Position numbers and translations under genes: made by a program. From Levilinea saccharolytica (GTDB lineage Bacteria > Chloroflexota > Anaerolineae > Anaerolineales > Anaerolineaceae), in assembly GCF_001306035.1 (NCBI RefSeq), contig NZ_LGCM01000028.1:1-64000 (forward strand): a stretch of DNA of 64,000 bases. The letters are read 5' to 3'. The notes under the pieces are model-generated. The model did no database searches, was not told the origin of the DNA, and saw nothing but the letters and a program-made list of their open reading frames with translations. Of the stretch, positions 1 to 64,000 are shown in pieces (position 1 is the first letter of the stretch; each line of letters starts with the position of its first letter).

Positions 1-75
1 ACCAGTTATGATAAAGGAGGTCGGTCGGCATTGGTTTACTCCGTTTCTAAAATGCTTCCGGAAAACCTATTTTAG
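1..75 (+). CDS. Possible C-terminal stub of a gene cut by the window edge
   Basis: Frame 1 is open from the first base to a TAG at 73-75 and would encode 24 residues ending in MLPENLF. There is no start codon context and the piece is too short to recognise. It may be the end of a protein beginning before the window, or simply chance. No function can be assigned. Confidence 0.22.
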   Translation, partial: TSYDKGGRSALVYSVSKMLPENLF

Positions 76-115
76 TGGAGATCTGGTGCCGATCAACTAT
101 TCTTTTGTTAAAGTG

Positions 116-553
116 TCAGGTGGCTAGGCAAAGTTTTTTATTTGGGTTGATGACTGCAACAGGGATGTATACAAAGTCGGCTTCGCCTGCCCCGTTTAAG
201 TAACGAAACGTCACAACGCTGACGATGATCAAATCGCCGGAGGGCTGGTTGAAGTTGGCAAGATAACCAGTTTCATCGGGATTGCCATACAATGACCAGT
301 ATTTTTCCGGGCTTTCTGAAAGCGGAAACTGTTGCTTCAGGTTCTCAGGCAATCCAATCTGCTGTGCGGGGTTGGGCGTTATGGTTGGCGTTAATGTAGC
401 GGTTGGAACTGCTGTTTGGGTGGGCTGGACAGGCTCCGGCGCCGCGGTGGGTGTGGATGCTGGGGGCTGCGCTTCCGGCGGTACTGGCGGTGCAACCGGA
501 GTGCATGCGGAAAGGAAAAACAGCATAACAAGTATTAGATGATTGGCTTTCAT
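116..553 (-). CDS. Small secreted lipoprotein of unknown function
   Basis: The 145-residue product starts with a basic/hydrophobic signal peptide ending in a lipobox (L14-S-A-C17), so it should be lipidated on Cys17 and anchored outside the membrane. Residues about 18-62 are a Pro/Thr/Ala-rich linker of the kind common in surface lipoproteins of this lineage. The C-terminal 80 residues form a small unrecognised domain (Tyr/Trp-containing, ending NPNKKLCLAT). An in-frame start seven codons upstream is possible. The ATG at 553 is chosen because AGGAGAA lies just ahead of it and the signal peptide then has normal length. It is a single gene with no obvious operon partner. The linker resembles those in the 24.8-25.6 kb lipoprotein and in PstS. 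No function is proposed. Confidence 0.72.
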   Translation of the reverse strand: MKANHLILVMLFFLSACTPVAPPVPPEAQPPASTPTAAPEPVQPTQTAVPTATLTPTITPNPAQQIGLPENLKQQFPLSESPEKYWSLYGNPDETGYLANFNQPSGDLIIVSVVTFRYLNGAGEADFVYIPVAVINPNKKLCLAT

Positions 554-887
554 CGTTTCTTCTCCTGATAACAAAGCAACAGTAATTACAAAATTATCCC
601 ATCAAATCACATAATTGCCTTCGATATCGGATTTTTTCAGACATTTTTTTATTTCACAAATCACAGCCTATGGACCGCTTCACCATTTCGTGGCGCGCAA
701 TGAAATGCCAGGGCGGGGGTCGTCCTGCCCGCTCGATTAAACGGAGTATCTCCCCGGCCCCTCCTTGGCGTCCTTCGCGGCTTCGCGGTAAAACCCGACC
801 TGAGGGGGCAGACCCTCGTAATCCCCCTCGAAAAAAAGGGGCGCGGGCTGGTGATCCCAAGCCCGCGCCGCGGCAATTCACCCCACC
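554..887. other. Intergenic region without a gene
   Basis: The part next to the lipoprotein (about 555-660) is AT-rich and probably holds its promoter, but no convincing -35/-10 pair was found. The middle is GC-rich and contains the short self-complementary string CGCGGCTTCGCGG near 775-787. The right end is the terminator of the creatininase gene (separate entry). Open frames here have no coding character. Confidence 0.6.
831..869 (-). terminator. Rho-independent terminator of the creatininase-family gene
   Basis: On the minus strand a 10-bp GC-rich stem (bases 860-869 pairing with 840-849, GGCGCGGGCT arm) is followed by a run of seven T (837 to 831). It lies 19 bases after the stop codon. 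Confidence 0.85.
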
Positions 888-1568
888 TTAGAACTCCAGC
901 AAATACATCACATCCTGCACCACCGCCGCGAACATCTCATCCATCACGGCCGGGTCGGCCTCATACTTGCCGCCAAATGCCCCATCCCCGTAGGCCTCAC
1001 GCGATTCGGCCGCGCTCATCAGCCCCTTGGCGTGCACCGGCGTCTTTTCGCCCTGGGGCAGATCCGTCACCTTGGTGAAGGGGAAAGCTTCCAGCCAGTT
1101 GGCGTGTTCCGGCTCCAGGCCGTATTTCATCGCCACCGCCGACACGCTGTTCGAAGTCCACCACGAATACCAACTCACTTTCAGCCCTGGGCAGTCGTTC
1201 ATCACCTCCCACATCACATACTGCCCCGGCATATTCCCGCCGTGCCCGTTCAGCACCAGCACCCGCCGGAAGCCCTGCTGGTACACACAGCGCACGATAT
1301 CCTCCACCATCGCGATATACGTGCTGGTGCGCACGCTGATCGTGCCCGGGTAGGTCACAAAATAGGGCGTAATGCCGTAATTCAGCGGCGGCGCCACCAG
1401 CACCCCCGTGCGCTGGCTGACCACATCCGCCACCGCCATAGGGATTTTCACGTCGGTTGCCAGGCTCAAATAGCCGTGCTGCTCGGTCGAACCCAACACC
1501 AAAATCAGCCGGTCGTCGTTCTCCAGGTATTTCTCCACATCCATCCAGTTCAGTTCTTCGTAACGCAT
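888..1568 (-). CDS. Creatininase-family amidohydrolase
   Basis: The 226-residue protein belongs to the creatininase/MftE superfamily of metal-dependent amidohydrolases that open cyclic amides. Visible ligand motifs are GSTEQHG (E29, H31), D39 in LATD, and NGHGGN at 106-111. EHANWLE at about 153-159 stands where true creatininases carry HAGExET, so the exact substrate is unlikely to be inferable. Length fits the family (about 240). The ATG at 1568 is used rather than upstream in-frame codons because it has a good ribosome site (GGAGAA) and begins with the family-typical 'RYEELNW'. It is monocistronic with its own terminator and lies downstream of leuS in the same direction. Creatinine, a formylated purine/pyrimidine intermediate or a peptide cofactor precursor are all possible substrates. 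The enzyme class is confident, the substrate is not. Confidence 0.87.
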   Translation of the reverse strand: MRYEELNWMDVEKYLENDDRLILVLGSTEQHGYLSLATDVKIPMAVADVVSQRTGVLVAPPLNYGITPYFVTYPGTISVRTSTYIAMVEDIVRCVYQQGFRRVLVLNGHGGNMPGQYVMWEVMNDCPGLKVSWYSWWTSNSVSAVAMKYGLEPEHANWLEAFPFTKVTDLPQGEKTPVHAKGLMSAAESREAYGDGAFGGKYEADPAVMDEMFAAVVQDVMYLLEF

Positions 1569-1663
1569 GTTCGTTTTCTCCTTCGGGGCCGCAGGCGCCC
1601 GCAATGTTGTCCTGCGGTTAAGTGTAGCCTGCCACAGCGGGGGAAGCAAGCCCAATTCCCGGC

Positions 1664-1699
1664 AAAAAAAGGGCTGCGCCCGTTCTTTTGGCGCAGCCC
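1664..1699 (-). terminator. Rho-independent terminator of leuS
   Basis: A perfect 10-bp stem (GGGCTGCGCC arm at 1671-1680 with 1690-1699) is followed on the minus strand by seven T (1670 to 1664). It lies about 45 bases after the leuS stop. Confidence 0.9.
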
Positions 1700-1705
1700 T
1701 GATTA

Positions 1706-1759
1706 TTTACACCACGATGGGGGTTTACACCGCCATGGGTGTTCACACCACGATGTTGA
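1706..1759. repeat. Three tandem 18-base units over the 3' end of leuS
   Basis: Units 1706-1723, 1724-1741 and 1742-1759 are imperfect copies (TTTACACCACGATGGGGG type). Eighteen is a multiple of three, so read on the minus strand each copy keeps frame and ends Val-Val/Ala-Val-stop. The last codons and stop of leuS therefore appear three times in a row. Confidence 0.75.
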
Positions 1760-4199
1760 TCAATTTCTTAGGCACCACGATGATCTGCCGCGGCGTCTTG
1801 CCTTCCAGGAATTTCACCACCCCTTCGTTTTCCAGGGCCGCCGCCTTCACCGCTTCTTCGCTGGCGTCCGCCGCCAGCGTCACCCGCCCGCGCACCTTGC
1901 CGTTCACCTGCACCACCACGGTGATCTCATCTTCCTGCACGGCTTCCATATCCACCGCCGGCCAGCTTTGGGTGTGAATGGAATAGCTCTTGCCCAGGTA
2001 AGCCCACAGTTCCTCGGCGATATGCGGCGTCACCGGCGACAGCATGCGCAGGTAAATATCCACCGCCTCGCCCCAGGCCGGGCTGCCGTAGGTGGCCGGT
2101 TTCAGGCGGGCCATCTCGTTGGACAGCTCCATCAGGCTCGACACGATCGTGTTGAACTCAAAATGCTCATAATCGTGCGTCACCCGCCGCAGCGTCTGGT
2201 GCACCTTACGCCGCAGCACGCGCACAGCGCTCTCATCCACAAAGCCGTCCTTGCCCACCGGCTCCACCACCATCGCCCACACCCGCCGCAGCCAGCGGAA
2301 GGTGCCGTCAATGCCGCTGCTCGACCACGGCCCGCCCTGATCCCAGCGCGAGAAGAAGATCAAATACGCGCGCAGCGCATCCGCTCCGTAAGCCTGCACC
2401 AGATCATCCGGCGCCACCACGTTGCCGCGGCTCTTCGACATCTTCTCCGAGTCCTCGCCCAAGACCATGCCCTGGTTGCGCAGCTGCAGCATGGGCTCAT
2501 CCCCATGCGCAATGCCCATATCCCGCAGGGCCTTGTGGAAGAAACGCGTGTAGATCAAATGCATGTTGGCGTGCTCAATGCCGCCCGTGTAGGTGTCCAC
2601 CGGCATCCAGTAATCGTATTCTTTCGGGTCAAACGGCCCCTGATCGTAATCCGGGCTAAGGTAGCGCAGGTGATACCACGACGAGCACATGAAGGTGTCC
2701 ATCGTGTCCGTGTCGCGTTCGGCCGCCCCGCCGCACTGCGGGCAGGTGGTCAGCCGCCAGGTGGGGTGCAGCTTCAGCGGGCTTTCACCCGTCGGCCGCC
2801 ATTCCACATCGTCCGGCAGCATCACCGGCAGCTGCTCCTCCGGCACCGGCACCACACCGCACTTCTCGCAGTGCACCATCGGGATAGGCGCGCCCCAATA
2901 GCGCTGGCGCGAAATCAGCCAGTCGCGCAGGCGGTAATTCACCGCCCGTTTGCCCATGCCGTTGGCCTCCAGGTATTTCAAGACCTGTTCAAAGGCTTCT
3001 GCGCCGGGCGTGCCGCTCATCGGGCCGCTGTTGACCATCTTGCCGTGCGCCGGAACCGATTCCGTCAGGTTGGCCCCATCCAGGGCTTCCATATCTTCCG
3101 GCTGGATCACCACGCGCACCTCCAGGCCAAACCGCCGCGCAAATTCAAAGTCACGCTGGTCGTGGGCCGGAACGGCCATGATCGCGCCCGTGCCGTAGGT
3201 CATCAGCACATAGTCCGCCGTCCAGATGGGGATGCGCTCACCGCTCACCGGGTTCACCGCATACCCGCCCGTGAACACGCCCGTTTTCTCCTTATCGGTC
3301 GCCTCGCGCTGCACATCTGTCTGGCGCACCGCTTCAGCCACATATTGCTCCACCGCCGCCTTTTGCTCCGCCGAGGTGATCTTCTTCACCAGCGGGTGTT
3401 CCGGGGCCAGCACCATAAAGGTCACCCCCCACAGCGTGTCGGGGCGAGTGGTGAAAACTTCCAGCTCATCGCCCTGCTCCGTGTGGAACTTGACCACCGC
3501 GCCTTCCGAGCGGCCGATCCAATTGGTTTGCAGCACGCGCACGCGCTCCGGCCAGTTGATGCCCTCGTAGGAGAGCAGCTCGTCCGCGTAGCGGGTGGTG
3601 CGGAAGAACCATTGGTCCAGGTTCTTCTTGATCACGGGCGTGCCGCAGCGTTCACAGTGGCGGTCGTCGCCCCACACCTGCTCGCGCGCCAGGGTGGTGT
3701 TGCAGGTCGGGCACCAATCCACCGGGCTCAATTTGTGATACGCCAGCCCGTGCTGATAGAGCTGAACGAAGAACCACTGCGTCCAGCGGTAATATTTCGG
3801 GTCCGCGCTCACCGCCTCGCGCCGCCAGTCAAACATGGCGCCCATGCTCTTCAATTGATCGCGCATGCGGTTGATGTTGCGGTAAGTCCACTCTTTGGGA
3901 TGCACATTTTTCTTAATGGCGGCGTTTTCCGCGGGCAGGCCAAAGGCGTCAAAACCCATCGGGAACATCACGTTGTAGCCGTTCATGCGCATGTACCGCG
4001 CGCGCGCGTCCGAAGGGGTCATCGCGAACCAATGCCCAATGTGCAGGTCGCCGGAAGGGTACGGGAGCATCGTCAGCGCATAGTGCTTGGGCCGCTGCGG
4101 GTCCACATCTGAATGATAGAGGCCGTCCGCCTCCCACCGCGCCTGCCACTTCTTTTCAATCTCTGCCGGGTTATACGCCGGAATTTGTGACTCTGCCAT
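1743..4199 (-). CDS. leuS: Leucyl-tRNA synthetase
   Basis: This class Ia synthetase charges tRNA-Leu with leucine in the cytoplasm. The 818 residues match the bacterial LeuRS length. The N-terminal half carries HIGH at 53-56. An insertion with zinc-type Cys pairs (CPTC...CERC) follows, then the editing (CP1) domain containing the conserved TTRPDT-like stretch. KMSKS is at 586-590 in the context SEKMSKSRGN, and a helical anticodon-binding region with a C-terminal domain ends the protein. The ATG at 4199 follows the T-box leader directly (GGGAGCG upstream). Expression is expected to be controlled by uncharged tRNA-Leu through the upstream T-box. The gene end is overlapped by an 18-base tandem repeat and followed by a strong terminator. 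Identification is secure. Confidence 0.98.
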   Translation of the reverse strand: MAESQIPAYNPAEIEKKWQARWEADGLYHSDVDPQRPKHYALTMLPYPSGDLHIGHWFAMTPSDARARYMRMNGYNVMFPMGFDAFGLPAENAAIKKNVHPKEWTYRNINRMRDQLKSMGAMFDWRREAVSADPKYYRWTQWFFVQLYQHGLAYHKLSPVDWCPTCNTTLAREQVWGDDRHCERCGTPVIKKNLDQWFFRTTRYADELLSYEGINWPERVRVLQTNWIGRSEGAVVKFHTEQGDELEVFTTRPDTLWGVTFMVLAPEHPLVKKITSAEQKAAVEQYVAEAVRQTDVQREATDKEKTGVFTGGYAVNPVSGERIPIWTADYVLMTYGTGAIMAVPAHDQRDFEFARRFGLEVRVVIQPEDMEALDGANLTESVPAHGKMVNSGPMSGTPGAEAFEQVLKYLEANGMGKRAVNYRLRDWLISRQRYWGAPIPMVHCEKCGVVPVPEEQLPVMLPDDVEWRPTGESPLKLHPTWRLTTCPQCGGAAERDTDTMDTFMCSSWYHLRYLSPDYDQGPFDPKEYDYWMPVDTYTGGIEHANMHLIYTRFFHKALRDMGIAHGDEPMLQLRNQGMVLGEDSEKMSKSRGNVVAPDDLVQAYGADALRAYLIFFSRWDQGGPWSSSGIDGTFRWLRRVWAMVVEPVGKDGFVDESAVRVLRRKVHQTLRRVTHDYEHFEFNTIVSSLMELSNEMARLKPATYGSPAWGEAVDIYLRMLSPVTPHIAEELWAYLGKSYSIHTQSWPAVDMEAVQEDEITVVVQVNGKVRGRVTLAADASEEAVKAAALENEGVVKFLEGKTPRQIIVVPKKLINIVV

Positions 4200-4222
4200 G
4201 CTGCACGCTCCCTGTTTCAGAT

Positions 4223-4252
4223 AAAAAAACTCCGTCCCAATCAGGGACGGAG
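4223..4252 (-). terminator. Regulated terminator of the leuS T-box
   Basis: A 9-bp stem (CTCCGTCCC at 4230-4238 pairing with 4244-4252, loop AATCA) is followed by seven T on the minus strand. The T-box sequence immediately 5' can form the competing antiterminator. Confidence 0.92.
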
Positions 4253-4495
4253 GATTCTCCGCGGTACCACCCTGCTTGCACAGCCGCTGGAAGGCGCTGC
4301 GCCGCTCTGGCTCGCGATAACGGGCGAACCCCGGCTGAGGTTACTGCTTTCACCTCAACGGCTGGCCCCTCAGGGCAGCGGGCGAGTTCTGTCTTCTGGC
4401 GGTTCACATCCGCCGTTGTCGGGCTTCCACCGGGCTTTCCCGACTCGCTGGTGAATGACCTACTACTCCCGCATTCGCCGTTCGTATGAACAAAG
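4223..4495 (-). promoter_or_regulatory. T-box riboswitch leader of leuS
   Basis: The minus strand contains the T-box hallmark CAGGGTGGTACCGCGG (4274 to 4259), immediately followed by an intrinsic terminator (4252 to 4223) and then leuS. About 170 bases upstream is a Stem I-like region with the AGCGAGTCGGG...GGTGGAAGCCCG pattern typical of the distal Stem I. GGGAGTAGTAGG lies before it, resembling the specifier-loop 5' side. A CTC (Leu) codon in AGAACTCGCC (4386-4384) is a candidate specifier, but this is only tentative. T-boxes read aminoacylation of the cognate tRNA: uncharged tRNA stabilises the antiterminator and lets leuS be transcribed. The 5' boundary is approximate. Confidence 0.93.
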
Positions 4496-4534
4496 AGAGA
4501 GTAAAAACGTCAGGCGTCTCTACTCTCTAATTAG

Positions 4535-4607
4535 TGGACCCAGAGGGATTCGAACCCTCGGCCTTCTCAATGCCATTGAGACGCGCTCCCAACTGCGCTA
4601 TGGGCCC
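4535..4607 (-). tRNA. tRNA-Ala (anticodon GGC)
   Basis: A complete 73-base cloverleaf is visible. The acceptor GGGCCCA pairs with TGGGTCC, the D-arm is GCGC/GCGC, the anticodon stem TCTCA/TGAGA has loop ATGGCAT, and the T-arm is GAGGG/CCCTC with TTCGAAT. CCA is not encoded. It is the second of two tandem tRNA-Ala genes and lies directly upstream of the leuS leader. A hairpin (AGAGAGTA...TACTCTCT) just after it could separate it from the T-box transcript. Confidence 0.97.
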
Positions 4608-4672
4608 TCATTTCCTGACAGTTTGTTAAACTTCTCAGAACGATCTCTGCTTGCAGAGTTCTCGTCCCTCAG

Positions 4673-4745
4673 TGGACCTGGAGGGATTCGAACCCTCGGC
4701 CTCTTCAGTGCGATTGAAGCGCGCTCCCAACTGCGCTACAGGCCC
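4673..4745 (-). tRNA. tRNA-Ala (anticodon CGC)
   Basis: The 73-base cloverleaf has acceptor GGGCCTG/CAGGTCC, anticodon stem CTTCA/TGAAG with loop ATCGCAC, and T-arm GAGGG/CCCTC. CCA is not encoded. It shares most of its D-arm, variable region and T-arm with the neighbouring tRNA-Ala(GGC), so the two probably arose by duplication. A strong promoter lies about 20 bases upstream. Confidence 0.97.
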
Positions 4746-4764
4746 TTACTTCATCGTAACCAAG

Positions 4765-4793
4765 ATTTTACTCGAACCATGCCCGCCTGTCAA
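4765..4793 (-). promoter_or_regulatory. Sigma-70-type promoter of the tRNA-Ala genes
   Basis: On the minus strand TTGACA (4793-4788) is followed by a 17-base spacer and TAAAAT (4770-4765). This is a near-consensus promoter placed about 20 bases before tRNA-Ala(CGC). It may also feed tRNA-Ala(GGC) and the leuS leader. Confidence 0.85.
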
Positions 4794-4898
4794 GACTTCG
4801 CCGCCTTTCCAAAGCCACTTTTTCGGCAAGAATATATTGGCTATACGCAGGTCTTCAACTCCCTTCGTTTCTCACCTGCCCTTTTTCCTCTTTCTGCG

Positions 4899-4916
4899 TA
4901 TAATCTCCTCTGGAGG
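4899..4916 (+). promoter_or_regulatory. -10 box and ribosome site of the aminopeptidase gene
   Basis: TATAAT at 4899-4904 is followed by GGAGG at 4912-4916, five bases before the ATG at 4922. No good -35 hexamer is visible. The leader would be only about 12-15 bases. Confidence 0.55.
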
Positions 4917-4921
4917 TAATC

Positions 4922-6028
4922 ATGTCCCTTTCTCGCTACCAACGTCTCGAAACGCTCATCCGCTCAGCTGGCCTCGACGCCCTGGTGCTCAACCCAGGCC
5001 CCACCCTCACCTATCTCACCGGTCTCAATTTTCACCTCATGGAGCGCCCCACCGTCCTCATCATCGTCCCCGGCGCCCAGCCCGCCCTCATCCTGCCCGA
5101 GCTGGAGGCCGGGAAACTGGCCCAAAGCCGTCTGGCCCTGCGCGATTTCCTCTTCCCCGATAACCCCGCCCTCTGGCCCGAGGTCTTCACCCGCGCCGCC
5201 GCCCAGTTCGGCCTCACCGGCGCAAAAATCGGCGTGGAACCCAACCGCCTGCGCTTCATGGAGCTGACCTACCTGCAAAACGCTGCCTCCCGCGCCGTCT
5301 TCGTCAGCGCCGAACCCATCCTCAACCAGCTCCGCATCCAAAAGGACGCCGAAGAAATCGCCGCCATGCGTCAGGCAGCCGTCATCGCCCAAAACGCCTT
5401 CCACGCCACCCTGCCCTTCATCCACCCGGGCGTCACCGAACGCGCCGTGGCCGCCGAGCTGTCCATCCAGCTCCTGCGCGCCGGTTCCGATTCTGAAATG
5501 CCCTTCGCCCCCATCGTCGCAGGCGGCCCCAACAGCGCCAACCCCCATGCCGCCCCCAGCGACCGTCCCCTCCAGCTCGGCGATCTGCTCGTCATTGACT
5601 GGGGCGCTTCTTTCGGCGGCTACTGCTCCGATCTCACCCGCACCCTCGCCATCGGCCAGCTCCACCCTGAGCTACGCCGCATCCACGAAACCGTACAGGC
5701 GGCCAACGCCGCTGGGCGCGCCGCCGGAAAACCCGGCGTCCCGGCTGGGGATGTGGACCGCGCCGCCCGCCAGGTGATCGACGCCGCCGGTTACGGCCCC
5801 TACTTCACCCACCGCACCGGCCACGGCCTGGGCATGGAAGGCCACGAGCCGCCCTACATGTTCGCCGAGAACGATCTGCTCCTGGCCGAGGGCATGGCCT
5901 ACACCGTCGAGCCGGGCATCTACCTGCCCAACCGCGGCGGTGTGCGCGTTGAAGATGACATCGTCGTCACCGCTGACGCCAGCCAAAGCCTCAGCGATTA
6001 CCCCCGCGAACTGATCATCCTCGAATGA
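4922..6028 (+). CDS. M24-family Xaa-Pro aminopeptidase
   Basis: The 368-residue cytoplasmic metallopeptidase has the creatinase-like N-terminal domain (about 1-130) and a C-terminal pita-bread M24 domain. All five dinuclear-metal ligands are visible: D226 (DWGASF), D237 (CSDLTRT), H301 (TGHGLGMEGHE), E330 (VEPGIYLP) and E344 (VRVEDD). Length and layout match prolidase/Xaa-Pro aminopeptidase homologues that remove residues before proline in peptide turnover. The ATG at 4922 has a strong ribosome site (GGAGG). The gene is divergent from the tRNA-Ala/leuS unit and is followed 37 bases later by an MFS transporter. Whether it is a strict dipeptidase or an aminopeptidase cannot be told from sequence. 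Confidence 0.93.
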   Translation: MSLSRYQRLETLIRSAGLDALVLNPGPTLTYLTGLNFHLMERPTVLIIVPGAQPALILPELEAGKLAQSRLALRDFLFPDNPALWPEVFTRAAAQFGLTGAKIGVEPNRLRFMELTYLQNAASRAVFVSAEPILNQLRIQKDAEEIAAMRQAAVIAQNAFHATLPFIHPGVTERAVAAELSIQLLRAGSDSEMPFAPIVAGGPNSANPHAAPSDRPLQLGDLLVIDWGASFGGYCSDLTRTLAIGQLHPELRRIHETVQAANAAGRAAGKPGVPAGDVDRAARQVIDAAGYGPYFTHRTGHGLGMEGHEPPYMFAENDLLLAEGMAYTVEPGIYLPNRGGVRVEDDIVVTADASQSLSDYPRELIILE

Positions 6029-6065
6029 GGATCGGACTGCCCACCTTCCGTATCGGAGCGTTTTC

Positions 6066-7241
6066 ATGACCCGCGACCTTCTGCTGGTTTCTATTTCCCT
6101 GTTCACCTGGGGGGTCGGCGAGGGCATGTATTTCTATTTCCAGCCGCTCTATCTGGAAAAGCTGGGCGCCACCCCCTTCATCATCGGCGCCATCCTCAGC
6201 GCCAACGGCATCGCCATGACCCTGGCGCAAATCCCCGGCGGCTACCTGGCCGACCGCTACGGCCCGCGCCCGCTGATGTGGGCCGCCTGGATCATGGGGT
6301 CCATTTCCACCACCATCATGGCCTTTTCTGGTTCGCTGCCCATGTTTGTGGCCGGTTACCTGCTCTACGGCCTCACCTCCAGCGTTCTGGCCCCTATGAA
6401 CAGCTACATCACCCGCGTGCGCGGCACCTGGCCCGTGCAGCGCGCCCTCACCTTCCCCTCCGCCATGTTCCACCTGGGCGCGGTCATCGGGCCCATCATC
6501 GGCGGCTGGGTAGGCGAGCAGTATTCCTTCAGCATGGTCTACAAGATTTCCGCGGGGATTTTCTTCCTTTCCTCGGCCGTCATCCTCTGCATCCGTCCAG
6601 TAAAGCCCACCCCCCACACCCAGGTGGTAAAGAACGGCAGCCTGCTGCAAAACCGCGCCTTCCTGGTCATGCTGGGGCTGGTGTTCGCCTCCATGACGGT
6701 GCTGTACTTGCCCCTGTCGCTGACCCCCAACTTCCTGCAAAATCAAATCGGCTTGGATCTGCGCGCCATCGGCTATCTGGGCTCCATCGGCAGCCTGGGG
6801 AACGCCGTCTTTGCCCTCGTTTTGGGCAGCCTGCACCCCTCCACCGGCTTCATCATCGGCCAGACCTTTGTGGCCCTGGCCGCCCTGCTCTTCCGCGTGG
6901 GCAAGGTCATCCCGGCTTTTGCGGGCGGCTATTTCTTCTTCGGCGGCTACCGCCTTTCCCGTTCGATGGTGCTGGCCCTCACCCGCGACCTGGTGCACCC
7001 CAGTGAAATTGGCCTGGCCTACGGCTTCATCGAAACCGCCAACGCCCTTTCCGTCATCCTGGCCCCCTTCCTGGCCGGCATCCTCTACGAATGGAACCCC
7101 GTCGCCATGTACAGCTACGGCCTGCTGGCCATCACCGCCGTGCTGTTGGTCAGCGTGCTGTCCCTGCCCCGCCTCCTGCACAGCCATGCCGCCCGCCAGC
7201 GAAACGGCTTATCCCTGGAAGAGGAGTCCCATGCCCATTGA
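6066..7241 (+). CDS. MFS transporter
   Basis: A 391-residue integral membrane protein with about 12 hydrophobic segments and the MFS loop 2-3 motif GGYLADRYGPRP (about residues 58-70). The cytoplasmic central loop falls near residues 190-205, followed by a second six-helix half. The substrate cannot be inferred; drug or sugar efflux and peptide-product uptake are all possible. The ATG at 6066 follows a GGAG. The 3' end overlaps the next gene by 11 bases, which implies translational coupling to the metallo-beta-lactamase-fold hydrolase. Upstream is the aminopeptidase, so the three genes probably form an operon ending in the terminator near 7.9 kb. Confidence 0.9.
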   Translation: MTRDLLLVSISLFTWGVGEGMYFYFQPLYLEKLGATPFIIGAILSANGIAMTLAQIPGGYLADRYGPRPLMWAAWIMGSISTTIMAFSGSLPMFVAGYLLYGLTSSVLAPMNSYITRVRGTWPVQRALTFPSAMFHLGAVIGPIIGGWVGEQYSFSMVYKISAGIFFLSSAVILCIRPVKPTPHTQVVKNGSLLQNRAFLVMLGLVFASMTVLYLPLSLTPNFLQNQIGLDLRAIGYLGSIGSLGNAVFALVLGSLHPSTGFIIGQTFVALAALLFRVGKVIPAFAGGYFFFGGYRLSRSMVLALTRDLVHPSEIGLAYGFIETANALSVILAPFLAGILYEWNPVAMYSYGLLAITAVLLVSVLSLPRLLHSHAARQRNGLSLEEESHAH

Positions 7242-7863
7242 AATCCTCACCTACGTGCTCGGCTCTCTGAGCAATAATACCTACTGCGCCGTCGATCAGG
7301 CCGCCCGCCAGGCTGTCGTCATTGACCCCTCCTTCGGCGCGCGCAAGGTGCTGGATGACCTGCACGCCCGCGGCCTCAGCCTGTCGGCCGTCTGGCTGAC
7401 CCACGCCCATTTTGACCACATCGCCGGAGTCAAAGAGATTCTCTCCGCCCTGCCCGCGCCGGTTCCGGTGGGCCTCCACCCGCTGGATCTGCCCTTGTGG
7501 CGCGAAGACGGCGGCGCGGGCACCTGGGGTTACCATTTCAACGCCGGACCCGACCCCGATCTATTATGGCAGGCCGATCAAACCGCCGCGGTGGGCACTT
7601 CCACCGCTGTCGTGCGCCACACCCCCGGCCACACCCCCGGCCACGTGGTCTTCATCTTCGCCCAGGATCATGTTGCCTTCACCGGAGACCTGATCTTCCG
7701 CCGCAGCGTGGGCCGCACAGACCTCCCCGGCGGCAACGGGCAGGCCCTGGCGGAGTCCATTCGCAACCACATCTACACCCTGCCGCCCGAAACCGTCCTG
7801 CTCAGCGGTCACGGCCCGCAAACCACCGTGGGCGAAGAGCTGGACGAAAACCCCTACGTCTGA
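7231..7863 (+). CDS. Metallo-beta-lactamase-fold hydrolase (glyoxalase II-like)
   Basis: The 210-residue protein has the complete MBL-fold signature: THAHFDH (H58, H60, D62, H63), HTPGHTPGH, FTGDLIF, and SGHGPQTT at the end. The group resembles hydroxyacylglutathione hydrolases and related thioester hydrolases, two Zn/Fe per active site. At about 210 residues it lacks the extra substrate-binding domain of classical glyoxalase II, so the substrate is open. The start is the ATG at 7231, which sits inside the MFS gene behind GAGGAG. A much longer in-frame extension is only the MFS gene in another frame. A bidirectional terminator follows. Confidence 0.9.
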   Translation: MPIEILTYVLGSLSNNTYCAVDQAARQAVVIDPSFGARKVLDDLHARGLSLSAVWLTHAHFDHIAGVKEILSALPAPVPVGLHPLDLPLWREDGGAGTWGYHFNAGPDPDLLWQADQTAAVGTSTAVVRHTPGHTPGHVVFIFAQDHVAFTGDLIFRRSVGRTDLPGGNGQALAESIRNHIYTLPPETVLLSGHGPQTTVGEELDENPYV

Positions 7864-7883
7864 GCCAGATGCGCTTAAAAGAA

Positions 7884-7918
7884 AAACGGCTGCCGGAAAG
7901 CAATCACGGCAGCCGTTT
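7884..7918. terminator. Bidirectional terminator between the MBL hydrolase and rny
   Basis: A 12-bp stem (AAACGGCTGCCG at 7884-7895 with 7907-7918) lies between two converging genes. Each side has a short A/T run, so it can serve both. Confidence 0.85.
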
Positions 7919-7935
7919 GCGTTTACAAACAAGGT

Positions 7936-9483
7936 TTACTTGGCGTAATCCACCGCGCGCGTCTCCCGGATCACCGTCACCTTGATCTGACCCGGATACT
8001 GCATGGTCTCTTCGATCTTGCGGGCGATATCCCGCGCCAGGCGCGTCGCGGCCAGATCATCCACATCCTCAGGCCGCACGATAATGCGCACTTCGCGCCC
8101 CGCCTGAATGGCATAGCTCTGGCTGACGCCCTTCTGCGAATTGGCGATATCTTCCAAAGCGCGCAGGCGTTTGATGTACTGTTCCAGGTCTTCGCGCCGA
8201 GCGCCCGGGCGTGCGCCCGAAATGGCATCCGCCGCTTCCACGATCACCGCTTCCACGCTCTCCTGCTCCACCTCGTGATGGTGCGAAGCGATGGTATTCA
8301 CCACTTTGACGTTCACCCCGTGCCGCCGGGCAAATTCGGCGCCAATCGAAGCGTGCGTGCCTTCGGTATTGTGATCCATCGCCTTGCCCAGGTCGTGCAG
8401 CAGGCCGCCCGCCTTACACGTCTCCACGTCCGCGCCCAATTCCAGGGCGATGATTGCGGCCAGTTTCGAAACTTCCACCGCGTGCGCCAGTTGGTTCTGG
8501 CCGTAAGAAGTGCGGTAGCGCAGCCGCCCCAGCACCTTTAAGATCTCAGGGTGCAGCCCAGGCACGTTGGCCTCGTAGGCCGCCTGCTCGCCCGCTTCCA
8601 CAATGGCGCGGTCCACTTCGCGTTGTTCTTCGGCCAAAATTTTCTCAATATGCGCCGGGTGAATGCGGCCGTCCAAAATCAGCCGGTCCAAAGCCCGCCG
8701 CGCCACTTCACGCCGCACCGGATCAAAACAAGACACCGTCACAGCTTCCGGGGTATCATCCACGATCACGTCCACACCAGCTGCCTGTTCAAAGGCGCGG
8801 ATGTTGCGCCCGTTGCGGCCTACGATGCGCCCCTTCATCTCTTCATTGGGCAGAGAAACCAGCGAAGTGGTCACTTCGGAAACATGCTCCGACGCCACCC
8901 GTTGGATGGCATCTGCGATCAGCTCCCGCGCTCGCTTTTCGCCTTCCTGGCGCGCCTCAGCCTCAATCTGGCGAATAATGCGCGCCATATCGTTGCGTGC
9001 CTCTTTTTCCGCCGATTCCAGCAGTTCCTTACGCGCCTCTTCCACCGTCATCTGCGACACGCGCTGAAGTTCAACCAGCTGGTCGTTATACATCTTCTCC
9101 ACATCGTTCACGCGCTTATCCACCGAACTTTGGCGTTTGTTCAGGGCTATTTCGCGTTGTTCCAGCCGTTCCACTTTGTGATCCAGTTCTGCGCGGCGCT
9201 TTTGCAGGCGTTCTTCCTCGCGAGAAAGCTCCTGCCGCCGCCGGTTGATTTCACTTTCACCTTCCTGCAGCGACTTCAGCGCCTTATCTTTCGCCTCTAA
9301 TTCTATGGTTCGGGCTTTTTCCTTGGCGTTCGAAAGTACAACCTCCAGCTTCGCCGATTCTTCCTTCTTAAATCGGTCCAACAGAAAACGTGTGGCGAAA
9401 TAGGCCACACCGACCACAATCAAGATATCAAATACAATCAAAAGAATTAACACCAGCGGGGATAGTCCATTCATAGTCAGCAT
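7936..9483 (-). CDS. rny: Ribonuclease Y
   Basis: The 515-residue endoribonuclease that initiates mRNA decay at the membrane. An N-terminal transmembrane helix (about residues 8-30) is followed by a long charged coiled coil (about 35-190). A KH RNA-binding domain (MKGRIVGRNGRNIRAFE) and a metal-binding HD domain (LLHDLGKAMDH) come next. Length and domain order are exactly those of the family. The ATG at 9483 overlaps the recX stop by seven bases and has GAGG seven bases ahead. A second ATG three codons on is less well placed. Translation is therefore probably coupled to recX. The terminator at about 7.9 kb ends the transcript. Confidence 0.97.
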   Translation of the reverse strand: MLTMNGLSPLVLILLIVFDILIVVGVAYFATRFLLDRFKKEESAKLEVVLSNAKEKARTIELEAKDKALKSLQEGESEINRRRQELSREEERLQKRRAELDHKVERLEQREIALNKRQSSVDKRVNDVEKMYNDQLVELQRVSQMTVEEARKELLESAEKEARNDMARIIRQIEAEARQEGEKRARELIADAIQRVASEHVSEVTTSLVSLPNEEMKGRIVGRNGRNIRAFEQAAGVDVIVDDTPEAVTVSCFDPVRREVARRALDRLILDGRIHPAHIEKILAEEQREVDRAIVEAGEQAAYEANVPGLHPEILKVLGRLRYRTSYGQNQLAHAVEVSKLAAIIALELGADVETCKAGGLLHDLGKAMDHNTEGTHASIGAEFARRHGVNVKVVNTIASHHHEVEQESVEAVIVEAADAISGARPGARREDLEQYIKRLRALEDIANSQKGVSQSYAIQAGREVRIIVRPEDVDDLAATRLARDIARKIEETMQYPGQIKVTVIRETRAVDYAK

Positions 9484-10145
9484 CTCTCATCCTCATTTCC
9501 GAAAGTGGGTTCCGCCTCAGAGGCCTGAATTTCTTCCCAAATGCGTCGGACTGCTGAAGCCGTCGTCTCGAAAACAAAGCCCCTGCGCGCTAGATACGCG
9601 CTCAACCGTTCTCGAAACTCGTTCCACTCCAGCCCGGCCCAGCGGCGGGCACGCTTCAGCCCGGCCTGGTATGCCAGTTCTTCTTCATCGGTGGCTTCTT
9701 CTAAAGCAGACAGGATTGCTTCTTCTGCGACCCCTTTATGGCGCAGCTCCGCGCGCAGCATGGCGCGGCTGCGCGGTCGAAAAGCGCTTCGATTTTCAAC
9801 CCAAAGGCGGGCGAACTGTTCATCTCCGATCAGCCCGCTGTTGGTCAGGCGTTCCACAGTCGCCTCAATCACCGGCCCCTCATATCCGTGCTTGCGCAAA
9901 CGCTGTTCCACCTCGGCCTGTGAGCGCGGACGGTAACTCAAGAACAGCAAAGACCGCTGGTAAGCTACCTCGTAGGTGTCTTGCCCTTGCAGCTCTGCAA
10001 TTTTTTCATCCCCAAGTTCCTGTCCCACTTGCAGCCAGGCCGCTGTAATCCGCGCCAGCCCAAACGCGTACTCCCCATCCAGGTAAACATTGACCCGATT
10101 TGGGTTGCGTTTTTGTACTTTAAGGGCCGTGATCTTCTTCGTCAT
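9477..10145 (-). CDS. recX: RecX-family regulatory protein
   Basis: The 222-residue helical protein matches RecX, which binds the RecA filament and limits its extension. Recognisable pieces are the N-terminal KNxNRVNVYLDGEYAFGL-type start, SYRPRSQAEVEQRL (about 75-88), GLIGDEQFARLW (about 105-116) and a third three-helix repeat after about residue 150. No Shine-Dalgarno is visible: the ATG is preceded by a hairpin plus TTTTAAT. The gene overlaps rny by seven bases, an unusual partnership of RecA control with RNA decay. A long untranslated region with RNA-like signals lies upstream. No recA is in the window. Confidence 0.9.
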   Translation of the reverse strand: MTKKITALKVQKRNPNRVNVYLDGEYAFGLARITAAWLQVGQELGDEKIAELQGQDTYEVAYQRSLLFLSYRPRSQAEVEQRLRKHGYEGPVIEATVERLTNSGLIGDEQFARLWVENRSAFRPRSRAMLRAELRHKGVAEEAILSALEEATDEEELAYQAGLKRARRWAGLEWNEFRERLSAYLARRGFVFETTASAVRRIWEEIQASEAEPTFGNEDERC

Positions 10146-10148
10146 ATT

Positions 10149-10187
10149 AAAACGCGCAGCCGTGAACGCTTCCGATCGTCACGGCTG
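10149..10187 (-). terminator. Terminator-like hairpin directly before recX
   Basis: On the minus strand CAGCCGTGA (10187-10179) pairs perfectly with TCACGGCTG (10165-10157). CGCGTTTTAAT and the recX ATG follow at once. The U tract is short (four), so it may attenuate rather than terminate. It occupies the place where a ribosome site would be expected. Confidence 0.6.
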
Positions 10188-10232
10188 AGATAGAACGGCT
10201 ATTCAGGATGGCCTATCCATCCGAGGGGTACG

Positions 10233-10283
10233 AAAAAACGCTTACCTGCCGGTAACACTCAGCAGGTTGGACATTCAAAAGCG
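10233..10283 (-). terminator. Terminator ending the candidate RNA
   Basis: On the minus strand CGCTT...CCTGC...GCAGG-T-AAGCG forms a two-part stem with T6 directly after. It lies about 90 bases upstream of recX, so transcription from the 10.55 kb promoter may stop here. Confidence 0.65.
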
Positions 10284-10532
10284 CTGCTTGCCTGATCGCG
10301 TTGAGGCATGGGCTTGATTACACCTTATGCTGTTATCCTGGTCGTCCCGCTTCCCACAGTGTTCGCTTTTTCTGCAAGAACGCGTTCTCAAACCTTGAAC
10401 GTGACCGCTTCTAAATGACCCTTACAAACCAACACTCCCCTCGGAGTGGAATTACAATTCCTGTCGCTGCCAGACTTATCAGCCATTTCAACCGGTTAAT
10501 CAGATCGCAAAAAAGAAAGCTAATCTAGACAA
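10233..10532 (-). ncRNA. Candidate structured RNA of about 300 nt, family not recognised
   Basis: A promoter-like pair (10538-10566) and an intrinsic terminator (stem arms around 10239-10249 and 10262-10283, then six T at 10238-10233) bracket about 300 bases without a plausible protein. Inside are two adjacent small hairpins (10448-10461, GGAAT/ATTCC, and 10434-10447, ACTCC/GGAGT) and a GAACGCGTTC palindrome. I looked for signatures of tmRNA, RNase P RNA, SRP RNA, T-box and cobalamin elements and saw none. 6S RNA or an unknown leader of recX-rny remain possible. Boundaries are inferred from the signals only. Confidence 0.45.
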
Positions 10533-10537
10533 TTACT

Positions 10538-10566
10538 ATTATACAAGATTTTAATCATTTCGTCTA
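10538..10566 (-). promoter_or_regulatory. Promoter of the candidate RNA / recX leader
   Basis: TAGACG (10566-10561), a 17-base spacer and a perfect TATAAT (10543-10538) on the minus strand. The -35 matches consensus at four of six positions. Start of transcription would be near 10531. Confidence 0.7.
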
Positions 10567-10665
10567 TTTTTTTGTACACATGCTGCGGCGCGCGCGTTCT
10601 GTGTAGCCAAAAACTGGAGTACAATCAAAATATCTCGCTTTTCTATCCTCACAAAGGACATCCCA

Positions 10666-11943
10666 ATGGCCGTCACCCGTGAAGAAGCCCTGGAATATCA
10701 CCATCTCAATGGCCGCCCCGGCAAATTGCAGGTGGTCCCCACCAAACCCCTTGCCACCCAGCGCGATCTCAGCCTGGCCTATACCCCCGGTGTGGCCTAC
10801 CCCGTTCTCGAAATTGAACAGGATGCAGAGTTGGCCTATGAATACACCAACCGCGGCAACCTGGTGGCCGTCATCTCCAACGGAACCGCCATCCTGGGCC
10901 TGGGTAACCGCGGCGCGCTGGCTTCCAAACCGGTGATGGAAGGCAAAGGCGTCCTCTTCAAGAAATTTGCCGATATTGACGTGTTCGACATCGAAGTCAA
11001 CACCCTCGACCCCGAAGTGTTCATCCAAACCGTGGCCGCAATCGCCCCCACCTTCGGGGGCATCAATCTGGAAGACATCCGCTCCCCCGAATGTTTTGAG
11101 ATCGAAACCCGCCTGCAGGCCATGTTGGACATCCCCGTTTTTCACGACGACCAGCACGGCACCGCCATCATCCTCGGCGCAGCCCTCATCAACGCCCTCG
11201 AATTGACCCAACGCAAGATAGATGAGATCAAGGTGGTTTTCTCCGGCGCGGGCGCCGCCGGCATCTCCTGTGCCCGCCAGCTGGTCAAAATCGGCGTGCC
11301 CCGTGAGAATATCTGGATGTGCGATATCGCCGGTCTGGTCTATCACGGCCGCCCCGAAGAAATGTTCCCGCAGAAGGCCGAATTTGCCCAGGGCGATCGT
11401 CCCGCCTCGCTGCGTGAGGTCATCCGCGGCGCAGATGTCTTCATCGGCCTGTCCGCCGCCAACCTGGTGGACGAAGATATGCTCTGTTCCATGCGCTGCG
11501 ACCCCATCGTCTTCGCCATGGCCAACCCCGACCCCGAAGTCCGCTACGAAATCGCCCATTCCTGCTGCCCAGGCGGCATCGTGGCCACCGGCCGTTCCGA
11601 TTACCCTAACCAGATCAACAACGTGCTGGGTTTCCCCTTCATCTTCCGCGGCGCGCTGGATGCCCGCGCGCGCTGCATCAACGACGAGATGAAAATCGCC
11701 GCCTCTCATGCTCTGGCCGCCCTGGCCAAAGAGCCCATCCCCGCCCAGGTGCTGCGCGCCTACCATCTGGATCATCTCGAATACGGCAAAGATTACATCG
11801 TCCCCAAACCGCTCGACCCGCGCGTCAGCCTGTGGGAATCCGCCGCGGTGGCCCAGGCTGCTATCGAAAGCGGTGTCGCCCGCCGCGCCCTGGATTTGGA
11901 AGCGTACCGCCAGCGGCTGGCCGCTGGGATGCCTGCTGAATAA
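10666..11943 (+). CDS. NAD(P)-dependent malic enzyme (short form)
   Basis: The 425-residue enzyme oxidatively decarboxylates malate to pyruvate, linking the TCA cycle with gluconeogenesis. Family marks are [10 protein letters not shown] (about 39-48, the catalytic Tyr region), the [12 protein letters not shown] segment, HDDQHGTA (about 161-168, metal ligands) and a Rossmann GAGAAG at about 195. AMANPDPE follows at about 284-291. At 425 residues it is the short bacterial form without a phosphotransacetylase domain. The ATG at 10666 has AAAGGA eleven bases upstream, and TACAAT at 10620-10625 is a plausible -10. It stands alone, divergent from the candidate RNA. Cofactor preference is not decidable by eye. 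Confidence 0.95.
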
Positions 11944-11958
11944 TCACAAAAATCATGC

Positions 11959-11964
11959 TACAAT
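11959..11964 (+). promoter_or_regulatory. -10 box six bases before a start codon
   Basis: TACAAT, then six bases, then the ATG at 11971. No ribosome site fits between, so the mRNA is probably leaderless. The -35 is poor. Confidence 0.5.
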
Positions 11965-11970
11965 AACCCT

Positions 11971-12408
11971 ATGGAAAACCGCGCCCCTACCCCGCCTCTT
12001 TCCACCGCCGCCCAACACCGGCGGCGCATCCTCTGGCAAATTTGGGTTCCCCTCGCCGGGGTTCTCCTCTTGTTTGTCGCCCTGGCGGTGTGGGGTGCGC
12101 TGACCGCCAGCCGTGACCCGCTCCAGGGCACGCATTGGGCCAGCATCTCCCTCATCTTCCTGATTTTGCCAAATTTGCTCTTTGGCCTGCTGGGGTTGGT
12201 CCTCCTGGTGCTGCTCATCTACGGGGTGAGTCAACTCCTCGGCTGGCTGCCCGTGCAATCCCTGCGGCTGCGCGCGGCCATGTACCGGCTGTCAGCCTGG
12301 CTGCTGCAAGTTGCCAACCGCAGTGCCCGCCCCTTCATTCAAGCACGCTCCTGGCGCGCAGCAGCCGCCGCCTTGATTCGCGGCCTCACTCCAACCGCAA
12401 AACGGTAA
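11971..12408 (+). CDS. Small membrane protein of unknown function
   Basis: The 145-residue product has a basic N-terminus and two strong hydrophobic segments (about residues 22-45 and 58-88). A basic, Arg/Ala-rich cytoplasmic tail follows. No family is recognised. The start is fixed by a TACAAT box six bases upstream, suggesting a leaderless mRNA. The next gene, 22 bases downstream in the same direction, is another small membrane protein, and a terminator closes the pair. The arrangement suggests a two-gene unit, possibly membrane-associated stress or envelope proteins, but this is a guess from context only. Confidence 0.65.
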   Translation: MENRAPTPPLSTAAQHRRRILWQIWVPLAGVLLLFVALAVWGALTASRDPLQGTHWASISLIFLILPNLLFGLLGLVLLVLLIYGVSQLLGWLPVQSLRLRAAMYRLSAWLLQVANRSARPFIQARSWRAAAAALIRGLTPTAKR

Positions 12409-12430
12409 CCTTTCGCACAGCGAGGATCTT

Positions 12431-12643
12431 ATGGAAAATCAAGATCAGTGGAAGTTCCGCACCATCGCCCTCGGCGCCCTCATCGGCGCGGTCACCGGCA
12501 CCATCGCTGCCGCCATCCTGGTGCAGCGCGCCGAACAGTTGGAAACTCGCCCGCGCCTCACCGCCGGAGACGGCGTCAAAGTGGGCCTCGGCGTGCTGGG
12601 GGTGCTGCGCCTTCTGGCAGATATGATGTCTGATAAAAAATAA
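12431..12643 (+). CDS. Small single-pass membrane protein
   Basis: The 70-residue product has one hydrophobic glycine/alanine-rich helix (about residues 12-31). A short amphipathic segment with KVGLGVLGVLRLLADMM and a charged end (SDKK) follows. The ATG is preceded by GAGGAT. It resembles YtxH-like small proteins only in general character, and no family is recognised. It is probably co-transcribed with the preceding membrane protein and ends at the strong terminator near 12.69 kb. Confidence 0.7.
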   Translation: MENQDQWKFRTIALGALIGAVTGTIAAAILVQRAEQLETRPRLTAGDGVKVGLGVLGVLRLLADMMSDKK

Positions 12644-12660
12644 ACGCTCCACCGCAGCCC

Positions 12661-12700
12661 ACAGGCCCTGAACAAACCCTTTTTCAGGGCTTGTTTTTTT
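12661..12700 (+). terminator. Rho-independent terminator
   Basis: A stem of about 12 bp (12661-12672 with 12683-12694, one mismatch-type bulge) is followed by seven T. It closes the two-gene membrane-protein unit. Confidence 0.88.
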
Positions 12701-12715
12701 AGAGAACGAGGTGTC

Positions 12716-13735
12716 ATGCTGCCCAGCCATTCTGTGATCCGTTTTGTTCTCGCCGGTCAACTCCGCCGCGATTACCTGCTTTTGCCCGATGGGAAAGCCC
12801 ATTTGGATATCCCCGGAGGGGGTCTTTTCTATTCCGCCGCCGGCCTGCGCATCTGGGAAACCAACCTCGGCCTGCTCTCCCGCGTCAGCGAAGATTACCC
12901 CAGCGCCTGGTTGGAGAAAGCCTCCGCCTACGGCATGGATACCCGCGGCGTGGCCGTCACCACGGATCCCCTCGAACAGCGCAGCTTTTGCGCCTACACC
13001 GACCTCAACACCCCTGAAACCGACAATCCCGTCATTCATTTTTCACGTTTGGATCTACCATTCCCCCGCGGTCTGCTTGGCTATACCCCCCCGCCCAACC
13101 AGCCCGACAGCCGCACTCGCCCCTCCCCTCATGCCGTCCAGCTGCGCGACATTCCCGAAGATTACCGCGACGCCACCGCTTTGCACGTCGGCCCGCTGGA
13201 ATTCCTCAACCACGCCCTGCTCACCTCCCACTTTCGCCAGGGCAACACCACCACCATCACCCTCGACCCTTCCGCGGGCTACATGAGCCCCATCTTTTGG
13301 GATGATATCCCCCTGCTGGTCAAAGGGTTGACCGCCTTCCTGCCCACCCAGGATCAGCTCGCCTCCCTTTTCCAGGGGCGCTCGCTGGATCTGTGGGAAA
13401 TGGCCGCGGCCATTTGTGCCTACGGCTGTGAAATTGTGGTCATTCGCCGCCGCGGCAACGGGTACTGGCTCTTTGACAGCAGCACCCAGTCGCGCTGGAT
13501 CATCCCCAACTATCCCGCCGCGCCAGTGGACCCCACCGGTGTGGGCGATGCCTTTTGCGGCGGGTTTCTTGCCGGGTACTGCACCGCCTATGACCCGCTG
13601 GAAGCCGCCCTGTACGGCGCGGTCTCTGCCTCGATGGTCATCGAAGGCAGCGGACCTTTCTATGCGCTGGACGCCATGCCCGGGCTAGCCCAGGCCCGCC
13701 TGGATAACCTACGAACCTTGGCCCGCCGCGCATGA
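12716..13735 (+). CDS. PfkB-family carbohydrate kinase
   Basis: The 339-residue protein has the ribokinase/PfkB fold: an N-terminal PGGGLFYSAAGLRIW segment (about 34-48) resembling the GG substrate motif and the C-terminal signature DPTGVGDAFCGGF (about 275-287). The Asp of GVGDAF is the catalytic base and the Gly-rich loop forms the anion hole. It phosphorylates a sugar or nucleoside using ATP, but the substrate is not evident. The final codons overlap the next gene by ATGA, so kinase and M20 peptidase are translationally coupled. A pathway around a sugar- or nucleoside-peptide conjugate would be speculative. Confidence 0.88.
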   Translation: MLPSHSVIRFVLAGQLRRDYLLLPDGKAHLDIPGGGLFYSAAGLRIWETNLGLLSRVSEDYPSAWLEKASAYGMDTRGVAVTTDPLEQRSFCAYTDLNTPETDNPVIHFSRLDLPFPRGLLGYTPPPNQPDSRTRPSPHAVQLRDIPEDYRDATALHVGPLEFLNHALLTSHFRQGNTTTITLDPSAGYMSPIFWDDIPLLVKGLTAFLPTQDQLASLFQGRSLDLWEMAAAICAYGCEIVVIRRRGNGYWLFDSSTQSRWIIPNYPAAPVDPTGVGDAFCGGFLAGYCTAYDPLEAALYGAVSASMVIEGSGPFYALDAMPGLAQARLDNLRTLARRA

Positions 13736-14841
13736 TCGAATTTTCTTCCCAAACCACCGCTCAGATACTGGAACTGGCCTGCACACTCCAGCAAATTCCC
13801 GCGCCCACCTTCAACGAACAGCCCCGCCTGCAATTTCTGCGCGGCCTGTGGCAAAACCTGGGGTTCGGGGCCATCCAAATGGATGCCGCCGGCAATCTTT
13901 TGGCCTGTTTACCGGGCAGCGGCGGCCGCCCTCTGGTGCTCACCGCCCATGCCGACACCGTCCATCCCCTGGGCACAGACCTGACTCTCACCCGCGAAGC
14001 TGACCGCTTGCTCGGCCCCGCCATCGGCGATAATTCCCTCGGCGTGGCCGCCATGACCCATGCCGTTTTATGGCTCAGAGAAAACGGCTTCATCCCCCCG
14101 GGAGATCTTTGGTTTGCTGCCACGGTGGGCGAAGAGGGCCTCGGCAACCTTTCCGGCGTGCGCGCCGTGGTTGAGCGTTTCCAGGCCAAGCCCGTGGCCT
14201 ATATCCACCTGGAAGGCATGGGCCTGGGCAGCGTGTTTCACCGCGGCCTGGGTGTGCAGCGCTATCAGATCACCGTGCGCACCGCCGGGGGACACTCCTG
14301 GGCCGATTACGGCTCCCCCTCCGCCATTCACGCCATCGCCCAACTGGTCACCGCCTTCACCCAAATCCCCATTCCCACCAAACCGCGCACCAGCCTCAAC
14401 GTTGGCAAAATCAGCGGCGGCATCTCGGTCAATTCCATCGCCTCACAGGCCAGCCTGGAATTAGACCTGCGCTCCGAAAACCCGCAAAGCCTGGGACAAC
14501 TCATCCAGGCCGTGCAAAACCTCATCCAGAACGCTCAGCGCCCTGGAATCGAGATTGATACGATTGAAATTGGCAGCCGTCCCGCGGGAGAAATCCCCGA
14601 ATCGCACCCCCTGGTGCAGTTGGCCGTGCGTGCGCTCACCGAATGCGGACAGCCGGTTTACCTCTCGATTGCTTCCACCGAAGCCAATATCCCCCTCAGC
14701 CTCGGCTTGCCTTCCGTTTGCGTTGGCATCACGCACGGCGGCAGCGCCCATACCCTGCAAGAATGGATCGCCCTGGATCCAATTTCCATCGGGTTCCGTC
14801 AGGTGCTCACCCTGCTCACCCAGGCCTGGCAAACGGCCTAA
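13732..14841 (+). CDS. M20-family metallopeptidase / deacylase
   Basis: The 369-residue protein has the two-zinc M20 fold: H73 and D75 in TAHADT, D100 in GDNS, the catalytic pair E134-E135 in VGEEG, and H335 in THGGS. The dimerisation domain spans about 185-290. Family members include dipeptidases, tripeptidase T-like enzymes, acetylornithine and succinyl-diaminopimelate deacylases. Substrate cannot be fixed. The start overlaps the upstream kinase stop (ATGA). Its stop shares CTAA with the converging adenylate cyclase, leaving no space for a separate terminator. Confidence 0.9.
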   Translation: MIEFSSQTTAQILELACTLQQIPAPTFNEQPRLQFLRGLWQNLGFGAIQMDAAGNLLACLPGSGGRPLVLTAHADTVHPLGTDLTLTREADRLLGPAIGDNSLGVAAMTHAVLWLRENGFIPPGDLWFAATVGEEGLGNLSGVRAVVERFQAKPVAYIHLEGMGLGSVFHRGLGVQRYQITVRTAGGHSWADYGSPSAIHAIAQLVTAFTQIPIPTKPRTSLNVGKISGGISVNSIASQASLELDLRSENPQSLGQLIQAVQNLIQNAQRPGIEIDTIEIGSRPAGEIPESHPLVQLAVRALTECGQPVYLSIASTEANIPLSLGLPSVCVGITHGGSAHTLQEWIALDPISIGFRQVLTLLTQAWQTA

Positions 14842-16589
14842 CCGCCAGCCTCCGCGCCCGCATCTTCACGCAGTCCCACCAGTTCATACACCACCACCGG
14901 TTCGCGCTTGCCTTTGGCGTTAATCGCATCGACCGGCCGCACTTCCACAAGATCCATCACCTGCGCGTAGGTTGCCTGGCTGATCAAAATCTGCCCGGGG
15001 CCGGCATTTTCCTGAATGCGCTTGGCCGTGTTCACCGAATCGCCAATGGCGGTGTACTCCAGGCGTTTTTCTGTGCCCACCAACCCCAACACCGCGTCGC
15101 CGGTGTGAATGCCAATGCCGAAGGACAGATGCATATCCTCCCGCATGGTGGCATGCAGCGCATTCAACGACTCGCGAATCTGGATCGCTGCCCGCAGCGC
15201 GCGGATGATATGATCCTCCTGAGGGATGGGGGCGTTGAACCAGGCCATCACCGCATCGCCTAGAAACTTATCCACCGTGCCGTCTTCATGCAAAACCGCT
15301 TCTGCGGCAGAGGCCAGGTAGCGGTTCAATACCGCCACCAGTCCCTCCGGGGACAGGCTTTCACTAAAACCGGTGAACCCGCGGATATCCGCAAACAAAA
15401 CCGTGATCTCCGTGCGCCGCCCGCCCAGGTGCAGCCGGTCGGGGTTCAACTGTTCAATCACTGCCGGAGAAACCATGCGTTCAAACAAGCGCCGCTGGGC
15501 TTCCAGCTTCTTTTTCTCGGTTAAATCCTCCAGAACAATCGCCACCCCCTGCGTCACCTGCTGCACGTCCTTCAAAGGCGTCAAAGACATGCGCAAATCC
15601 ACCATCCCGCGCGGGGTCTGAATGGCGTTGGTTTCCAGGCCCAACACCTGCTGATCTGTTTTCATCACCCGCTGTAAGTGCGGCTCGATCAAAGGGGCCA
15701 GCCGCGGCAGGGTTTCCTTCAGGTCGTGGCCCACAATCTCTGTTGAAGCCCGCCCCAAGATGGTGGCCGCCGCCCGGTTGCACATCATCACCCGCTCTTC
15801 CACATCTGCGGTCAGCACCCCGCTGGCCATTGAGGCGAACACATTGTCCATCAAATTCTTCAGCTCCGTCACCTCCGCCAGGGTGCGCCGCACCGATTCA
15901 AACAGACGCGCGTTCTCAATGGCCACCCCGGCCTGGTTGGCAAAAGCCGAAAGCATGTCCAGATCTTTTTGCGTAAACATCCCGCTGCGGATGCGGTTGT
16001 CGGCGTAGATCACCCCGATCATCTCATCCCGCGCTTTCAGCGGCACGCACAAAATGGAGCGCAAATTGTAGGCCACCACGCTGTTCTGCCCGGTAAAGCG
16101 CGGATCTTCCTGCGCGTTGGTGGTCAGCAGCGGCAGTCCATCGTTCACCACCCGGTAGATCACCGTGCGGCTAATCTCGAATTCCGAAGGGTCAATCGAT
16201 TCCTGCACCCAATTACGCGCCACCTGGATCACCAGTTCCCCTTCCGGGTTGTGCAGCATCAGAAAGCCGCGTTCTGCGCGCGAAATGCGGATGATGGTGT
16301 CCATCACCAGCTGCAAAACTTCCCGCAGCTCCAGCGAAGAATTGACGTAATACCCGATTTGGGCCAAAGCCCGCAGACTGCGGCGCTCATCCTCCAGAGT
16401 GCTCACCTGTTTACGGATCTGGCCCAACGAACCCGCCAATTGGGTCACGCCCTCATACACAAAAGTCGGCAGAGAGGCCGGGCGCACCTTGGTCAGGGTA
16501 TCCTGGATGTTCTTCAGTAAACCGTCCAGGTGCACCAGTTTTTGATCCAGCGAAGTGAAGGTCAATGAATCGGGAATATTCAGTTCCAT
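14838..16589 (-). CDS. Adenylate cyclase with GAF and PAS sensory domains
   Basis: The 583-residue signalling protein makes cyclic AMP from ATP. A short coiled coil (about 10-70) precedes a GAF domain (about 75-225) and a PAS-like domain (about 240-350). A linker and a class III cyclase domain (about 385-570) follow. Catalytic residues are visible: the metal-binding Asp in LFADIRGFT and in FLGDAVMAWF, Lys in GTVDKFLGD and Asp in TAIGDSVN (both indicating adenine rather than guanine), and the NTAKR transition-state region. No transmembrane segment, so it is cytoplasmic. It starts seven bases after the transglutaminase gene and is probably co-transcribed with it. The GAF ligand is unknown. Confidence 0.94.
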   Translation of the reverse strand: MELNIPDSLTFTSLDQKLVHLDGLLKNIQDTLTKVRPASLPTFVYEGVTQLAGSLGQIRKQVSTLEDERRSLRALAQIGYYVNSSLELREVLQLVMDTIIRISRAERGFLMLHNPEGELVIQVARNWVQESIDPSEFEISRTVIYRVVNDGLPLLTTNAQEDPRFTGQNSVVAYNLRSILCVPLKARDEMIGVIYADNRIRSGMFTQKDLDMLSAFANQAGVAIENARLFESVRRTLAEVTELKNLMDNVFASMASGVLTADVEERVMMCNRAAATILGRASTEIVGHDLKETLPRLAPLIEPHLQRVMKTDQQVLGLETNAIQTPRGMVDLRMSLTPLKDVQQVTQGVAIVLEDLTEKKKLEAQRRLFERMVSPAVIEQLNPDRLHLGGRRTEITVLFADIRGFTGFSESLSPEGLVAVLNRYLASAAEAVLHEDGTVDKFLGDAVMAWFNAPIPQEDHIIRALRAAIQIRESLNALHATMREDMHLSFGIGIHTGDAVLGLVGTEKRLEYTAIGDSVNTAKRIQENAGPGQILISQATYAQVMDLVEVRPVDAINAKGKREPVVVYELVGLREDAGAEAGG

Positions 16590-16596
16590 ACAGGCT

Positions 16597-18933
16597 TTAG
16601 CCCTCTCTTGGGATCCGCCGCAGTTGGTACCGCAGCCAGACAGGAATCACTTTCAACCAGATTTCTCGCCGCGCTTTGCGGGCGCGTTCAAGATCGTAGG
16701 CAGACTGGCTAAAAATGGCCTTTTGGGCCTCTTCCAATAATACCGCCCCAGCCGTCTCTGCCTGTGGTACCCATTTTACCAGTTCCCGCACCTGTTCTGC
16801 CGGAGTCAGCAAACTTGGGTTTCCGCTCCGCAGTAATTTTAAACTAAACGGCACCACACTGTAAATCTTTTCCATGCGCGACATTCGCCGCAGCGCCGCC
16901 CAATAATGCAGCATCCACGGCACGCGCACCCCCCGCTGAACCAGCCGTCCCACAACCCATTCCGGGAAAGGCTTCAGTCGCCCGCCTAAATTCAGCCAGC
17001 GCCACACCAACCCCGCCAGCACCAGAAGGAGGGTTGCGATCCACACCGCAGCCCAGGCGCGCACCTCCACTCTGCCCGCGTTGGCCTCCTCCTCTGCGTC
17101 CCGTTCTTCCATCAAGCGGTCCAGGCGGTCGAAATCGGGACCTTCGCGCTCACGATCTTCCGCGGCTGCTGCGGGAACCGAGGGCTGGGCTGGGCGCACG
17201 CTGCTCTCTTCAAAAAAGTTGAGCTCCGGCTGCGACACCGTCGGCTCAAATTCCACCCAACCAATTCCAGGGAAGTACACTTCCGGCCAGGCGTGCGCGT
17301 CCATACGCTGCACGCGGTACACTTCTGCGTCTTCGTCATACGTCCCTTGCGCAAACCCCGCCCCCAAGCGTGCCGGAATCCCCAGCGAGCGCAGCATCAG
17401 CACTTCTGCGGTCGCGTAATAATTGCAGAAGCCTTCTTTCTTTTCAAACAAGAACCACTCGATGGGGTCCGCCCCCGCCGGAGGTGCTGGAATCACCGCC
17501 TGATAGCGGATTTCCTTGCGCAGGTAGCGCGTCACCGCCTGCACCTGATCATACGGACTTTCGGCCCCGCGGGTGATCTCCTCAGCCAGTTCTGCCACCT
17601 TCGATGAAAAATTCTGCGGCAGCTGCAAATAGCGCGTGCGCAGCCATTCGGGGTAATCCACCCCTGCCGTGCGCAGTTCGTTGGTGGTGGGGTGGCTGAC
17701 CTCAGCCCGCGCCCGCAGCACCTCACCCCGCCGCAGTACCGTGTCCGAAACCAGGGCCACAGCATCTGTCTCGCTGTCTTCCAGCACATCCCCGGTCACG
17801 CGTACCGCGCGGCTCACAGACACGGGGTAATTGGGGACGTACAGCGTGCGGGCGGTCTCGCTTTCCAGGGTGAAGGTCAAATCCACCACCACTCGCCCGC
17901 GGTGTATCGGGTGGGTCAGAGGCCAGTCCCGCGCCAGCAGCAGTTCCTTGGCCGCGATGGTGTTTTGCCAGCTGACCCCATCATAGTAGTTGTAACTGTG
18001 CCCGCGCCAGTAGTAGCGCGCGTTTCTCAGCTCAGGCATGGAGGTTTCCACCAGGAAAACCTCCTCATCCCCCAGGATAGCTCCGGTGCCCAGCTCCAGC
18101 TTGTCGCCAAAATACTCGTTCACCACCGAAACCGGCGTCTGCAAACCCGCAAACGCATTGGAAAACCGCTCGCGGAAGCCCATCCACGCCTGAGAAAAAC
18201 GCTCGCGCGCCGCAGTTCCCGGGGTCATCGTCTCAAACACCATCGGCAAATTCCAAGAAACCAGCACCAGCAGCGCCGCCACCACCACCACCGACCAGGT
18301 CAGGCTTTGGCCGGTATCCAGGTCCATCGCTACCCCCTGGCTCCCCCATTCCGCGCGTGAGCGCAAAAAGAAAATCCGCCCCACCAACACCACCACCGTC
18401 AGGGTTAGGAATGCGCTGTAGCGGTCGCGGTGCTCGGCAAAGGGGTGATAATAATCAAAAATGAAGAACATCACCACGGCCACCACCAGCGGCAGCCAGG
18501 GACGCCCTTCGCGCACCATTTGCAGCCCTGCGATCAGGCTTACTCCCCAGAACAGCAGGTACATGGATAGCAAAAACAAAACCGGATCCGATACTGGTTG
18601 ATTGCTTAAGAATATGCGCGTGGTTTGCGCCAACCGCCCGCCCAGGCTGGCCAGCCGCTCCCCCCATAGTACGCCGCCCTCCATGGTCAGTCCCAGCTGC
18701 CAGGGGATGAAGAACGCGCTGTACGCTGCCGCGAAAACCCCTACCCATACGCCGCTAAAACGGCTGCGGCCCAGCAAAGCTCCCAATATAAAGGCGATCA
18801 TCACCAAAAGATTCGCCCGCCCCAGGTTCTCCGTCCACCCCGTAACCTCTAACCGCGAGGCGACGATCATTAAGGCTGCCCATAAAAGAAAAAGAGCTGG
18901 GAGATCCCACCAGCGCTGGTTCGTTGTTTTCAT
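16597..18933 (-). CDS. Membrane-bound transglutaminase-like protein (TgpA type)
   Basis: The 778-residue protein has an N-terminal membrane region of about six helices (1-250). A periplasm/exterior-facing transglutaminase core follows (about 400-570), then another membrane helix (about 645-665) and a cytoplasmic DUF4129-like tail. The Cys-His-acid triad is present: C503 in EGFCNYY, H547 in DAHAWPEVYF, and E563 in FEPT where many relatives have Asp. TgpA-type proteins are essential envelope proteins in some bacteria, usually encoded beside MoxR and DUF58 genes. Here those sit 38 kb away and this gene is paired with an adenylate cyclase. The start at 18933 is chosen because a TTGACG-18-TACACT promoter ends six bases before it. 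An ATG 14 codons upstream lacks a ribosome site. Confidence 0.87.
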   Translation of the reverse strand: MKTTNQRWWDLPALFLLWAALMIVASRLEVTGWTENLGRANLLVMIAFILGALLGRSRFSGVWVGVFAAAYSAFFIPWQLGLTMEGGVLWGERLASLGGRLAQTTRIFLSNQPVSDPVLFLLSMYLLFWGVSLIAGLQMVREGRPWLPLVVAVVMFFIFDYYHPFAEHRDRYSAFLTLTVVVLVGRIFFLRSRAEWGSQGVAMDLDTGQSLTWSVVVVAALLVLVSWNLPMVFETMTPGTAARERFSQAWMGFRERFSNAFAGLQTPVSVVNEYFGDKLELGTGAILGDEEVFLVETSMPELRNARYYWRGHSYNYYDGVSWQNTIAAKELLLARDWPLTHPIHRGRVVVDLTFTLESETARTLYVPNYPVSVSRAVRVTGDVLEDSETDAVALVSDTVLRRGEVLRARAEVSHPTTNELRTAGVDYPEWLRTRYLQLPQNFSSKVAELAEEITRGAESPYDQVQAVTRYLRKEIRYQAVIPAPPAGADPIEWFLFEKKEGFCNYYATAEVLMLRSLGIPARLGAGFAQGTYDEDAEVYRVQRMDAHAWPEVYFPGIGWVEFEPTVSQPELNFFEESSVRPAQPSVPAAAAEDREREGPDFDRLDRLMEERDAEEEANAGRVEVRAWAAVWIATLLLVLAGLVWRWLNLGGRLKPFPEWVVGRLVQRGVRVPWMLHYWAALRRMSRMEKIYSVVPFSLKLLRSGNPSLLTPAEQVRELVKWVPQAETAGAVLLEEAQKAIFSQSAYDLERARKARREIWLKVIPVWLRYQLRRIPREG

Positions 18934-18939
18934 GGGTTG

Positions 18940-18969
18940 AGTGTACAATACCTTAAGCGATTTCGTCAA
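18940..18969 (-). promoter_or_regulatory. Promoter of the transglutaminase-cyclase unit
   Basis: On the minus strand TTGACG (18969-18964), an 18-base spacer and TACACT (18945-18940). The ATG at 18933 follows after six bases, so the transcript should begin at or very near the start codon (leaderless). Confidence 0.6.
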
Positions 18970-18988
18970 TTGCATTCAGGAGGCACAC

Positions 18989-20002
18989 ATGGATTTATGG
19001 CTTCAACTCGAAGCGCAGGTTAATGTATTCCTTCAAAGCCTGGGGGCGTGGCTTACCATTCCGATGAGCGCGCTGACCTTCTTAGGCAACGAAGAATTTT
19101 TCTTGCTTGCAATGCCCTTCCTTTTTTGGTGCGTTAATGCCAGCCTCGGCTTTCGCATTGGCGTGATGCTCATGCTCAGCAATGCCGTCAACGCCTTTTT
19201 TAAGGTGTTGTTTCGCAGCCCCCGCCCCTACTGGATCGAGCCGCGCGTCACTGCCTACACCGCCGAAACCTCCTTTGGCGTTCCCTCCGGCCATTCGCAA
19301 AATTCCGCCAGCCTGTGGGGCCTGGCCGCCGCCAAAATCAACCGCCGCTGGGTGTGGGTGGTTTTCTCGTTGGTCGTCTTTGGCGTCGGTCTATCGCGCC
19401 TCTATCTCGGCGTCCACTTTGTGCGGGATGTCCTCCTCGGCTGGATTTTGGGCGCCCTGCTGGTGATCGCCTTCACCCGCTGGGAAAAAGCAGTCTGCGA
19501 TTGGCTGCGCCCCCAGTCCTTGCAGCGTTGGGTTTTGCTTTCTGCCGCGGCCGCCCTGGTTCTCCTACTGCTCATGCAGCTGCCCATTGCCCTGCTCAGC
19601 CCCGGCGGCTATCCAGCCGAGTGGGCCCAGGCCGCCCTGTTGGCCGCGCCCGAAAAGCCCATCACCCCCTTTGAACGCTCCGGCAGTTTCACCATCGCTG
19701 GGACCTTCTTCGGCATGACCGCTGGTTACGCTTTTCTCCTCAAGCACAAGGGCGGTTTCGACGCCTCCGGCCTGTGGTGGAAAAAAGCCCTGCGCTATCT
19801 CCTGGGCAGCGGCGTCCTCCTGGCCCTATGGTTTGGCCTGGGGCAAGTCTTCCCTCGCGGTGAAGATTTGATTAGTTACATTTTGCGCTTTTTGCGTTAT
19901 ACTCTCATTGGCGTCTGGGTATCTGCCCTGGCCCCCATATTATTTATGCGTTTCGGGTTAGCCAGCCCCATCTTGCGGCCGGAGTCAACCCAAAAAACCT
20001 GA
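18989..20002 (+). CDS. PAP2-family membrane phosphatase
   Basis: The 337-residue integral membrane protein carries the three phosphatidic acid phosphatase motifs: KVLFRSPRP (about 69-77), PSGHSQN (about 98-104) and SRLYLGVHFVRDVLLG (about 135-150). The conserved histidines are the nucleophile and acid. The likely substrate is a lipid phosphate such as undecaprenyl pyrophosphate or phosphatidic acid, at the outer face of the membrane. The C-terminal half adds several more hydrophobic helices. The ATG at 18989 has AGGAGG six bases ahead, so an upstream in-frame ATG is rejected. The gene is divergent from the transglutaminase and followed by a small YtxH-like gene. Confidence 0.92.
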   Translation: MDLWLQLEAQVNVFLQSLGAWLTIPMSALTFLGNEEFFLLAMPFLFWCVNASLGFRIGVMLMLSNAVNAFFKVLFRSPRPYWIEPRVTAYTAETSFGVPSGHSQNSASLWGLAAAKINRRWVWVVFSLVVFGVGLSRLYLGVHFVRDVLLGWILGALLVIAFTRWEKAVCDWLRPQSLQRWVLLSAAAALVLLLLMQLPIALLSPGGYPAEWAQAALLAAPEKPITPFERSGSFTIAGTFFGMTAGYAFLLKHKGGFDASGLWWKKALRYLLGSGVLLALWFGLGQVFPRGEDLISYILRFLRYTLIGVWVSALAPILFMRFGLASPILRPESTQKT

Positions 20003-20023
20003 GGCTTTTTGAAGGAGATCATC

Positions 20024-20257
20024 ATGCGGAAGTTCTTTACCTTTGTGTTTGGAGCGGTGGCGGGCGGGCTTTTGGGCGCTGCCCTGGCCATGTTGCTGGC
20101 CCCCGCTTCTGGCAAACAGGTGCGCAGCCAAATCACCGATTACACCCAACAGGTTCGCCAGGAAATCCTTCTGGCCGCCCAACAAAAACGCGATGAACTA
20201 GAAGACGAACTCACGCGCCTGCGCGCCCCCAAGCCCCCAGCGGCTCCCCAGGAATAG
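20024..20257 (+). CDS. YtxH-like small membrane-anchored protein
   Basis: The 77-residue product has one N-terminal transmembrane helix with small residues (about 6-27, GAVAGGLLGAALAMLLAP). SGKQVR and a charged helical tail rich in Gln/Glu/Lys follow. This is the YtxH/GvpP-like pattern, where 'LLAPxSGKExR' directly follows the helix. Function in the family is unclear (general stress or envelope). The ATG at 20024 has AAGGAGA seven bases upstream. It is co-directional with the PAP2 gene 21 bases upstream and ends at a strong terminator. Confidence 0.82.
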   Translation: MRKFFTFVFGAVAGGLLGAALAMLLAPASGKQVRSQITDYTQQVRQEILLAAQQKRDELEDELTRLRAPKPPAAPQE

Positions 20258-20299
20258 TCATCCCAGCAGCCTGAAACAGGCTCTCCCATTCATCCAGAA

Positions 20300-20340
20300 A
20301 ACCACCAGCCTCACCCGAAACCGCGGTGAGGCTGGTGGTT
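20300..20340. terminator. Strong bidirectional terminator
   Basis: A perfect 16-bp stem (20300-20315 with 20325-20340) lies between two converging genes. ATTTTC follows on the plus side and TTTTCTGG on the minus side. Confidence 0.85.
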
Positions 20341-20359
20341 ATTTTCACCCTGCGCGTGG

Positions 20360-22426
20360 TTATTCCACGCTCAAGCGGTAGCTGGCCGTCTGACGCGTGA
20401 AGCGCGTCGTCCCGCTCACCACAATGACCACTTCCTTTGTGCCGGAGCTAAAGCTCAAGGGAATTTCCGCCGAGAGGGTCTCATCCAGCGTTACCGGAAC
20501 AACCGTCGTTGTGCCGCCTACCTCGACCACCGTCAGCAGAAAGGTCTGCGGCAGCCGGTTTTGAATGCGCACCCAACCAGCGCTCTCCCAGCCGCCGTTA
20601 TCGGTTTCAAAATCCGAGAAATATGCAATAGCCGGGATGGAAACATCGTCCAGCAAAAACCCTTCGCCGTTCACTGCCGCGTCGGTCACATATTCAAATC
20701 GCAGTGTCACCGTCTGGCCCGCATAAGCCGAAAGGTCCACGGTTTCTTCAATCCACCCATTGGTGACCCCATTGTACGCCCATCCGTAGCTGTTGCCGGA
20801 AGGGTCCTGATCCGTGCCCGAAGGCGTCTTCACAATTTCCCAGCTTTGGCCGTCATCCTTCGAGGCCAGCAGGTAGAGATAATCGTAATCCTTCTCCAGG
20901 TCGTACCAGGTGCGGAAGCTCATTTTCAAGTCGCCGCTGACGCCGCTGAAGTCAAATTTTTGCGTCAGCATCATGTCCGATTCATCCCCCTTATTCGACC
21001 AGAAAGCGTATTGCCCCGAATACGGCTGTTCCGGCAGTACGCCCACTTCAGTCGTACCCTCAAATTTCAGGGTCACATCCCCTTTACACGAGAGCACGAA
21101 ATAGTCCGTGCCGTACTGGCTGACAGCGCGGGATTGTTCACCGGTGGGGCAGGTGCTGAAGCGCTCAAAGGAATACACCTGCGGTGCATTCTTATAATTA
21201 TGATAGGTATAGCGCCCGTCCGCGACATCGTCATCGCGCAAGTAATTAGCTACTGTCCAATCGCGGAACAATTCATCCGCGCTCATCGGCTCGCCCGTCA
21301 GGGGATCCACTTTACCCAGTTCGGTGAGAACCGTGTCCACGCTGTCCAGGCCGTTATCTGGGTGAGCCACTAACATGCGCGTGGCCTCTTCACCCAAACG
21401 GTCGAGGAAATAAGTCACGAACAGGAACCCTGCCCCATAGTGCGGCCCCGTGGCGCTGGGGTCATTGGGCCAATCGTTCAGCTGCAGGTCCGGGTCCGAC
21501 ATGAACACCATGTCAAAACCACCTGGGTCATAATTGTTCAAGAATGAAGCCAGCTCCGAAAAACCTTCGTTCAGCCAGGATTCCTCGTTGCGGTCTCGAT
21601 ACCAATGGATCATGTGCTGGAACTCGTGCGCCAGCACCCCATAGGTAAATTCTTCCCCCAGTTCAATATTATCGGCGTTCAGCAGGAACATCTCGTGGGC
21701 GTTGGAATATTCATGCGCCAGAGGGTGCACCGAATCCGCCGAGGAGAAATACCCTGCCAGATTGTTGCCCAGCCCACCCGCCAGCAAAATATACAGGCGC
21801 GGATCCTGATCAATCCCAGGGCTCCATTCGCTGCCGAAGAATTCGCGGTTGGTGGGGTAAATCTTTGTATCAAAGGCTTCACTCAAATCCTTGAGTTCTC
21901 TTTCGTTATAGGAAACCCCGTCTTCAATCCAGAAATACAGATTTGTGCCAATGTAGCGCAGCACACCGGTGATCTGGAAATTCTCGTTGGTATCCACATT
22001 CGTCACCCAAAACGAACGCTTTTCCCCCAGTTTGGCCGCTTCAGCGGCAGGTGGAACCACTTCAGGGATGTCCCCTTTGCCTCCCAGCCGCTTAGCCAGT
22101 TCGCGCATGTCGTTGTTCGGCACGATCTGGTTTTTCAGCGTGTTCAGCGTCTCATACGCATCCGCGTCAGCAGGTTCCCGCACCAGGGTGGGAATGACCT
22201 GCGGTTCATTTGAGAAAGGCTCCGGCGTCAGGAAAGAATCAAATTCATCAAAGGGCATGTCTGTTAGCAGCTGGGACGGGGCCGGAAATTCCTCATAAAC
22301 CGCCGTGGAAGCCGCCCGGGTAATTCCCCAGGCCGCCAGGCCGCCGGTGAGCGCCATACCAATCAGACACACACAGCACAGCACACTCAGAATGACCAAT
22401 ATCAGGATTACCCATTTCGAGTTCAT
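20360..22426 (-). CDS. Secreted M6-like metallopeptidase
   Basis: The 688-residue protein has an N-terminal hydrophobic anchor/signal (about 4-30). A zinc protease domain follows, with HEFQHMIHW at about 265-273 (HExxH) and a downstream WLNEGFSELAS helix typical of gluzincin/M6-type immune inhibitor A relatives. The C-terminal half contains beta-sandwich modules: a choice-of-anchor/MAM-like region (about 490-610, FDFSGVSGDLKMSFRTWYD and YFSDFETDNGGWES) and a final short beta domain. It should act outside the cell on proteins. The ATG at 22426 follows AGGAG. It is the last gene of the minus-strand polysaccharide locus but may be independent. GC is somewhat lower than in neighbours. Confidence 0.85.
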   Translation of the reverse strand: MNSKWVILILVILSVLCCVCLIGMALTGGLAAWGITRAASTAVYEEFPAPSQLLTDMPFDEFDSFLTPEPFSNEPQVIPTLVREPADADAYETLNTLKNQIVPNNDMRELAKRLGGKGDIPEVVPPAAEAAKLGEKRSFWVTNVDTNENFQITGVLRYIGTNLYFWIEDGVSYNERELKDLSEAFDTKIYPTNREFFGSEWSPGIDQDPRLYILLAGGLGNNLAGYFSSADSVHPLAHEYSNAHEMFLLNADNIELGEEFTYGVLAHEFQHMIHWYRDRNEESWLNEGFSELASFLNNYDPGGFDMVFMSDPDLQLNDWPNDPSATGPHYGAGFLFVTYFLDRLGEEATRMLVAHPDNGLDSVDTVLTELGKVDPLTGEPMSADELFRDWTVANYLRDDDVADGRYTYHNYKNAPQVYSFERFSTCPTGEQSRAVSQYGTDYFVLSCKGDVTLKFEGTTEVGVLPEQPYSGQYAFWSNKGDESDMMLTQKFDFSGVSGDLKMSFRTWYDLEKDYDYLYLLASKDDGQSWEIVKTPSGTDQDPSGNSYGWAYNGVTNGWIEETVDLSAYAGQTVTLRFEYVTDAAVNGEGFLLDDVSIPAIAYFSDFETDNGGWESAGWVRIQNRLPQTFLLTVVEVGGTTTVVPVTLDETLSAEIPLSFSSGTKEVVIVVSGTTRFTRQTASYRLSVE

Positions 22427-22444
22427 TTTGTCAACTCCTCTATA

Positions 22445-23920
22445 TTATGTTACAGATGAACCGGCGATGTCATTTTCTTCCTTCGCCGCAATCAGGGCCG
22501 CGCCGCTGACCCACCCCAGGGTAAGCCACGGGTATGGGAAAGCAAACGTGTCCACGCTGAACCCTTCCACAAGATACGCCAGGATCACCAACCGGCCAAC
22601 CCATCCAATCATGCGCAGTTGCCGGTCCGGCTGCCGCACCAATCCCAGCGTGGCAAACCACAGGCTCACCAGCCAGCTGATAAACACCGAAAAACCCACA
22701 ATGCCAGTTTCGGCCAAAAGCCGCACCCAGATGGACTTGATATTCAATAAAGATCCGCTGCGGTACAGCAAATCGCGCACCTCAAAAAGGCCGTGCGCAT
22801 ACCCTTGCAATGTATCCGGCAGGAAAAAACCGGCGTTCCCCAACCCCACACCCAACCACGGGTGTGCTGTAAAAACACCCCAGCCCGCCTGCCAATAGAC
22901 CATGCGCGCCGCAAACATGAGTTGGTTTGCATACCGCAGCAGAGGGTTTTCGCTGCCTAATTCAAATTGGAACAGCTGCGCCATGCGCGGATCCAGACGG
23001 CTCAGCACCCACCCCAAACCCAGCAGCGCCCCTGCATACACCACAGCCATGCCCCCCAGCACGGCTCCCTGCACCCAGCGCGCCTGCCCGCCGGATGCAT
23101 GTCTGCGCTGCCAGCTCTCTTGGATTTTACGCGCCAAACGCACATTCCACAGCAGCATACCGTAGCCCACCAACAAGAAGAGAGCCAACAGTCCCACCCG
23201 CGAAAGGCTTAACCCCAGCGCCGCCACACCCCCCACCAGCAGTCCGTCCTCCGCAATCCATTTGCCCCAGCGCAGTTTGTGGGCCGATTGGCGCGTCACC
23301 ACCGCCCCAATCCAGATGGGCAAATACAGCAAGTTCAACTGGTTTGCTAACCAGGAAGGTTCCAAAGTGAAACCAGAAACCCGCTGGCGGTACAGCGGAC
23401 CAATGGAATACAGATCGTGAAAATCTTTCATCCATTGGGGGTAGCGGTGGTTAAACTGCCACATACCCGCCTGCAGCAAACAATACAGGATCACCACTGC
23501 CCCGCTCCAGTTGATCCAGCGCAGCGCCGTGCCCAACCGGTCGCGCCGCTGCCCCCAGGCGCTGCCCGCCAGATAGAACGAAACACCCACCCCCAGCGTC
23601 AGCACCGCTTGAATCGAATTACGCAGGGCTGAAATTCCCTTATACCCAGGGAGTTCCACAAAGACAGCCCGCAGCGTTACCCCCAATGCCACCCCCACAA
23701 ACGCCACCAGCGGCACAGCCGTCCACGGCAGCCGCCCACCCCGCAGCCAGGACGGAATCAGCCAACCCACCACAAGGGCCAGCAAAATCAGCCCAGAGGG
23801 CGCCGCCACAGCGTCAGACCCCACCAGGCGCACCACCAGCGGCATACTGGTCACCGGCAGCAGCAGAATCATCGCCGCCCAGCCAGCGTTCAGCAGCAGC
23901 CGTCCCGCTTGCTTAACCAC
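22445..23920 (-). CDS. O-antigen polymerase/ligase-family membrane protein (Wzy-like)
   Basis: The 491-residue polytopic protein has 10-12 hydrophobic helices and the large extracytoplasmic loop of the O-antigen ligase/polymerase superfamily, including the HPWLGVGLGNAGFFLP stretch (about 353-368). It probably polymerises lipid-linked repeat units at the outer face of the membrane. The start is a GTG at 23920 that overlaps the stop of the Wzz-like gene by eight bases (GAGGG ahead), a typical Wzz-Wzy coupling. Two more members of the same superfamily are encoded at 34.8-39.4 kb, so which of the three is polymerase and which ligase is undecided. Confidence 0.85.
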   Translation of the reverse strand: MVKQAGRLLLNAGWAAMILLLPVTSMPLVVRLVGSDAVAAPSGLILLALVVGWLIPSWLRGGRLPWTAVPLVAFVGVALGVTLRAVFVELPGYKGISALRNSIQAVLTLGVGVSFYLAGSAWGQRRDRLGTALRWINWSGAVVILYCLLQAGMWQFNHRYPQWMKDFHDLYSIGPLYRQRVSGFTLEPSWLANQLNLLYLPIWIGAVVTRQSAHKLRWGKWIAEDGLLVGGVAALGLSLSRVGLLALFLLVGYGMLLWNVRLARKIQESWQRRHASGGQARWVQGAVLGGMAVVYAGALLGLGWVLSRLDPRMAQLFQFELGSENPLLRYANQLMFAARMVYWQAGWGVFTAHPWLGVGLGNAGFFLPDTLQGYAHGLFEVRDLLYRSGSLLNIKSIWVRLLAETGIVGFSVFISWLVSLWFATLGLVRQPDRQLRMIGWVGRLVILAYLVEGFSVDTFAFPYPWLTLGWVSGAALIAAKEENDIAGSSVT

Positions 23921-24710
23921 GGGTCTGCCCTCGCCGCGCCGACATTCCTAAGCCGCTCCACACCCACGCGATTCCAGCCAGCGCGCCCAACAGCGCCCCG
24001 CACACCATCAGCACAGCCGTCGTGCCGCGCATGGGGACGGTGGGAACCTCCGCCTGGCGCACCTCAGAATATGCGCTCCATGGCACAATCCCCTGAGCAG
24101 CGTCTTTTTCTGCGCGCAGAATCTGCCCCACCCGCTGAATTTCGTTCTGCAATTCGTCCAATTCCCATTGGCGGCATTCCGCCGGGGCTGGTTCCACCCC
24201 CACCGACTGGCCCACACAGCCCGTCAGTCCATCCAAATAGGTTTCCCATTGGTAAGCGGTCTGGGCATGGCCCACCGCCTCCGAAAGCGCGGTGTAAGCT
24301 GCCTGCCCCCATGCGTTCACCAGGTCAGCCGCCCGTTGGGGGTTTTCATCCCAGGCGCGCATGCGCCAGACGTTGTAGTAGCGGTCGGCGCTCAGTCTTT
24401 GGCGCAGAGCCTCGCGGCCCAATTCGCCGTACGCGGCCTGGGCCTGCTGAAACACAGTTTCAAAAACCGTGTCTGATTGGATCAAATCACCCACCACCCC
24501 CACAGCAAAATCCTCTTCCGCGTCCGTCAACGCACCCGTGCGAGTAAAGTCAATCGATACGGTAATCTCCGCCGCGGCTTGATAGACCGGCGTCTGCACT
24601 CGGCCGACTCCCCAGCCTGCCGCCGCCCCCAACAGCATACAAGCAGTCACCAGCCACCAGCTTCGCACCATCTGCATCACTTTTTCCTGCACGACCACGC
24701 CTTGTTCCAT
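23913..24710 (-). CDS. Wzz-type polysaccharide chain-length regulator
   Basis: The 265-residue protein has the polysaccharide co-polymerase layout. A first transmembrane helix lies at about 17-37, an extracytoplasmic alpha-helical domain (about 40-220) contains VYQAAAEI near the membrane, and a second helix at about 225-248 precedes a short cytoplasmic tail. There is no fused tyrosine kinase. It should set polymer length together with the overlapping Wzy-like protein. The ATG at 24710 is preferred over a GTG six codons upstream because GAGGG lies six bases before it. Cys residues at about 175 and 190 of the loop could form a disulfide. Confidence 0.8.
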   Translation of the reverse strand: MEQGVVVQEKVMQMVRSWWLVTACMLLGAAAGWGVGRVQTPVYQAAAEITVSIDFTRTGALTDAEEDFAVGVVGDLIQSDTVFETVFQQAQAAYGELGREALRQRLSADRYYNVWRMRAWDENPQRAADLVNAWGQAAYTALSEAVGHAQTAYQWETYLDGLTGCVGQSVGVEPAPAECRQWELDELQNEIQRVGQILRAEKDAAQGIVPWSAYSEVRQAEVPTVPMRGTTAVLMVCGALLGALAGIAWVWSGLGMSARRGQTRG

Positions 24711-24791
24711 GAATTCCCTCAACTTCACCGCTGTTGATCAGGCCGTTGTTTCCTTGGTTATGAACCACATTATACCTTGATGTAGCCCATC

Positions 24792-24819
24792 AAAAAGCCC
24801 CCGCCTGCGCAGGGGCTTT
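24792..24819 (-). terminator. Rho-independent terminator after the Cys-rich lipoprotein gene
   Basis: The stem GCCCC/GGGGC extended by A-T pairs (24794-24801 with 24812-24819) runs into T5 on the minus strand. It separates the lipoprotein gene from wzz/wzy. Confidence 0.8.
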
Positions 24820-24841
24820 GGAGTTCAAAGCGGCTGTGTGT

Positions 24842-25576
24842 CTATTTCTGCGCCTTAAAATTGATCAGAATCAAATTTTTCTCACATTCCGAGTAGGTGT
24901 CAAAAGCCGTCAGGTAAGAAAGCGGCTGCCCACTCAGATCATACAGAGAGATAAACAGGGTCTGCTTTGAGGCCGTCGGTTGGTTGGCCAGCGTCACCTC
25001 ATACCCCCCGGGGCCGTACGCCGGAGCCAACCCAGCCAACCCCACCGCGTCCACCGCCTGATCACCCAAAAAGCCTTCCACAACCACCACCACATTGTTC
25101 ATGGGCTGGTTGTTCTTGTTGAACACCTGCCCGGCTACCCCCATCCAGGTACATTCCTGATCCGGGTGGGCAAAATTACGCAGATACAGCGGGTTTCCAG
25201 CTTGCAGCGCATATTCCGGCGTAGACGTGGCAGTGGCCGTGCGTGTGGGCCGCTTGGTATTGGTGGCCGTAAAGGTCACTGTGGCCGTCGGCGGTTTTTT
25301 GGTTTTGGTCGGGGTCAGCGTTTTCGAGGGTTTCACCGTCGGCGTATCGGTCAGCGCCGGCACGGTGACCGTGGGCGGGCAAGGCTGCGCCGTGGGGCAA
25401 TCCGGGCAGGTCACCGCCGCGCAGGTTGGGCAAACCTGGGTGGCCATGACCACGTCTGCCGCCGCGGCGGCGGGCTGCGTATCTGCTTTTCCAAACGGCA
25501 GCGTCACCCCAAACGGCAGCGCGCAGGCCGTGCTGACCATCACCCCTAAAATCACCAACCACCCCAAGCGTCTCAT
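24842..25576 (-). CDS. Cys- and Thr-rich lipoprotein of unknown function
   Basis: The 244-residue product has a signal peptide with lipobox (STAC, Cys18). A segment with repeated cysteines follows (CPTC, CPDC and CP within about residues 49-68). A long Thr/Pro/Lys linker (about 70-120) leads to a C-terminal beta-rich domain (about 125-244) that looks like a FxLIN/Ig-type or carboxypeptidase-regulatory-like fold (VAGQVFNKNNQPMNNVVVVVEG). The start at 25576 has GGAGGG seven bases upstream. It lies between the initiating glycosyltransferase and wzz and has its own terminator. A role in the cell surface is likely from localisation, but the molecular function is unknown. Confidence 0.75.
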   Translation of the reverse strand: MRRLGWLVILGVMVSTACALPFGVTLPFGKADTQPAAAAADVVMATQVCPTCAAVTCPDCPTAQPCPPTVTVPALTDTPTVKPSKTLTPTKTKKPPTATVTFTATNTKRPTRTATATSTPEYALQAGNPLYLRNFAHPDQECTWMGVAGQVFNKNNQPMNNVVVVVEGFLGDQAVDAVGLAGLAPAYGPGGYEVTLANQPTASKQTLFISLYDLSGQPLSYLTAFDTYSECEKNLILINFKAQK

Positions 25577-25652
25577 AACAAACCCTCCCATGCGGTCAAA
25601 ATGCTGTGTCGTTAAAAAGATTATACCCCCAGCAGGGTTGCACGCCTTGTGC

Positions 25653-27062
25653 CTAATAGGCGCCCTTACCGCGCAAAACCACCCATACCGTTTTCAATAA
25701 AATGCGCAAATCCAGCCAAATGGAATAATGCTGCACATAATACAGGTCTTCATCCGTGTGTAAATGCATGGGCTTATCGCTGCGCCCGTTCACCTGCCAC
25801 CAACCGGTCAGACCCTGGGGCACGGCAAACCGTTTGCGCTGCCAGGGTTCATATTTTTCCACCAGATGCGGCTGCTCGGGGCGCGGCCCCACCAGGCTCA
25901 TCTCGCCCTTCAGAATGTTGAATAACTGCGGCAGCTCATCCAGGCTCGTTCGCCGCAAAAATCTCCCCACCCGCGTGATGCGCGGATCGGCCGCGTGCTT
26001 AAACACCAGCCGCCCCTGCTCGTCGGTCTTCTCAACTAGATGCCGCAGCTGCTCTGCGTTCACCACCATCGTACGGAATTTGATCATCTCGAAATAACGC
26101 CCGTTCTCTCCCACGCGCTTGGGGCGGTAAAACACCGGGCCGCCGTCGTCCAGCTTAATCGCCAGCGCCGCCGCCCCGATCACCGGCAGCACAAACGGCA
26201 TCACCGTCAGGGTCAGCATCAAATCAAAAGCACGTTTCATCATCCGTTGATATTCGCTCAAGGCAGGCGCGCGCAAATCCATCATGGGCAGCCCGGCGAA
26301 CTCTTCCACCGTGGCGCGGTGCAGCGCCAGTGAAAAATAATCCGGCACCACCCACACCCGCACGGGTAAATCGTGCAGCTCCGTCACCACGCGGGTCAAC
26401 GCAGCATAAGCCGAGCGCGGCAGCGCCACCACCACGTCGTCCACCTGCCGCTCATTCACCACCTGCCGCACCTGTTCCAGCCCGCCCAACACCCCTTCTT
26501 CCGCGCGCTTGCTGGGGTCGTCGTCCAAGAAACCCGCAAAAGCCAGGCCCAAATGCGGTAAAGAATCCACCTGCTGCCGCACCCGCTTTCCCACCGTACC
26601 CGCACCCAACACCAAAACCTGCCGTACCTGGATATTTCCGATCACTTTGCTGCGCCAGGCCGCGCGAATCACCAGGCGCCACAGCGCCAGCATCATGAAG
26701 GCTTCGACCGCGAAAAAAATGAATAAAAACCGCGAAATATCGCGAAAGGTCAGGAACAAAATCCCCGCCATCGAGATGGTCGCCAAAAGCGAGCCTAACG
26801 CCAGACTGCCCATCTCATCGTTCACCCGCAGATTGCGGCGGCCGTCGTACACCGAAAACAACACCAGAATCCCCACCCACAGCGCAGGAAACACAAAATA
26901 CAGCAGCCAGGGCAGCTGCACCGGATCTTCCACCGGCCGCACCAGCGGCAATGTACTCATGTCTACACGCAGTTTAGCCGACACATACAGCGTCAGGGCA
27001 ATCATAAGCCCGTCCAACGCCATGGAAAACAGCGCAAAATTGGCTGAAAATCTACGGAACAT
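25653..27062 (-). CDS. Polyprenyl-phosphate sugar-1-phosphate transferase (initiating glycosyltransferase)
   Basis: The 469-residue protein is a WcaJ/EpsL-type exopolysaccharide polyprenyl glycosylphosphotransferase that loads the first sugar phosphate on undecaprenyl phosphate. Four N-terminal helices (about 8-130) are followed by a Rossmann CoA-binding-like domain (VLVLGAGTVGKRVRQQ at about 148-163). The C-terminal catalytic domain has KRAFDLMLTL (about 275-284), the re-entrant helix, DGGPVFYRPKRVG, FEMIKFRTM, TRVGRFLRRTSLDELPQLFN and LVGPRPE. All key family motifs are intact. The ATG at 27062 has GAGGA eight bases upstream. It is co-directional with the glycosyltransferases upstream and marks this as a lipid-linked polysaccharide locus. 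Confidence 0.94.
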   Translation of the reverse strand: MFRRFSANFALFSMALDGLMIALTLYVSAKLRVDMSTLPLVRPVEDPVQLPWLLYFVFPALWVGILVLFSVYDGRRNLRVNDEMGSLALGSLLATISMAGILFLTFRDISRFLFIFFAVEAFMMLALWRLVIRAAWRSKVIGNIQVRQVLVLGAGTVGKRVRQQVDSLPHLGLAFAGFLDDDPSKRAEEGVLGGLEQVRQVVNERQVDDVVVALPRSAYAALTRVVTELHDLPVRVWVVPDYFSLALHRATVEEFAGLPMMDLRAPALSEYQRMMKRAFDLMLTLTVMPFVLPVIGAAALAIKLDDGGPVFYRPKRVGENGRYFEMIKFRTMVVNAEQLRHLVEKTDEQGRLVFKHAADPRITRVGRFLRRTSLDELPQLFNILKGEMSLVGPRPEQPHLVEKYEPWQRKRFAVPQGLTGWWQVNGRSDKPMHLHTDEDLYYVQHYSIWLDLRILLKTVWVVLRGKGAY

Positions 27063-27071
27063 AGGTCGTCC

Positions 27072-27866
27072 TCACTTTTCCAGCGTTCGCTGGTTGGCTT
27101 TTCGCCCGCGCAAAAGCTGCGCTGCCACCAACACCACAAAACGCGGATACCCCAACACATACCGCCGCCACAGTCGTCCCGGTTCGCTGGCCAGGCGGAA
27201 GAGCCATTCCAACCCGCTGCGCTGCATCCAGCGCGGGGCTTGTGGTTTGCACCCCGAAAGAAAATCGAAAGCAGCCCCCACCCCCACCAACACCGGCGCG
27301 CCCACCTTCCCGCGGTGCGCCGCCATCCACTGCTCTTGGCGCGGCGACCCGATCCCCACCCAAACGATGTCCGCTCCTGAGCTGCGTATGCGCTCTGCCG
27401 CCTGGGCGTCCTCTTCGGCGCTCAGCGCACGAAACGGCGGCGATTCTACCCCCACAATCTGGATAGAAGGGAAGCGTTCGCGCAGCCGTTCGGCCAGCCC
27501 CTCAGCCACGCCAGGCGCGCCCCCGTAGAAATAATGCCGCCAGCCGCACTCCAACCCTTCGGCGCAGGCCGCCAGCAGCAAATCCGGCCCATACACCCGC
27601 TGAGTGCCGGTGTATCCGTACCAGCGGCACAGCCACACCATCGGCATCCCGTCCGGCGTGGTCATGCCGCTCTGCTCATACACGGTGCGCAGCTCCGGAT
27701 GATCCACACATTCCATCACCGCGTGCGCCGGTGCGCAGCACACATACTGCGCCTCCCCCGCCGCGATCCATGCCCCCATGCGCGCCAGGGCTGCTGGCAT
27801 GTCAATGGGGTCAATAGGCACCCCCAGTATCATAACCCGAGGCCCCTTCTCGTCATCAGACCCCAT
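27072..27866 (-). CDS. WecG/TagA/CpsF-family glycosyltransferase
   Basis: The 264-residue GT26 enzyme typically adds the second sugar (often ManNAc or ManNAcA) to a lipid-linked first sugar. Motifs present: TPDGMPMVW (about 69-77), VYGPDLL, GSPRQEQWM, GVGAAFDFLSG (about 204-214) and GLEWLFRLASEP followed by RLWRRY. It is probably membrane-associated at the cytoplasmic face. The ATG at 27866 has AAGGAGA seven bases upstream and overlaps the preceding GT4 gene by 11 bases. It is the last high-GC gene before the low-GC cassette. Confidence 0.93.
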   Translation of the reverse strand: MGSDDEKGPRVMILGVPIDPIDMPAALARMGAWIAAGEAQYVCCAPAHAVMECVDHPELRTVYEQSGMTTPDGMPMVWLCRWYGYTGTQRVYGPDLLLAACAEGLECGWRHYFYGGAPGVAEGLAERLRERFPSIQIVGVESPPFRALSAEEDAQAAERIRSSGADIVWVGIGSPRQEQWMAAHRGKVGAPVLVGVGAAFDFLSGCKPQAPRWMQRSGLEWLFRLASEPGRLWRRYVLGYPRFVVLVAAQLLRGRKANQRTLEK

Positions 27867-29037
27867 CAGCTCTCCTTACCTGAATAACTTCCTGATAAAC
27901 ACGCAGGATCGCTTCATAATGGTCCCGCGCCTGATATTTTTGCAGGTACTCCTGACGGCAGTTCTCTCCCATCTGAGCAGATTCCTCCTCATGAGCCGTC
28001 ATCCACCCCACGCGTTCAGCAAATGCCTCGCTATTGCCTGGCGGCACCAGCCACCCATGAATCCCAGGCTTAATCATGCTAGGCATTGCGCCCAAATCTG
28101 TGCTGATCACCGGTGTACCAGTTGCGAAGGCTTCAATCAAAGTTCTCGGCATACCCTCATACCAAATGCTCGGAAAAACCAGACACGCTGCCTGACGCAT
28201 CAAATCTAAAACCATTTGCGGAGATCGCCTTCCCATCCATTGAACATTGCCGTGATTTTCTACCGCGTTGGAGACCAATTCTGATAAGGGTCCGTCTCCC
28301 ACAATCTTCAAGGTGCATCCAGCAGGAAATGCGTCGAGTGCGTTCAGTAGGGTTTCCACGCCTTTCTCCTGTGTCAGCCGCCCCACAAATAAAACATAGG
28401 GACTGCGTCGGCTGCCCACACCTGGGTCGTTCATAATGAAATTAGGCACAGTGGCTAACTTTTCCGAGGGTAAACCGCCCTCAATAAATTTCTGAGCAGC
28501 GAACGACGTTAGGCAAATAAAACGGTCCACCTGTTTTTCCCAGGTCTTTAACAGACGGTGAAAAGACAACATCGCGGCGGTTACCCCACTCGCGCTCCAG
28601 CTGCTGCGGTAACAGCGATATCGTACGGCCGGCCACGGAAAAGGCCACTTCATGCACGCTTCGCAAACCCCGCCTGCTCGAAAAAATGTCGCGGCCGGAC
28701 ATAACAACCGATAATTATGAAGGGTCTGCACCACCGGAACGCCCGCCGCTTGGCAGACTGCATAGGCAGCCGGTGATATCAGCTGGAAGGTGTTATGAAA
28801 ATGAACAATATCTGGGCGAAAAGTACGAATCCGTTCCTCCAATGCCTTTCTGGCAGGTGCAGACCATACCGTCCGGATCCCAGTTTGCATCAACCCGATT
28901 TCATTTACCTGCTGGTTATGCTCCGTATAAGTCTCAACTGGATGTCCAAATGTACGCAGTAAATCTACTTCATCGTTAAATATAGCATCCTCACCCCCCG
29001 GTTGTTGGTAAAAGTTATGCGCCATTAAGATCCGCAT
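27856..29037 (-). CDS. GT4-family glycosyltransferase
   Basis: The 393-residue GT-B protein has an N-terminal acceptor domain (MRILMAHNFYQQPGGED) and a C-terminal nucleotide-sugar domain. The latter shows VLFVGRLTQEKGVETLLNA (about 218-237), LVFPSIWYEGMPRTLIEA (about 290-307, containing the EGMPRTLIEAFATGTPVI version of the Ex7E motif) and a following GxHGWLVPPG. Cytoplasmic, adding a sugar to the lipid-linked repeat unit. Base composition is lower in GC than the flanking WecG gene, and this is one edge of the low-GC cassette. The start at 29037 is preceded by GAAGGG. Confidence 0.9.
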   Translation of the reverse strand: MRILMAHNFYQQPGGEDAIFNDEVDLLRTFGHPVETYTEHNQQVNEIGLMQTGIRTVWSAPARKALEERIRTFRPDIVHFHNTFQLISPAAYAVCQAAGVPVVQTLHNYRLLCPAATFFRAGGVCEACMKWPFPWPAVRYRCYRSSWSASGVTAAMLSFHRLLKTWEKQVDRFICLTSFAAQKFIEGGLPSEKLATVPNFIMNDPGVGSRRSPYVLFVGRLTQEKGVETLLNALDAFPAGCTLKIVGDGPLSELVSNAVENHGNVQWMGRRSPQMVLDLMRQAACLVFPSIWYEGMPRTLIEAFATGTPVISTDLGAMPSMIKPGIHGWLVPPGNSEAFAERVGWMTAHEEESAQMGENCRQEYLQKYQARDHYEAILRVYQEVIQVRRADGV

Positions 29038-29040
29038 GGC

Positions 29041-30252
29041 TCAACCCTTCCGGTTCTCTTCGATCGCTTGTTGATACAAGCCAACAAATTGATCCGCGAT
29101 GACCTCCCAATTCCAATGCAGTTCCACAGCAGATCGGCTACGTTGTCCTATTACAGAGCGCATTTCCGGTTCGAAGACAAATGCTTGAACCAATCGGTTT
29201 AGCTCTTCCTGTTGGTTTTTTTCAAACAAATAACCTGCACCGACATCTTCAATCAAAGCCTGACTGTAGGGTGTTCCGACAGCAATCACCGGACGGCCCG
29301 CCGCCATTGCCTCTATAATTGTGATGGTCATATCCCCAGGCCAGATCCCAATATCAAAAGTACTCAACCAGCCCGCCAATTCATCTTTAGAGACAAAATC
29401 CTGGAAAACCAGTTTTTGCTCCAGCCCCAGTGATCTGGACAATTTAACTAATTTTTCCTTATACTCCGAATCTATTCGTCCAATCAATAAAATCCCGGTA
29501 TTCTCGGATTGTAACTGCGCCGCCGCTTGTAGAATCATTTCACACTGCTTGGATGGTTGAAGTACCCCCGCGTGCCCCAGCACAATCGTGTTCTCGTCCC
29601 AACCCAATGCTGCCCGGATCTTTTGACGCCCTTGCCATTGAAAGTCAATTTTGCGATGGTCCGCCCCTAACCGCACAATTTCGACTTTCGGACAAGACTT
29701 ACCATATACCCATTCAACAAACTCGCGCTCTGGTTCTCCGATGGCCACAAAAAGTTTGGCCCGCTTGGGTATCCACGGACGGGTCATCCATGCTTCCAAC
29801 TTATAGACCCATGCCTTAATTTGTTTTCGCAAGGGGGATTCCCAGGCATGAAAAACATTCAGCTTCGACATGTGGGTGTCATAAACTAACGCATAACCTA
29901 GCTCTTGTTGATAGAGGGCAGCCAAAAAACCTGTGATGTGCAGAATATTATGGCAGTGCACCACATCCGGTTTAATGGCCGCCAACTGATCGCGCAGGCC
30001 TCGCATCAGCAAATAACCAGCCTGCGTGGGCAGCTCAAACCACACCGGCAAACGGTGTACTTTTACCCCTTGTTCGAAATAAGTACCGGGCTTTGGGTTT
30101 CCACCTTCAATCAGTTTCTTCGCTTTTTTGGCGTAGCGATTGGATGTGATGACGGACACATCGTGACCTATCCGCTGCTGTTCTTGCGGAAGGTAGCTTT
30201 CTTGATATCCCATCCAGGGTTGATAGTGGTCCGTTAGATGAACAATTCTCAT
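29041..30252 (-). CDS. GT4-family glycosyltransferase
   Basis: The 403-residue GT-B glycosyltransferase begins MRIVHLTDHYQPWMGYQESYLPQ-type, as in many repeat-unit transferases. The C-terminal donor domain carries VLGHAGVLQPSKQ (about 225-237) and an EAMAAGRPVIAVGTPYS segment (about 318-334). The sugar donor is not predictable. The ATG at 30252 follows AGGGGAG. It lies three bases upstream of the next GT4 gene and ten bases after asnB, so these are in one operon. Moderate GC relative to the genome. Confidence 0.88.
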   Translation of the reverse strand: MRIVHLTDHYQPWMGYQESYLPQEQQRIGHDVSVITSNRYAKKAKKLIEGGNPKPGTYFEQGVKVHRLPVWFELPTQAGYLLMRGLRDQLAAIKPDVVHCHNILHITGFLAALYQQELGYALVYDTHMSKLNVFHAWESPLRKQIKAWVYKLEAWMTRPWIPKRAKLFVAIGEPEREFVEWVYGKSCPKVEIVRLGADHRKIDFQWQGRQKIRAALGWDENTIVLGHAGVLQPSKQCEMILQAAAQLQSENTGILLIGRIDSEYKEKLVKLSRSLGLEQKLVFQDFVSKDELAGWLSTFDIGIWPGDMTITIIEAMAAGRPVIAVGTPYSQALIEDVGAGYLFEKNQQEELNRLVQAFVFEPEMRSVIGQRSRSAVELHWNWEVIADQFVGLYQQAIEENRKG

Positions 30253-30263
30253 TTTGTCTCCCC

Positions 30264-32231
30264 TTAAAATGAGATCTGCATCAGGTCGCCCCAGCGAATA
30301 AGGTTAACCCACCGCCAGACTTCCAACCCGAACGGACGTTCCCCACGTTTGATGGCTTCCCAATTTTGGTGTACAGTTTTAAGCTGTAATGCGGGAATCT
30401 GGTGCGCTTTTTCACCATAGAGCACGCCATCCACCCATTTTTGCGATTTCAGCATCCATTCCCCATCCGGTGTAGCAAACCCAATTTTGTCCCGACGATC
30501 TAGCACAACATCCGGCACCAGTCCGCGCATCGCCTGGCGAAACACAGATTTGGTTTCTGCATCCTTTGAAAGGATATAAGATTCTGGGAGTGAAAATACA
30601 AAATTGGCCAAATCCGGCGTCAAGAAGGGCACGCGCGATTCAATGGAGGCAGCCATTGAATTTCGATCTTCGTACCGCAGCAGCATCGGCAAGCTGATTT
30701 GGGTCACGGCTTGCAGCAATAAAGCCTTTAACGCTTCGCGATCCTGTACGTAATTTGTCAGTGCTTTTGGTCGAACGCCTGCCTGATCGAACCAACTTTG
30801 ATTCATCCAATCCGGGTAAAATTCTTCCCCAATCAAGGATCGCGCGGCCTGGTGCAATTGAGGTGGAATCAACCACGAACCCGTTCGCGATAAAATCCGT
30901 AAACGACTTTCTTCGGAGCGCCGAAAAATCGTACCAAGAAACCGAAAACCCTCCAGAAGCTGCCATTGCCGAAATAGGGATGCCGCCCGCACAGAAAAAT
31001 AGGGGCGGTACCCCGCCAACATTTCATCCGCGCCCTGCCCATCCAACATCACCACCACCCCCGCCTCTCGCGCCAATCGAAATACGCGATGCTGGGCATA
31101 AATGCTGGTCGAGCCAAAAGGCTCATCCTGACTGATCATGAGGTGGTCAATGTCTTGTTCCAAATCGTCAGCAGAAGCCCGCGTTTTGTGCGTTTCGGCG
31201 CCGCTGGCCGCCGCAACGATATCCACCCATTTTTCTTCCCCAATGATGGGATGCGGATCAATGTAGCTGATGGAATGAATGGGTACGCGTTCTCCAATCC
31301 AGTGCCGCATGCTCATGATGATAGAGGAAGAATCAACCCCCCCGGATAAAGCCACGCCAACCGGGACATCACTGCGTAAATGGATTTGAATATTCCGCAG
31401 AAACAACCGCCGCAATTCCTCAGCTGCATCTGCAAAGCTGATATCACTTCGGGTTCTAGTCTCAATTTGCCAATATGGGGCCATCTGAAAACCAAACCCT
31501 TCATCCAACTGAACCTTCATCCAATGGCCTGGAAGTAAATGATGAACTCCTGCGACAAGCGTGTCCTCATTGGAATCGGTCAGTCCGTAACGCAAGTACG
31601 CATGCAGCGCCGGGGGGTTTATATTCTTTTCTGATAAAAAGGGCAGCAGCGCCTTTAATTCGGATCCAAACACAAAGCGGCCGTTTTCAAAGCTATACAA
31701 CAGCGGTTTAATCCCAAAATAGTCACGCGCCAGGAATAAACTTCGTTCTTCTCGATCATAGATACAAAAAGCAAACATGCCAATCATTTTGCTTAATGCC
31801 CCCGCCCCCCAGCGGGCATAAGCAGCTAAGAGCACTTCGGTATCGGAAGAAGACCGAAACTGCTCCCCTAAAGCAATCAATTCATCCCTGAGTTCGAGAT
31901 AATTGTAGATCTCGCCATTGAACACGATCCAATAACGCTCATCGGCCCAAGACATCGGTTGGTGGCCTAACGGAGATAAATCCAAAATAGCTAATCGGCG
32001 AAACCCCAAAGCTAAATTAAAATAAGATCCCTCATAATCGCGGATATTCTGCACCGCCATATGTCGGTCGGTTTCTTGTCCGCCACAGTGTACTACTGGG
32101 CCTCCCCGCGTTTGTGCAAGCAAATATCCTTCGTCATCCGGTCCCCGGTGCCGTATCAGGCTGACAGAGCGTTCAAACGCTTTTAAATCCACACTGGTTT
32201 GAGAGGAATACAACCCGAAGATACCGCACAT
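30264..32231 (-). CDS. Asparagine synthase-like glutamine amidotransferase in the polysaccharide cluster
   Basis: The 655-residue protein has an N-terminal Ntn amidotransferase domain with catalytic Cys2 (MCGIFGLY). The Asn-synthase ATP-pyrophosphatase domain carries SGGVDSS at about 296-302. Glutamine-derived ammonia is transferred to an acyl-adenylate. Length fits AsnB/AsnO. Copies inside polysaccharide loci commonly amidate uronic acids or act on peptide-like decorations rather than making free asparagine. That role is inferred from context only. The gene has its own ribosome site (AAGGTG) and starts after a 137-base gap, a possible internal promoter location. GC is distinctly low. Confidence 0.88.
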   Translation of the reverse strand: MCGIFGLYSSQTSVDLKAFERSVSLIRHRGPDDEGYLLAQTRGGPVVHCGGQETDRHMAVQNIRDYEGSYFNLALGFRRLAILDLSPLGHQPMSWADERYWIVFNGEIYNYLELRDELIALGEQFRSSSDTEVLLAAYARWGAGALSKMIGMFAFCIYDREERSLFLARDYFGIKPLLYSFENGRFVFGSELKALLPFLSEKNINPPALHAYLRYGLTDSNEDTLVAGVHHLLPGHWMKVQLDEGFGFQMAPYWQIETRTRSDISFADAAEELRRLFLRNIQIHLRSDVPVGVALSGGVDSSSIIMSMRHWIGERVPIHSISYIDPHPIIGEEKWVDIVAAASGAETHKTRASADDLEQDIDHLMISQDEPFGSTSIYAQHRVFRLAREAGVVVMLDGQGADEMLAGYRPYFSVRAASLFRQWQLLEGFRFLGTIFRRSEESRLRILSRTGSWLIPPQLHQAARSLIGEEFYPDWMNQSWFDQAGVRPKALTNYVQDREALKALLLQAVTQISLPMLLRYEDRNSMAASIESRVPFLTPDLANFVFSLPESYILSKDAETKSVFRQAMRGLVPDVVLDRRDKIGFATPDGEWMLKSQKWVDGVLYGEKAHQIPALQLKTVHQNWEAIKRGERPFGLEVWRWVNLIRWGDLMQISF

Positions 32232-32368
32232 AGATCACACCTTCCTACGAACTGAAAAAATCCTAAGGCAATTCAAACACACGATAGTACTCATTTTCCC
32301 ATACGACAGGGAATCGGCTCGTTTCTGCGGTGATTCCGTTTGAATGCTGAAAAAGATGAACATTTTCC
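32232..32368 (-). other. Gap between a glycosyltransferase gene and asnB
   Basis: AT-rich 137 bases with no open frame of note. It may contain a promoter for asnB on the minus strand, but no clear -35/-10 pair was identified. Confidence 0.4.
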
Positions 32369-33466
32369 TTATGGTAACCTGAATGTCTGCCTAAGGTTTT
32401 CCTGAAAGAATTGCAGCTTCAAGGCTTCTTTCTCTTTCCACGATACGTGTTGAATTTCCTCTCGCCTCACCCGCTTTCCTTTCCAGGTGAGGACAAATTG
32501 CTCAATCACTGGCAGCGCATTACGCACATTGTTCTCATAATTTGGTAATTCAAGCAGGAACGGACGCCCGCCCAAGAAATCAGTATCCGGGTGCCCAGAA
32601 ATCACCGGCAGCCCATAAGCAAGATATTCCCTTACCTTTATAGGAGAGGCTTCATTTAAACCTTTACGATGTAATCCTAAAACACCAATGCCAATATCCG
32701 CAGCAGCCAGAATTGGTTCATATTGATCTTGTGTCAGAAATCCATGCGCCTGAACATTCTCTGGCAATTCTTCCGCAAAATCCCGTTTTTCCATACCAAT
32801 CAAGTCAAAATCCCATTGAGGAAATTGGCGGGCCAAAAAGAGGATTTTGTCGTGCGCCATAAAATTCAAAAGCGGATCACGAGAGGCTGGAGGATCGCCT
32901 AAAAAAACCAACCGCGGCCTGGCACCGCTGTGGGGTGGCAATTCAGGGTATCGCTCCAGCTCAACCCCATTCCCAAGCACTAGATTTGGGATGTGCGGCT
33001 GAGTTGTTCGTTCCGCAAAATCTTGGGCAATATACACTATTCCTCTGGCCAAGCTCAACAGCCGCGGTGTTGTCACCCGTTGATATACTTTTTTCCACCA
33101 GGAACTGCCAATATGATAATCAAAGCGGTCTGAGTCGTTTAACTCCAAAAAAGTAGGGCACACCTTCATCAAATCTTCAAACGCAGGGTAATACGTGGAT
33201 AAACGCATGTAAACGCAATCCGGCTTCCATCCCAGAATACGCTCGGTTAACTGCTTAGCGCGCTGAGGGCGCTGGTAAACATTCCCCCTTGCCACGGCCT
33301 CAACTTGCAGTCCAGCGAGTCCGGGCCACAGCGTTTCCGTCGGAGACAAGAAAAAAATACCCGCGGTATTCCCAAGCCCCACCCAGGCACGGGCCTGCAT
33401 GTAAATTTTCTTCAAGACACCGCTTTCGCGGCTTGCGTCCCAATGGGCAAGGTAAGCGATTTTCAA
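32369..33466 (-). CDS. Glycosyltransferase (GT-B fold)
   Basis: The 365-residue protein begins MKIAYLAHWDASRESGVLKKI and has a GT-B-like layout. The C-terminal part shows RLVFLGDPPASRD (about 190-202), ADIGIGVLGLHRKGLNEASPIKVREYLAYGLPVI (about 256-290, an Ex7E-type donor site with E at the K-V-R-E-Y position). Donor sugar unknown. The start is a TTG at 33466 with AAGGAA eight bases upstream, two bases after the flippase stop. It belongs to the low-GC cassette. Confidence 0.8.
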   Translation of the reverse strand: MKIAYLAHWDASRESGVLKKIYMQARAWVGLGNTAGIFFLSPTETLWPGLAGLQVEAVARGNVYQRPQRAKQLTERILGWKPDCVYMRLSTYYPAFEDLMKVCPTFLELNDSDRFDYHIGSSWWKKVYQRVTTPRLLSLARGIVYIAQDFAERTTQPHIPNLVLGNGVELERYPELPPHSGARPRLVFLGDPPASRDPLLNFMAHDKILFLARQFPQWDFDLIGMEKRDFAEELPENVQAHGFLTQDQYEPILAAADIGIGVLGLHRKGLNEASPIKVREYLAYGLPVISGHPDTDFLGGRPFLLELPNYENNVRNALPVIEQFVLTWKGKRVRREEIQHVSWKEKEALKLQFFQENLRQTFRLP

Positions 33467-33467
33467 A

Positions 33468-34766
33468 TCAAATTCCTTGTCGTTTTTCCCATTGCTTAAG
33501 GATATACAAAAGGAAGTAATAATAAACCCCGTAGGCGAAGATCTGAGAGCCGGTCAAGAGTATAAAAGCGGTGTTCATGGGAACATGCAGGGCATGGCAT
33601 CCATATAATACCGCTGGGGTAAAAATGAATGCCAGGAGATCATAGACCAGCTTGTAGGGCTGCCCTCCCAAGACAAAAATTAACCGGCTCACCGGACTAA
33701 CCATCAGGGTTGCTGCGCTCCACGGGGCCAAAATCGCCGCAAAAACGCCGGCCTGTATCCATTCTGTGCCAAAAATCGGTCCAAACCAGATCGGTCCAAA
33801 CACGATAAACGCCGCAGTAGGCACGATCCCCAGCAAGAATAACATTCCCGTCGTTTTCAGGAACAAAGGGCGTATCTGAGCCGGGGATGAGGTACTGTAT
33901 TCTCGAACACGATTCTGAAAAGAATCTGCCACGCTTCCCGCCACAAGTCCAGCCGGAAGATATACCAGCCGCTGCGCAAAACTCAAGGTTCCAGCCGTCG
34001 ACACTCCATAAAGTTGTAACACGATCGGCAGAAAAAGGCTGGCCCCCAAAGTGTCCAAGATAGCCGAGGGCATCGAAAAAATTGGGAACGCGGCATATCG
34101 CCTCAAAGTGCCAAACAGATCCCAGTATCGGCGCTCTCGCCCATGACGCAGCAGCTCTGGCCCAGCGCTTTGAACCATTTTATTCAAGCCTACCAACCTA
34201 CCTGTGATCTCTGAAGACAATAACCCCACCCAGCCCAGCCGCAGCAAACCCAGGGCTATCTGCATCCCAGCCCTGGAAATGGATTGATAGACCGATATCC
34301 GGCTGACCACCGAGAAAACATTCTCTCGAATGAGCCAATACCGCAAATTTGCCATTGCGCTCCCCAGAACAATCACTGGGGCTGTGATCCATAGTGTCCA
34401 TTTCGGGATAACGCCCATCCCTAAAATGTTAAAAGAGATCAAGGCATACAAGCCAGCCGTAAAGAGAAGGGATGTAAAAATGGAGATTATCATCCCACCC
34501 CAAGTCAAATCCAGTGCATCCTCACGGCTTTCTGCTCCAACAATGGAAAATTGATACCTTAAGCTGGATAATTCCAACGAAAAATTGATAAATCCAATAA
34601 AAACGGTGGTCAGACCCAACATCTCAGGGGTATATAAGCGAGAGACAATCGGCGTGACCAATACCCCAATGATTTGAGCCACGGCCGTACCGCTGACCAG
34701 AACAGCCGTGTTCGCCAAAAACTTCGATGTGAACATCCGCTGTAGGAATAACCTCAGCTGATTCAC
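33468..34766 (-). CDS. Wzx-type polysaccharide flippase
   Basis: The 432-residue polytopic protein of the MATE/MOP superfamily has about 12 hydrophobic helices. Its N-terminus, NTAVLVSGTAVAQIIGVLVTPIVSRLYTPEMLG, is the typical family start. It should flip the lipid-linked repeat unit from the cytoplasmic to the outer face for polymerisation. The start is a GTG at 34766 overlapping the stop of the upstream ligase by four bases (GTGA). GC falls abruptly from the ligase gene into this gene, marking the other edge of the low-GC cassette. Confidence 0.9.
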   Translation of the reverse strand: MNQLRLFLQRMFTSKFLANTAVLVSGTAVAQIIGVLVTPIVSRLYTPEMLGLTTVFIGFINFSLELSSLRYQFSIVGAESREDALDLTWGGMIISIFTSLLFTAGLYALISFNILGMGVIPKWTLWITAPVIVLGSAMANLRYWLIRENVFSVVSRISVYQSISRAGMQIALGLLRLGWVGLLSSEITGRLVGLNKMVQSAGPELLRHGRERRYWDLFGTLRRYAAFPIFSMPSAILDTLGASLFLPIVLQLYGVSTAGTLSFAQRLVYLPAGLVAGSVADSFQNRVREYSTSSPAQIRPLFLKTTGMLFLLGIVPTAAFIVFGPIWFGPIFGTEWIQAGVFAAILAPWSAATLMVSPVSRLIFVLGGQPYKLVYDLLAFIFTPAVLYGCHALHVPMNTAFILLTGSQIFAYGVYYYFLLYILKQWEKRQGI

Positions 34767-37042
34767 TCCCCACGCTCCCAGACCTGCACCTGAGCGGCGC
34801 GCTCAGCCCATGCTTGCCCCAGCCCTGGCACGCTCACCTGCGGCACAAGGTCGCGGATCAAGCCCGGGCGGCGGAACATGAGCGGCGCGTACACCAGCTT
34901 GCCCATCGAACCCGGCCCGTTGGCCCCCCAGGACTGCGCCTCGGACAGGGTTTGCCGCCCCATGCGCGCCGCCTCTGCCGGGTCGCCCAGGGACGCCCGC
35001 ACCTCCGCCCGCAACCAATCCAGCTCCAACCGGTCTAAATCGGTGGGAATGAACACCAGCCCCGCCTGCTGCACCACGCGGTCCGCGTCCTGCACGCGTC
35101 CCGCGTCCAAATACCGCCGCGCCAACTGCAAATACGGCCCCACCACCCCGCTCCCCTGGGCGGTTTCGGCCTCCAGAGCCGCCAGATCCGGCTCAGGTGC
35201 GGTTTGGGCAGCTCGCCAGTCCGCCAGGGACCGCGCAGCCGTATCCCCTGCCGCGGCCCAGCGCTCCCCTTCGGCGTAACGCGGTTCCAGCCGCAGCACC
35301 TCTGCGAAGGCCTGTCCCGCTTGCTCCTCTTTGCCTTGCCCGGCCAGCGCCAGGCCGTAATTCCACCAAAACAGCGGACTTCGCGGCGCGTAACGCACCG
35401 CCAGCGCCCATTCCGCCTCTGCTTCGCTCCCCTGACCAGCCGCTGCGTAGAGCGCCCCCAGGTTGGCATGGTACACCGACCAGGCCGGGTCCATGGCTGC
35501 GGCCTGCTGCCAGTAAGCCAATGCTCGCTGCATCGCCCCGGCCTCTCCCTCCGCCGCCAGCACAGCCTGGGCCATGCCCGCGTCGGCATGCAGCACCGAA
35601 AGGTGGGGGTCGCGTTCCAGCGCCGCTGCAAACTGCGCCTCGGCCTGCCGCCAGTCGCCCACATTCGCCGCCGCCGCCCCCTGCTGCATGGGGGTCAACA
35701 GCCACAGGTTTAACCCCGCCAGCAGAGTCAGCACCCATCCCAGCCCAACGCCCACCCCCCTGCGCGTCCGGCGCACCGCCCTTTCTCCCGCCGGGCAGCT
35801 GCCTGCCGCCGTGCCCAACACCCAGGCTGCCGCCCACGCGCTGGTGGGAATGGTGTGATGCACGCTGTCCACCAGGCCGTGCACCAAAAAAGCCGCCAGC
35901 GCCCCCAGGCCGCCCAAAATCGCTGCCCGTTCAAACCCCTGTGCGCTGCGCAGCCCGCGCCACAACCAGCGCACCAAGGCCGCCAGCATCCATAAAAAGG
36001 CCCCCAACCCCAAAAGGCCGCTGCCGCTGAGCACATCCAAAAACATGCTGTGTGCATACACGAACAGCGTCTCCGGCGGGATGGATGCGTTAGCTAGATA
36101 AAAGTAAATGAAGGTATACGGCCCGCTGCCCACCAGCGGCGAGCGCAAAAAAGCCTCCCAGGCGGGCGCCCACAGGTACTGCCGCGAGGAAAACAGCGGG
36201 GAATGCGTCGGGTGCAGCGTCTGCCGATACAGCATCCACCCCACCGCCGCAAGCAGCGCTGCGCCCAGCACAGTCAGAAGCACCAGCATCGTCCGCCGCT
36301 GCCGCAGCCATTTCCACGCCCGCGCCAGGTCCGCGGCCCGGTCGCGCACCACCAGCAGCCCCAGGGTCCCCAGGCCTGCCGCCGTCCCCAGCCAGCCTCC
36401 TCGCGACGAGGTCAGGAAAATCAGGACCAGCGCCGACAGGCTCCACAGCCCCAATAGGATTCTACTGCCCCACGAGCGGGTCATCACCAACCGGGCCAGG
36501 GCGGTCATCAGCAGCACGTTGAGGATCACCCCAAAGAAATTGGGCAGCGGCAGTCGGTAGGTCACCGTGGGGATCCACGAACCGCTGGACGCCACCCACT
36601 GCGCGTACCAGGTGCCCGCCTCTACCCACGCAAACAGCATGGGCAGCGCGCCCACAATCAGCAGGGCCTTGCTCATCAATTCCGCGCCCCAGCCGCGACG
36701 CGTCAAATCCGCCGCCAGCCAGAACCAGAACAGCGCAATCGCCGCCAGCCACACTTCCACCGCCGAGCGCCGCGGATCCACAGAGAAGATCACGCTCAGC
36801 ACCAGCGTTCCCAAAAATACCAACGCCGCCGTCCGCACCGGCACCTGCCCGTATTGGCCCGCCCCTAGCCAAAAGGCACAGATCAACGCCAGCAGCCCCG
36901 CGGTCACCATCAGCACTTCGTACATCACCAGGCCGTTATGCGTGCTGGCGAACATCACCAAATAGCAGCCCGCCAGAATCAGCACCGCCTCACGCGCCAG
37001 GTAACCCCACCGAACCGCCGAGCCGGAGAAGTTAGCTTTCAT
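34763..37042 (-). CDS. O-antigen ligase-family protein fused to TPR repeats (copy 1)
   Basis: The 759-residue protein has about 11-12 membrane helices (1-440). They include the conserved ligase-type YSHSMFLDVLSGSGLLGLGAFLW segment (about 328-350, H in the large loop). The C-terminal third (about 450-759) is soluble and Ala-rich with TPR-like repeats (AEAQFAAALERDPHLS, ALAYWQQAAAMDPAWS, AEAEWALAVRYAPRSP). Ligase/TPR fusions transfer polymer from undecaprenyl carrier to lipid or protein acceptors. Which acceptor is used is unknown. It overlaps its neighbours by ATGA on both sides, in the same order as the next paralogue. GC is very high. Confidence 0.85.
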   Translation of the reverse strand: MKANFSGSAVRWGYLAREAVLILAGCYLVMFASTHNGLVMYEVLMVTAGLLALICAFWLGAGQYGQVPVRTAALVFLGTLVLSVIFSVDPRRSAVEVWLAAIALFWFWLAADLTRRGWGAELMSKALLIVGALPMLFAWVEAGTWYAQWVASSGSWIPTVTYRLPLPNFFGVILNVLLMTALARLVMTRSWGSRILLGLWSLSALVLIFLTSSRGGWLGTAAGLGTLGLLVVRDRAADLARAWKWLRQRRTMLVLLTVLGAALLAAVGWMLYRQTLHPTHSPLFSSRQYLWAPAWEAFLRSPLVGSGPYTFIYFYLANASIPPETLFVYAHSMFLDVLSGSGLLGLGAFLWMLAALVRWLWRGLRSAQGFERAAILGGLGALAAFLVHGLVDSVHHTIPTSAWAAAWVLGTAAGSCPAGERAVRRTRRGVGVGLGWVLTLLAGLNLWLLTPMQQGAAAANVGDWRQAEAQFAAALERDPHLSVLHADAGMAQAVLAAEGEAGAMQRALAYWQQAAAMDPAWSVYHANLGALYAAAGQGSEAEAEWALAVRYAPRSPLFWWNYGLALAGQGKEEQAGQAFAEVLRLEPRYAEGERWAAAGDTAARSLADWRAAQTAPEPDLAALEAETAQGSGVVGPYLQLARRYLDAGRVQDADRVVQQAGLVFIPTDLDRLELDWLRAEVRASLGDPAEAARMGRQTLSEAQSWGANGPGSMGKLVYAPLMFRRPGLIRDLVPQVSVPGLGQAWAERAAQVQVWERGE

Positions 37043-39408
37043 GGCAATCCCTCACAGGCCGGCATCGGCGGAATCTCATCCAGCGTGAACCCCTGCTTAC
37101 TGGCTTGCAGCCCCATCCAGACGCGAATGGCTTCCCCACACTGGCCCTGATTCTGATAAAGGTCAAACAAGGCTTCCACCGCCGTGTACTGCCCCACATC
37201 CGCATTCAAACGTGCATACCCCGGCACCAGCTCGATATCCAAACCGCGCCGGAAATACAGCCAGTTCGAATAGGTCTGCGCAAAGAAACCCGTGCGCAAA
37301 TTTCCGCGAGTCATCTCGGTTAAAACCTTCTCGGCCGCAGTCACAAACGCAGCCTCATCCCCCTCCAACTGCGCCACCCTGGCTCGCCCTGCCCAATGCG
37401 CCAGTGCGTCCTCGCCTATCCACTCGCTTTGCAGCAAACGCAGGTGCGCCGTGGGCCAATCTCCTGCCTCAGCAGCTTCAACCGCCTCCAGCCAGTATCC
37501 CGAAGGCTGCGGCAGGTCCGGGTTGGCCGCCAGCCAATCGCGGATGACTTCTCTGCGCAGCGCGGTCTGCTGCCAAAATGGGTGTCCGCTCCAGTCGCGC
37601 GCCCGATCCAAAGCCTCCCAATAGGCTCGCCGTGCCAGGTCTGGCACTTCATCCCGCTCCAAGAACACCCCGTGAATCAGCGCGTAGCTCGGCTCCAGCG
37701 GGGCGATCTTGCGGGCCTGTTCAATGGCCTCGTAGGCCTGGGAACGGATGCCGATGTGCCAATCCACCACCGCCAGATCCGCCCACAGCCAGGATGGGCT
37801 GTCGTTCAGGTCCAGACTGCGGTCCAGGAAAAAACGCGCCTCAATTAACGGGCCAACGTCCGCCCGTTCTTGCCCCCATACCGCCGCCCAGGCCAGCCCC
37901 GCCTGGGTGGAATAAAAGGGGAAATTGGGGTCCCGCTTTGCGCTCTGGCTCATATATTCCGCCGCCTGCTGCCAGCTGCCCTGCCGGGCCGCATCCAGAC
38001 CGCGCAGCAAAGGCGCATACCCAAACAAGCCGTAAACCAACTGCACAATCAACACGGTCAGGGGGATGAAGGCCGTCGCGATGGGCAGGCCCCAGCGGGT
38101 CCGCATCTCGCGTGAGGAAGCTCCCGCCAGTCCCATCATCAAAATCATCGGGATCATCACCACCGGCCAGTGGGTGAAGTCATCAACCAAATTAGCCACC
38201 ACCCAACCCGCCACAGCCGCCGCGGTCGCCCGCACCCAGGGGCGTTCCAGCTCGCCGCAGTGCAGGTAGGCTCGCCACAGCCAGCGCAGAATGGCCGCGC
38301 CCAGGCCCAAAACCGCCACCAGGCCCACCAGGCCCATCTCTGCGGCGGCTTGAATGAACAGGTTATGCGCATGGGTCGCCCAATAGTTCGGAGGAATGGA
38401 AGCGTCCGTCTTCAAATACGCCAGCCCAAACTGCCCCGGGCCAACCCCCGTCCACACGTCCGAGAACCACATCTTCAGCGCGTTCAGCCACATCGTGCTG
38501 CGCGAACCGAGCACGCCGGAGCCGTGGGTGGGGTGCGAGGCAAACTGCTGGTAAAACAGCCAGGCCGCCGCGCCTAAACCCGCCAGCCCCGCTGCGCCGC
38601 CCAGGCCTGCCAGCCACGGAGTGCGCTGCGCCATGAGCCGCAAGGGTCGGAATGCTTTCTTCTCCCAGCCCCACAGCAGCCCCAAAGCCGCCGCCCACGC
38701 CCCGAAACCCAGCCAACCCCCCCGCGAAGAAGAAAACGGCAGCGTCAGCGCAAACATCACCAGCCAGGCTGCCGTCAACACTCGTACCGTGCGGCGCGGC
38801 GAGGTAAAAAAGGCCACCGCAGCCAGCGGTGCGCACAGGTTGGCAAACGCCATATAAGCGTTGGAATGTCCCAGGATAGAAACCAGGCGGTACGGAAACG
38901 GCGGCTGCGTCCCCCAGCCCACCTGACCCCACCACACCTGATAGCGAGCAAACGTCTCCAGCGCGGCCAATCCCACCACCACCCCACTCACCGTGAGCAG
39001 GGCTGCCACCACCGCGCTGCGGTCTAAACCCACATCGAAGGCGTCCGTGAACAAATAAAACATCAGCATATACGCCAGCAGCCAGCTCACCCGCCCCATC
39101 CCCTGGCGCGGATCCGGCGTCACAATCCACAGCCCAATCACCGCCAATCCCCCCACCAGCAGTGGCCAATCCATTCCCAAACGCGGCAGGCTGGCGCGGT
39201 GGGTCAGGCTGCGCCACAGCACGTACCCCGCCCCCACCACCGCGGTGAACACCGTTCCCGCCACCTGTACCCCCCAGGCCGCCCGCCATACCATGCCGCC
39301 CGCCAAAACCGTCAGGCTCAAGCCCACTAACGCCAACGCAAAGGATCCCCACCAAATTTTTGAGTAGGGCGAGCGGTTGGCAGCCAACGGCTGGGTTGGA
39401 ATTTCCAT
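37039..39408 (-). CDS. O-antigen ligase-family protein fused to TPR repeats (copy 2)
   Basis: The 789-residue paralogue of the preceding gene has the same two-part build: N-terminal membrane region of about 12 helices (to about 450) with a TRYHAHNLFIQAAAEMGLVGLVAVL-like loop, then TPR-like repeats. The ATG at 39408 is chosen because GAGGTG lies just before it. An upstream GTG two codons earlier is less likely. The two genes overlap by four bases and probably arose by duplication. It is the first gene of the minus-strand operon and faces a divergent promoter region. Confidence 0.85.
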   Translation of the reverse strand: MEIPTQPLAANRSPYSKIWWGSFALALVGLSLTVLAGGMVWRAAWGVQVAGTVFTAVVGAGYVLWRSLTHRASLPRLGMDWPLLVGGLAVIGLWIVTPDPRQGMGRVSWLLAYMLMFYLFTDAFDVGLDRSAVVAALLTVSGVVVGLAALETFARYQVWWGQVGWGTQPPFPYRLVSILGHSNAYMAFANLCAPLAAVAFFTSPRRTVRVLTAAWLVMFALTLPFSSSRGGWLGFGAWAAALGLLWGWEKKAFRPLRLMAQRTPWLAGLGGAAGLAGLGAAAWLFYQQFASHPTHGSGVLGSRSTMWLNALKMWFSDVWTGVGPGQFGLAYLKTDASIPPNYWATHAHNLFIQAAAEMGLVGLVAVLGLGAAILRWLWRAYLHCGELERPWVRATAAAVAGWVVANLVDDFTHWPVVMIPMILMMGLAGASSREMRTRWGLPIATAFIPLTVLIVQLVYGLFGYAPLLRGLDAARQGSWQQAAEYMSQSAKRDPNFPFYSTQAGLAWAAVWGQERADVGPLIEARFFLDRSLDLNDSPSWLWADLAVVDWHIGIRSQAYEAIEQARKIAPLEPSYALIHGVFLERDEVPDLARRAYWEALDRARDWSGHPFWQQTALRREVIRDWLAANPDLPQPSGYWLEAVEAAEAGDWPTAHLRLLQSEWIGEDALAHWAGRARVAQLEGDEAAFVTAAEKVLTEMTRGNLRTGFFAQTYSNWLYFRRGLDIELVPGYARLNADVGQYTAVEALFDLYQNQGQCGEAIRVWMGLQASKQGFTLDEIPPMPACEGLP

Positions 39409-39615
39409 GATCACCTCGGATCCTTTGGGGCATGTTTCGCCCTGGCGGCGGAGTGCTGCTTAAGCAATTATATAGTAAACCCTTTCTTCTCCGGTTTACA
39501 AAACCGTAATACCTGAACTTCCCCTCAGCATAATAGGCCCTGTAAAAATTGGGCTATAATCGAAGCAAGCTGCCGCTCCGGCGGGCTAATTCCATCAGGA
39601 AGGAAAAACTCTGCG
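39409..39615. promoter_or_regulatory. Divergent promoter region of the polysaccharide locus
   Basis: AT-rich gap between divergent transcripts. TATAAT occurs on the plus strand at about 39554-39559 and a TATATAATTG string on the minus strand near 39463-39475. No good -35 was identified on either strand. A regulator binding here would control both arms of the locus. Confidence 0.5.
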
Positions 39616-41787
39616 ATGAAGCAGTTGCTCCAATACCTCCGCGACGGCAAAACCGTTGTCACCGACGTTCCCGCCCCCTCCGTCCGCCCTGGCACGGCCC
39701 TCGTACGCACAGCCGCCTCCCTGGTTTCGGCGGGCACCGAACGCATGCTGGTTGAGTTTGCCGAAAAGAGTCTGGTCGGCAAAGCCCGCTCCCGCCCCGA
39801 CCTGGTGCGCCAGGTGCTGGATAAGGCCCGCCGCGAAGGGCTGCTCTCCACCCTCGAAGCCGCCTTCAACCGCCTGGATCAACCCATGCCCCTCGGTTAC
39901 TCCTCCGCCGGAACCATCGCCGCGGTGGGGCGCGGACTGGAAGGCTTTCAAGTCGGCGATCGAGTAGCCTGTGCAGGCGGTGGTTTTGCCGTCCACGCCG
40001 AATGGGTTGTCGTCCCCCAAAACCTCATGGCGCGCCTGCCCGACTCCGTGGATTTTGAATCAGCCTCTTTCACCACCCTGGCCGCCATCGCCCTGCACGG
40101 CTTTCGCCTGGCCCAACCCCAGGTTGGCGACCGCGTGGCCGTCATCGGCATGGGCCTGCTTGGTCTGCTCGCCGCCGGAATTGCCCGCGCCGCGGGCTGC
40201 CACGTATTTGGCGTGGATCTGGCCCCCGACCGGTTGGCTCTGGCTCAAAAGATGGGCTTCACCGCCGTTGCCCGCCCTCAGGCCGAAGCCGCCGCTCAAA
40301 CCTTTACCCACGGGCGCGGGTTTGATCACGTCCTCATCTGCGCCGATACCGCCTCCAACGACCCCATCACCCTGGCCGGCGCCATCGCCCGCGACCGCGG
40401 TAACGTCATCGCCGTGGGTGCGGTCGGTTTGGGCATGCCGCGAAAAGTGTATTACGAAAAAGAACTCCATTTCCAGGTCTCCCGCTCCTACGGCCCCGGC
40501 CGCTACGACCCGGGCTACGAAGAAGCCGGGCGCGATTATCCCATCGGCTTTGTGCGCTGGACCGAAGGCCGCAATCTGGAATCCGTGGTGAATCTGTTAG
40601 CTTCCGGAGCGCTGGATGTGCGTCCCCTCATCACCCACCGCTTCCCCATCCTGCAGGCCGCCGACGCCTACGAACTGATCACCGGCAAAACCAAACAACC
40701 CTTCCTGGGCGTGCTGCTCACCTACCCGCAGGATGCCGAAACCGCGCCGCTGCGCCGCATCGCCCTGCCCAAGGGGGTCCAAAGCGGGTCTGCTTCCCCC
40801 CTGCCGGGGGTCGGCGTGCTCGGCTCCGGCAATTATGCCACGGCCGTCTTCCTCCCCACCATTCAAAAGGCAGGGGGGGTGCGTCCGGTGGGCGTCGCCT
40901 CGGGCAGCGGCCTGACCGCCCGCCACGCTGCCGAAAAATTCGGCTACGCCTTTGCCGCCTCTTCTGAAGACGAACTGTTCGACCACCCCGAAATCCAGAT
41001 TCTGGCCGTGCTCACCCGCCACAATCACCATGCCCGTCAGGTGCTGCGCGCCTTAAAATCAGGTAAACATGTTTTCTGTGAAAAACCATTAGCCCTCCAC
41101 GCCGCCGAACTGGAAGAGATCGCCGAGGCCTTGCGTGCGCCTAACACCCCCCTGCTGTCTTTGGGATTTAACCGCCGTTTTGCCCCCCTGGCCCAGCAGA
41201 TGCGCGCCTTCTTACCCCCGGATGAACCCCGCGTGGTGCATTACCGTGTCAACGCCGGTTTCCTTCCCTCCACCCACTGGCTGCACGATCCCGCCGTGGG
41301 CGGCGGGCGCATCATCGGCGAAGGCTGCCATTTCTTTGATTTCCTCACCTTCCTCATCGGCCAATCCCCCAGCGAAGTGTGGACGCAGAGCCTGCCCGAT
41401 GACGGCCGCTACCATCAAGACAATGTTGTCATTCACCTGCGCTACCCCGACGGTTCTTTGGGAACCATCGAATACCTGGCCAATGGGGATAAAAGTTTTC
41501 CTAAGGAGCGCGTAGAGGTCTTCTCCGCTGGGGCAGTGGCTGTGCTGGATGATTTCCGTTCGCTTGAGCTGGTTCGCGACGGCCGCCGTCAGATGATTCG
41601 CTCCCGCCTGCGCCAGGATAAGGGTCATCTGGCCGGGTGGCAGGCCTTCCTCAGCGCGGTGCAGACCGGCGGACAGCCGCCCATCCCCTACTCGCAGATT
41701 TGGGGCACCACCCTGGCCACCTTCGCCGCCGTGGAATCGCTGTCCACAGGCCGCCCGGTTGCTTTGCCAGCGATTCAGGAAGAATGA
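39616..41787 (+). CDS. Bi-domain oxidoreductase (MDR dehydrogenase + Gfo/Idh/MocA)
   Basis: The 723-residue fusion joins an N-terminal zinc-type medium-chain dehydrogenase domain (about 1-370) and a C-terminal Gfo/Idh/MocA domain (about 390-723). The first half shows an GYSSAGTIAAVG stretch and Rossmann VAVIGMGLLGLLAAGIA. The second shows GVLGSGNYATAVFLP, HVFCEKPLAL and NRRFAPLAQQM. The product is likely a nucleotide-sugar or glycan intermediate oxidised and isomerised in the cytoplasm. Such fusions sit next to heparinase II/III-like genes in many exopolysaccharide loci, as here. It has its own ribosome site (GGAAGGA) and overlaps the next gene by ATGA. Confidence 0.9.
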   Translation: MKQLLQYLRDGKTVVTDVPAPSVRPGTALVRTAASLVSAGTERMLVEFAEKSLVGKARSRPDLVRQVLDKARREGLLSTLEAAFNRLDQPMPLGYSSAGTIAAVGRGLEGFQVGDRVACAGGGFAVHAEWVVVPQNLMARLPDSVDFESASFTTLAAIALHGFRLAQPQVGDRVAVIGMGLLGLLAAGIARAAGCHVFGVDLAPDRLALAQKMGFTAVARPQAEAAAQTFTHGRGFDHVLICADTASNDPITLAGAIARDRGNVIAVGAVGLGMPRKVYYEKELHFQVSRSYGPGRYDPGYEEAGRDYPIGFVRWTEGRNLESVVNLLASGALDVRPLITHRFPILQAADAYELITGKTKQPFLGVLLTYPQDAETAPLRRIALPKGVQSGSASPLPGVGVLGSGNYATAVFLPTIQKAGGVRPVGVASGSGLTARHAAEKFGYAFAASSEDELFDHPEIQILAVLTRHNHHARQVLRALKSGKHVFCEKPLALHAAELEEIAEALRAPNTPLLSLGFNRRFAPLAQQMRAFLPPDEPRVVHYRVNAGFLPSTHWLHDPAVGGGRIIGEGCHFFDFLTFLIGQSPSEVWTQSLPDDGRYHQDNVVIHLRYPDGSLGTIEYLANGDKSFPKERVEVFSAGAVAVLDDFRSLELVRDGRRQMIRSRLRQDKGHLAGWQAFLSAVQTGGQPPIPYSQIWGTTLATFAAVESLSTGRPVALPAIQEE

Positions 41788-43748
41788 ACCCAGTCCGCCG
41801 CCTTCAGGACGCGTTTCAGGCCGTGCAGCACCTGGGCGGCCTGGCTGCGGCGCGCTACGCCCTCTATCAGCTGGGGGTGAAAAGCGGCCTCTACCGCCTA
41901 CTCACCCCCCTCACCCAACCTCACAGCGGAACGGGCCTTATCACCCGTCCGCTGGCCTTGTTTGCGGATCCCCCACCCAACTTCCCTGCCCTGCTTAACC
42001 CGGCGGAACAAAAAGCCCTCCTGGCTCAGGCCGAAGACTTATTGGCCGGTCGTTTTGCCCTCTACGGCGGCGACCCCGCACCCCTCAACCTCACCCCACC
42101 GCCCCCCCTCCGTCATTGGTCGCAGGCCTACCCCCTTCCAGCATCCCAGGACATTAAAGACCTGTGGGAGCCTGCCCGCTTTGGCTGGGCCTTCACCCTG
42201 GTGCGCGCCTACCAACTCAGCGCGGATGAGCGCTTCCCCGCCGCCTTTTGGCAGGCCTTTGAGACCTTCCAAACCCACAACCCGCCCAACCTGGGTCCCC
42301 TATGGGCCAGCGCCCAGGAGGTAGCCCTGCGCCTGATGGCCTGGGTCTACGCCGCCAGCGCCCTGGCTGTCTCGCCCCATTCCACCGCCGCCCGCCTGCA
42401 CAGCCTGTCCGGCGCGGTGTGGGATCACGCCCGCCGCATCCCCCCCACCTTGCTCTACGCCCGCGCCCAACGCAACAATCACCTCCTTTCCGAGGCCGCC
42501 GGGCTGTACACCGCCGGGCAGTACTTGCAGCACGCCCCCTGGCGCGCCCGCGGCTGGGCCGAGTTCCAAAAAGCCCTGTTGGATCAAATTGCCCCCGACG
42601 GAACCTACGGGCAGCATTCCGTTAATTACCACCGCCTCATGCTCCAACTTTCCCTGTGGATGCACGCCCTGGGGACGGCCAACGGGGAAGCCTTTTCCCC
42701 GGAATGTAAGGAGCGCCTGGCCGCCGCCGTCCGCTGGCTGCTGGCACATGTGGACCCATCCTCCGGTCAGCTCCCCAACCTGGGCCATCACGACGGCGCG
42801 CTCTTCCTGCCGCTGGCTTCCAGTTCCATCCGCGATTACCGCCCAACGTTACAGGCGGCTGCCCTCACCTTCCTGGGTGCGCCCGCCTTCCCCCCTGGCC
42901 CCTGGGATGAGCTGGCCTTGCGCCTGGGGCTGTCCGCCTCCTCCCCCGCCCTGCCCCCCAAGGCTTTCACCTCCCCCGCCGTTCACCGCCTGGGCACCTC
43001 TCAGGATTGGGCTCTGCTGCGCGCAGTGCATTTCTCCGTCCGTCCCGCCCACGCCGACCAGCTGCATGTGGATCTCTGGCACCAGGGGCAAAACATCGCC
43101 CTGGACGCCGGCACTTTCCGCTACAACACCCCCCCACCCTGGCAAAACGCCCTGGCCTCCGCCGCGGTTCACAACACCCTCACCCTCAACGGTCTCGAAC
43201 CCATGCGCCGCGCCGGGCGCTTTCTCTGGTTGGATTGGGATCAGGCCAAAATCCTCTCCAACCCCTCCCCCGACGCCATCTCGGCCGAACACAGCGCCTA
43301 CCGCGCCCTGGGGCTGCGCCACCAGCGCACCCTCCAGCGCACATCCACCGGCTGGCGCATCCGCGACGAGCTGCTGCCCCTGCCTGCTGCCACCATCAAC
43401 CCCGTACAGGCGGTTGTCCATTGGCTCCTTCCCGATTTGCCCTGGGTCTTGAACGAAAATGAACTCACCCTTTCCCTGACCCACGGGCCGCTGGTCATCC
43501 GCTGTTGGGCTGAGAAGCCGCAGTCGCCCCCACCTCTTCAGGTGCGCCTCATCCGCGCCGGTGAAATTCTGAGCGGCCCAGCCGGCTCCTTCCCCAATCA
43601 CGGCTGGTTCTCCCCCACCTACGCGCATAAACTGCCCGCCCTCTCTCTGCGGGTAGAGCTATCTGCTCCGCCTCCTCTCACCATCTCCACCGAGTTTATC
43701 CTTCCACCCGCCCCAACTCAACCCGCAGCAGACTTTTTCCCCGGTTAA
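41784..43748 (+). CDS. Heparinase II/III-family polysaccharide lyase-like protein
   Basis: The 654-residue protein has an alpha/alpha barrel N-terminal region (about 90-380, with ARAQRNNHLLSEAAGLYTAG and GQHSVNYHRLMLQL) and a C-terminal beta-sandwich domain (about 410-640) containing HADQLHVDLWHQGQNIALDAG. This matches heparinase II/III-type lyases/epimerase relatives. In polysaccharide gene clusters these are thought to modify or trim uronic-acid-containing polymers. The start (ATGA overlap with the oxidoreductase stop) is firm. No obvious signal peptide is visible, so its location is uncertain. Confidence 0.86.
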   Translation: MNPVRRLQDAFQAVQHLGGLAAARYALYQLGVKSGLYRLLTPLTQPHSGTGLITRPLALFADPPPNFPALLNPAEQKALLAQAEDLLAGRFALYGGDPAPLNLTPPPPLRHWSQAYPLPASQDIKDLWEPARFGWAFTLVRAYQLSADERFPAAFWQAFETFQTHNPPNLGPLWASAQEVALRLMAWVYAASALAVSPHSTAARLHSLSGAVWDHARRIPPTLLYARAQRNNHLLSEAAGLYTAGQYLQHAPWRARGWAEFQKALLDQIAPDGTYGQHSVNYHRLMLQLSLWMHALGTANGEAFSPECKERLAAAVRWLLAHVDPSSGQLPNLGHHDGALFLPLASSSIRDYRPTLQAAALTFLGAPAFPPGPWDELALRLGLSASSPALPPKAFTSPAVHRLGTSQDWALLRAVHFSVRPAHADQLHVDLWHQGQNIALDAGTFRYNTPPPWQNALASAAVHNTLTLNGLEPMRRAGRFLWLDWDQAKILSNPSPDAISAEHSAYRALGLRHQRTLQRTSTGWRIRDELLPLPAATINPVQAVVHWLLPDLPWVLNENELTLSLTHGPLVIRCWAEKPQSPPPLQVRLIRAGEILSGPAGSFPNHGWFSPTYAHKLPALSLRVELSAPPPLTISTEFILPPAPTQPAADFFPG

Positions 43749-43751
43749 CGG

Positions 43752-43757
43752 TAAAAT
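43752..43757 (+). promoter_or_regulatory. -10 box six bases before the GT4 start
   Basis: TAAAAT, six bases, then ATG at 43764. This suggests a leaderless transcript for the GT4-PhoB-PhoR genes. The -35 is weak. Confidence 0.45.
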
Positions 43758-43763
43758 CAAAAT

Positions 43764-44987
43764 ATGCATATCCTCATCGTTCACCAGGCATTTGCCGCTT
43801 TGGATGAAGCCGGCGGGACGCGCCATGTGGAAATGGCTCGTTACCTCGTCGCTCGCGGCCATCAGGTCACCATCATCTCTTCGCCCGTCTCTTATCTGAC
43901 CGGCAAATCGCGCCAGCAAAAAACTGCCTGGGTAGACCGCAGCCAGCCCGAACCGGGCATCACCATTCTGCGCACCTACACGTATGCCGCCCTGCATAAA
44001 AGCTTCGTCCACCGCGTTTTTAGCTTCCTCAGCTTCATGCTTTCCTCGTTTCTGGTGGGGCTGGGCGTCCGTCATGTCGATCTGGTGTGGGGCACTTCTC
44101 CGCCCATCTTCCAGGGCGTCACCGCCTGGCTGCTGGCCCGCCTGAAAGGCGTCCCTTTCCTGTTTGAAATTCGCGACCTCTGGCCGGCCTTTGCCATCGC
44201 CGTGGGCGTGCTCAAGAACCCCCTCATCATTCGCATGTCCCTCTGGCTGGAAAAGTTTCTCTACCGCCGCGCCGACCGCGTCATGGTCAACTCGCCCGGG
44301 TACGTGGATCACGTCACCCAGCGGGGCGCGCGTTGGGTGGAACTGGTTCCCAACGGCGTTGACCCCGAAATGTTCCCGGCTGTCCCTGGCCCCAACCCCT
44401 TCCGGCAAGCCAACCACCTCGACGGCCGCTTTGTGGTGCTGTATGCCGGGGCGCACGGCCTTTCCAACGACCTGGAAATCGTCCTGCAAAGCGCAGACCT
44501 GCTGCGCGATCAGCCCCATATCCTGTTTGCCCTGGTGGGTGACGGCAAAGAGAAAGCCGCCCTGCAGGCCTACGCCCGCGAACACCAGCTCAGCAACGTG
44601 GCCTTCTTCCCGCCGGTGCCCAAAACGAAAATGGCCTCCGTCCTGGCCGCCGCGGATGCCTGCCTGGCCATCCTCAAACCCATCGAACTCTACAAAACTA
44701 CCTATCCTAACAAAGTATTCGATTATCTCGCCGCGGGCAAACCCGTGGTGCTGGCTATTGACGGCGAAATTCGCAAGGTGGTGGATCAGGCCGGCGCGGG
44801 GGTCTTTGCCCAGCCCGGCGACCCCCAGGCCCTGGCCCAGGCCGTCCGCACCCTGGCCTCCGACCCCCAAGCCGCCCAGCGCATGGGCGCGGCCGGACGA
44901 GCCTACGTCTCCGTTCACTTCAACCGCGCCGTGCTCTCCGACCAGCTAGCTCTGTTATTAGAAGAAATGCGGAGGGTGCATGCCTGA
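43764..44987 (+). CDS. WbuB-type GT4 glycosyltransferase
   Basis: The 407-residue GT-B enzyme begins [10 protein letters not shown], typical of the WbuB-like group. It has a donor domain with [19 protein letters not shown] (about 228-246) and a C-terminal [26 protein letters not shown] segment (about 310-337). The group is often the last transferase of capsular or O-antigen repeat units. It follows heparinase after 15 bases but appears to have its own -10 box. It overlaps the response regulator start by eight bases, linking the polysaccharide locus to the phosphate two-component genes. Confidence 0.9.
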
Positions 44988-45693
44988 AAAAATCCTGGTG
45001 GTGGAAGATGAACGAACCCTGCAGGAAACCCTCGCCTATAACCTCCGCCGCCAGGGCTACGAAGTTGAGCTTGCCAGCGACGGCCCCTCCGCCCTCACCC
45101 AGGCGCGCAGTACTCAGCCCGATTTGATCCTGCTGGATATCATGCTGCCGGGGTTAGATGGTTTTGAGGTCTGCCGCATTCTGCGCCAGGAAATGACCAC
45201 CCCTGTGCTCATGCTCACCGCCCGCGATGACGAAATTGACCGGGTAGTGGGCCTGGAAGTCGGCGCCGACGACTATTTGACCAAACCGTTCAGCATGCGC
45301 GAGCTTCTGGCCCGCGTCAAAGCCCTGCTGCGCCGCGTACGCATCCTGCGCGAAGAATTCAGCAGTTCCACAGCCCCCGCCGAAGCCCCAGCCAAAGTGC
45401 TCGTCTTTTCCAATCTGGAAATTGATCAGACTCGCCGGGAAATTCGCCTCAACGGTCAGCCCCTGGCCGTGAAACCCAAAGAATTTGAGCTGCTGCTTTA
45501 CCTGGCCGAACACCGCGGCCAGGTGCTCACCCGCGACCGCGTGCTGGAAAGCGTTTGGGGCTGGGAGTTTACCGGCGACAGCCGCACCGTGGATGTTCAC
45601 ATCCGCTGGCTGCGCGAGAAAATCGAAACGGACCCCGCAACCCCCTCCCGCATCGTCACCGTGCGTGGGGCCGGTTACCGCTTCGAGGGCTAA
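44980..45693 (+). CDS. phoB: OmpR/PhoB-family response regulator
   Basis: The 237-residue regulator has a receiver domain (about 3-118) with the acidic pair E9/D10, phospho-acceptor D53, T80 and K102 in TKPF. A C-terminal winged helix (about 145-235) ends GYRFEG. With the downstream PhoR-like kinase and pst genes it should be the PhoB/PhoP-type activator of the Pho box ahead of pstS. The ATG follows GGAGG inside the GT4 gene and overlaps it, so its translation is coupled to a polysaccharide gene. The symbol rests on context more than on sequence alone. Confidence 0.92.
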
Positions 45694-45697
45694 AATC

Positions 45698-47455
45698 ATG
45701 CGCAACTCTTTTCGCCTGCGTGTCATCCTCTATTCCGCCGCCCTCGTCACCTTGTGTCTGGCTGCGTTCAGCGCCTATATTTACAGCGACATCCGCGCTT
45801 CCACACTGGAATCCTTTCGGGCCAACTTACACCACGAAGTCCGCATGGTGGCCTTGCAGTCCGCCGCGCCGCTGGCCCAGGGGCTGCCCAACCCGCAGCT
45901 CAGCCAACTCATGGCCGAAAACGCCCGACTCACCGGTGCGCGCATCACCATCATCCTGCCCGACGGCTCAGTCGCCGCCGAAACCTGGAAAGACCCCGCC
46001 GATCTGGATAATCACGCCAACCGCCCCGAGTTCATTCAGGCCCTTGCTGGTCAGGAAAATGACCAGATCCGCTACAGCGCCACCCTCAAAAAAGACCTGC
46101 TGTATGTGGCTGCCCCCGTTCTGTATCAGAACCAGGTCATCGCCGTCGCCCGCCTGGCCGTCCTCATGGATGACGTCAATCAGGCTCTGTCCAGCGTGTT
46201 AAGCCGCATCCTCACGGCCGCCGCCCTCACCGGTCTGGTCGTGATTCTGCTGGCCTCCCTTATGGCCGCCACCGCCCTGCGTCCTCTGCTCCAGCTCACC
46301 CAGGCTGTGCAGGCCATCAGCCAGGGGCGCCAAAAGAACATTCAGCCCTCCGCCCGCCAGGACGAAGTCGGCCAGCTCAGCCGTGCTTTCAACCATCTCA
46401 CCACCCAGTTGAATAACCAGTTGGAAGCCCTCAGCACTGAGCGTTCTAAACTGGAAATCGTCCTCAATCAGATGAGCGACGGGGTCGTGATTGTCAACGA
46501 GAGCGGCCAGGTGCTGCTCTCCAACCCCGCCGCCGCGCGCATGTTTGAGGCCGACCTGGACGCGCAGCCCGCCAACCCAACCCTGATCGAAATCGTGCGC
46601 AGCCATCATCTGGTGGATCTCTGGCAGCGGTCGCACGCTGCCCAGGAGCCCAAAACCCTCATTCAAGAAATCATCCCCGAACGTCTTTTCGTCCAGGCCA
46701 CCGCCACGCCCCTCGGCGCGGCCATGCCCGGCTGCACCCTGATGGTCTTCACCGATATCACCCGCCTGCGCCGCCTGGAAACCGTTCGCCGCGATTTTGT
46801 CAGCAACGTCTCCCACGAGCTGCGCACCCCGCTGGCTTCGCTGAAGGCCCTCACAGAAACCCTGGATCAAGGCGCTCTCGAAGATCCCCCCGCCGCCCGA
46901 CGCTTCCTGAGCCGCATGGATCAAGAAATTGACAACCTTATCCAGTTGGTGCAGGAGTTTTTGGAATTATCCCGCATCGAATCCGGGCGCGTCCCGCTGG
47001 AACGGTCTGCCGTTTTCCCCCAGCACATCACCGCCCCGGCCGTAGAGCGCATGCATTTGCAGGCCGAACGGGCCGGCCTGACCCTCGAAGATCTCACCCC
47101 CACAGACCTGCCCACTGTCCTGGCCGATTCCACCCGTCTGCAGCAAGTTCTGGTGAACCTCATCCACAACGCCGTCAAATTCACCCAGCCCGGCGGAAAA
47201 GTGCAGGTGGGGGCTTACTCCGAAGGGCAGCAGGTGGTCTTCTACGTGCGCGACACCGGCGTGGGCATCGCCCCCGACAGTCTGAACCGCATCTTTGAAC
47301 GCTTCTACAAAGCCGACCGCGCCCGTTCCGGCGGCGGCACCGGTCTGGGCCTGTCCATCGCCCGCCACCTGGTGGAACTGCACGGCGGCCGCATCTGGGC
47401 CGACAGCGTTCAGAGCCAGGGCAGCACCTTCTACTTCTCCTTAACCACCGCCTGA
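45698..47455 (+). CDS. phoR: PhoR-like sensor histidine kinase
   Basis: The 585-residue membrane kinase has two transmembrane segments (about 7-30 and 165-190) flanking an extracytoplasmic sensor domain. HAMP (about 190-245) and PAS (about 250-355) follow. The dimerisation domain has phospho-acceptor H373 in SHELRTP, and the ATPase domain has N-box VNLIHNAVKFT, G1 DTGVGI and G2 GTGLGLSIA. It starts four bases after the response regulator. The ATG at 45698 has little ribosome site and relies on coupling. Pho control via PstSCAB-PhoU is expected. The ending T-run terminator closes the operon. Confidence 0.92.
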   Translation: MRNSFRLRVILYSAALVTLCLAAFSAYIYSDIRASTLESFRANLHHEVRMVALQSAAPLAQGLPNPQLSQLMAENARLTGARITIILPDGSVAAETWKDPADLDNHANRPEFIQALAGQENDQIRYSATLKKDLLYVAAPVLYQNQVIAVARLAVLMDDVNQALSSVLSRILTAAALTGLVVILLASLMAATALRPLLQLTQAVQAISQGRQKNIQPSARQDEVGQLSRAFNHLTTQLNNQLEALSTERSKLEIVLNQMSDGVVIVNESGQVLLSNPAAARMFEADLDAQPANPTLIEIVRSHHLVDLWQRSHAAQEPKTLIQEIIPERLFVQATATPLGAAMPGCTLMVFTDITRLRRLETVRRDFVSNVSHELRTPLASLKALTETLDQGALEDPPAARRFLSRMDQEIDNLIQLVQEFLELSRIESGRVPLERSAVFPQHITAPAVERMHLQAERAGLTLEDLTPTDLPTVLADSTRLQQVLVNLIHNAVKFTQPGGKVQVGAYSEGQQVVFYVRDTGVGIAPDSLNRIFERFYKADRARSGGGTGLGLSIARHLVELHGGRIWADSVQSQGSTFYFSLTTA

Positions 47456-47481
47456 CCCACCCGCTCACCCTCAAGCCTTCA

Positions 47482-47512
47482 ACACAGAAGCCGCGCGCTT
47501 CTGTGTTTTTTT
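47482..47512 (+). terminator. Rho-independent terminator after phoR
   Basis: Stem ACACAGAAG (47482-47490) pairs with CTTCTGTGT (47498-47506), with a run of seven T starting at the last base of the stem. It separates phoBR from pst. Confidence 0.92.
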
Positions 47513-47532
47513 GCCTTTTCTCAAACCATTCC

Positions 47533-47586
47533 TTTACCTGTTGTTAACAAAATCCTCTCAATCCGTTAAACGCGTCCCGCTATAGT
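47533..47586 (+). promoter_or_regulatory. Pho box with promoter -10 ahead of pstS
   Basis: Four hexamers at exactly 11-bp spacing: TTTACC (47533), TTAACA (47544), CTCTCA (47555) and TTAAAC (47566). Ten bases after the last repeat begins TATAGT (47581-47586), a -10 element. The repeats occupy the -35 position, as in PhoB/PhoP-dependent promoters that lack a good -35. Repeats 2 and 4 match the TTAACA-type consensus best; repeat 3 is divergent. Confidence 0.72.
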
Positions 47587-47630
47587 GATCAAGACAGAAA
47601 AATCATCCAATACTTAGGAGAAAACAATCA

Positions 47631-48713
47631 ATGAAACGCCGTTACCAGTTTGTCAGCTTTGCCCTCATCATCACCGCCCTGCTGCTGGCCGCATGCCAGC
47701 CCGCGGCCGCCCCCGCCCCCACCCAGGCCCCCGCCGCAGTGGAACAGCCCACCTCGGCCACTGCTGAACCCACCGCCGCCCCGGCTGAACCCACCGCCGA
47801 GCCCGTTCCCGTGGAAAGCGGCATTCTGCCCGAAGTGGACCCCGCCGCCCTGTCGGGAACGATCTACGCAGCTGGTTCCTCCACCGTGTATCCCCTTTCA
47901 GAAGCTGTTGCTGAGCAATTCAAGGCCGACGGTTTCGCGGGTGAGATCAAAATTGACTCTATCGGTTCCGGTGCCGGTTTTGAACGTTTCTGCAAGAGCG
48001 GTGAATCCGACATCGCTAATGCCAGCCGCGGCATCAAAGACTCTGAGGTCGAGAACTGCAAAGCCATCAGCCGCACCCCCATCGAATTCCGCGTCGGCAC
48101 GGATGCCCTCTCGGTGGTCGTCAGTAAAGAGAACACCTTCCTCACCGACCTCACTCTTGAGCAGTTGGCCGTCATCTTCTCCGATAAAGCCGAAAAATGG
48201 TCGGATGTGGATCCCTCCTGGCCCAATGAGCCCATCCTGCGCTTCACCCCTGGCACCGACTCGGGCACCTTTGACTTCTTCGTCGAAGAAGTGATCCAGA
48301 AGCCTGCCAAGATCGAAAAGCTCGACGAAGCCAAGAAGATCGTGCTCAGCGCCAAGAACCTGCAAACCTCCGAAGACGACAATGTTCTGGTTAAAGGCAT
48401 TGAAGGCAGCCCCTACGCCATTGGGTACTTCGGGTTCGCCTACTACCAGGCCGAAGCCGCCAATTTGAAAGCCCTCTCCATCAACGGCGTCAGCCCCACC
48501 TTTGAAACCGCCGAATCGGGCGAATACAAACTGGCTCGCCCCCTCTACATCTACTCGGATGCGGGCGTCCTCAAATCCAAACCCCAGGTGGCCGGTTTCA
48601 TCCACTACTACCTCACCTTTGTGAATGATGTCATCGGCGACGTGGGTTACTTCCCCGCTTCGGAAGAAGCGCTGACCGCTGCCCAACAGGCCCTGGCCGA
48701 CGCTCTGAAATAA
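47631..48713 (+). CDS. pstS: Phosphate ABC transporter substrate-binding lipoprotein
   Basis: The 360-residue lipoprotein (lipobox L-A-A-C, Cys22) captures phosphate outside the membrane and delivers it to PstCA. A Pro/Ala/Glu/Thr-rich linker (about 23-65) precedes the periplasmic-binding domain. Phosphate-site segments are AAGSSTVYPLSEA, SGAGFERFCKSGESDI and GTDSGTFDFF. The start has AGGAGA about eight bases upstream. It is first in the pst operon and directly controlled by the Pho box. A large hairpin after it probably lets pstS be expressed above the membrane genes. Confidence 0.95.
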   Translation: MKRRYQFVSFALIITALLLAACQPAAAPAPTQAPAAVEQPTSATAEPTAAPAEPTAEPVPVESGILPEVDPAALSGTIYAAGSSTVYPLSEAVAEQFKADGFAGEIKIDSIGSGAGFERFCKSGESDIANASRGIKDSEVENCKAISRTPIEFRVGTDALSVVVSKENTFLTDLTLEQLAVIFSDKAEKWSDVDPSWPNEPILRFTPGTDSGTFDFFVEEVIQKPAKIEKLDEAKKIVLSAKNLQTSEDDNVLVKGIEGSPYAIGYFGFAYYQAEAANLKALSINGVSPTFETAESGEYKLARPLYIYSDAGVLKSKPQVAGFIHYYLTFVNDVIGDVGYFPASEEALTAAQQALADALK

Positions 48714-48722
48714 CTTCTCCTT

Positions 48723-48769
48723 ATGGGGTCGAGGCTGGCCGCCGGAGGGCAGCCAGCCTCTCGCCCCAT
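48723..48769 (+). promoter_or_regulatory. Intercistronic hairpin between pstS and pstC
   Basis: Arms ATGGGG...GAGGCTGGC (48723-48739 region) and GCCAGCCTC...CCCCAT (48752-48769) form a long stem, followed after seven bases by T5. It may protect the pstS mRNA end or attenuate read-through into pstC. Confidence 0.7.
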
Positions 48770-48812
48770 CTATCGCTTTTTGCATAACTTGCTGATCAAA
48801 AAAGGCTTACGC

Positions 48813-49769
48813 ATGGAACATCCCCCCACCGCCCTGCAGATTTCAGCGGCACAAGTGGAATCGATTCATTCCCGGCTCAAAAAGCGTCCGCGCCACTCGG
48901 AAAATCTGATCCAGGCCGCGCTTTTCATCGCCGGGGCGATTTCCATCCTGACCACTCTCGGCATTCTCTACGAACTGGGCAAAGAAGCCTTACTGTTCTT
49001 CGCCAGCCCTGAAGTCAACTTGTTGGATTTTCTCACCGGGACCAAGTGGCAGCCCTCCATCGGTCAGTTTGGCGTCCTCCCCCTGGTGAATGCCACCCTC
49101 ATGACCAGCTTCATCGCCATGCTCATCGCCCTGCCTCTGGGTCTGGCTGCCGCTATTTACCTGTCTGAATACGCCTCCCCGCGCAGCCGCAAAATCCTCA
49201 AGCCCATTCTGGAAATCCTGGCCGGGGTGCCCACCGTGGTCTACGGCTACTTTGCCCTCACCTTCATGACCCCTCTCCTGCGCGCTGTGCTGGGTGCGGA
49301 CAATGTGCAAATCTACAACACCCTCTCGGCGGGTCTGGTGATGGGCATCATGATTCTGCCCCTGGTGTGTTCCATGAGCGAAGATGCTCTCAGCTCCGTC
49401 CCCCATTCTCTGCGCGAAGCCTCGTTTGGCCTGGGCGCCACCCGCCTGGAAACCACCCTCAAGGTGGTCGTCCCCGCGGCCCTCTCCGGCATCATCGCCG
49501 CCTTCATCCTGGGCGTCTCCCGTGCTGTAGGTGAAACTATGATCGTGGCTGTGGCCGCTGGCTCCGGACCCAATTTCACCTTTAACCCCCTGCAAGGGGC
49601 CGAGACCATGACCGGCTACATCGCCCGCATCAGCGGCGGCGACCTGGCCTACGATACCCCCGATTACAATTCTATCTTTGCCATTGGCCTGCTCCTCTTC
49701 CTCATCACTCTCGGCCTCAACATCCTCAGCCGCCGCCTGGTGGCCCGTTACCGCGAGGTGTACGAATGA
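48813..49769 (+). CDS. pstC: Phosphate ABC transporter permease PstC
   Basis: The 318-residue permease has six membrane helices and the cytoplasmic EAA loop (REASFGLGATRLETTLKVVVPAA, about 205-227). Together with PstA it forms the channel for phosphate. Length fits PstC (about 300-320). The ATG at 48813 is used since an upstream in-frame extension passes through the intercistronic hairpin. It overlaps pstA by ATGA. Confidence 0.95.
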   Translation: MEHPPTALQISAAQVESIHSRLKKRPRHSENLIQAALFIAGAISILTTLGILYELGKEALLFFASPEVNLLDFLTGTKWQPSIGQFGVLPLVNATLMTSFIAMLIALPLGLAAAIYLSEYASPRSRKILKPILEILAGVPTVVYGYFALTFMTPLLRAVLGADNVQIYNTLSAGLVMGIMILPLVCSMSEDALSSVPHSLREASFGLGATRLETTLKVVVPAALSGIIAAFILGVSRAVGETMIVAVAAGSGPNFTFNPLQGAETMTGYIARISGGDLAYDTPDYNSIFAIGLLLFLITLGLNILSRRLVARYREVYE

Positions 49770-51004
49770 TCCCTGACCCATTTGCCGTCAAAGATCCTCG
49801 TCTGGCCCAGCACCTCCAGCAGCGCCACCGCGCCTCTCGGCTTTGGAAATATGTCTTTTTCCTTTCTATCTGCATTGGCCTGATTGCGCTCTCCACCTTG
49901 CTGTGGACGGTGATCAACCAGTCCTTTGGCTATATCGCCGAGGTCAACAAGGTGGAACCGTCCGCTTTGGCCGACCGCCCCCTGGAGCAGCTTTCCGAAA
50001 CCGAGCTGACCGACATCTTGCGCCAGCGCCTCACCAAGCTGCGCCTGCGCGCCCTGGAACGAGAAAAGCCTTTCGACCAGCGCACACATGCCGATTTGCT
50101 CACCCTGACCTATGAACAGGTCGTGCAGCCCAAAATCGTGGCCACCTGGACGCTGTCTGAATCCCTGTTTCAGAAAGAAAACGTCCAGGCTGAGGTGAAT
50201 AAACGTTTCCCTGGGGCTGCCCTCACCTTCCGCGCCTGGCTCAATCGGTCCTTCCTTCAGAACAGCATGTCCTCTCAGGCCGGCCTGGCCGGGGTGCGTA
50301 CCGCCCTGCTGGGTTCAATCCATATCATCCTCATCACCATCCTATTTGCCTTCCCCATCGGTGTGGGCGCGGCCATTTATCTGGAAGAGTACGCCGACCG
50401 GCGCTACTGGTTCAACCGCATCATCCAGACCAACATCGAGAATCTGGCCGGGGTTCCCTCCATCGTCTACGGCATTCTGGGCCTGGCCATCTTCGTCCGC
50501 GCCCTTTCGGGGCTCACCAGCGGGGCCTGGTTCGGCACACCTACTGATAACGGCCGCACCATCCTTTCCGCTGGGCTGACCATGGGTCTGCTGATTCTGC
50601 CCATCCTCATCATCAACGCGCAGGAGGCTGTGCGCGCCGTGCCCAACTCACTGCGCCAGGCAGCCTACGGCCTGGGGGCCACCCAATGGCAGACCATCTG
50701 GCACCATGTTCTCCCCAATGCCCTGCCCGGCATCCTCACCGGCGCCATTTTGGCCGTCTCGCGCGCCATTGGCGAAACCGCCCCGCTCATTTTGGTGGGC
50801 GCTTCCACCATGCTCACCAGTGACCCCAACGGCCCCTTCTCCTACTTTACAGCCCTGCCGATTCAAATCTATAATTGGACCACGCGCCCGCAAAGTGAGT
50901 TCCGCAACATCGCCGCCGCGGCCATTTTGGTCCTGCTCATTACCCTGCTGTCCCTCAACGCCGTAGCCATTTTGTTCCGAAACCACTTCAGCAAGAGAGT
51001 ATAA
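49766..51004 (+). CDS. pstA: Phosphate ABC transporter permease PstA, with N-terminal insertion
   Basis: The 412-residue permease is about 120 residues longer than typical PstA (about 280-300). After a first helix (about 27-48) there is a hydrophilic, charged segment (about 50-175) rich in Leu/Arg/Glu with helical character. The usual five-helix core follows, with [10 protein letters not shown]..., the EAA loop [23 protein letters not shown] (about 295-317) and a final [11 protein letters not shown]. The insert should lie outside or inside depending on helix 1 topology and could contact PstS. The start overlaps pstC, and its stop overlaps the pstB start (TAATG). Confidence 0.93.
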
Positions 51005-51795
51005 TGGTCACCATGTCCATGTCTCCCAACCAGGATTATGCCATCGAGGCCCGCGACCTCAGCTTTTATTACGGCAGCTTTCGGGCGGTCAAAAACGTCC
51101 ACCTAAAAGTCGTCCCTCGCCAAATCACCGCCATCATCGGCCCCTCCGGCTGCGGCAAAAGCACCGTGCTGCGCGCCTTCAACCGCATGAATGACTTCGT
51201 GCCCACTGCCCACATTGACGGCAGCATCTTATTTCACGGCAAAAACATTTACGATCCAGATGTAGACCCCGTCCAAATTCGCCGACTCATCGGCATGGTG
51301 TTCCAAAAGCCCAATCCCTTCCCCAAATCCATCTATGACAATATCGTTTGGGGCGCCAAGATCAACGGCTTTCGCGGCAATCAGGACGACCTGGTGGAAG
51401 AAACCCTGCGCAAAGCCGCCCTGTGGGATGAAGTTAAAGATAATCTCAAAAAGAGCGCCCTGGCTCTCTCCGGCGGTCAGCAGCAGCGCCTGTGCATCGC
51501 CCGCGCCCTGGCGGTTCAGCCCGAGATCATCCTCATGGACGAACCATGCTCCGCTCTGGATCCCATTGCCACCCTCAAAATCGAAGACCTGATGCGCGAG
51601 CTTTCCAAAACCATCACCATCATCATCGTCACCCACAACATGCAGCAAGCCGCGCGCGCCTCGGACCAGACCGCCTTCTTCACAATGGATGAAGACCGCG
51701 CCGGTCTTATGGTAGAATTTGGAGCAACCCAGCAAATCTTCACCAACCCCAAAGATAAACGCACCGAAGATTACATCACCGGGCGCTTTGGATAA
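51004..51795 (+). CDS. pstB: Phosphate ABC transporter ATPase PstB
   Basis: The 263-residue ATPase has Walker [10 protein letters not shown] (46-54), a Q-loop in FQKPNPFP, signature LSGGQQQR (about 155-162), Walker B IILMDEP and H-loop THNM. It powers phosphate import through PstCA. The ATG at 51004 is inside the pstA stop (TAATG). The following ATGs at codons 4 and 6 are alternatives. It is closely followed by phoU. Confidence 0.97.
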
Positions 51796-51818
51796 TCCTG
51801 CCCCATCAGCAGGCTGGC

Positions 51819-51837
51819 GCTTTCCAGGTTGGAAAGC
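51819..51837 (+). promoter_or_regulatory. Small hairpin between pstB and phoU
   Basis: GCTTTCC pairs with GGAAAGC around AGGTT. No T run follows, so it is not a terminator. It may be an RNA-stability element, as between pstS and pstC. Confidence 0.5.
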
Positions 51838-51875
51838 CCCCCGTCACCTTCTGATCCGATTGAACGAGGTCACCT

Positions 51876-52562
51876 ATGACGCGTGAGACGTTGGATCGTC
51901 AGATCCATCACATTCAAGATGAAGTCCTGCTCTTGGGAAGCATGGTGGAACAGGCCATGCTCAAATCCGTTGACGCCCTCAAGCGCCGCGACTTAAAGGC
52001 ATCCCGCACCCTTTACGAAGAAGACGCCCTGATCAATGAAAAGCGTTTCGCCATCGAAAACGCCATCCTTATTCTGATCGCCACCCAGCAGCCCATGGCC
52101 CGCGACCTGCGCAGCCTGGCCGCCATGCTGGAGGTCATCACCGAACTGGAACGCATGGGCGATTATGCCAAAGGCATTGGCAAGGTCAATATTCGCCTCG
52201 GCGATCACACCATCCCCATCCCTTATCGTGAAATTGACCTGATGGCCGACCTGGCGGTCAGCATGCTGCACCGCTCCCTGAGCGCCTTCATCAATGAAGA
52301 TGCCGGTCAGGCTTCTGCCATCCCCCTGGAAGATGACAAAGTGGACGACCTCTACAACCACGTCACCCGCAGCCTGGTCAACGCCATGATCGCCAACCCC
52401 GAAAATATTGACGCGGCCAACCTGCTCATGTGGGTGGCCCACAATCTGGAACGTATGGCCGACCGCGTCACCAACATCTGCGAACGCACCGTCTTCATCG
52501 CCACCGGCGAGCTGTTGGAGCTGGAATCCAACGATGACGACCTGGATGACGACCGAGAATAA
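51876..52562 (+). CDS. phoU: Phosphate-signalling protein PhoU
   Basis: The 228-residue helical protein has two repeated three-helix bundles with metal-binding E/D-rich motifs: ELERMGDYAKGI (about 89-100) and NLERMADRVTNICERT (about 190-205). It mediates signalling between the Pst transporter and PhoR, repressing the Pho response in high phosphate. The ATG at 51876 has GAGGT eight bases ahead. A strong terminator follows. Confidence 0.95.
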   Translation: MTRETLDRQIHHIQDEVLLLGSMVEQAMLKSVDALKRRDLKASRTLYEEDALINEKRFAIENAILILIATQQPMARDLRSLAAMLEVITELERMGDYAKGIGKVNIRLGDHTIPIPYREIDLMADLAVSMLHRSLSAFINEDAGQASAIPLEDDKVDDLYNHVTRSLVNAMIANPENIDAANLLMWVAHNLERMADRVTNICERTVFIATGELLELESNDDDLDDDRE

Positions 52563-52580
52563 CCCCACACACCTGTGCCA

Positions 52581-52608
52581 CCGGCGGCTCCCCCGCCGGT
52601 TTTTTTTA
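52581..52608 (+). terminator. Rho-independent terminator of the pst-phoU operon
   Basis: Stem ACCGGCGG (52581-52588) pairs with CCGCCGGT (52594-52601), followed by T8. Confidence 0.93.
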
Positions 52609-52638
52609 CCAATTTTCCAGGGCAGCGCCCCCCCGGAT

Positions 52639-52667
52639 TTGTGCTTTTATCACCCCCTTGCTATAAT
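52639..52667 (+). promoter_or_regulatory. Promoter of the CHAD-domain gene
   Basis: TTGTGC (52639-52644), a 17-base spacer and a perfect TATAAT (52662-52667). AAAGGAAA then lies 9-14 bases before the ATG at 52688. Confidence 0.65.
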
Positions 52668-52687
52668 TTCTTAAAGGAAATGCACCC

Positions 52688-53704
52688 ATGAAAAAGAACC
52701 TCTCCCCCCACCTCTGTGCCTATGCTGCCGATGTCCTCAACCGTCATTGGACCGCCCTCCTCACAGAGATGGAAGGGGTCCACGACCTTGCCGATATTGA
52801 ACACGTTCACCGCATGCGCGTGGCCACCCGCCGCCTGCGGGCGGCTTTGCCCATTTTTTCCATTTGTTTCCCCGCCAAAAAAGTGGCCCAATGGACCGGC
52901 GACATCCGCCAGATCACCCGCGCCCTGGGGGCCGCGCGCGACAGCGACGTTCAAATTGAACTCCTCACCCAGATCCTCGCCTCCCTTCCCGAAACTCGCC
53001 TGCGCCCTGGGATGCGCCGTCTGCTTCTGCGGCGGCGGCAGGCGCGCACAGCCATCCAGCCCAAAGTGGTTCAGGCCGTCGAAGATTTCCACGAATCCCC
53101 CACCCTCACCTCTTTACCGGCGGCTCTCACCCCCCATCTGCCCCCGCCGGAGGCCGAATCCTCCGTCCTCACCTTTGACCATGCCCTCTACGCCCTGGCC
53201 GCCGAGCATATTCAGGCCCGCCTGGAGGAATTCCTGTCTTTCGAGTCTCACGTGGCCTACCCCGACCATGCCGAAGAGCTGCACGCCATGCGCATCGCCG
53301 CTAAAGGACTGCGCTACACCCTGGAAGCCTTTGCCCCCTTGTACGCCGATCAGCTCAAAGACGAATTGAAGGCCCTGCGCGCGTTTCAAGATACCCTCGG
53401 CGCGCTGCACGACGCCGATGTCTGGCTGGCGGAGCTGCCCCGTTTTGCCGAAAAAGAGCTGCGCCGCACCGAAAAATTCTACGGCTCTGCCCGTCCCTTC
53501 CGCAGCCTGCGCCCGGGTCTGGAGTATTTCGCTCTAGACCGCGCCAGTGAACGCGAGCGCGTCTATCAAGAACTGGTGCGCCTGTGGGATCAAACCCAAA
53601 CCCGCGGGCTGTGGCCTTCTCTCCTCGCCCAGGTGCAGCTTCCCCTTCTTCGGGCTGAGGATCTCTACCCCGCTGTCCAGCCCACCCCGCCAGACGAAGC
53701 ATGA
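52688..53704 (+). CDS. CHAD-domain protein
   Basis: The 338-residue helical protein has the CHAD architecture: two four-helix bundles with conserved basic/His signatures HRMRVATRRLRAALPIF (about 39-55) and HAMRIAAKGLRYTLEAF (about 199-215). CHAD domains bind inorganic polyphosphate on their basic surface. The gene stands immediately after phoU with its own promoter and overlaps a metallophosphoesterase by ATGA, so a link to phosphate/polyphosphate metabolism is likely from context. There is no CYTH triphosphatase domain in the protein. Confidence 0.88.
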   Translation: MKKNLSPHLCAYAADVLNRHWTALLTEMEGVHDLADIEHVHRMRVATRRLRAALPIFSICFPAKKVAQWTGDIRQITRALGAARDSDVQIELLTQILASLPETRLRPGMRRLLLRRRQARTAIQPKVVQAVEDFHESPTLTSLPAALTPHLPPPEAESSVLTFDHALYALAAEHIQARLEEFLSFESHVAYPDHAEELHAMRIAAKGLRYTLEAFAPLYADQLKDELKALRAFQDTLGALHDADVWLAELPRFAEKELRRTEKFYGSARPFRSLRPGLEYFALDRASERERVYQELVRLWDQTQTRGLWPSLLAQVQLPLLRAEDLYPAVQPTPPDEA

Positions 53705-54513
53705 TCATCGCCGTCATCGCCGACATCCACGCCAACCTGCCTGCCCTGCGTGCCGTGCTCAAACACGCTCGTGCCGCTGGGGCCGGCCCCATCTGGAACG
53801 TTGGCGATCACCTCGGCTACGGCCCCTTCCCCTCCGAAGTGGTGGATGCCATCCAGAAAAAACGCTTCGTCAACATCCTGGGCAATTACGATGCCAAAGT
53901 CCTGCGCGTGCCTGACAATGGCCATGTGCGCAAGACCAACCGCTGCAAACTGCGCGAACTCGCTTTCTCCTGGGCTTATGAAAATTTGACCCCCGCCCAA
54001 CGCAGCTACCTCCAATCCCTGCCCGCCGCGCTGCGCCTGACTCTGGGCCCCTGGCGGGTGCTGCTGGTGCACGGCAGTCCGGCCTCCCCCACCGAACACA
54101 TCTCACCCTCACTGCCTCCCGACCGCCTGCAGGAGCTGGCCGCCCTGGCCGAAGCGGACCTGGTCATCTGCGGGCATACCCACCGACCCTTCCTCACCCA
54201 GGCGGGCGGCACCTGGTTTCTCAACCCCGGCAGCGTCGGCCGCCCCGACGACCGCGACCCGCGCAGCGCCTATGCCCTCCTCACCCTCACCCCTTCCGGG
54301 GCCCTTTCAGCGCGCTTCTTCCGTCTGCCCTATGACTGCCAAAAGACTGCCGCAGCCGTGCAAAAGAAAGGCCTGCCGCCGGAATTTGCGCAGATGTTCC
54401 TGCAAGGCTGCGCCCTGGATGACATCCTCGATCAGCAGTCGCTCTCCGAACAGGCCGCCCTGCTTCCGCCCCCGCCCCAATCCTGCCCAAATCCGCCCCC
54501 CCAGGGGGTATAA
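53701..54513 (+). CDS. Calcineurin-like metallophosphoesterase
   Basis: The 270-residue protein has the core motifs DIHAN (D8, H10), GDHLGYGP (D36-region), GNYD (about 61-64), HGSP (about 120) and CGHTHRP (about 155-161). These bind two metal ions for phosphoester hydrolysis. Substrate is not apparent. Its coupling to a CHAD protein and proximity to phoU suggest a phosphate-rich polymer or nucleotide. The C-terminal tail (after about 235) is Pro/Gln-rich. A TATAAT overlaps its stop codon, near the next gene. Confidence 0.9.
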   Translation: MIIAVIADIHANLPALRAVLKHARAAGAGPIWNVGDHLGYGPFPSEVVDAIQKKRFVNILGNYDAKVLRVPDNGHVRKTNRCKLRELAFSWAYENLTPAQRSYLQSLPAALRLTLGPWRVLLVHGSPASPTEHISPSLPPDRLQELAALAEADLVICGHTHRPFLTQAGGTWFLNPGSVGRPDDRDPRSAYALLTLTPSGALSARFFRLPYDCQKTAAAVQKKGLPPEFAQMFLQGCALDDILDQQSLSEQAALLPPPPQSCPNPPPQGV

Positions 54514-54554
54514 TCAACCCGTTCAGCCCATCTTAATCCCCGGTCGAGGTTCTC

Positions 54555-55490
54555 TTGATTGCTACCATCTCCCAGCGCATTTTAGAAAATATCCAGAAAG
54601 TGATTGTTGGTAAAGAAGAAACCATCCGCCTGCTCCTCACCGCCGTGCTTTGTGAGGGTCATGTTCTGCTCGAAGATGTCCCCGGCACCGGCAAAACCAC
54701 CCTGGCCAACGCGCTGGCGGCTTCGCTGGGCTGCTCTTTCCGCCGCATCCAGTTCACCCCCGACCTGCTGCCCTCGGATGTCACCGGTTTGTCCTGGTTT
54801 AACCAAAAAATCCAGGAATTTGAATACCGCCCCGGTCCCATCATGGCTCAAATCATCCTGGCGGATGAAATCAACCGCGCCACCCCGCGCACCCAGTCTT
54901 CCATGCTGGAAGCCATGCAGGAACGTCAGGTGACCGGCGAAGGCGTCTCCCGCCCGCTGCCGCGCCCCTTCATCGTCCTCGCCACCCAGAATCCGGTCGA
55001 ATTGGAAGGCACTTTTCCCCTGCCCGAAGCCCAGCTCGACCGTTTTCTCCTGCGCCTGCCCATTGGCTACCCCTCGCAGGAAGAAGAAAACGCCATTCTG
55101 GATCGTTTTCGCTCCGCTGACCCGTTGGCCGACCTGCAGCCGGTCACCAGCCCGCAGGAGATCGTCGACCTTCAGCAGCGCCGCCGCGAAATCCGCGTGG
55201 AGAATTCCGTCCGCGATTACATCGTGCGCATCGCCCGTGCCACCCGCGAAAACCAGGATATTCAGCTCGGCGCCAGCCCGCGGGCCTCATTGGCGCTGTA
55301 TCAAGCCGCACAGGCCTGGGCCGCCATCCACAGCCGTGATTTTGTCATCCCTGATGACGTCAAATTCCTGGCGCCCTTCATCCTCTGCCACCGCATGATC
55401 ATCTCCCCCCAGGCCCAACTCCGCGGCCGCACCACCCCCGAGCTGGTCGCCGATATCGTTGCCGCCGTGCCCGTTCCGGTCGAAGGCTGA
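54555..55490 (+). CDS. MoxR-family AAA ATPase
   Basis: The 311-residue MoxR-type AAA+ protein has Walker A DVPGTGKTT (about 38-46), Walker B ILADEINRATP (about 99-109), sensor 1 IVLATQNPVE (about 140-149) and a C-terminal lid. It is thought to act as a chaperone for assembly of membrane or metal-containing complexes. The start is a TTG with GAGG seven bases before it. It is followed by DUF58 two bases after its stop, the usual partner. Confidence 0.95.
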   Translation: MIATISQRILENIQKVIVGKEETIRLLLTAVLCEGHVLLEDVPGTGKTTLANALAASLGCSFRRIQFTPDLLPSDVTGLSWFNQKIQEFEYRPGPIMAQIILADEINRATPRTQSSMLEAMQERQVTGEGVSRPLPRPFIVLATQNPVELEGTFPLPEAQLDRFLLRLPIGYPSQEEENAILDRFRSADPLADLQPVTSPQEIVDLQQRRREIRVENSVRDYIVRIARATRENQDIQLGASPRASLALYQAAQAWAAIHSRDFVIPDDVKFLAPFILCHRMIISPQAQLRGRTTPELVADIVAAVPVPVEG

Positions 55491-55492
55491 TC

Positions 55493-56692
55493 GTGCGCCC
55501 TCGCGACCTGTTGTCCAAATGGGACAACTTGCTCTTTCTGGTCTTTATCTTTGCCGTGCTCTTCCGGCAGGTCTGGCTGATTGCCTTTTCGGTGGCTGTC
55601 TCAGTGGTCTTCACCGCCGCGCGCATTTGGAATTACTACGCACTCAGCCGCATCACCTACCGCCGTCTGTGGCGCTACCGCCGCGGGTTCCCCGGCGAAT
55701 CCCTCACCGTGCGCATCCTCACCGCCAACGAGAAAATTCTGCCCCTGCCCTGGCTGCGCACCACCGACCCCTGGCCGCTGGCGGTCGGCCCGCAGGATGA
55801 AACCCTGCTCTCCCCTTCGCACATCGCCGATCAGGGCAATCTGGTCAACCTGTATTCCCTGCGCTGGTTCGAAAAAGTGGAACGCACGGTGGCCCTGCAG
55901 TTACGCCAGCGCGGCATCTATGACCTCGGCCCCACCCAACTGCAGTCCGGCGATCCTTTCGGCCTGTTTGATAACGCCGTTGAACATGACAACCAGGAAT
56001 ATCTCACCGTTTTTCCAGAGGTGCTGCCCCTGGAACGCCTGAAACTGGACGCCGAAGATCCCTTTGGCGACCGGCGCGCCCGCCGCCGCCTGGTGGAAGA
56101 TCCCACCCTGCCCATTGGCGTGCGTGATTATCACCCCGAAGATGATTTCCGCCACATCCATTGGCCCGCTACAGCCCGCAGCGGTCAAATGCAGGTGCGC
56201 ATGTTCCAGCCTGTCTCCTCTCAAGTCATGGTGGTCTGCCTGAACGTGTCCACCTCCGAACAGCCCTGGCTGGGCACGTACCATACCATGCTGGAGCAGC
56301 TGGTCAAAGTCACCGCCACCCTGGTGGTGCATGGGGTCGAAGACGGCTACGCGGTGGGGCTGATCTCCAACGGCTGCCTGGCCCACGCCGACCGCCCCTT
56401 CCGCATCCTGCCGGGGCGCTCGCGCGACCAGCTTTCCCTGCTGCTGCAAACCCTGGCCGCTGTCACCCCCTACACCACCACCCCTTTTGAGAAATATCTG
56501 GTCAAGGCCGCGTCCAATTTGCCCTACGGCGCCACCCTGCTCATCGTCACCGCCCTGGTGACCCCGGCCCTGCTGGAAACCCTCATCTCCATCCGCCGCT
56601 ACCGCACCCACACCACCCTCATCTGCCTGCAAGCTGCCCCTCCGCCCACCATCCCCGGCGTGCGCGTGCTGCACCTGCCCTTTTCACCATGA
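55493..56692 (+). CDS. DUF58-domain protein
   Basis: The 399-residue protein has two N-terminal membrane helices (about 10-45) and a large beta-rich region. The DUF58/vWA-like core shows RDYHPEDDFRHIHWPATARSG (about 207-227), followed by a Ser-rich MIDAS-like domain. It belongs to the MoxR-DUF58 membrane complex. The GTG start is two bases after the MoxR stop; its end overlaps the next gene by ATGA. Confidence 0.9.
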   Translation: MRPRDLLSKWDNLLFLVFIFAVLFRQVWLIAFSVAVSVVFTAARIWNYYALSRITYRRLWRYRRGFPGESLTVRILTANEKILPLPWLRTTDPWPLAVGPQDETLLSPSHIADQGNLVNLYSLRWFEKVERTVALQLRQRGIYDLGPTQLQSGDPFGLFDNAVEHDNQEYLTVFPEVLPLERLKLDAEDPFGDRRARRRLVEDPTLPIGVRDYHPEDDFRHIHWPATARSGQMQVRMFQPVSSQVMVVCLNVSTSEQPWLGTYHTMLEQLVKVTATLVVHGVEDGYAVGLISNGCLAHADRPFRILPGRSRDQLSLLLQTLAAVTPYTTTPFEKYLVKAASNLPYGATLLIVTALVTPALLETLISIRRYRTHTTLICLQAAPPPTIPGVRVLHLPFSP

Positions 56693-58167
56693 CGCCGCCC
56701 ACCCTTTCGCAAGTCCTCGCCGAAACCTTCGACCCCCAGCGCCTGCGCACGCAGGTCTGGTCCGAAATTGCCACTTTCTCGATGCTCATCGCCGAACTGT
56801 CGTGGATCGCAGCCTGGTACGGCGCGGTTCTGCTCAGCCAGGGCGGGTGGCTGCCCGCCTACGCGGTCTTGGGCGCTGTCACGCTGACCACACACATCCT
56901 CGTGCGCGTGCTCAACGCCCTGGAACTGCGCAGCCTGTACCGCATACCCGCTGTCCTGCTCTGGATTCTCTTCTCCGTTCTGGTCACCCTCAAACTGCTC
57001 CTCTATCCAGATCAGCCGCTGGGTGTGGGTGATCTGCTCTACCGTTCGGTTCAATTTCTAGTGGATCCCAATTCCGACCTGCGCGAGATCTTCCACCACT
57101 TCATCCTCCTCCTGCTCATCCTGCGCGGCCTGCGCATCGCCCGCGAGCCCGCCGACACCCTCACCACCGCCGCCAGTTTTCAGTTGGGCCTCTTCATGTT
57201 TCTGGTTTTTGGCCTGCTCCTCTCCGGCTCGCCCCTGGCCCAGCGCCCGCAGACCTACATCGCCCTGTACATCTTTTTGCTCTTCAGCCTCTTTGCCATG
57301 TTCACCGCCCGCATCGCCAGTCTGCGCGGCCTACGCGGCGGGCGCACGCCCGTGTTTAACCGCGGCTGGGCCTTGGGCGTGCTGCTCATCGGCCTCATCG
57401 TGGTCGCCGTAGGCGTGTTCTCTGGCTGGGCCCTCAGCGGCCAGTTGGGGCAGTGGATCGTCCAGCTCATCCTGGCCCTCACCGGGATCATCACCTTCCT
57501 GATCTTGCTGATTCTTTCCCCCCTTTTGCTGCTGCTGGCCCGCTGGATTCCCATGCTCATCGCCCGTTTTCAGAAGAATCTGGCAGACCCCATCAACGCC
57601 TGGCAGCAGTCCATGCAGGAATTCTTGCAGCACCAAAGTGAACAGGCTGCCGCCCATACCGAATGGGTCACCACCGGCCGCAACCTGGGGATCATCCTCT
57701 TCGCCCTGATCATCCTGGCTTCCATTCTGGGTGCCCTGCGCTGGCGGCAGCTGCGCATTCAGGCCGCCGCCGAAAAAGGCGACCCCAGCGGACGCCTGGG
57801 GCCTTTGACCCCCTGGGAATTTCTCACCGGCCGCCTGCGCTCCAGCCGCGACCTGAACCGTGCCCGCCGCCTGTTGGCTGCCGCCCGTATCCGTTGGGTG
57901 TACGCCCAGCTCATGGATCTGTGCGAAGACCTGGGCACCCCTCGTCCGCCGGCCCTGACCCCGCTGGAATTCATCCCCCGCGCCGCGGTGCTCTTCCCCG
58001 ACCATCTCGCTGGCCTGCAAACCCTCACCCAAGCCTACCTGCGCGTGCGCTACGGCGAACTGCCCGAAACTCAGGAAGAGGTAGACGCCGTCAATGCCGC
58101 CTGGGAAACCGTGCAGGCCGCCGGAAAGGCGCAGCTCCAGGCGCGCCGGAAACTGCCTAAAAATTAG
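56689..58167 (+). CDS. Membrane protein with DUF4129-like tail
   Basis: The 492-residue polytopic protein has about 8-9 hydrophobic segments (to about 355) with a middle loop, then a charged cytoplasmic tail. In that tail, about 385-490, LTGRLRSSRDLNRARRLL, PRPPALTPLEFIPRA and TQEEVDAVNAAWETVQ form the DUF4129 module commonly found in TgpA/transglutaminase partners. There is no transglutaminase core, so it seems to be the membrane half of a split TgpA-like system. The full TgpA-like gene lies at 16.6-18.9 kb instead. ATGA overlap with DUF58 ties it to MoxR. Confidence 0.82.
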   Translation: MTPPTLSQVLAETFDPQRLRTQVWSEIATFSMLIAELSWIAAWYGAVLLSQGGWLPAYAVLGAVTLTTHILVRVLNALELRSLYRIPAVLLWILFSVLVTLKLLLYPDQPLGVGDLLYRSVQFLVDPNSDLREIFHHFILLLLILRGLRIAREPADTLTTAASFQLGLFMFLVFGLLLSGSPLAQRPQTYIALYIFLLFSLFAMFTARIASLRGLRGGRTPVFNRGWALGVLLIGLIVVAVGVFSGWALSGQLGQWIVQLILALTGIITFLILLILSPLLLLLARWIPMLIARFQKNLADPINAWQQSMQEFLQHQSEQAAAHTEWVTTGRNLGIILFALIILASILGALRWRQLRIQAAAEKGDPSGRLGPLTPWEFLTGRLRSSRDLNRARRLLAAARIRWVYAQLMDLCEDLGTPRPPALTPLEFIPRAAVLFPDHLAGLQTLTQAYLRVRYGELPETQEEVDAVNAAWETVQAAGKAQLQARRKLPKN

Positions 58168-58197
58168 TCGAATGGGTGAGCCGTTTTGTGAAAAGCG

Positions 58198-58737
58198 TTA
58201 GAACGGCAGCAGATCCAAAAGCCCTGCGCCCCCATAGGCAAACACCAGCATTTTAAGAATTTTGCCGATCCAGCAAAACAAGAGAAACTTCCACAACGGC
58301 ATACGCATGGCCCCCGCCACGATTCCAGCGATATCAAAGGCCGGGTTGGGAACGAAGGACAGCAGCAGCACCGCCCAAATTCCGTAGCGCCGCATCCAAC
58401 CCTCCACCCGCGGATACCACCCCGCCCGCGAGGCCAACCCCCGTCCGCTGAAACCCGCCAGATAGCCCGAAATTTCCCCCAGTGCCGCCCCGCTGCCCGC
58501 CGCCATCGCCACCCAAAACGGGTCAAACACCGCCCCCATCGCCGAGGTCAAAATTACCCCCGGCAGCGGAATCACCAGGCTGGCGTTGGCCAGCAGCGAA
58601 AACAAGAAAATGCCTGGATACCCATAGCCTTCCAGGTCCGCGATGCGGTCTCGAATCAAGACCAGATAAATTGTCAGCCCAACCACCAGAACAAAAATGA
58701 GAATACGGATGATCTTCTGACGTGTGTCGGACTCCAT
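58198..58737 (-). CDS. VTT-domain (DedA/YqaA-like) membrane protein
   Basis: The 179-residue polytopic membrane protein has the VTT/SNARE-associated fold: a Gly-rich re-entrant region (FSLLANASLVIPLPGVILTSAMGAVFDP, about 45-72) and a second NPAFDIAGIVAGAMRM motif (about 130-145). Family members act in lipid scramblase-like or envelope functions. The ATG at 58737 is chosen because GAGGA lies about nine bases ahead. A TTG three codons earlier is too close to the site. The 5' end abuts the udk stop by overlap in the ORF, so the two are probably co-transcribed. Confidence 0.8.
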   Translation of the reverse strand: MESDTRQKIIRILIFVLVVGLTIYLVLIRDRIADLEGYGYPGIFLFSLLANASLVIPLPGVILTSAMGAVFDPFWVAMAAGSGAALGEISGYLAGFSGRGLASRAGWYPRVEGWMRRYGIWAVLLLSFVPNPAFDIAGIVAGAMRMPLWKFLLFCWIGKILKMLVFAYGGAGLLDLLPF

Positions 58738-58742
58738 GCAGA

Positions 58743-59378
58743 TCAATCCTCAGCCGAGAGCAGGGCTTCAATCCGCGCGATCACCATATCCAGCGCCACC
58801 GCGTTGAACCCGCCCTCAGGAATAATCACATCTGCATACCGTTTCGAAGGCTCCACAAAGTCCATGTGCATCGGCCGCACCGTGCTCAAATATTGAGAAA
58901 TTACGTTCTCGGTCGAACGTCCGCGCTCGATCAAATCGCGCTGAAGCCGCCGGATAAAGCGCAAATCCGCGTCGGTATCCACGAAAATCTTCACATCAAA
59001 CACTTTGCGCAGCTCCGGCTCGGCAAAAATAAGGATGCCCTCCACCAGGATCACCGGCCGCGGCTCCACCCTCAGGGTGCGGTCGGTGCGCGTGTGGATA
59101 GTGAAATCGTAAATCGGCAAATCCACCGGCTCCCTGCGCTTGAGCTGCATGATGTGCTGCAGCATCAAATCCGATTCCAGCGAATTGGGATGGTCAAAGT
59201 TCACCTCCCGCCGCTGCACCTCCGGCAAATGGGACAGGTCGCGGTAATAGGCGTCGTGCGGCAAATAGGCAATCCGCAGCGGCCCTACCCGGTTTAAAAT
59301 CGAGTTAGCAACGGTCGTCTTGCCCGACCCCGACCCGCCCGCAATGGCAATCACCAGAGGTTCGCGTGTATTTTTCAT
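58743..59378 (-). CDS. udk: Uridine kinase
   Basis: The 211-residue enzyme phosphorylates uridine and cytidine. It has P-loop GGSGSGKTT (about 14-22), NFDHPNSLE (about 76-84), the nucleoside-contact YDFTIHTR (about 107-114), VEGILIF (about 129-135) and RDLIERGRS (about 163-171). Length is typical for Udk (about 210). TATAAT lies six bases before the ATG, so it is probably leaderless. It shares the transcript with the VTT protein. Confidence 0.95.
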   Translation of the reverse strand: MKNTREPLVIAIAGGSGSGKTTVANSILNRVGPLRIAYLPHDAYYRDLSHLPEVQRREVNFDHPNSLESDLMLQHIMQLKRREPVDLPIYDFTIHTRTDRTLRVEPRPVILVEGILIFAEPELRKVFDVKIFVDTDADLRFIRRLQRDLIERGRSTENVISQYLSTVRPMHMDFVEPSKRYADVIIPEGGFNAVALDMVIARIEALLSAED

Positions 59379-59384
59379 GCCGCC

Positions 59385-59390
59385 ATTATA
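59385..59390 (-). promoter_or_regulatory. -10 box six bases before udk
   Basis: A perfect TATAAT on the minus strand, then six bases, then the udk ATG. There is no ribosome site between. The best -35 guess is TTGCCG with a 20-base spacer, which is weak. Confidence 0.55.
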
Positions 59391-59402
59391 CCCGATGCCG
59401 TT

Positions 59403-60626
59403 TTACCACACGGCAAATTGCAGCCACATAATTCCTGCCGCCAGGGTGACAATCGTCACCAAAAGCCCCACACGCGTGTACTCCCAAAAGCCCATGTGAA
59501 TCCGCGCGCTGCCGGCGATTTCGGCCACAATCAGGTTGGCCACCGACCCCAACAAGGTCAAATTTCCCGCCAGGGTCGAAGCCACCGCCAGAGTCAGCCA
59601 GCCCGCCGTTGGCGAATGCAGCTGCATCACCACCGGCTTCAGCAGCAGCACCGCCGGGACGTTGGACACCAGGTTGCTGAGCACCAGCGTGGTCAGCGAA
59701 AACTGCCAGATGCCCGTATCCGGCGAAAGCCCCGCCAATCGGAAGAGTTCCCCCGCCACACCGTTGGCCTCCAGCGAACCCGTCACCACAAACATGGCCG
59801 CAAAAAAAGCCAGCAGCCCCCAGTTGATCTCATAAAATACGTGTTCCGGCGACACGCGCCGCGTGAACAGCAGCGCGCAGGCCGCTAGAAAAGAGGCTTC
59901 GGCCACCGGCGCGCCCAGCAAAAACGCTGTCAAAAGCCCGCCCGTCACCACCAGACTCTTGATCAGCAGCGGCCGGTTCAGTTCCAGGGGCTGCTCGGTC
60001 AAATCGCCCAGCGCCTCGCGCCGGAACTCGCCAGGATAGAACCAAATCACCACCCCCCACACCACCACCAGCCCCATCACAGCTACCGGCAGCAGCGGCA
60101 GGGCAAAATCCAGGTACGAGATACCCGATGCCGTGCCGATGATCATATTCTGCGGGTTCCCCGTCAGCGTTGCCGCCGAACCGATGTTTGAAGCCGTCGC
60201 CAGGGCAATGAGGTACGGCAGCGGGTTGCGCCGTGCCCCCTGGGTGATCTGCACCACCAGCGGGGTGAACATCAGGCAAATGGTATCGTTCAGGAACAGC
60301 GCGCTCAGCAGCCCCGCCAGGGCAATTTCCACCGCCAACAAGATCCGCGGCGAACGCGCCGTCTTTAAAAGTCCCCGGCCTGCCAGTTGAAAAAAGCCCG
60401 CCATCTGCAAATTCGCATTCAGGATCATCATCGAGAACAGCAGGATGAGCGTATCCAGGTCCAAAAAATCCCCCAGCGCTGAAAATGCCACCTGACGGGT
60501 GGCGATGAGCAGCCCGGCGCCCATCAGCGTAATCGTGGTACGGTTGGCGCGCAGCCCCGGCCAGCGCCCCACCGCAATCCCGATATACGTCACGGTCACA
60601 ATGATCAGCGTAATCCAAAAATCCAT
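59403..60626 (-). CDS. SLC13/ArsB-type anion permease
   Basis: The 407-residue polytopic protein has about 11 hydrophobic segments and the two-fold repeated ion-transporter architecture (NHALE/SLC13 or ArsB/NhaD group). Conserved pieces are FLDLDTLILLFSMMILN (about 52-68), LNDTICLMFTPLVVQITQ (about 108-125, with the SNT-like NDT), GNPQNMIIGTASGISY (about 153-168) and LVSNVPAVLLLKPVV (about 315-329). Likely substrates are dicarboxylate, sulfate, arsenite or phosphate; not decided here. The ATG at 60626 has GGAGGG nine bases upstream and is preferred to an upstream frame that has no site. Confidence 0.85.
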   Translation of the reverse strand: MDFWITLIIVTVTYIGIAVGRWPGLRANRTTITLMGAGLLIATRQVAFSALGDFLDLDTLILLFSMMILNANLQMAGFFQLAGRGLLKTARSPRILLAVEIALAGLLSALFLNDTICLMFTPLVVQITQGARRNPLPYLIALATASNIGSAATLTGNPQNMIIGTASGISYLDFALPLLPVAVMGLVVVWGVVIWFYPGEFRREALGDLTEQPLELNRPLLIKSLVVTGGLLTAFLLGAPVAEASFLAACALLFTRRVSPEHVFYEINWGLLAFFAAMFVVTGSLEANGVAGELFRLAGLSPDTGIWQFSLTTLVLSNLVSNVPAVLLLKPVVMQLHSPTAGWLTLAVASTLAGNLTLLGSVANLIVAEIAGSARIHMGFWEYTRVGLLVTIVTLAAGIMWLQFAVW

Positions 60627-60770
60627 CCAGCCAGCCCTCCAAAGCGGTGATTCTACTCCAAACCCTCGGGCTTGTGCGAAAGCCGGTGTTTTCCAAGTGG
60701 TAATATTTGAATTATTTTGATAAAATAAATAAATATCTGACGGCCCACACATTTCCAACGGAGTGTCATC

Positions 60771-61385
60771 ATGATGTCCGCGCCGCCTTCCAAAATGCCT
60801 CTGATCGCCCTGGTGGGTGTAGACGGCTCAGGCAAATCTTCGGTCATACAGGCTTTACAAGCCGAGCTGCAAGCTGAGAATATCCCCGTGCACGTTCTGC
60901 ACGGGAATAACCTCCTGCCCAAAAACGGCCCCATTACCAATCACCAACACCCGCCGCGCCCTTTCTTTTCCAGCTGTCTAAAAATGCTCTACCGCGCCCT
61001 CCGCTGGCTCGGTCACTATTATCTGCATCTTCGGCCGCGCATGAATTCCGGCGTGCTCCTGCTATCCGACCGCCATTATTTCGACGACGTTGCCATTGAC
61101 CCGCGCAAATACCGCTACGGCGGCCCGCACGCCCTGGTGAACCGTCTGCGCTGCCGTCTGCCCCGCCCCGACCTGTTCATCTTTTTGGATGCGACCCCCG
61201 AAGTCCTCCTTTCGCGCAAACAGGAAATCCCTCTGGATGAAGTCGTGCGCCTGCGCGCCGCGTACCAATCCATGCTGGCCTGCCAACCCAACACCCGTCA
61301 GGTGGATGCCTCAGCCCCCTTACCCCAGGTGCTGGCCGAGGTGCGCGCCGTCATCCAACCTTACCTTCCCGCCGGTCAAAGTTAA
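60771..61385 (+). CDS. Thymidylate kinase-like P-loop kinase
   Basis: The 204-residue protein has P-loop GVDGSGKS (about 16-23) and the DRHYFDD motif (about 102-108, thymidylate kinase-like DR(Y/H) site), then DLFIFLDATPEVLLSRK (about 135-151). The lid lacks the typical TMK pattern, so it may phosphorylate another small molecule. Many polysaccharide loci encode a similar family member. The first of two adjacent ATGs is used; GGAG lies about eight bases before it. No partner gene is adjacent. Confidence 0.82.
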   Translation: MMSAPPSKMPLIALVGVDGSGKSSVIQALQAELQAENIPVHVLHGNNLLPKNGPITNHQHPPRPFFSSCLKMLYRALRWLGHYYLHLRPRMNSGVLLLSDRHYFDDVAIDPRKYRYGGPHALVNRLRCRLPRPDLFIFLDATPEVLLSRKQEIPLDEVVRLRAAYQSMLACQPNTRQVDASAPLPQVLAEVRAVIQPYLPAGQS

Positions 61386-61479
61386 GCTCACCAGCCGCGC
61401 CGGAGACTTTGCCCCATCTCGATGAACCAGACGGCCTTCGTGATTTTACCTATACGCAGGTGGATTTTTCCCTCATCCC

Positions 61480-61509
61480 TTGTCGGGGAAACCACATTTC
61501 TGGTATAAT
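61480..61509 (+). promoter_or_regulatory. Promoter of tRNA-Thr
   Basis: TTGTCG (61480-61485), an 18-base spacer and a perfect TATAAT (61504-61509), 13 bases before the tRNA. Confidence 0.75.
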
Positions 61510-61522
61510 ACCCCTCGCAGTC

Positions 61523-61595
61523 GCCACCTTAGCTCAGCTGGTAGAGCAGACGATTCGTAATCGTCAGGTCATGAGTTCGAACCTCATAGGTGGCT
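61523..61595 (+). tRNA. tRNA-Thr (anticodon CGT)
   Basis: The 73-base cloverleaf has acceptor GCCACCT/AGGTGGC, D-arm GCTC/GAGC, anticodon stem GACGA/TCGTC with loop TTCGTAA, and T-arm ATGAG/CTCAT. CCA is not encoded. It has its own promoter and terminator. Confidence 0.97.
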
Positions 61596-61608
61596 CATGC
61601 CCGAACCC

Positions 61609-61650
61609 AAATTTCCGGCAGGCACTTTTTGCCCTGCTGGGAATTTTTTT
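61609..61650 (+). terminator. Terminator of tRNA-Thr
   Basis: An imperfect stem AAATTTCCGGCAGG (61609-61622) pairs with CCTGCTGGGAATTT (61633-61646), in a run of T7. Confidence 0.75.
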
Positions 61651-61688
61651 ATTCCCCGTCAACCGACCCCACCCTCGCCCCATAAAGG

Positions 61689-61694
61689 TATAAT
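61689..61694 (+). promoter_or_regulatory. -10 box seven bases before a GT4 start
   Basis: A perfect TATAAT followed by seven bases and the ATG at 61702. No ribosome site intervenes, so the mRNA should be leaderless. The sequence upstream is tRNA-Thr terminator, leaving space for only a poor -35. Confidence 0.5.
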
Positions 61695-61701
61695 CTTTCA
61701 T

Positions 61702-62961
61702 ATGAACATAGCCATGCTCTCCTATCACACCTGCCCCCTGGCCACCCTCGGCGGCAAAGACACCGGCGGGATGAATGTGTATGTCCGCGAGCTTGCCACC
61801 CAACTGGGGCGCATGAAAATTCACGTGGATGTGTTCACCCGTTCCCAGGATGAGCATGTCCCCCACGTGCTCCACGACCTCGGCTTTGGCAACCGGGTTG
61901 TGCATGTGCCCGCCGGGCCGGAATACCCCCTGCCCAAATCGGATCTGCCCCAATATCTGCCCACCTACGCCGAATCCATTCGCCGCTTTGCCGAAGAAAA
62001 AAACATCCACTACGATGTCATCCATTCTCACTACTGGATGTCCGGCGTCGCCGCATTGGACCTTCAGCAGGCCTGGAACGCCCCCATCGTGCAGATGTTT
62101 CACACCCTCGGCCATATGAAAAACCGTGTGGCCCTCACCCCCGCGGAGATGGAAGGCCCCTACCGCGTGGAGGGCGAACAAACCGTCATCCGCGGCGCAC
62201 AGCGCATCATCGCCGCTACCCTGGCCGAAAAGGCCCAGTTGGAATTTCTGTATCAAGCCGACAAGCGCAAGATCACCATCATTCCCCCCGGTGTAGACAC
62301 CTCGCGCTTCTACCCCATCCCCTGTGAAGAGGCCCGTGACGTCATCGGCATCCCCTGCGGTGATAACATGATCCTCTACGTGGGGCGCATCGAGCCACTC
62401 AAAGGCATTGATACTCTCATCCAGGCCCTGGCGGCCATGCGCTCTGACCCCCGGCTCATTCCCATCCCCCATTACCTCACCATCATCGGCGGCGACCCCG
62501 ATGTGACCCCTCAGAACATGAGCGCAGAAATGGCCCGCCTGCGCGCCCTGTGCAAAGACTTAGGTCTGAACGATATGGTGCTCTTCATCGGCAAACGCAG
62601 CCAGGATACCCTGCCTTATTACTATTCCGCCGCAGAGATTGTGGTGGTGCCCTCGCATTACGAATCGTTTGGCATGGTGGCCCTGGAAGCGATGGCCTGC
62701 GGAACCCCCGTGGTGGCCTCTCAGGTCGGCGGCCTGGGCTTTTTGGTGCAGAACGGCGTCAACGGCTATTCCGTCCCCGACCGCGACCCCAACGCCCTGG
62801 CAGAGCGCCTCACCCAGCTCATCTGTGACCCCGACCTGCGCGCGCAGCTCGGCGCCCAGGCAGAGGAGTACGCCCAGGCGTACGCCTGGGAAAACATCGC
62901 CAGCCGCATGATTCAAGTGTACGAACAGCTGCTTCAGCCCAAACCTGCGCCGCAGACCTAA
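61702..62961 (+). CDS. GT4-family glycosyltransferase (MshA/sucrose-synthase-like)
   Basis: The 419-residue GT-B enzyme has the long GGKDTGGMNVYVRELATQLG signature at 18-37 and the HSHYWMSG acceptor stretch (about 112-119). The donor domain shows ILYVGRIEPLKGIDTLI (about 223-239) and EIVVVPSHYESFGMVALEAMACGTPVVAS (about 312-340, E-x7-E present). This group includes glycosyltransferases acting on inositol or sucrose-like acceptors; donor and acceptor here are not predictable. The start is fixed by the conserved N-terminus. It converges on the next gene with a four-base CTAA overlap. Confidence 0.93.
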   Translation: MNIAMLSYHTCPLATLGGKDTGGMNVYVRELATQLGRMKIHVDVFTRSQDEHVPHVLHDLGFGNRVVHVPAGPEYPLPKSDLPQYLPTYAESIRRFAEEKNIHYDVIHSHYWMSGVAALDLQQAWNAPIVQMFHTLGHMKNRVALTPAEMEGPYRVEGEQTVIRGAQRIIAATLAEKAQLEFLYQADKRKITIIPPGVDTSRFYPIPCEEARDVIGIPCGDNMILYVGRIEPLKGIDTLIQALAAMRSDPRLIPIPHYLTIIGGDPDVTPQNMSAEMARLRALCKDLGLNDMVLFIGKRSQDTLPYYYSAAEIVVVPSHYESFGMVALEAMACGTPVVASQVGGLGFLVQNGVNGYSVPDRDPNALAERLTQLICDPDLRAQLGAQAEEYAQAYAWENIASRMIQVYEQLLQPKPAPQT

Positions 62962-63650
62962 AGAATCCCCCCGCGAACGATCATTTGCAGGGTAATCATG
63001 AAAAAGCACAGCCACAACGCCCCCCACAAACGCGGGATGCGGCGCGTGGTCTTGATTAAGATGAAATAGACCATATACAGCCCGCCCGCGGCGGCCAAAA
63101 TTCCGTTACCCCAATACACACTCTTGAGCAAATACGACACCTGCCCAAAGTAGTTTTGAATCCCCAAGAACATGGTTCCGGTCCAGAACAGCATGTACGA
63201 AAAGGCATAAAAGCGCACCCCCAAGGGCAGCACCCGCCGCCACAGCACGCTCACAATCAGCCCCACCATCAGCAGCATGGTGATCCCAGGCAGACTGATC
63301 AGTTCCACCGCCCCCAGGTCGTTGCTGACCATGGTCACCGACCAGGCCAGCAGCCCGCCCGCCATCCCCCACCAGGCCCGCGTCCGTTCACCCCAGCGGG
63401 TGACCAGCGAACGCTCCAGACAAAAAATAGAAATCGCCAACAAGACCACAATGTACACCAAAACACCGGCACTGCCGCTCAGGTTTTGCACCGGCCGCAT
63501 CATCATCGCCACGGTCAACATGCACAAGTAAAGGATGGCCGCCGCGCCCAACCCGTCAATCAGTTTGCTGCGCAGATCGGTTTGCAGCCGCTGCCGCCAC
63601 GGGGCTGGTGTGACCGCCAGAGTCTCGTCCGTTGGTTGTCCTTCGCTCAT
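62958..63650 (-). CDS. Multi-pass membrane protein of unknown function
   Basis: The 230-residue product has about seven hydrophobic segments after an N-terminal cytoplasmic region (1-30). It has conserved-looking aromatic residues (YFGQVSYLLKSVYWGNGILA). No family is recognised. The ATG at 63650 follows GAGGAGG, a strong ribosome site. The overlapping GTG three bases earlier is less likely. It lies 22 bases after the MFS gene and shares its strand, so they may be co-transcribed. Confidence 0.72.
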   Translation of the reverse strand: MSEGQPTDETLAVTPAPWRQRLQTDLRSKLIDGLGAAAILYLCMLTVAMMMRPVQNLSGSAGVLVYIVVLLAISIFCLERSLVTRWGERTRAWWGMAGGLLAWSVTMVSNDLGAVELISLPGITMLLMVGLIVSVLWRRVLPLGVRFYAFSYMLFWTGTMFLGIQNYFGQVSYLLKSVYWGNGILAAAGGLYMVYFILIKTTRRIPRLWGALWLCFFMITLQMIVRGGIL

Positions 63651-63672
63651 CACGCCTCCTCAAATTCGCCGC

Positions 63673-64000
63673 TCATTGATTTTCTTCCACTTGGGTCAGA
63701 TCCACACCCCCCAGCATCGCCCATCCCAGGATCCCGGCGGCCACAATGATCATGCCGAAGACCCCATAAATCACCCGAAAACCCACCGTATCCGCTAAAA
63801 ATGAAGCCAGCGCCATCGAGATCAAACCGGCAGCAGAGGCGATCGCGTTTAACGCACTGTTCACTCGCCCGCGCTTCAAATCCGTCACCGCCAATTGGAT
63901 CAGGGTCATCAGCACCGACTGGCCCGGCACCAAGAAAAGTCCAATCACAAAGGTCAGCACGATGATCCAGACAAAGGCGGGCGACACGCCGATACCCACC
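63673..64000 (-). CDS. MFS transporter, C-terminal part (cut by window edge)
   Basis: The last 108 residues show three hydrophobic segments (about 9-30, 44-66, 72-94) and the sequence VLTFVIGLFLVPGQSVLMTLIQLAVTD typical of the second MFS half. The N-terminal part lies beyond the window. Substrate unknown. It is followed by the unknown membrane protein with a 22-base gap. Confidence 0.75.
   Translation of the reverse strand, partial: VGIGVSPAFVWIIVLTFVIGLFLVPGQSVLMTLIQLAVTDLKRGRVNSALNAIASAAGLISMALASFLADTVGFRVIYGVFGMIIVAAGILGWAMLGGVDLTQVEENQ

Follow-up and report, generated by a model that had tools for sequence, protein, structure and literature searches.

We found that the gene-free stretch in front of recX in Levilinea saccharolytica is a cis-acting 5' leader of the recX-rny operon, running from 10531 to 10146 on the minus strand of the 64,000-nucleotide stretch of DNA that was analysed (the window). 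This leader of about 385 nt is very probably a structured part of the recX-rny mRNA able to regulate the operon by transcription attenuation. Its position before recX, its promoter, its folding, two mutually exclusive pairings that co-vary and the absence of other copies are what the comparison of sequences brings out. The leader is an uncatalogued structured RNA with no match in Rfam. The gene-free stretch is real and functional, with boundaries and an identity unlike those of the initial annotation. Of the features described there, the promoter, the gap and the small hairpins were recovered while the T6 tail as a terminator was not; of the interpretations offered, the recX-rny leader is supported, whereas a 6S-like RNA and a free-standing RNA of about 300 nt are not.

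The gap lies between a malic-enzyme gene (10666-11943, plus strand) and recX (9477-10145, minus strand), and no gene was found filling it, in agreement with the roughly 300 gene-free nt noted before. The end of recX is overlapped by rny, encoding RNase Y (7936-9483, minus strand; TIGR03319, 653.6 bits against a cut-off of 454.35), and the recA gene of this genome is on a separate contig (G000:C13). The recX gene of the window has its own promoter. The near-consensus promoter TAGACG-17-TATAAT is indeed present on the minus strand at 10566-10538, with 10 of 12 consensus matches, its -35 element TAGACG being at 10561-10566 and its -10 element TATAAT, preceded by TG (TTGTATAAT), at 10538-10543. 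A scan of 1.2 kb, as made here, would be expected to give 0.7 such matches, so that taken alone this one is close to chance. The promoter stretch 10532-10567 differs at 1 of 36 positions from that of the sister species, a member of the same genus (locus L002), and the -10 element recurs in relatives as KGTATAAT. This motif was detected 220-470 nt before recX in 50 of the 67 genomes in which recA is not the upstream neighbour (shuffled mean 0.45) and in none of the 23 genomes with recA upstream, indicating that the leader has its own promoter where that of recA is unusable. From the position of the -10 element we infer a leader start near 10531.

To define the other end of the leader, we compared it with the sister species. 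Over 10146-10531 the two leaders differ at 5.7% of sites; third codon positions of recX differ at 14.0%, and the intergenic DNA lying upstream of the promoter at 14.9%. The leader and its arms are thus conserved while third codon positions drift. Conservation passes 10233, where the RNA had been proposed to end, and reaches the recX ATG at 10145. The hairpin previously taken for an intrinsic terminator is present at 10244-10267 on the minus strand, with its stem ACCTGCTGAGTGTTACCGGCAGGT and its T6 tail. In the sister species this stem is unchanged (0/24) but 6 of the 14 tail positions differ and the T run is lost; a terminator role for the T6 site was consequently rejected. A free-standing RNA of about 300 nt ending at 10233 is unsupported, given the loss of the T run and the continuation of homologous leaders to the recX start. 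The stop signal is likelier to be a hairpin directly before the recX start codon (10157-10187, minus strand; CAGCCGUGA...UCACGGCUG). Its 9 bp (CAGCCGTGA...TCACGGCTG) are within the conserved stretch, with 0/19 changes in the arms and 3/13 in the loop relative to the sister species, and it is followed by the tail CGCGUUUUAAU (10156-10146), which has just four U in a row, and then by the recX start codon. Folding separates the two ends as well: the z-score is 0.07 for 10230-10531, no better than shuffles, and -2.45 for 10146-10531, reaching -2.71 for a slightly longer stretch that begins right after TATAAT.

The two adjacent small hairpins of the initial annotation both exist, GGAATTGTAATTCC and CACTCCGAGGGGAGTG, the latter at 10448-10433. 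This hairpin (CACUCCGAGGGGAGUG, 10433-10448, minus strand) is unchanged in the sister species (0/16) and is the counterpart of a CUCC...GGAG hairpin found in related leaders, where it is named P3. In the window it is rivalled by a long-range pairing, since the lowest-energy folds instead pair 10444-10437 with 10228-10221. The CCGAGGGG of the small hairpin (10444-10437) is a perfect complement of CCCCTCGG (10228-10221), about 210 nt further on, and both segments are identical in the sister species. The palindrome GAACGCGTTC of the window reads GAACGCATTC in the sister species.

The claim that the stretch has no known RNA family signature held when Rfam was searched: at gathering scores, no model matched the stretch, and 20 leaders taken from recX loci of named genomes gave no match either. 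With permissive settings, the sole match to the stretch was to 6A RNA, which was rejected as it scores 20.4 bits against a gathering score of 41.2 and is on the opposite strand. The 6S-like identity was likewise rejected. The 6S model (RF00013) has no match here, and 86 of 101 relatives encode canonical 6S RNA elsewhere, the sister species doing so on another contig (G001:C56). Like 6S RNA, the leader is a structured RNA driven by a promoter; they differ in location, 6S being elsewhere in relatives. Unlike the sister species and most relatives, the window genome (G000) gives no 6S match anywhere in its assembly, which is probably due to an assembly gap. Among open-licence PMC papers, searched at the level of listings, no literature on such a leader was found.

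We then looked for conservation among relatives. The recX gene is present in 94 of 101 relatives, and upstream regions were collected for 90 of these loci (G049, G061, G074 and G088 were left out). The leader is found again before recX across Anaerolineales: many genera have the promoter, the hairpin and the terminator at corresponding places, so that the absence of conservation named beforehand as a refutation is not what is observed. In most of 30 loci, several hundred non-coding bases precede recX whatever gene is beyond, and homologous leaders are found before recX irrespective of the upstream gene. In many leaders the -10 element is followed, at a distance of 60-105 nt, by the pyrimidine-purine hairpin CUCC...GGAG, whose letters vary but stay complementary. 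Of the 90 upstream regions, 70 have a terminator-like hairpin close to the start of recX. For folding, promoters were assigned by hand among the 90 regions and 30 of these leaders were scored: the mean z is -3.79, with z below -2 in 26 of the 30, and their antisense strands also fold well (mean z -3.13; 20 below -2). Attenuation through a leader peptide was considered at this point, as GGAG followed by ATG or GTG was read by eye in some leaders. However, no frame common to the leaders was seen, the first 230 nt are free of ATG in 12 of 75 leaders, and the sister species shows whole unchanged stretches and not third-position changes. We rejected this explanation as extremely improbable.

Next, a sister family of leaders was used to obtain a structure model. 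Named genomes were scanned, and of the 80 recX loci obtained, among them those of Bellilinea caldifistulae and Longilinea arvoryzae, 69 have a promoter; 34 leaders align well, with invariant or nearly invariant stretches such as GGGAGUU. RNAalifold gave a similar architecture in three subgroups, the third agreeing less closely: P1 closes the core, followed by P2, P3 (the CUCC/GGAG hairpin), P4, P5, P6 and the terminator. We label this family "Villigracilaceae-type", which is not a classification. A covariance model, R1, was built from 20 sequences and matches 80 of 152 genomes of the sister family with one full-length copy each, one positive genome having an additional fragment at a contig edge. 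In 79 of the 80 positive genomes (G121, at a contig edge, was left out), recX is directly downstream of the match in 77 loci; of the two exceptions, one contig ends too soon and the other is a weak match (E 0.009) without recX. A terminator-like hairpin near the recX start was found in 64 of 77 loci of this set. In L180, L188, L204 and L148, an extra 50-120 nt with short inverted repeats separate the leader terminator from the recX start. The -35 region of sister-family promoters (e.g. L178, L179, L158) is very often GTTAAC(A), a palindrome that might serve as an operator site as well.

Covariation in the R1 family is strong. When 77 R1 matches were aligned (A5; L218 and L291 excluded), two-sided changes were observed in 39 of 50 pairs, compared with 22.6 in shuffled and 20-27 in slid controls, and 84.4% of cells pair, compared with 32-48% when slid. 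This alignment leans towards R1 because it was fitted to the model; A4, an unfitted alignment, beats its shuffles too (13 vs 5.5 pairs). The structure that RNAalifold itself draws from A5 has 12 pairs only, and pairwise covariation scores on A3 are swamped by relatedness.

An RNA acting in trans, encoded before recX by chance, would account for a promoter and a terminator of its own and for a terminated product of about 380 nt. We rejected this highly improbable reading, along with a free-standing small RNA in general: the element adjoins recX in the 77 of 79 R1 loci, its terminator is a few nt from the start codon, and it is single-copy, a search for a second copy in the genome of the window having found none, so that it does not behave as an independent gene. 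The leader of the window itself has no R1 match, the best score with filters off being 1.8 bits, and no global consensus was obtained for the Anaerolineaceae leaders, whose groups are too diverged. The window was therefore grouped with the recX-rny leaders, in a broad sense, by position, promoter, hairpin and switch and not by a shared core model. It has a same-strand promoter 220-470 nt before recX, a CUCC...GGAG hairpin 60-105 nt after the -10 element, an AGCCG-type terminator hairpin directly before recX with a weak U tract, and a 5' strand complementary to the terminator 5' arm.

This 5' strand (CCGGUUGAAAUGGCUGA, 10479-10495, minus strand) is a putative antiterminator. It is unchanged in the sister species (0/17), and in the minimum-energy fold of the window it captures the terminator 5' arm, 10178-10172 pairing with 10495-10489 and 10188-10182 with 10485-10479. 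Forcing the terminator costs just 5.3 kcal/mol (-125.5 vs -130.8), so the two states are close. To determine whether strand and arm change together, 146 leaders with a promoter and a terminator found by script were reduced to 53 representatives sharing less than 15% of their 8-mers. The first 95 nt of each leader pair with their cognate terminator arm at a mean of -15.79 kcal/mol, compared with -12.96 (sd 0.32) when arms were permuted, and none of 20,000 permutations was as low. Leader stretches 95-190 and 130-225, tested against the arms of the same 53 representatives, showed no cognate preference. Reversed 5' ends, used as a composition control, have a small cognate advantage of 0.8 kcal/mol (76/20,000), compared with 2.8 for the real strand. 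The complementary strand mostly begins 30-60 nt after the -10 element, and example pairings of 9-11 bp alter together between lineages. When the 20 representatives of Anaerolineaceae type, the window among them, were taken alone, the cognate preference held (0/20,000), and in these the zone just inside the antiterminator strand, where P1 would lie, showed a cognate preference too. For the window, the cognate duplex reaches -19.2 and 2 of 145 foreign arms are as good, with the arm delimited wider than the hairpin. For the sister species, in which the script delimited the hairpin differently, 94 of 144 foreign arms give a duplex as good as the cognate one; antiterminator strand and terminator arm are identical in the two species. 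A strand and an arm that co-vary in this way are the signature of a terminator/antiterminator switch.

The same test in 22 recA-recX genomes went in the same direction without reaching significance (p 0.098; 0.11 with a U tract required), G078 and G065 being single cases with perfect strand/arm matches of 9-10 bp. In several recA-recX genomes (e.g. G068, G078, G065, G070; L081, L019, L083, L114), a strand just after the recA stop codon is a perfect complement, over up to 9-10 bp, of the terminator arm before recX, which suggests that the switch may predate the separate promoter. Since recA is directly upstream of recX in many genomes of the order, with a similar hairpin before recX there, the leader could instead be a passive leftover, in which a retained recA terminator gives a fixed low readthrough into recX-rny without any sensing. 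In E. coli, recX is expressed by fixed readthrough past a recA terminator. Neither a co-varying antiterminator nor a conserved, promoter-driven folded body would be needed for a passive terminator, and we hold this explanation to be quite unlikely.

Altogether, these results point to an attenuation mechanism for the recX-rny leader. The strong promoter would start the RNA near 10531. If the hairpin 10187-10157 forms, transcription would halt just before recX, leaving a short leader RNA; if the 5' strand 10495-10479 captures the terminator arm 10188-10172, the whole leader would be closed as one long-range domain, the terminator could not form and recX-rny would be read. In the sister family, the P1 core helix is flanked directly by the antiterminator strand on one side and by the terminator arm on the other, and with the core so placed its folding should favour reading, a stable core fold meaning 'on'. 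As rny comes after recX at 138 of 140 loci, the sequence being cut short at the remaining two, the pair would be under joint control. We infer that transcription does terminate here in cells and that some input tips the balance; candidates would be a small molecule or feedback by one of the two gene products, RNase Y or RecX.

The input could be RNase Y itself, a refinement of the attenuation mechanism that we regard as possible though doubtful: excess enzyme would cut the exposed 5' end and remove or free the antiterminator strand, leading to termination or to decay of the mRNA. The second place of rny in the operon in those 138 loci and the start of the antiterminator strand, mostly 30-60 nt after the -10 element, are consistent with it. 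Of the traits of an RNase autoregulatory leader, the operon linkage to rny is the one shown; cleavage by the encoded RNase would be predicted to lower its own expression. However, the loci were selected by recX, so feedback on recX is equally compatible, and when we looked for a leader kept with rny in genomes without recX, rny was mostly missing from these assemblies too, so that they do not separate the two targets. In PMC10303841, B. subtilis RNase Y is reported to regulate itself via cuts in its own mRNA, including some that fall mostly in the first 50 nt of the 5' UTR, which makes RNase Y feedback a reasonable first test here. Alternatively, the core might bind a metabolite or an ion that would stabilise P1 and thereby the antiterminator. 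A compact core of several helices, in which stretches such as GGGAGUU are invariant or nearly so among the 34 aligned sequences, and a P1 adjoining the switch strands would fit such a riboswitch; yet the leader matches no catalogued class and, apart from the CUCC...GGAG hairpin, the two families have no recognisable core sequence in common, which is unusual for a ligand pocket. A riboswitch seems unlikely.

With this leader, a phylum whose regulatory RNAs are little charted gains an uncatalogued structured RNA, with a switch that is directly testable as two named strands compete for one terminator arm. If regulated, it would bring a DNA-repair modulator and the principal RNA-decay enzyme under control at the RNA level, and, given the linkage to rny, purified components would suffice to test whether the nuclease feeds back on its own leader. 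Tentatively, it may represent a Chloroflexota RNA sensor of a new class, setting the RecA modulator and the main RNA-decay nuclease through one terminator/antiterminator decision. Such a sensor would possibly respond to RNase Y activity, by which the antiterminator strand is cut off, or to a ligand, and would so couple recombination control to RNA-decay capacity.

Several known systems resemble parts of this arrangement. The recA-recX readthrough of E. coli shares a hairpin terminator before recX, but the recX of the window has its own promoter, recA being on contig G000:C13. In 'on'-type riboswitches that attenuate transcription, such as the pbuE adenine riboswitch, the helix closing the domain uses the terminator 5' arm, so that folding blocks termination. 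The predicted closing of the recX-rny leader is alike in this respect; the leader differs in being larger, in having other helices and no Rfam riboswitch match, and in controlling recX-rny. The rne gene of E. coli has an autoregulatory 5' UTR, and there, as here, a leader is ahead of the gene for the main mRNA-decay endonuclease. The same likeness holds for the 5' UTR of B. subtilis rny, where, according to PMC10303841, control is by cleavage and decay of the mRNA, whereas the window has a predicted terminator/antiterminator switch with recX as the first gene.
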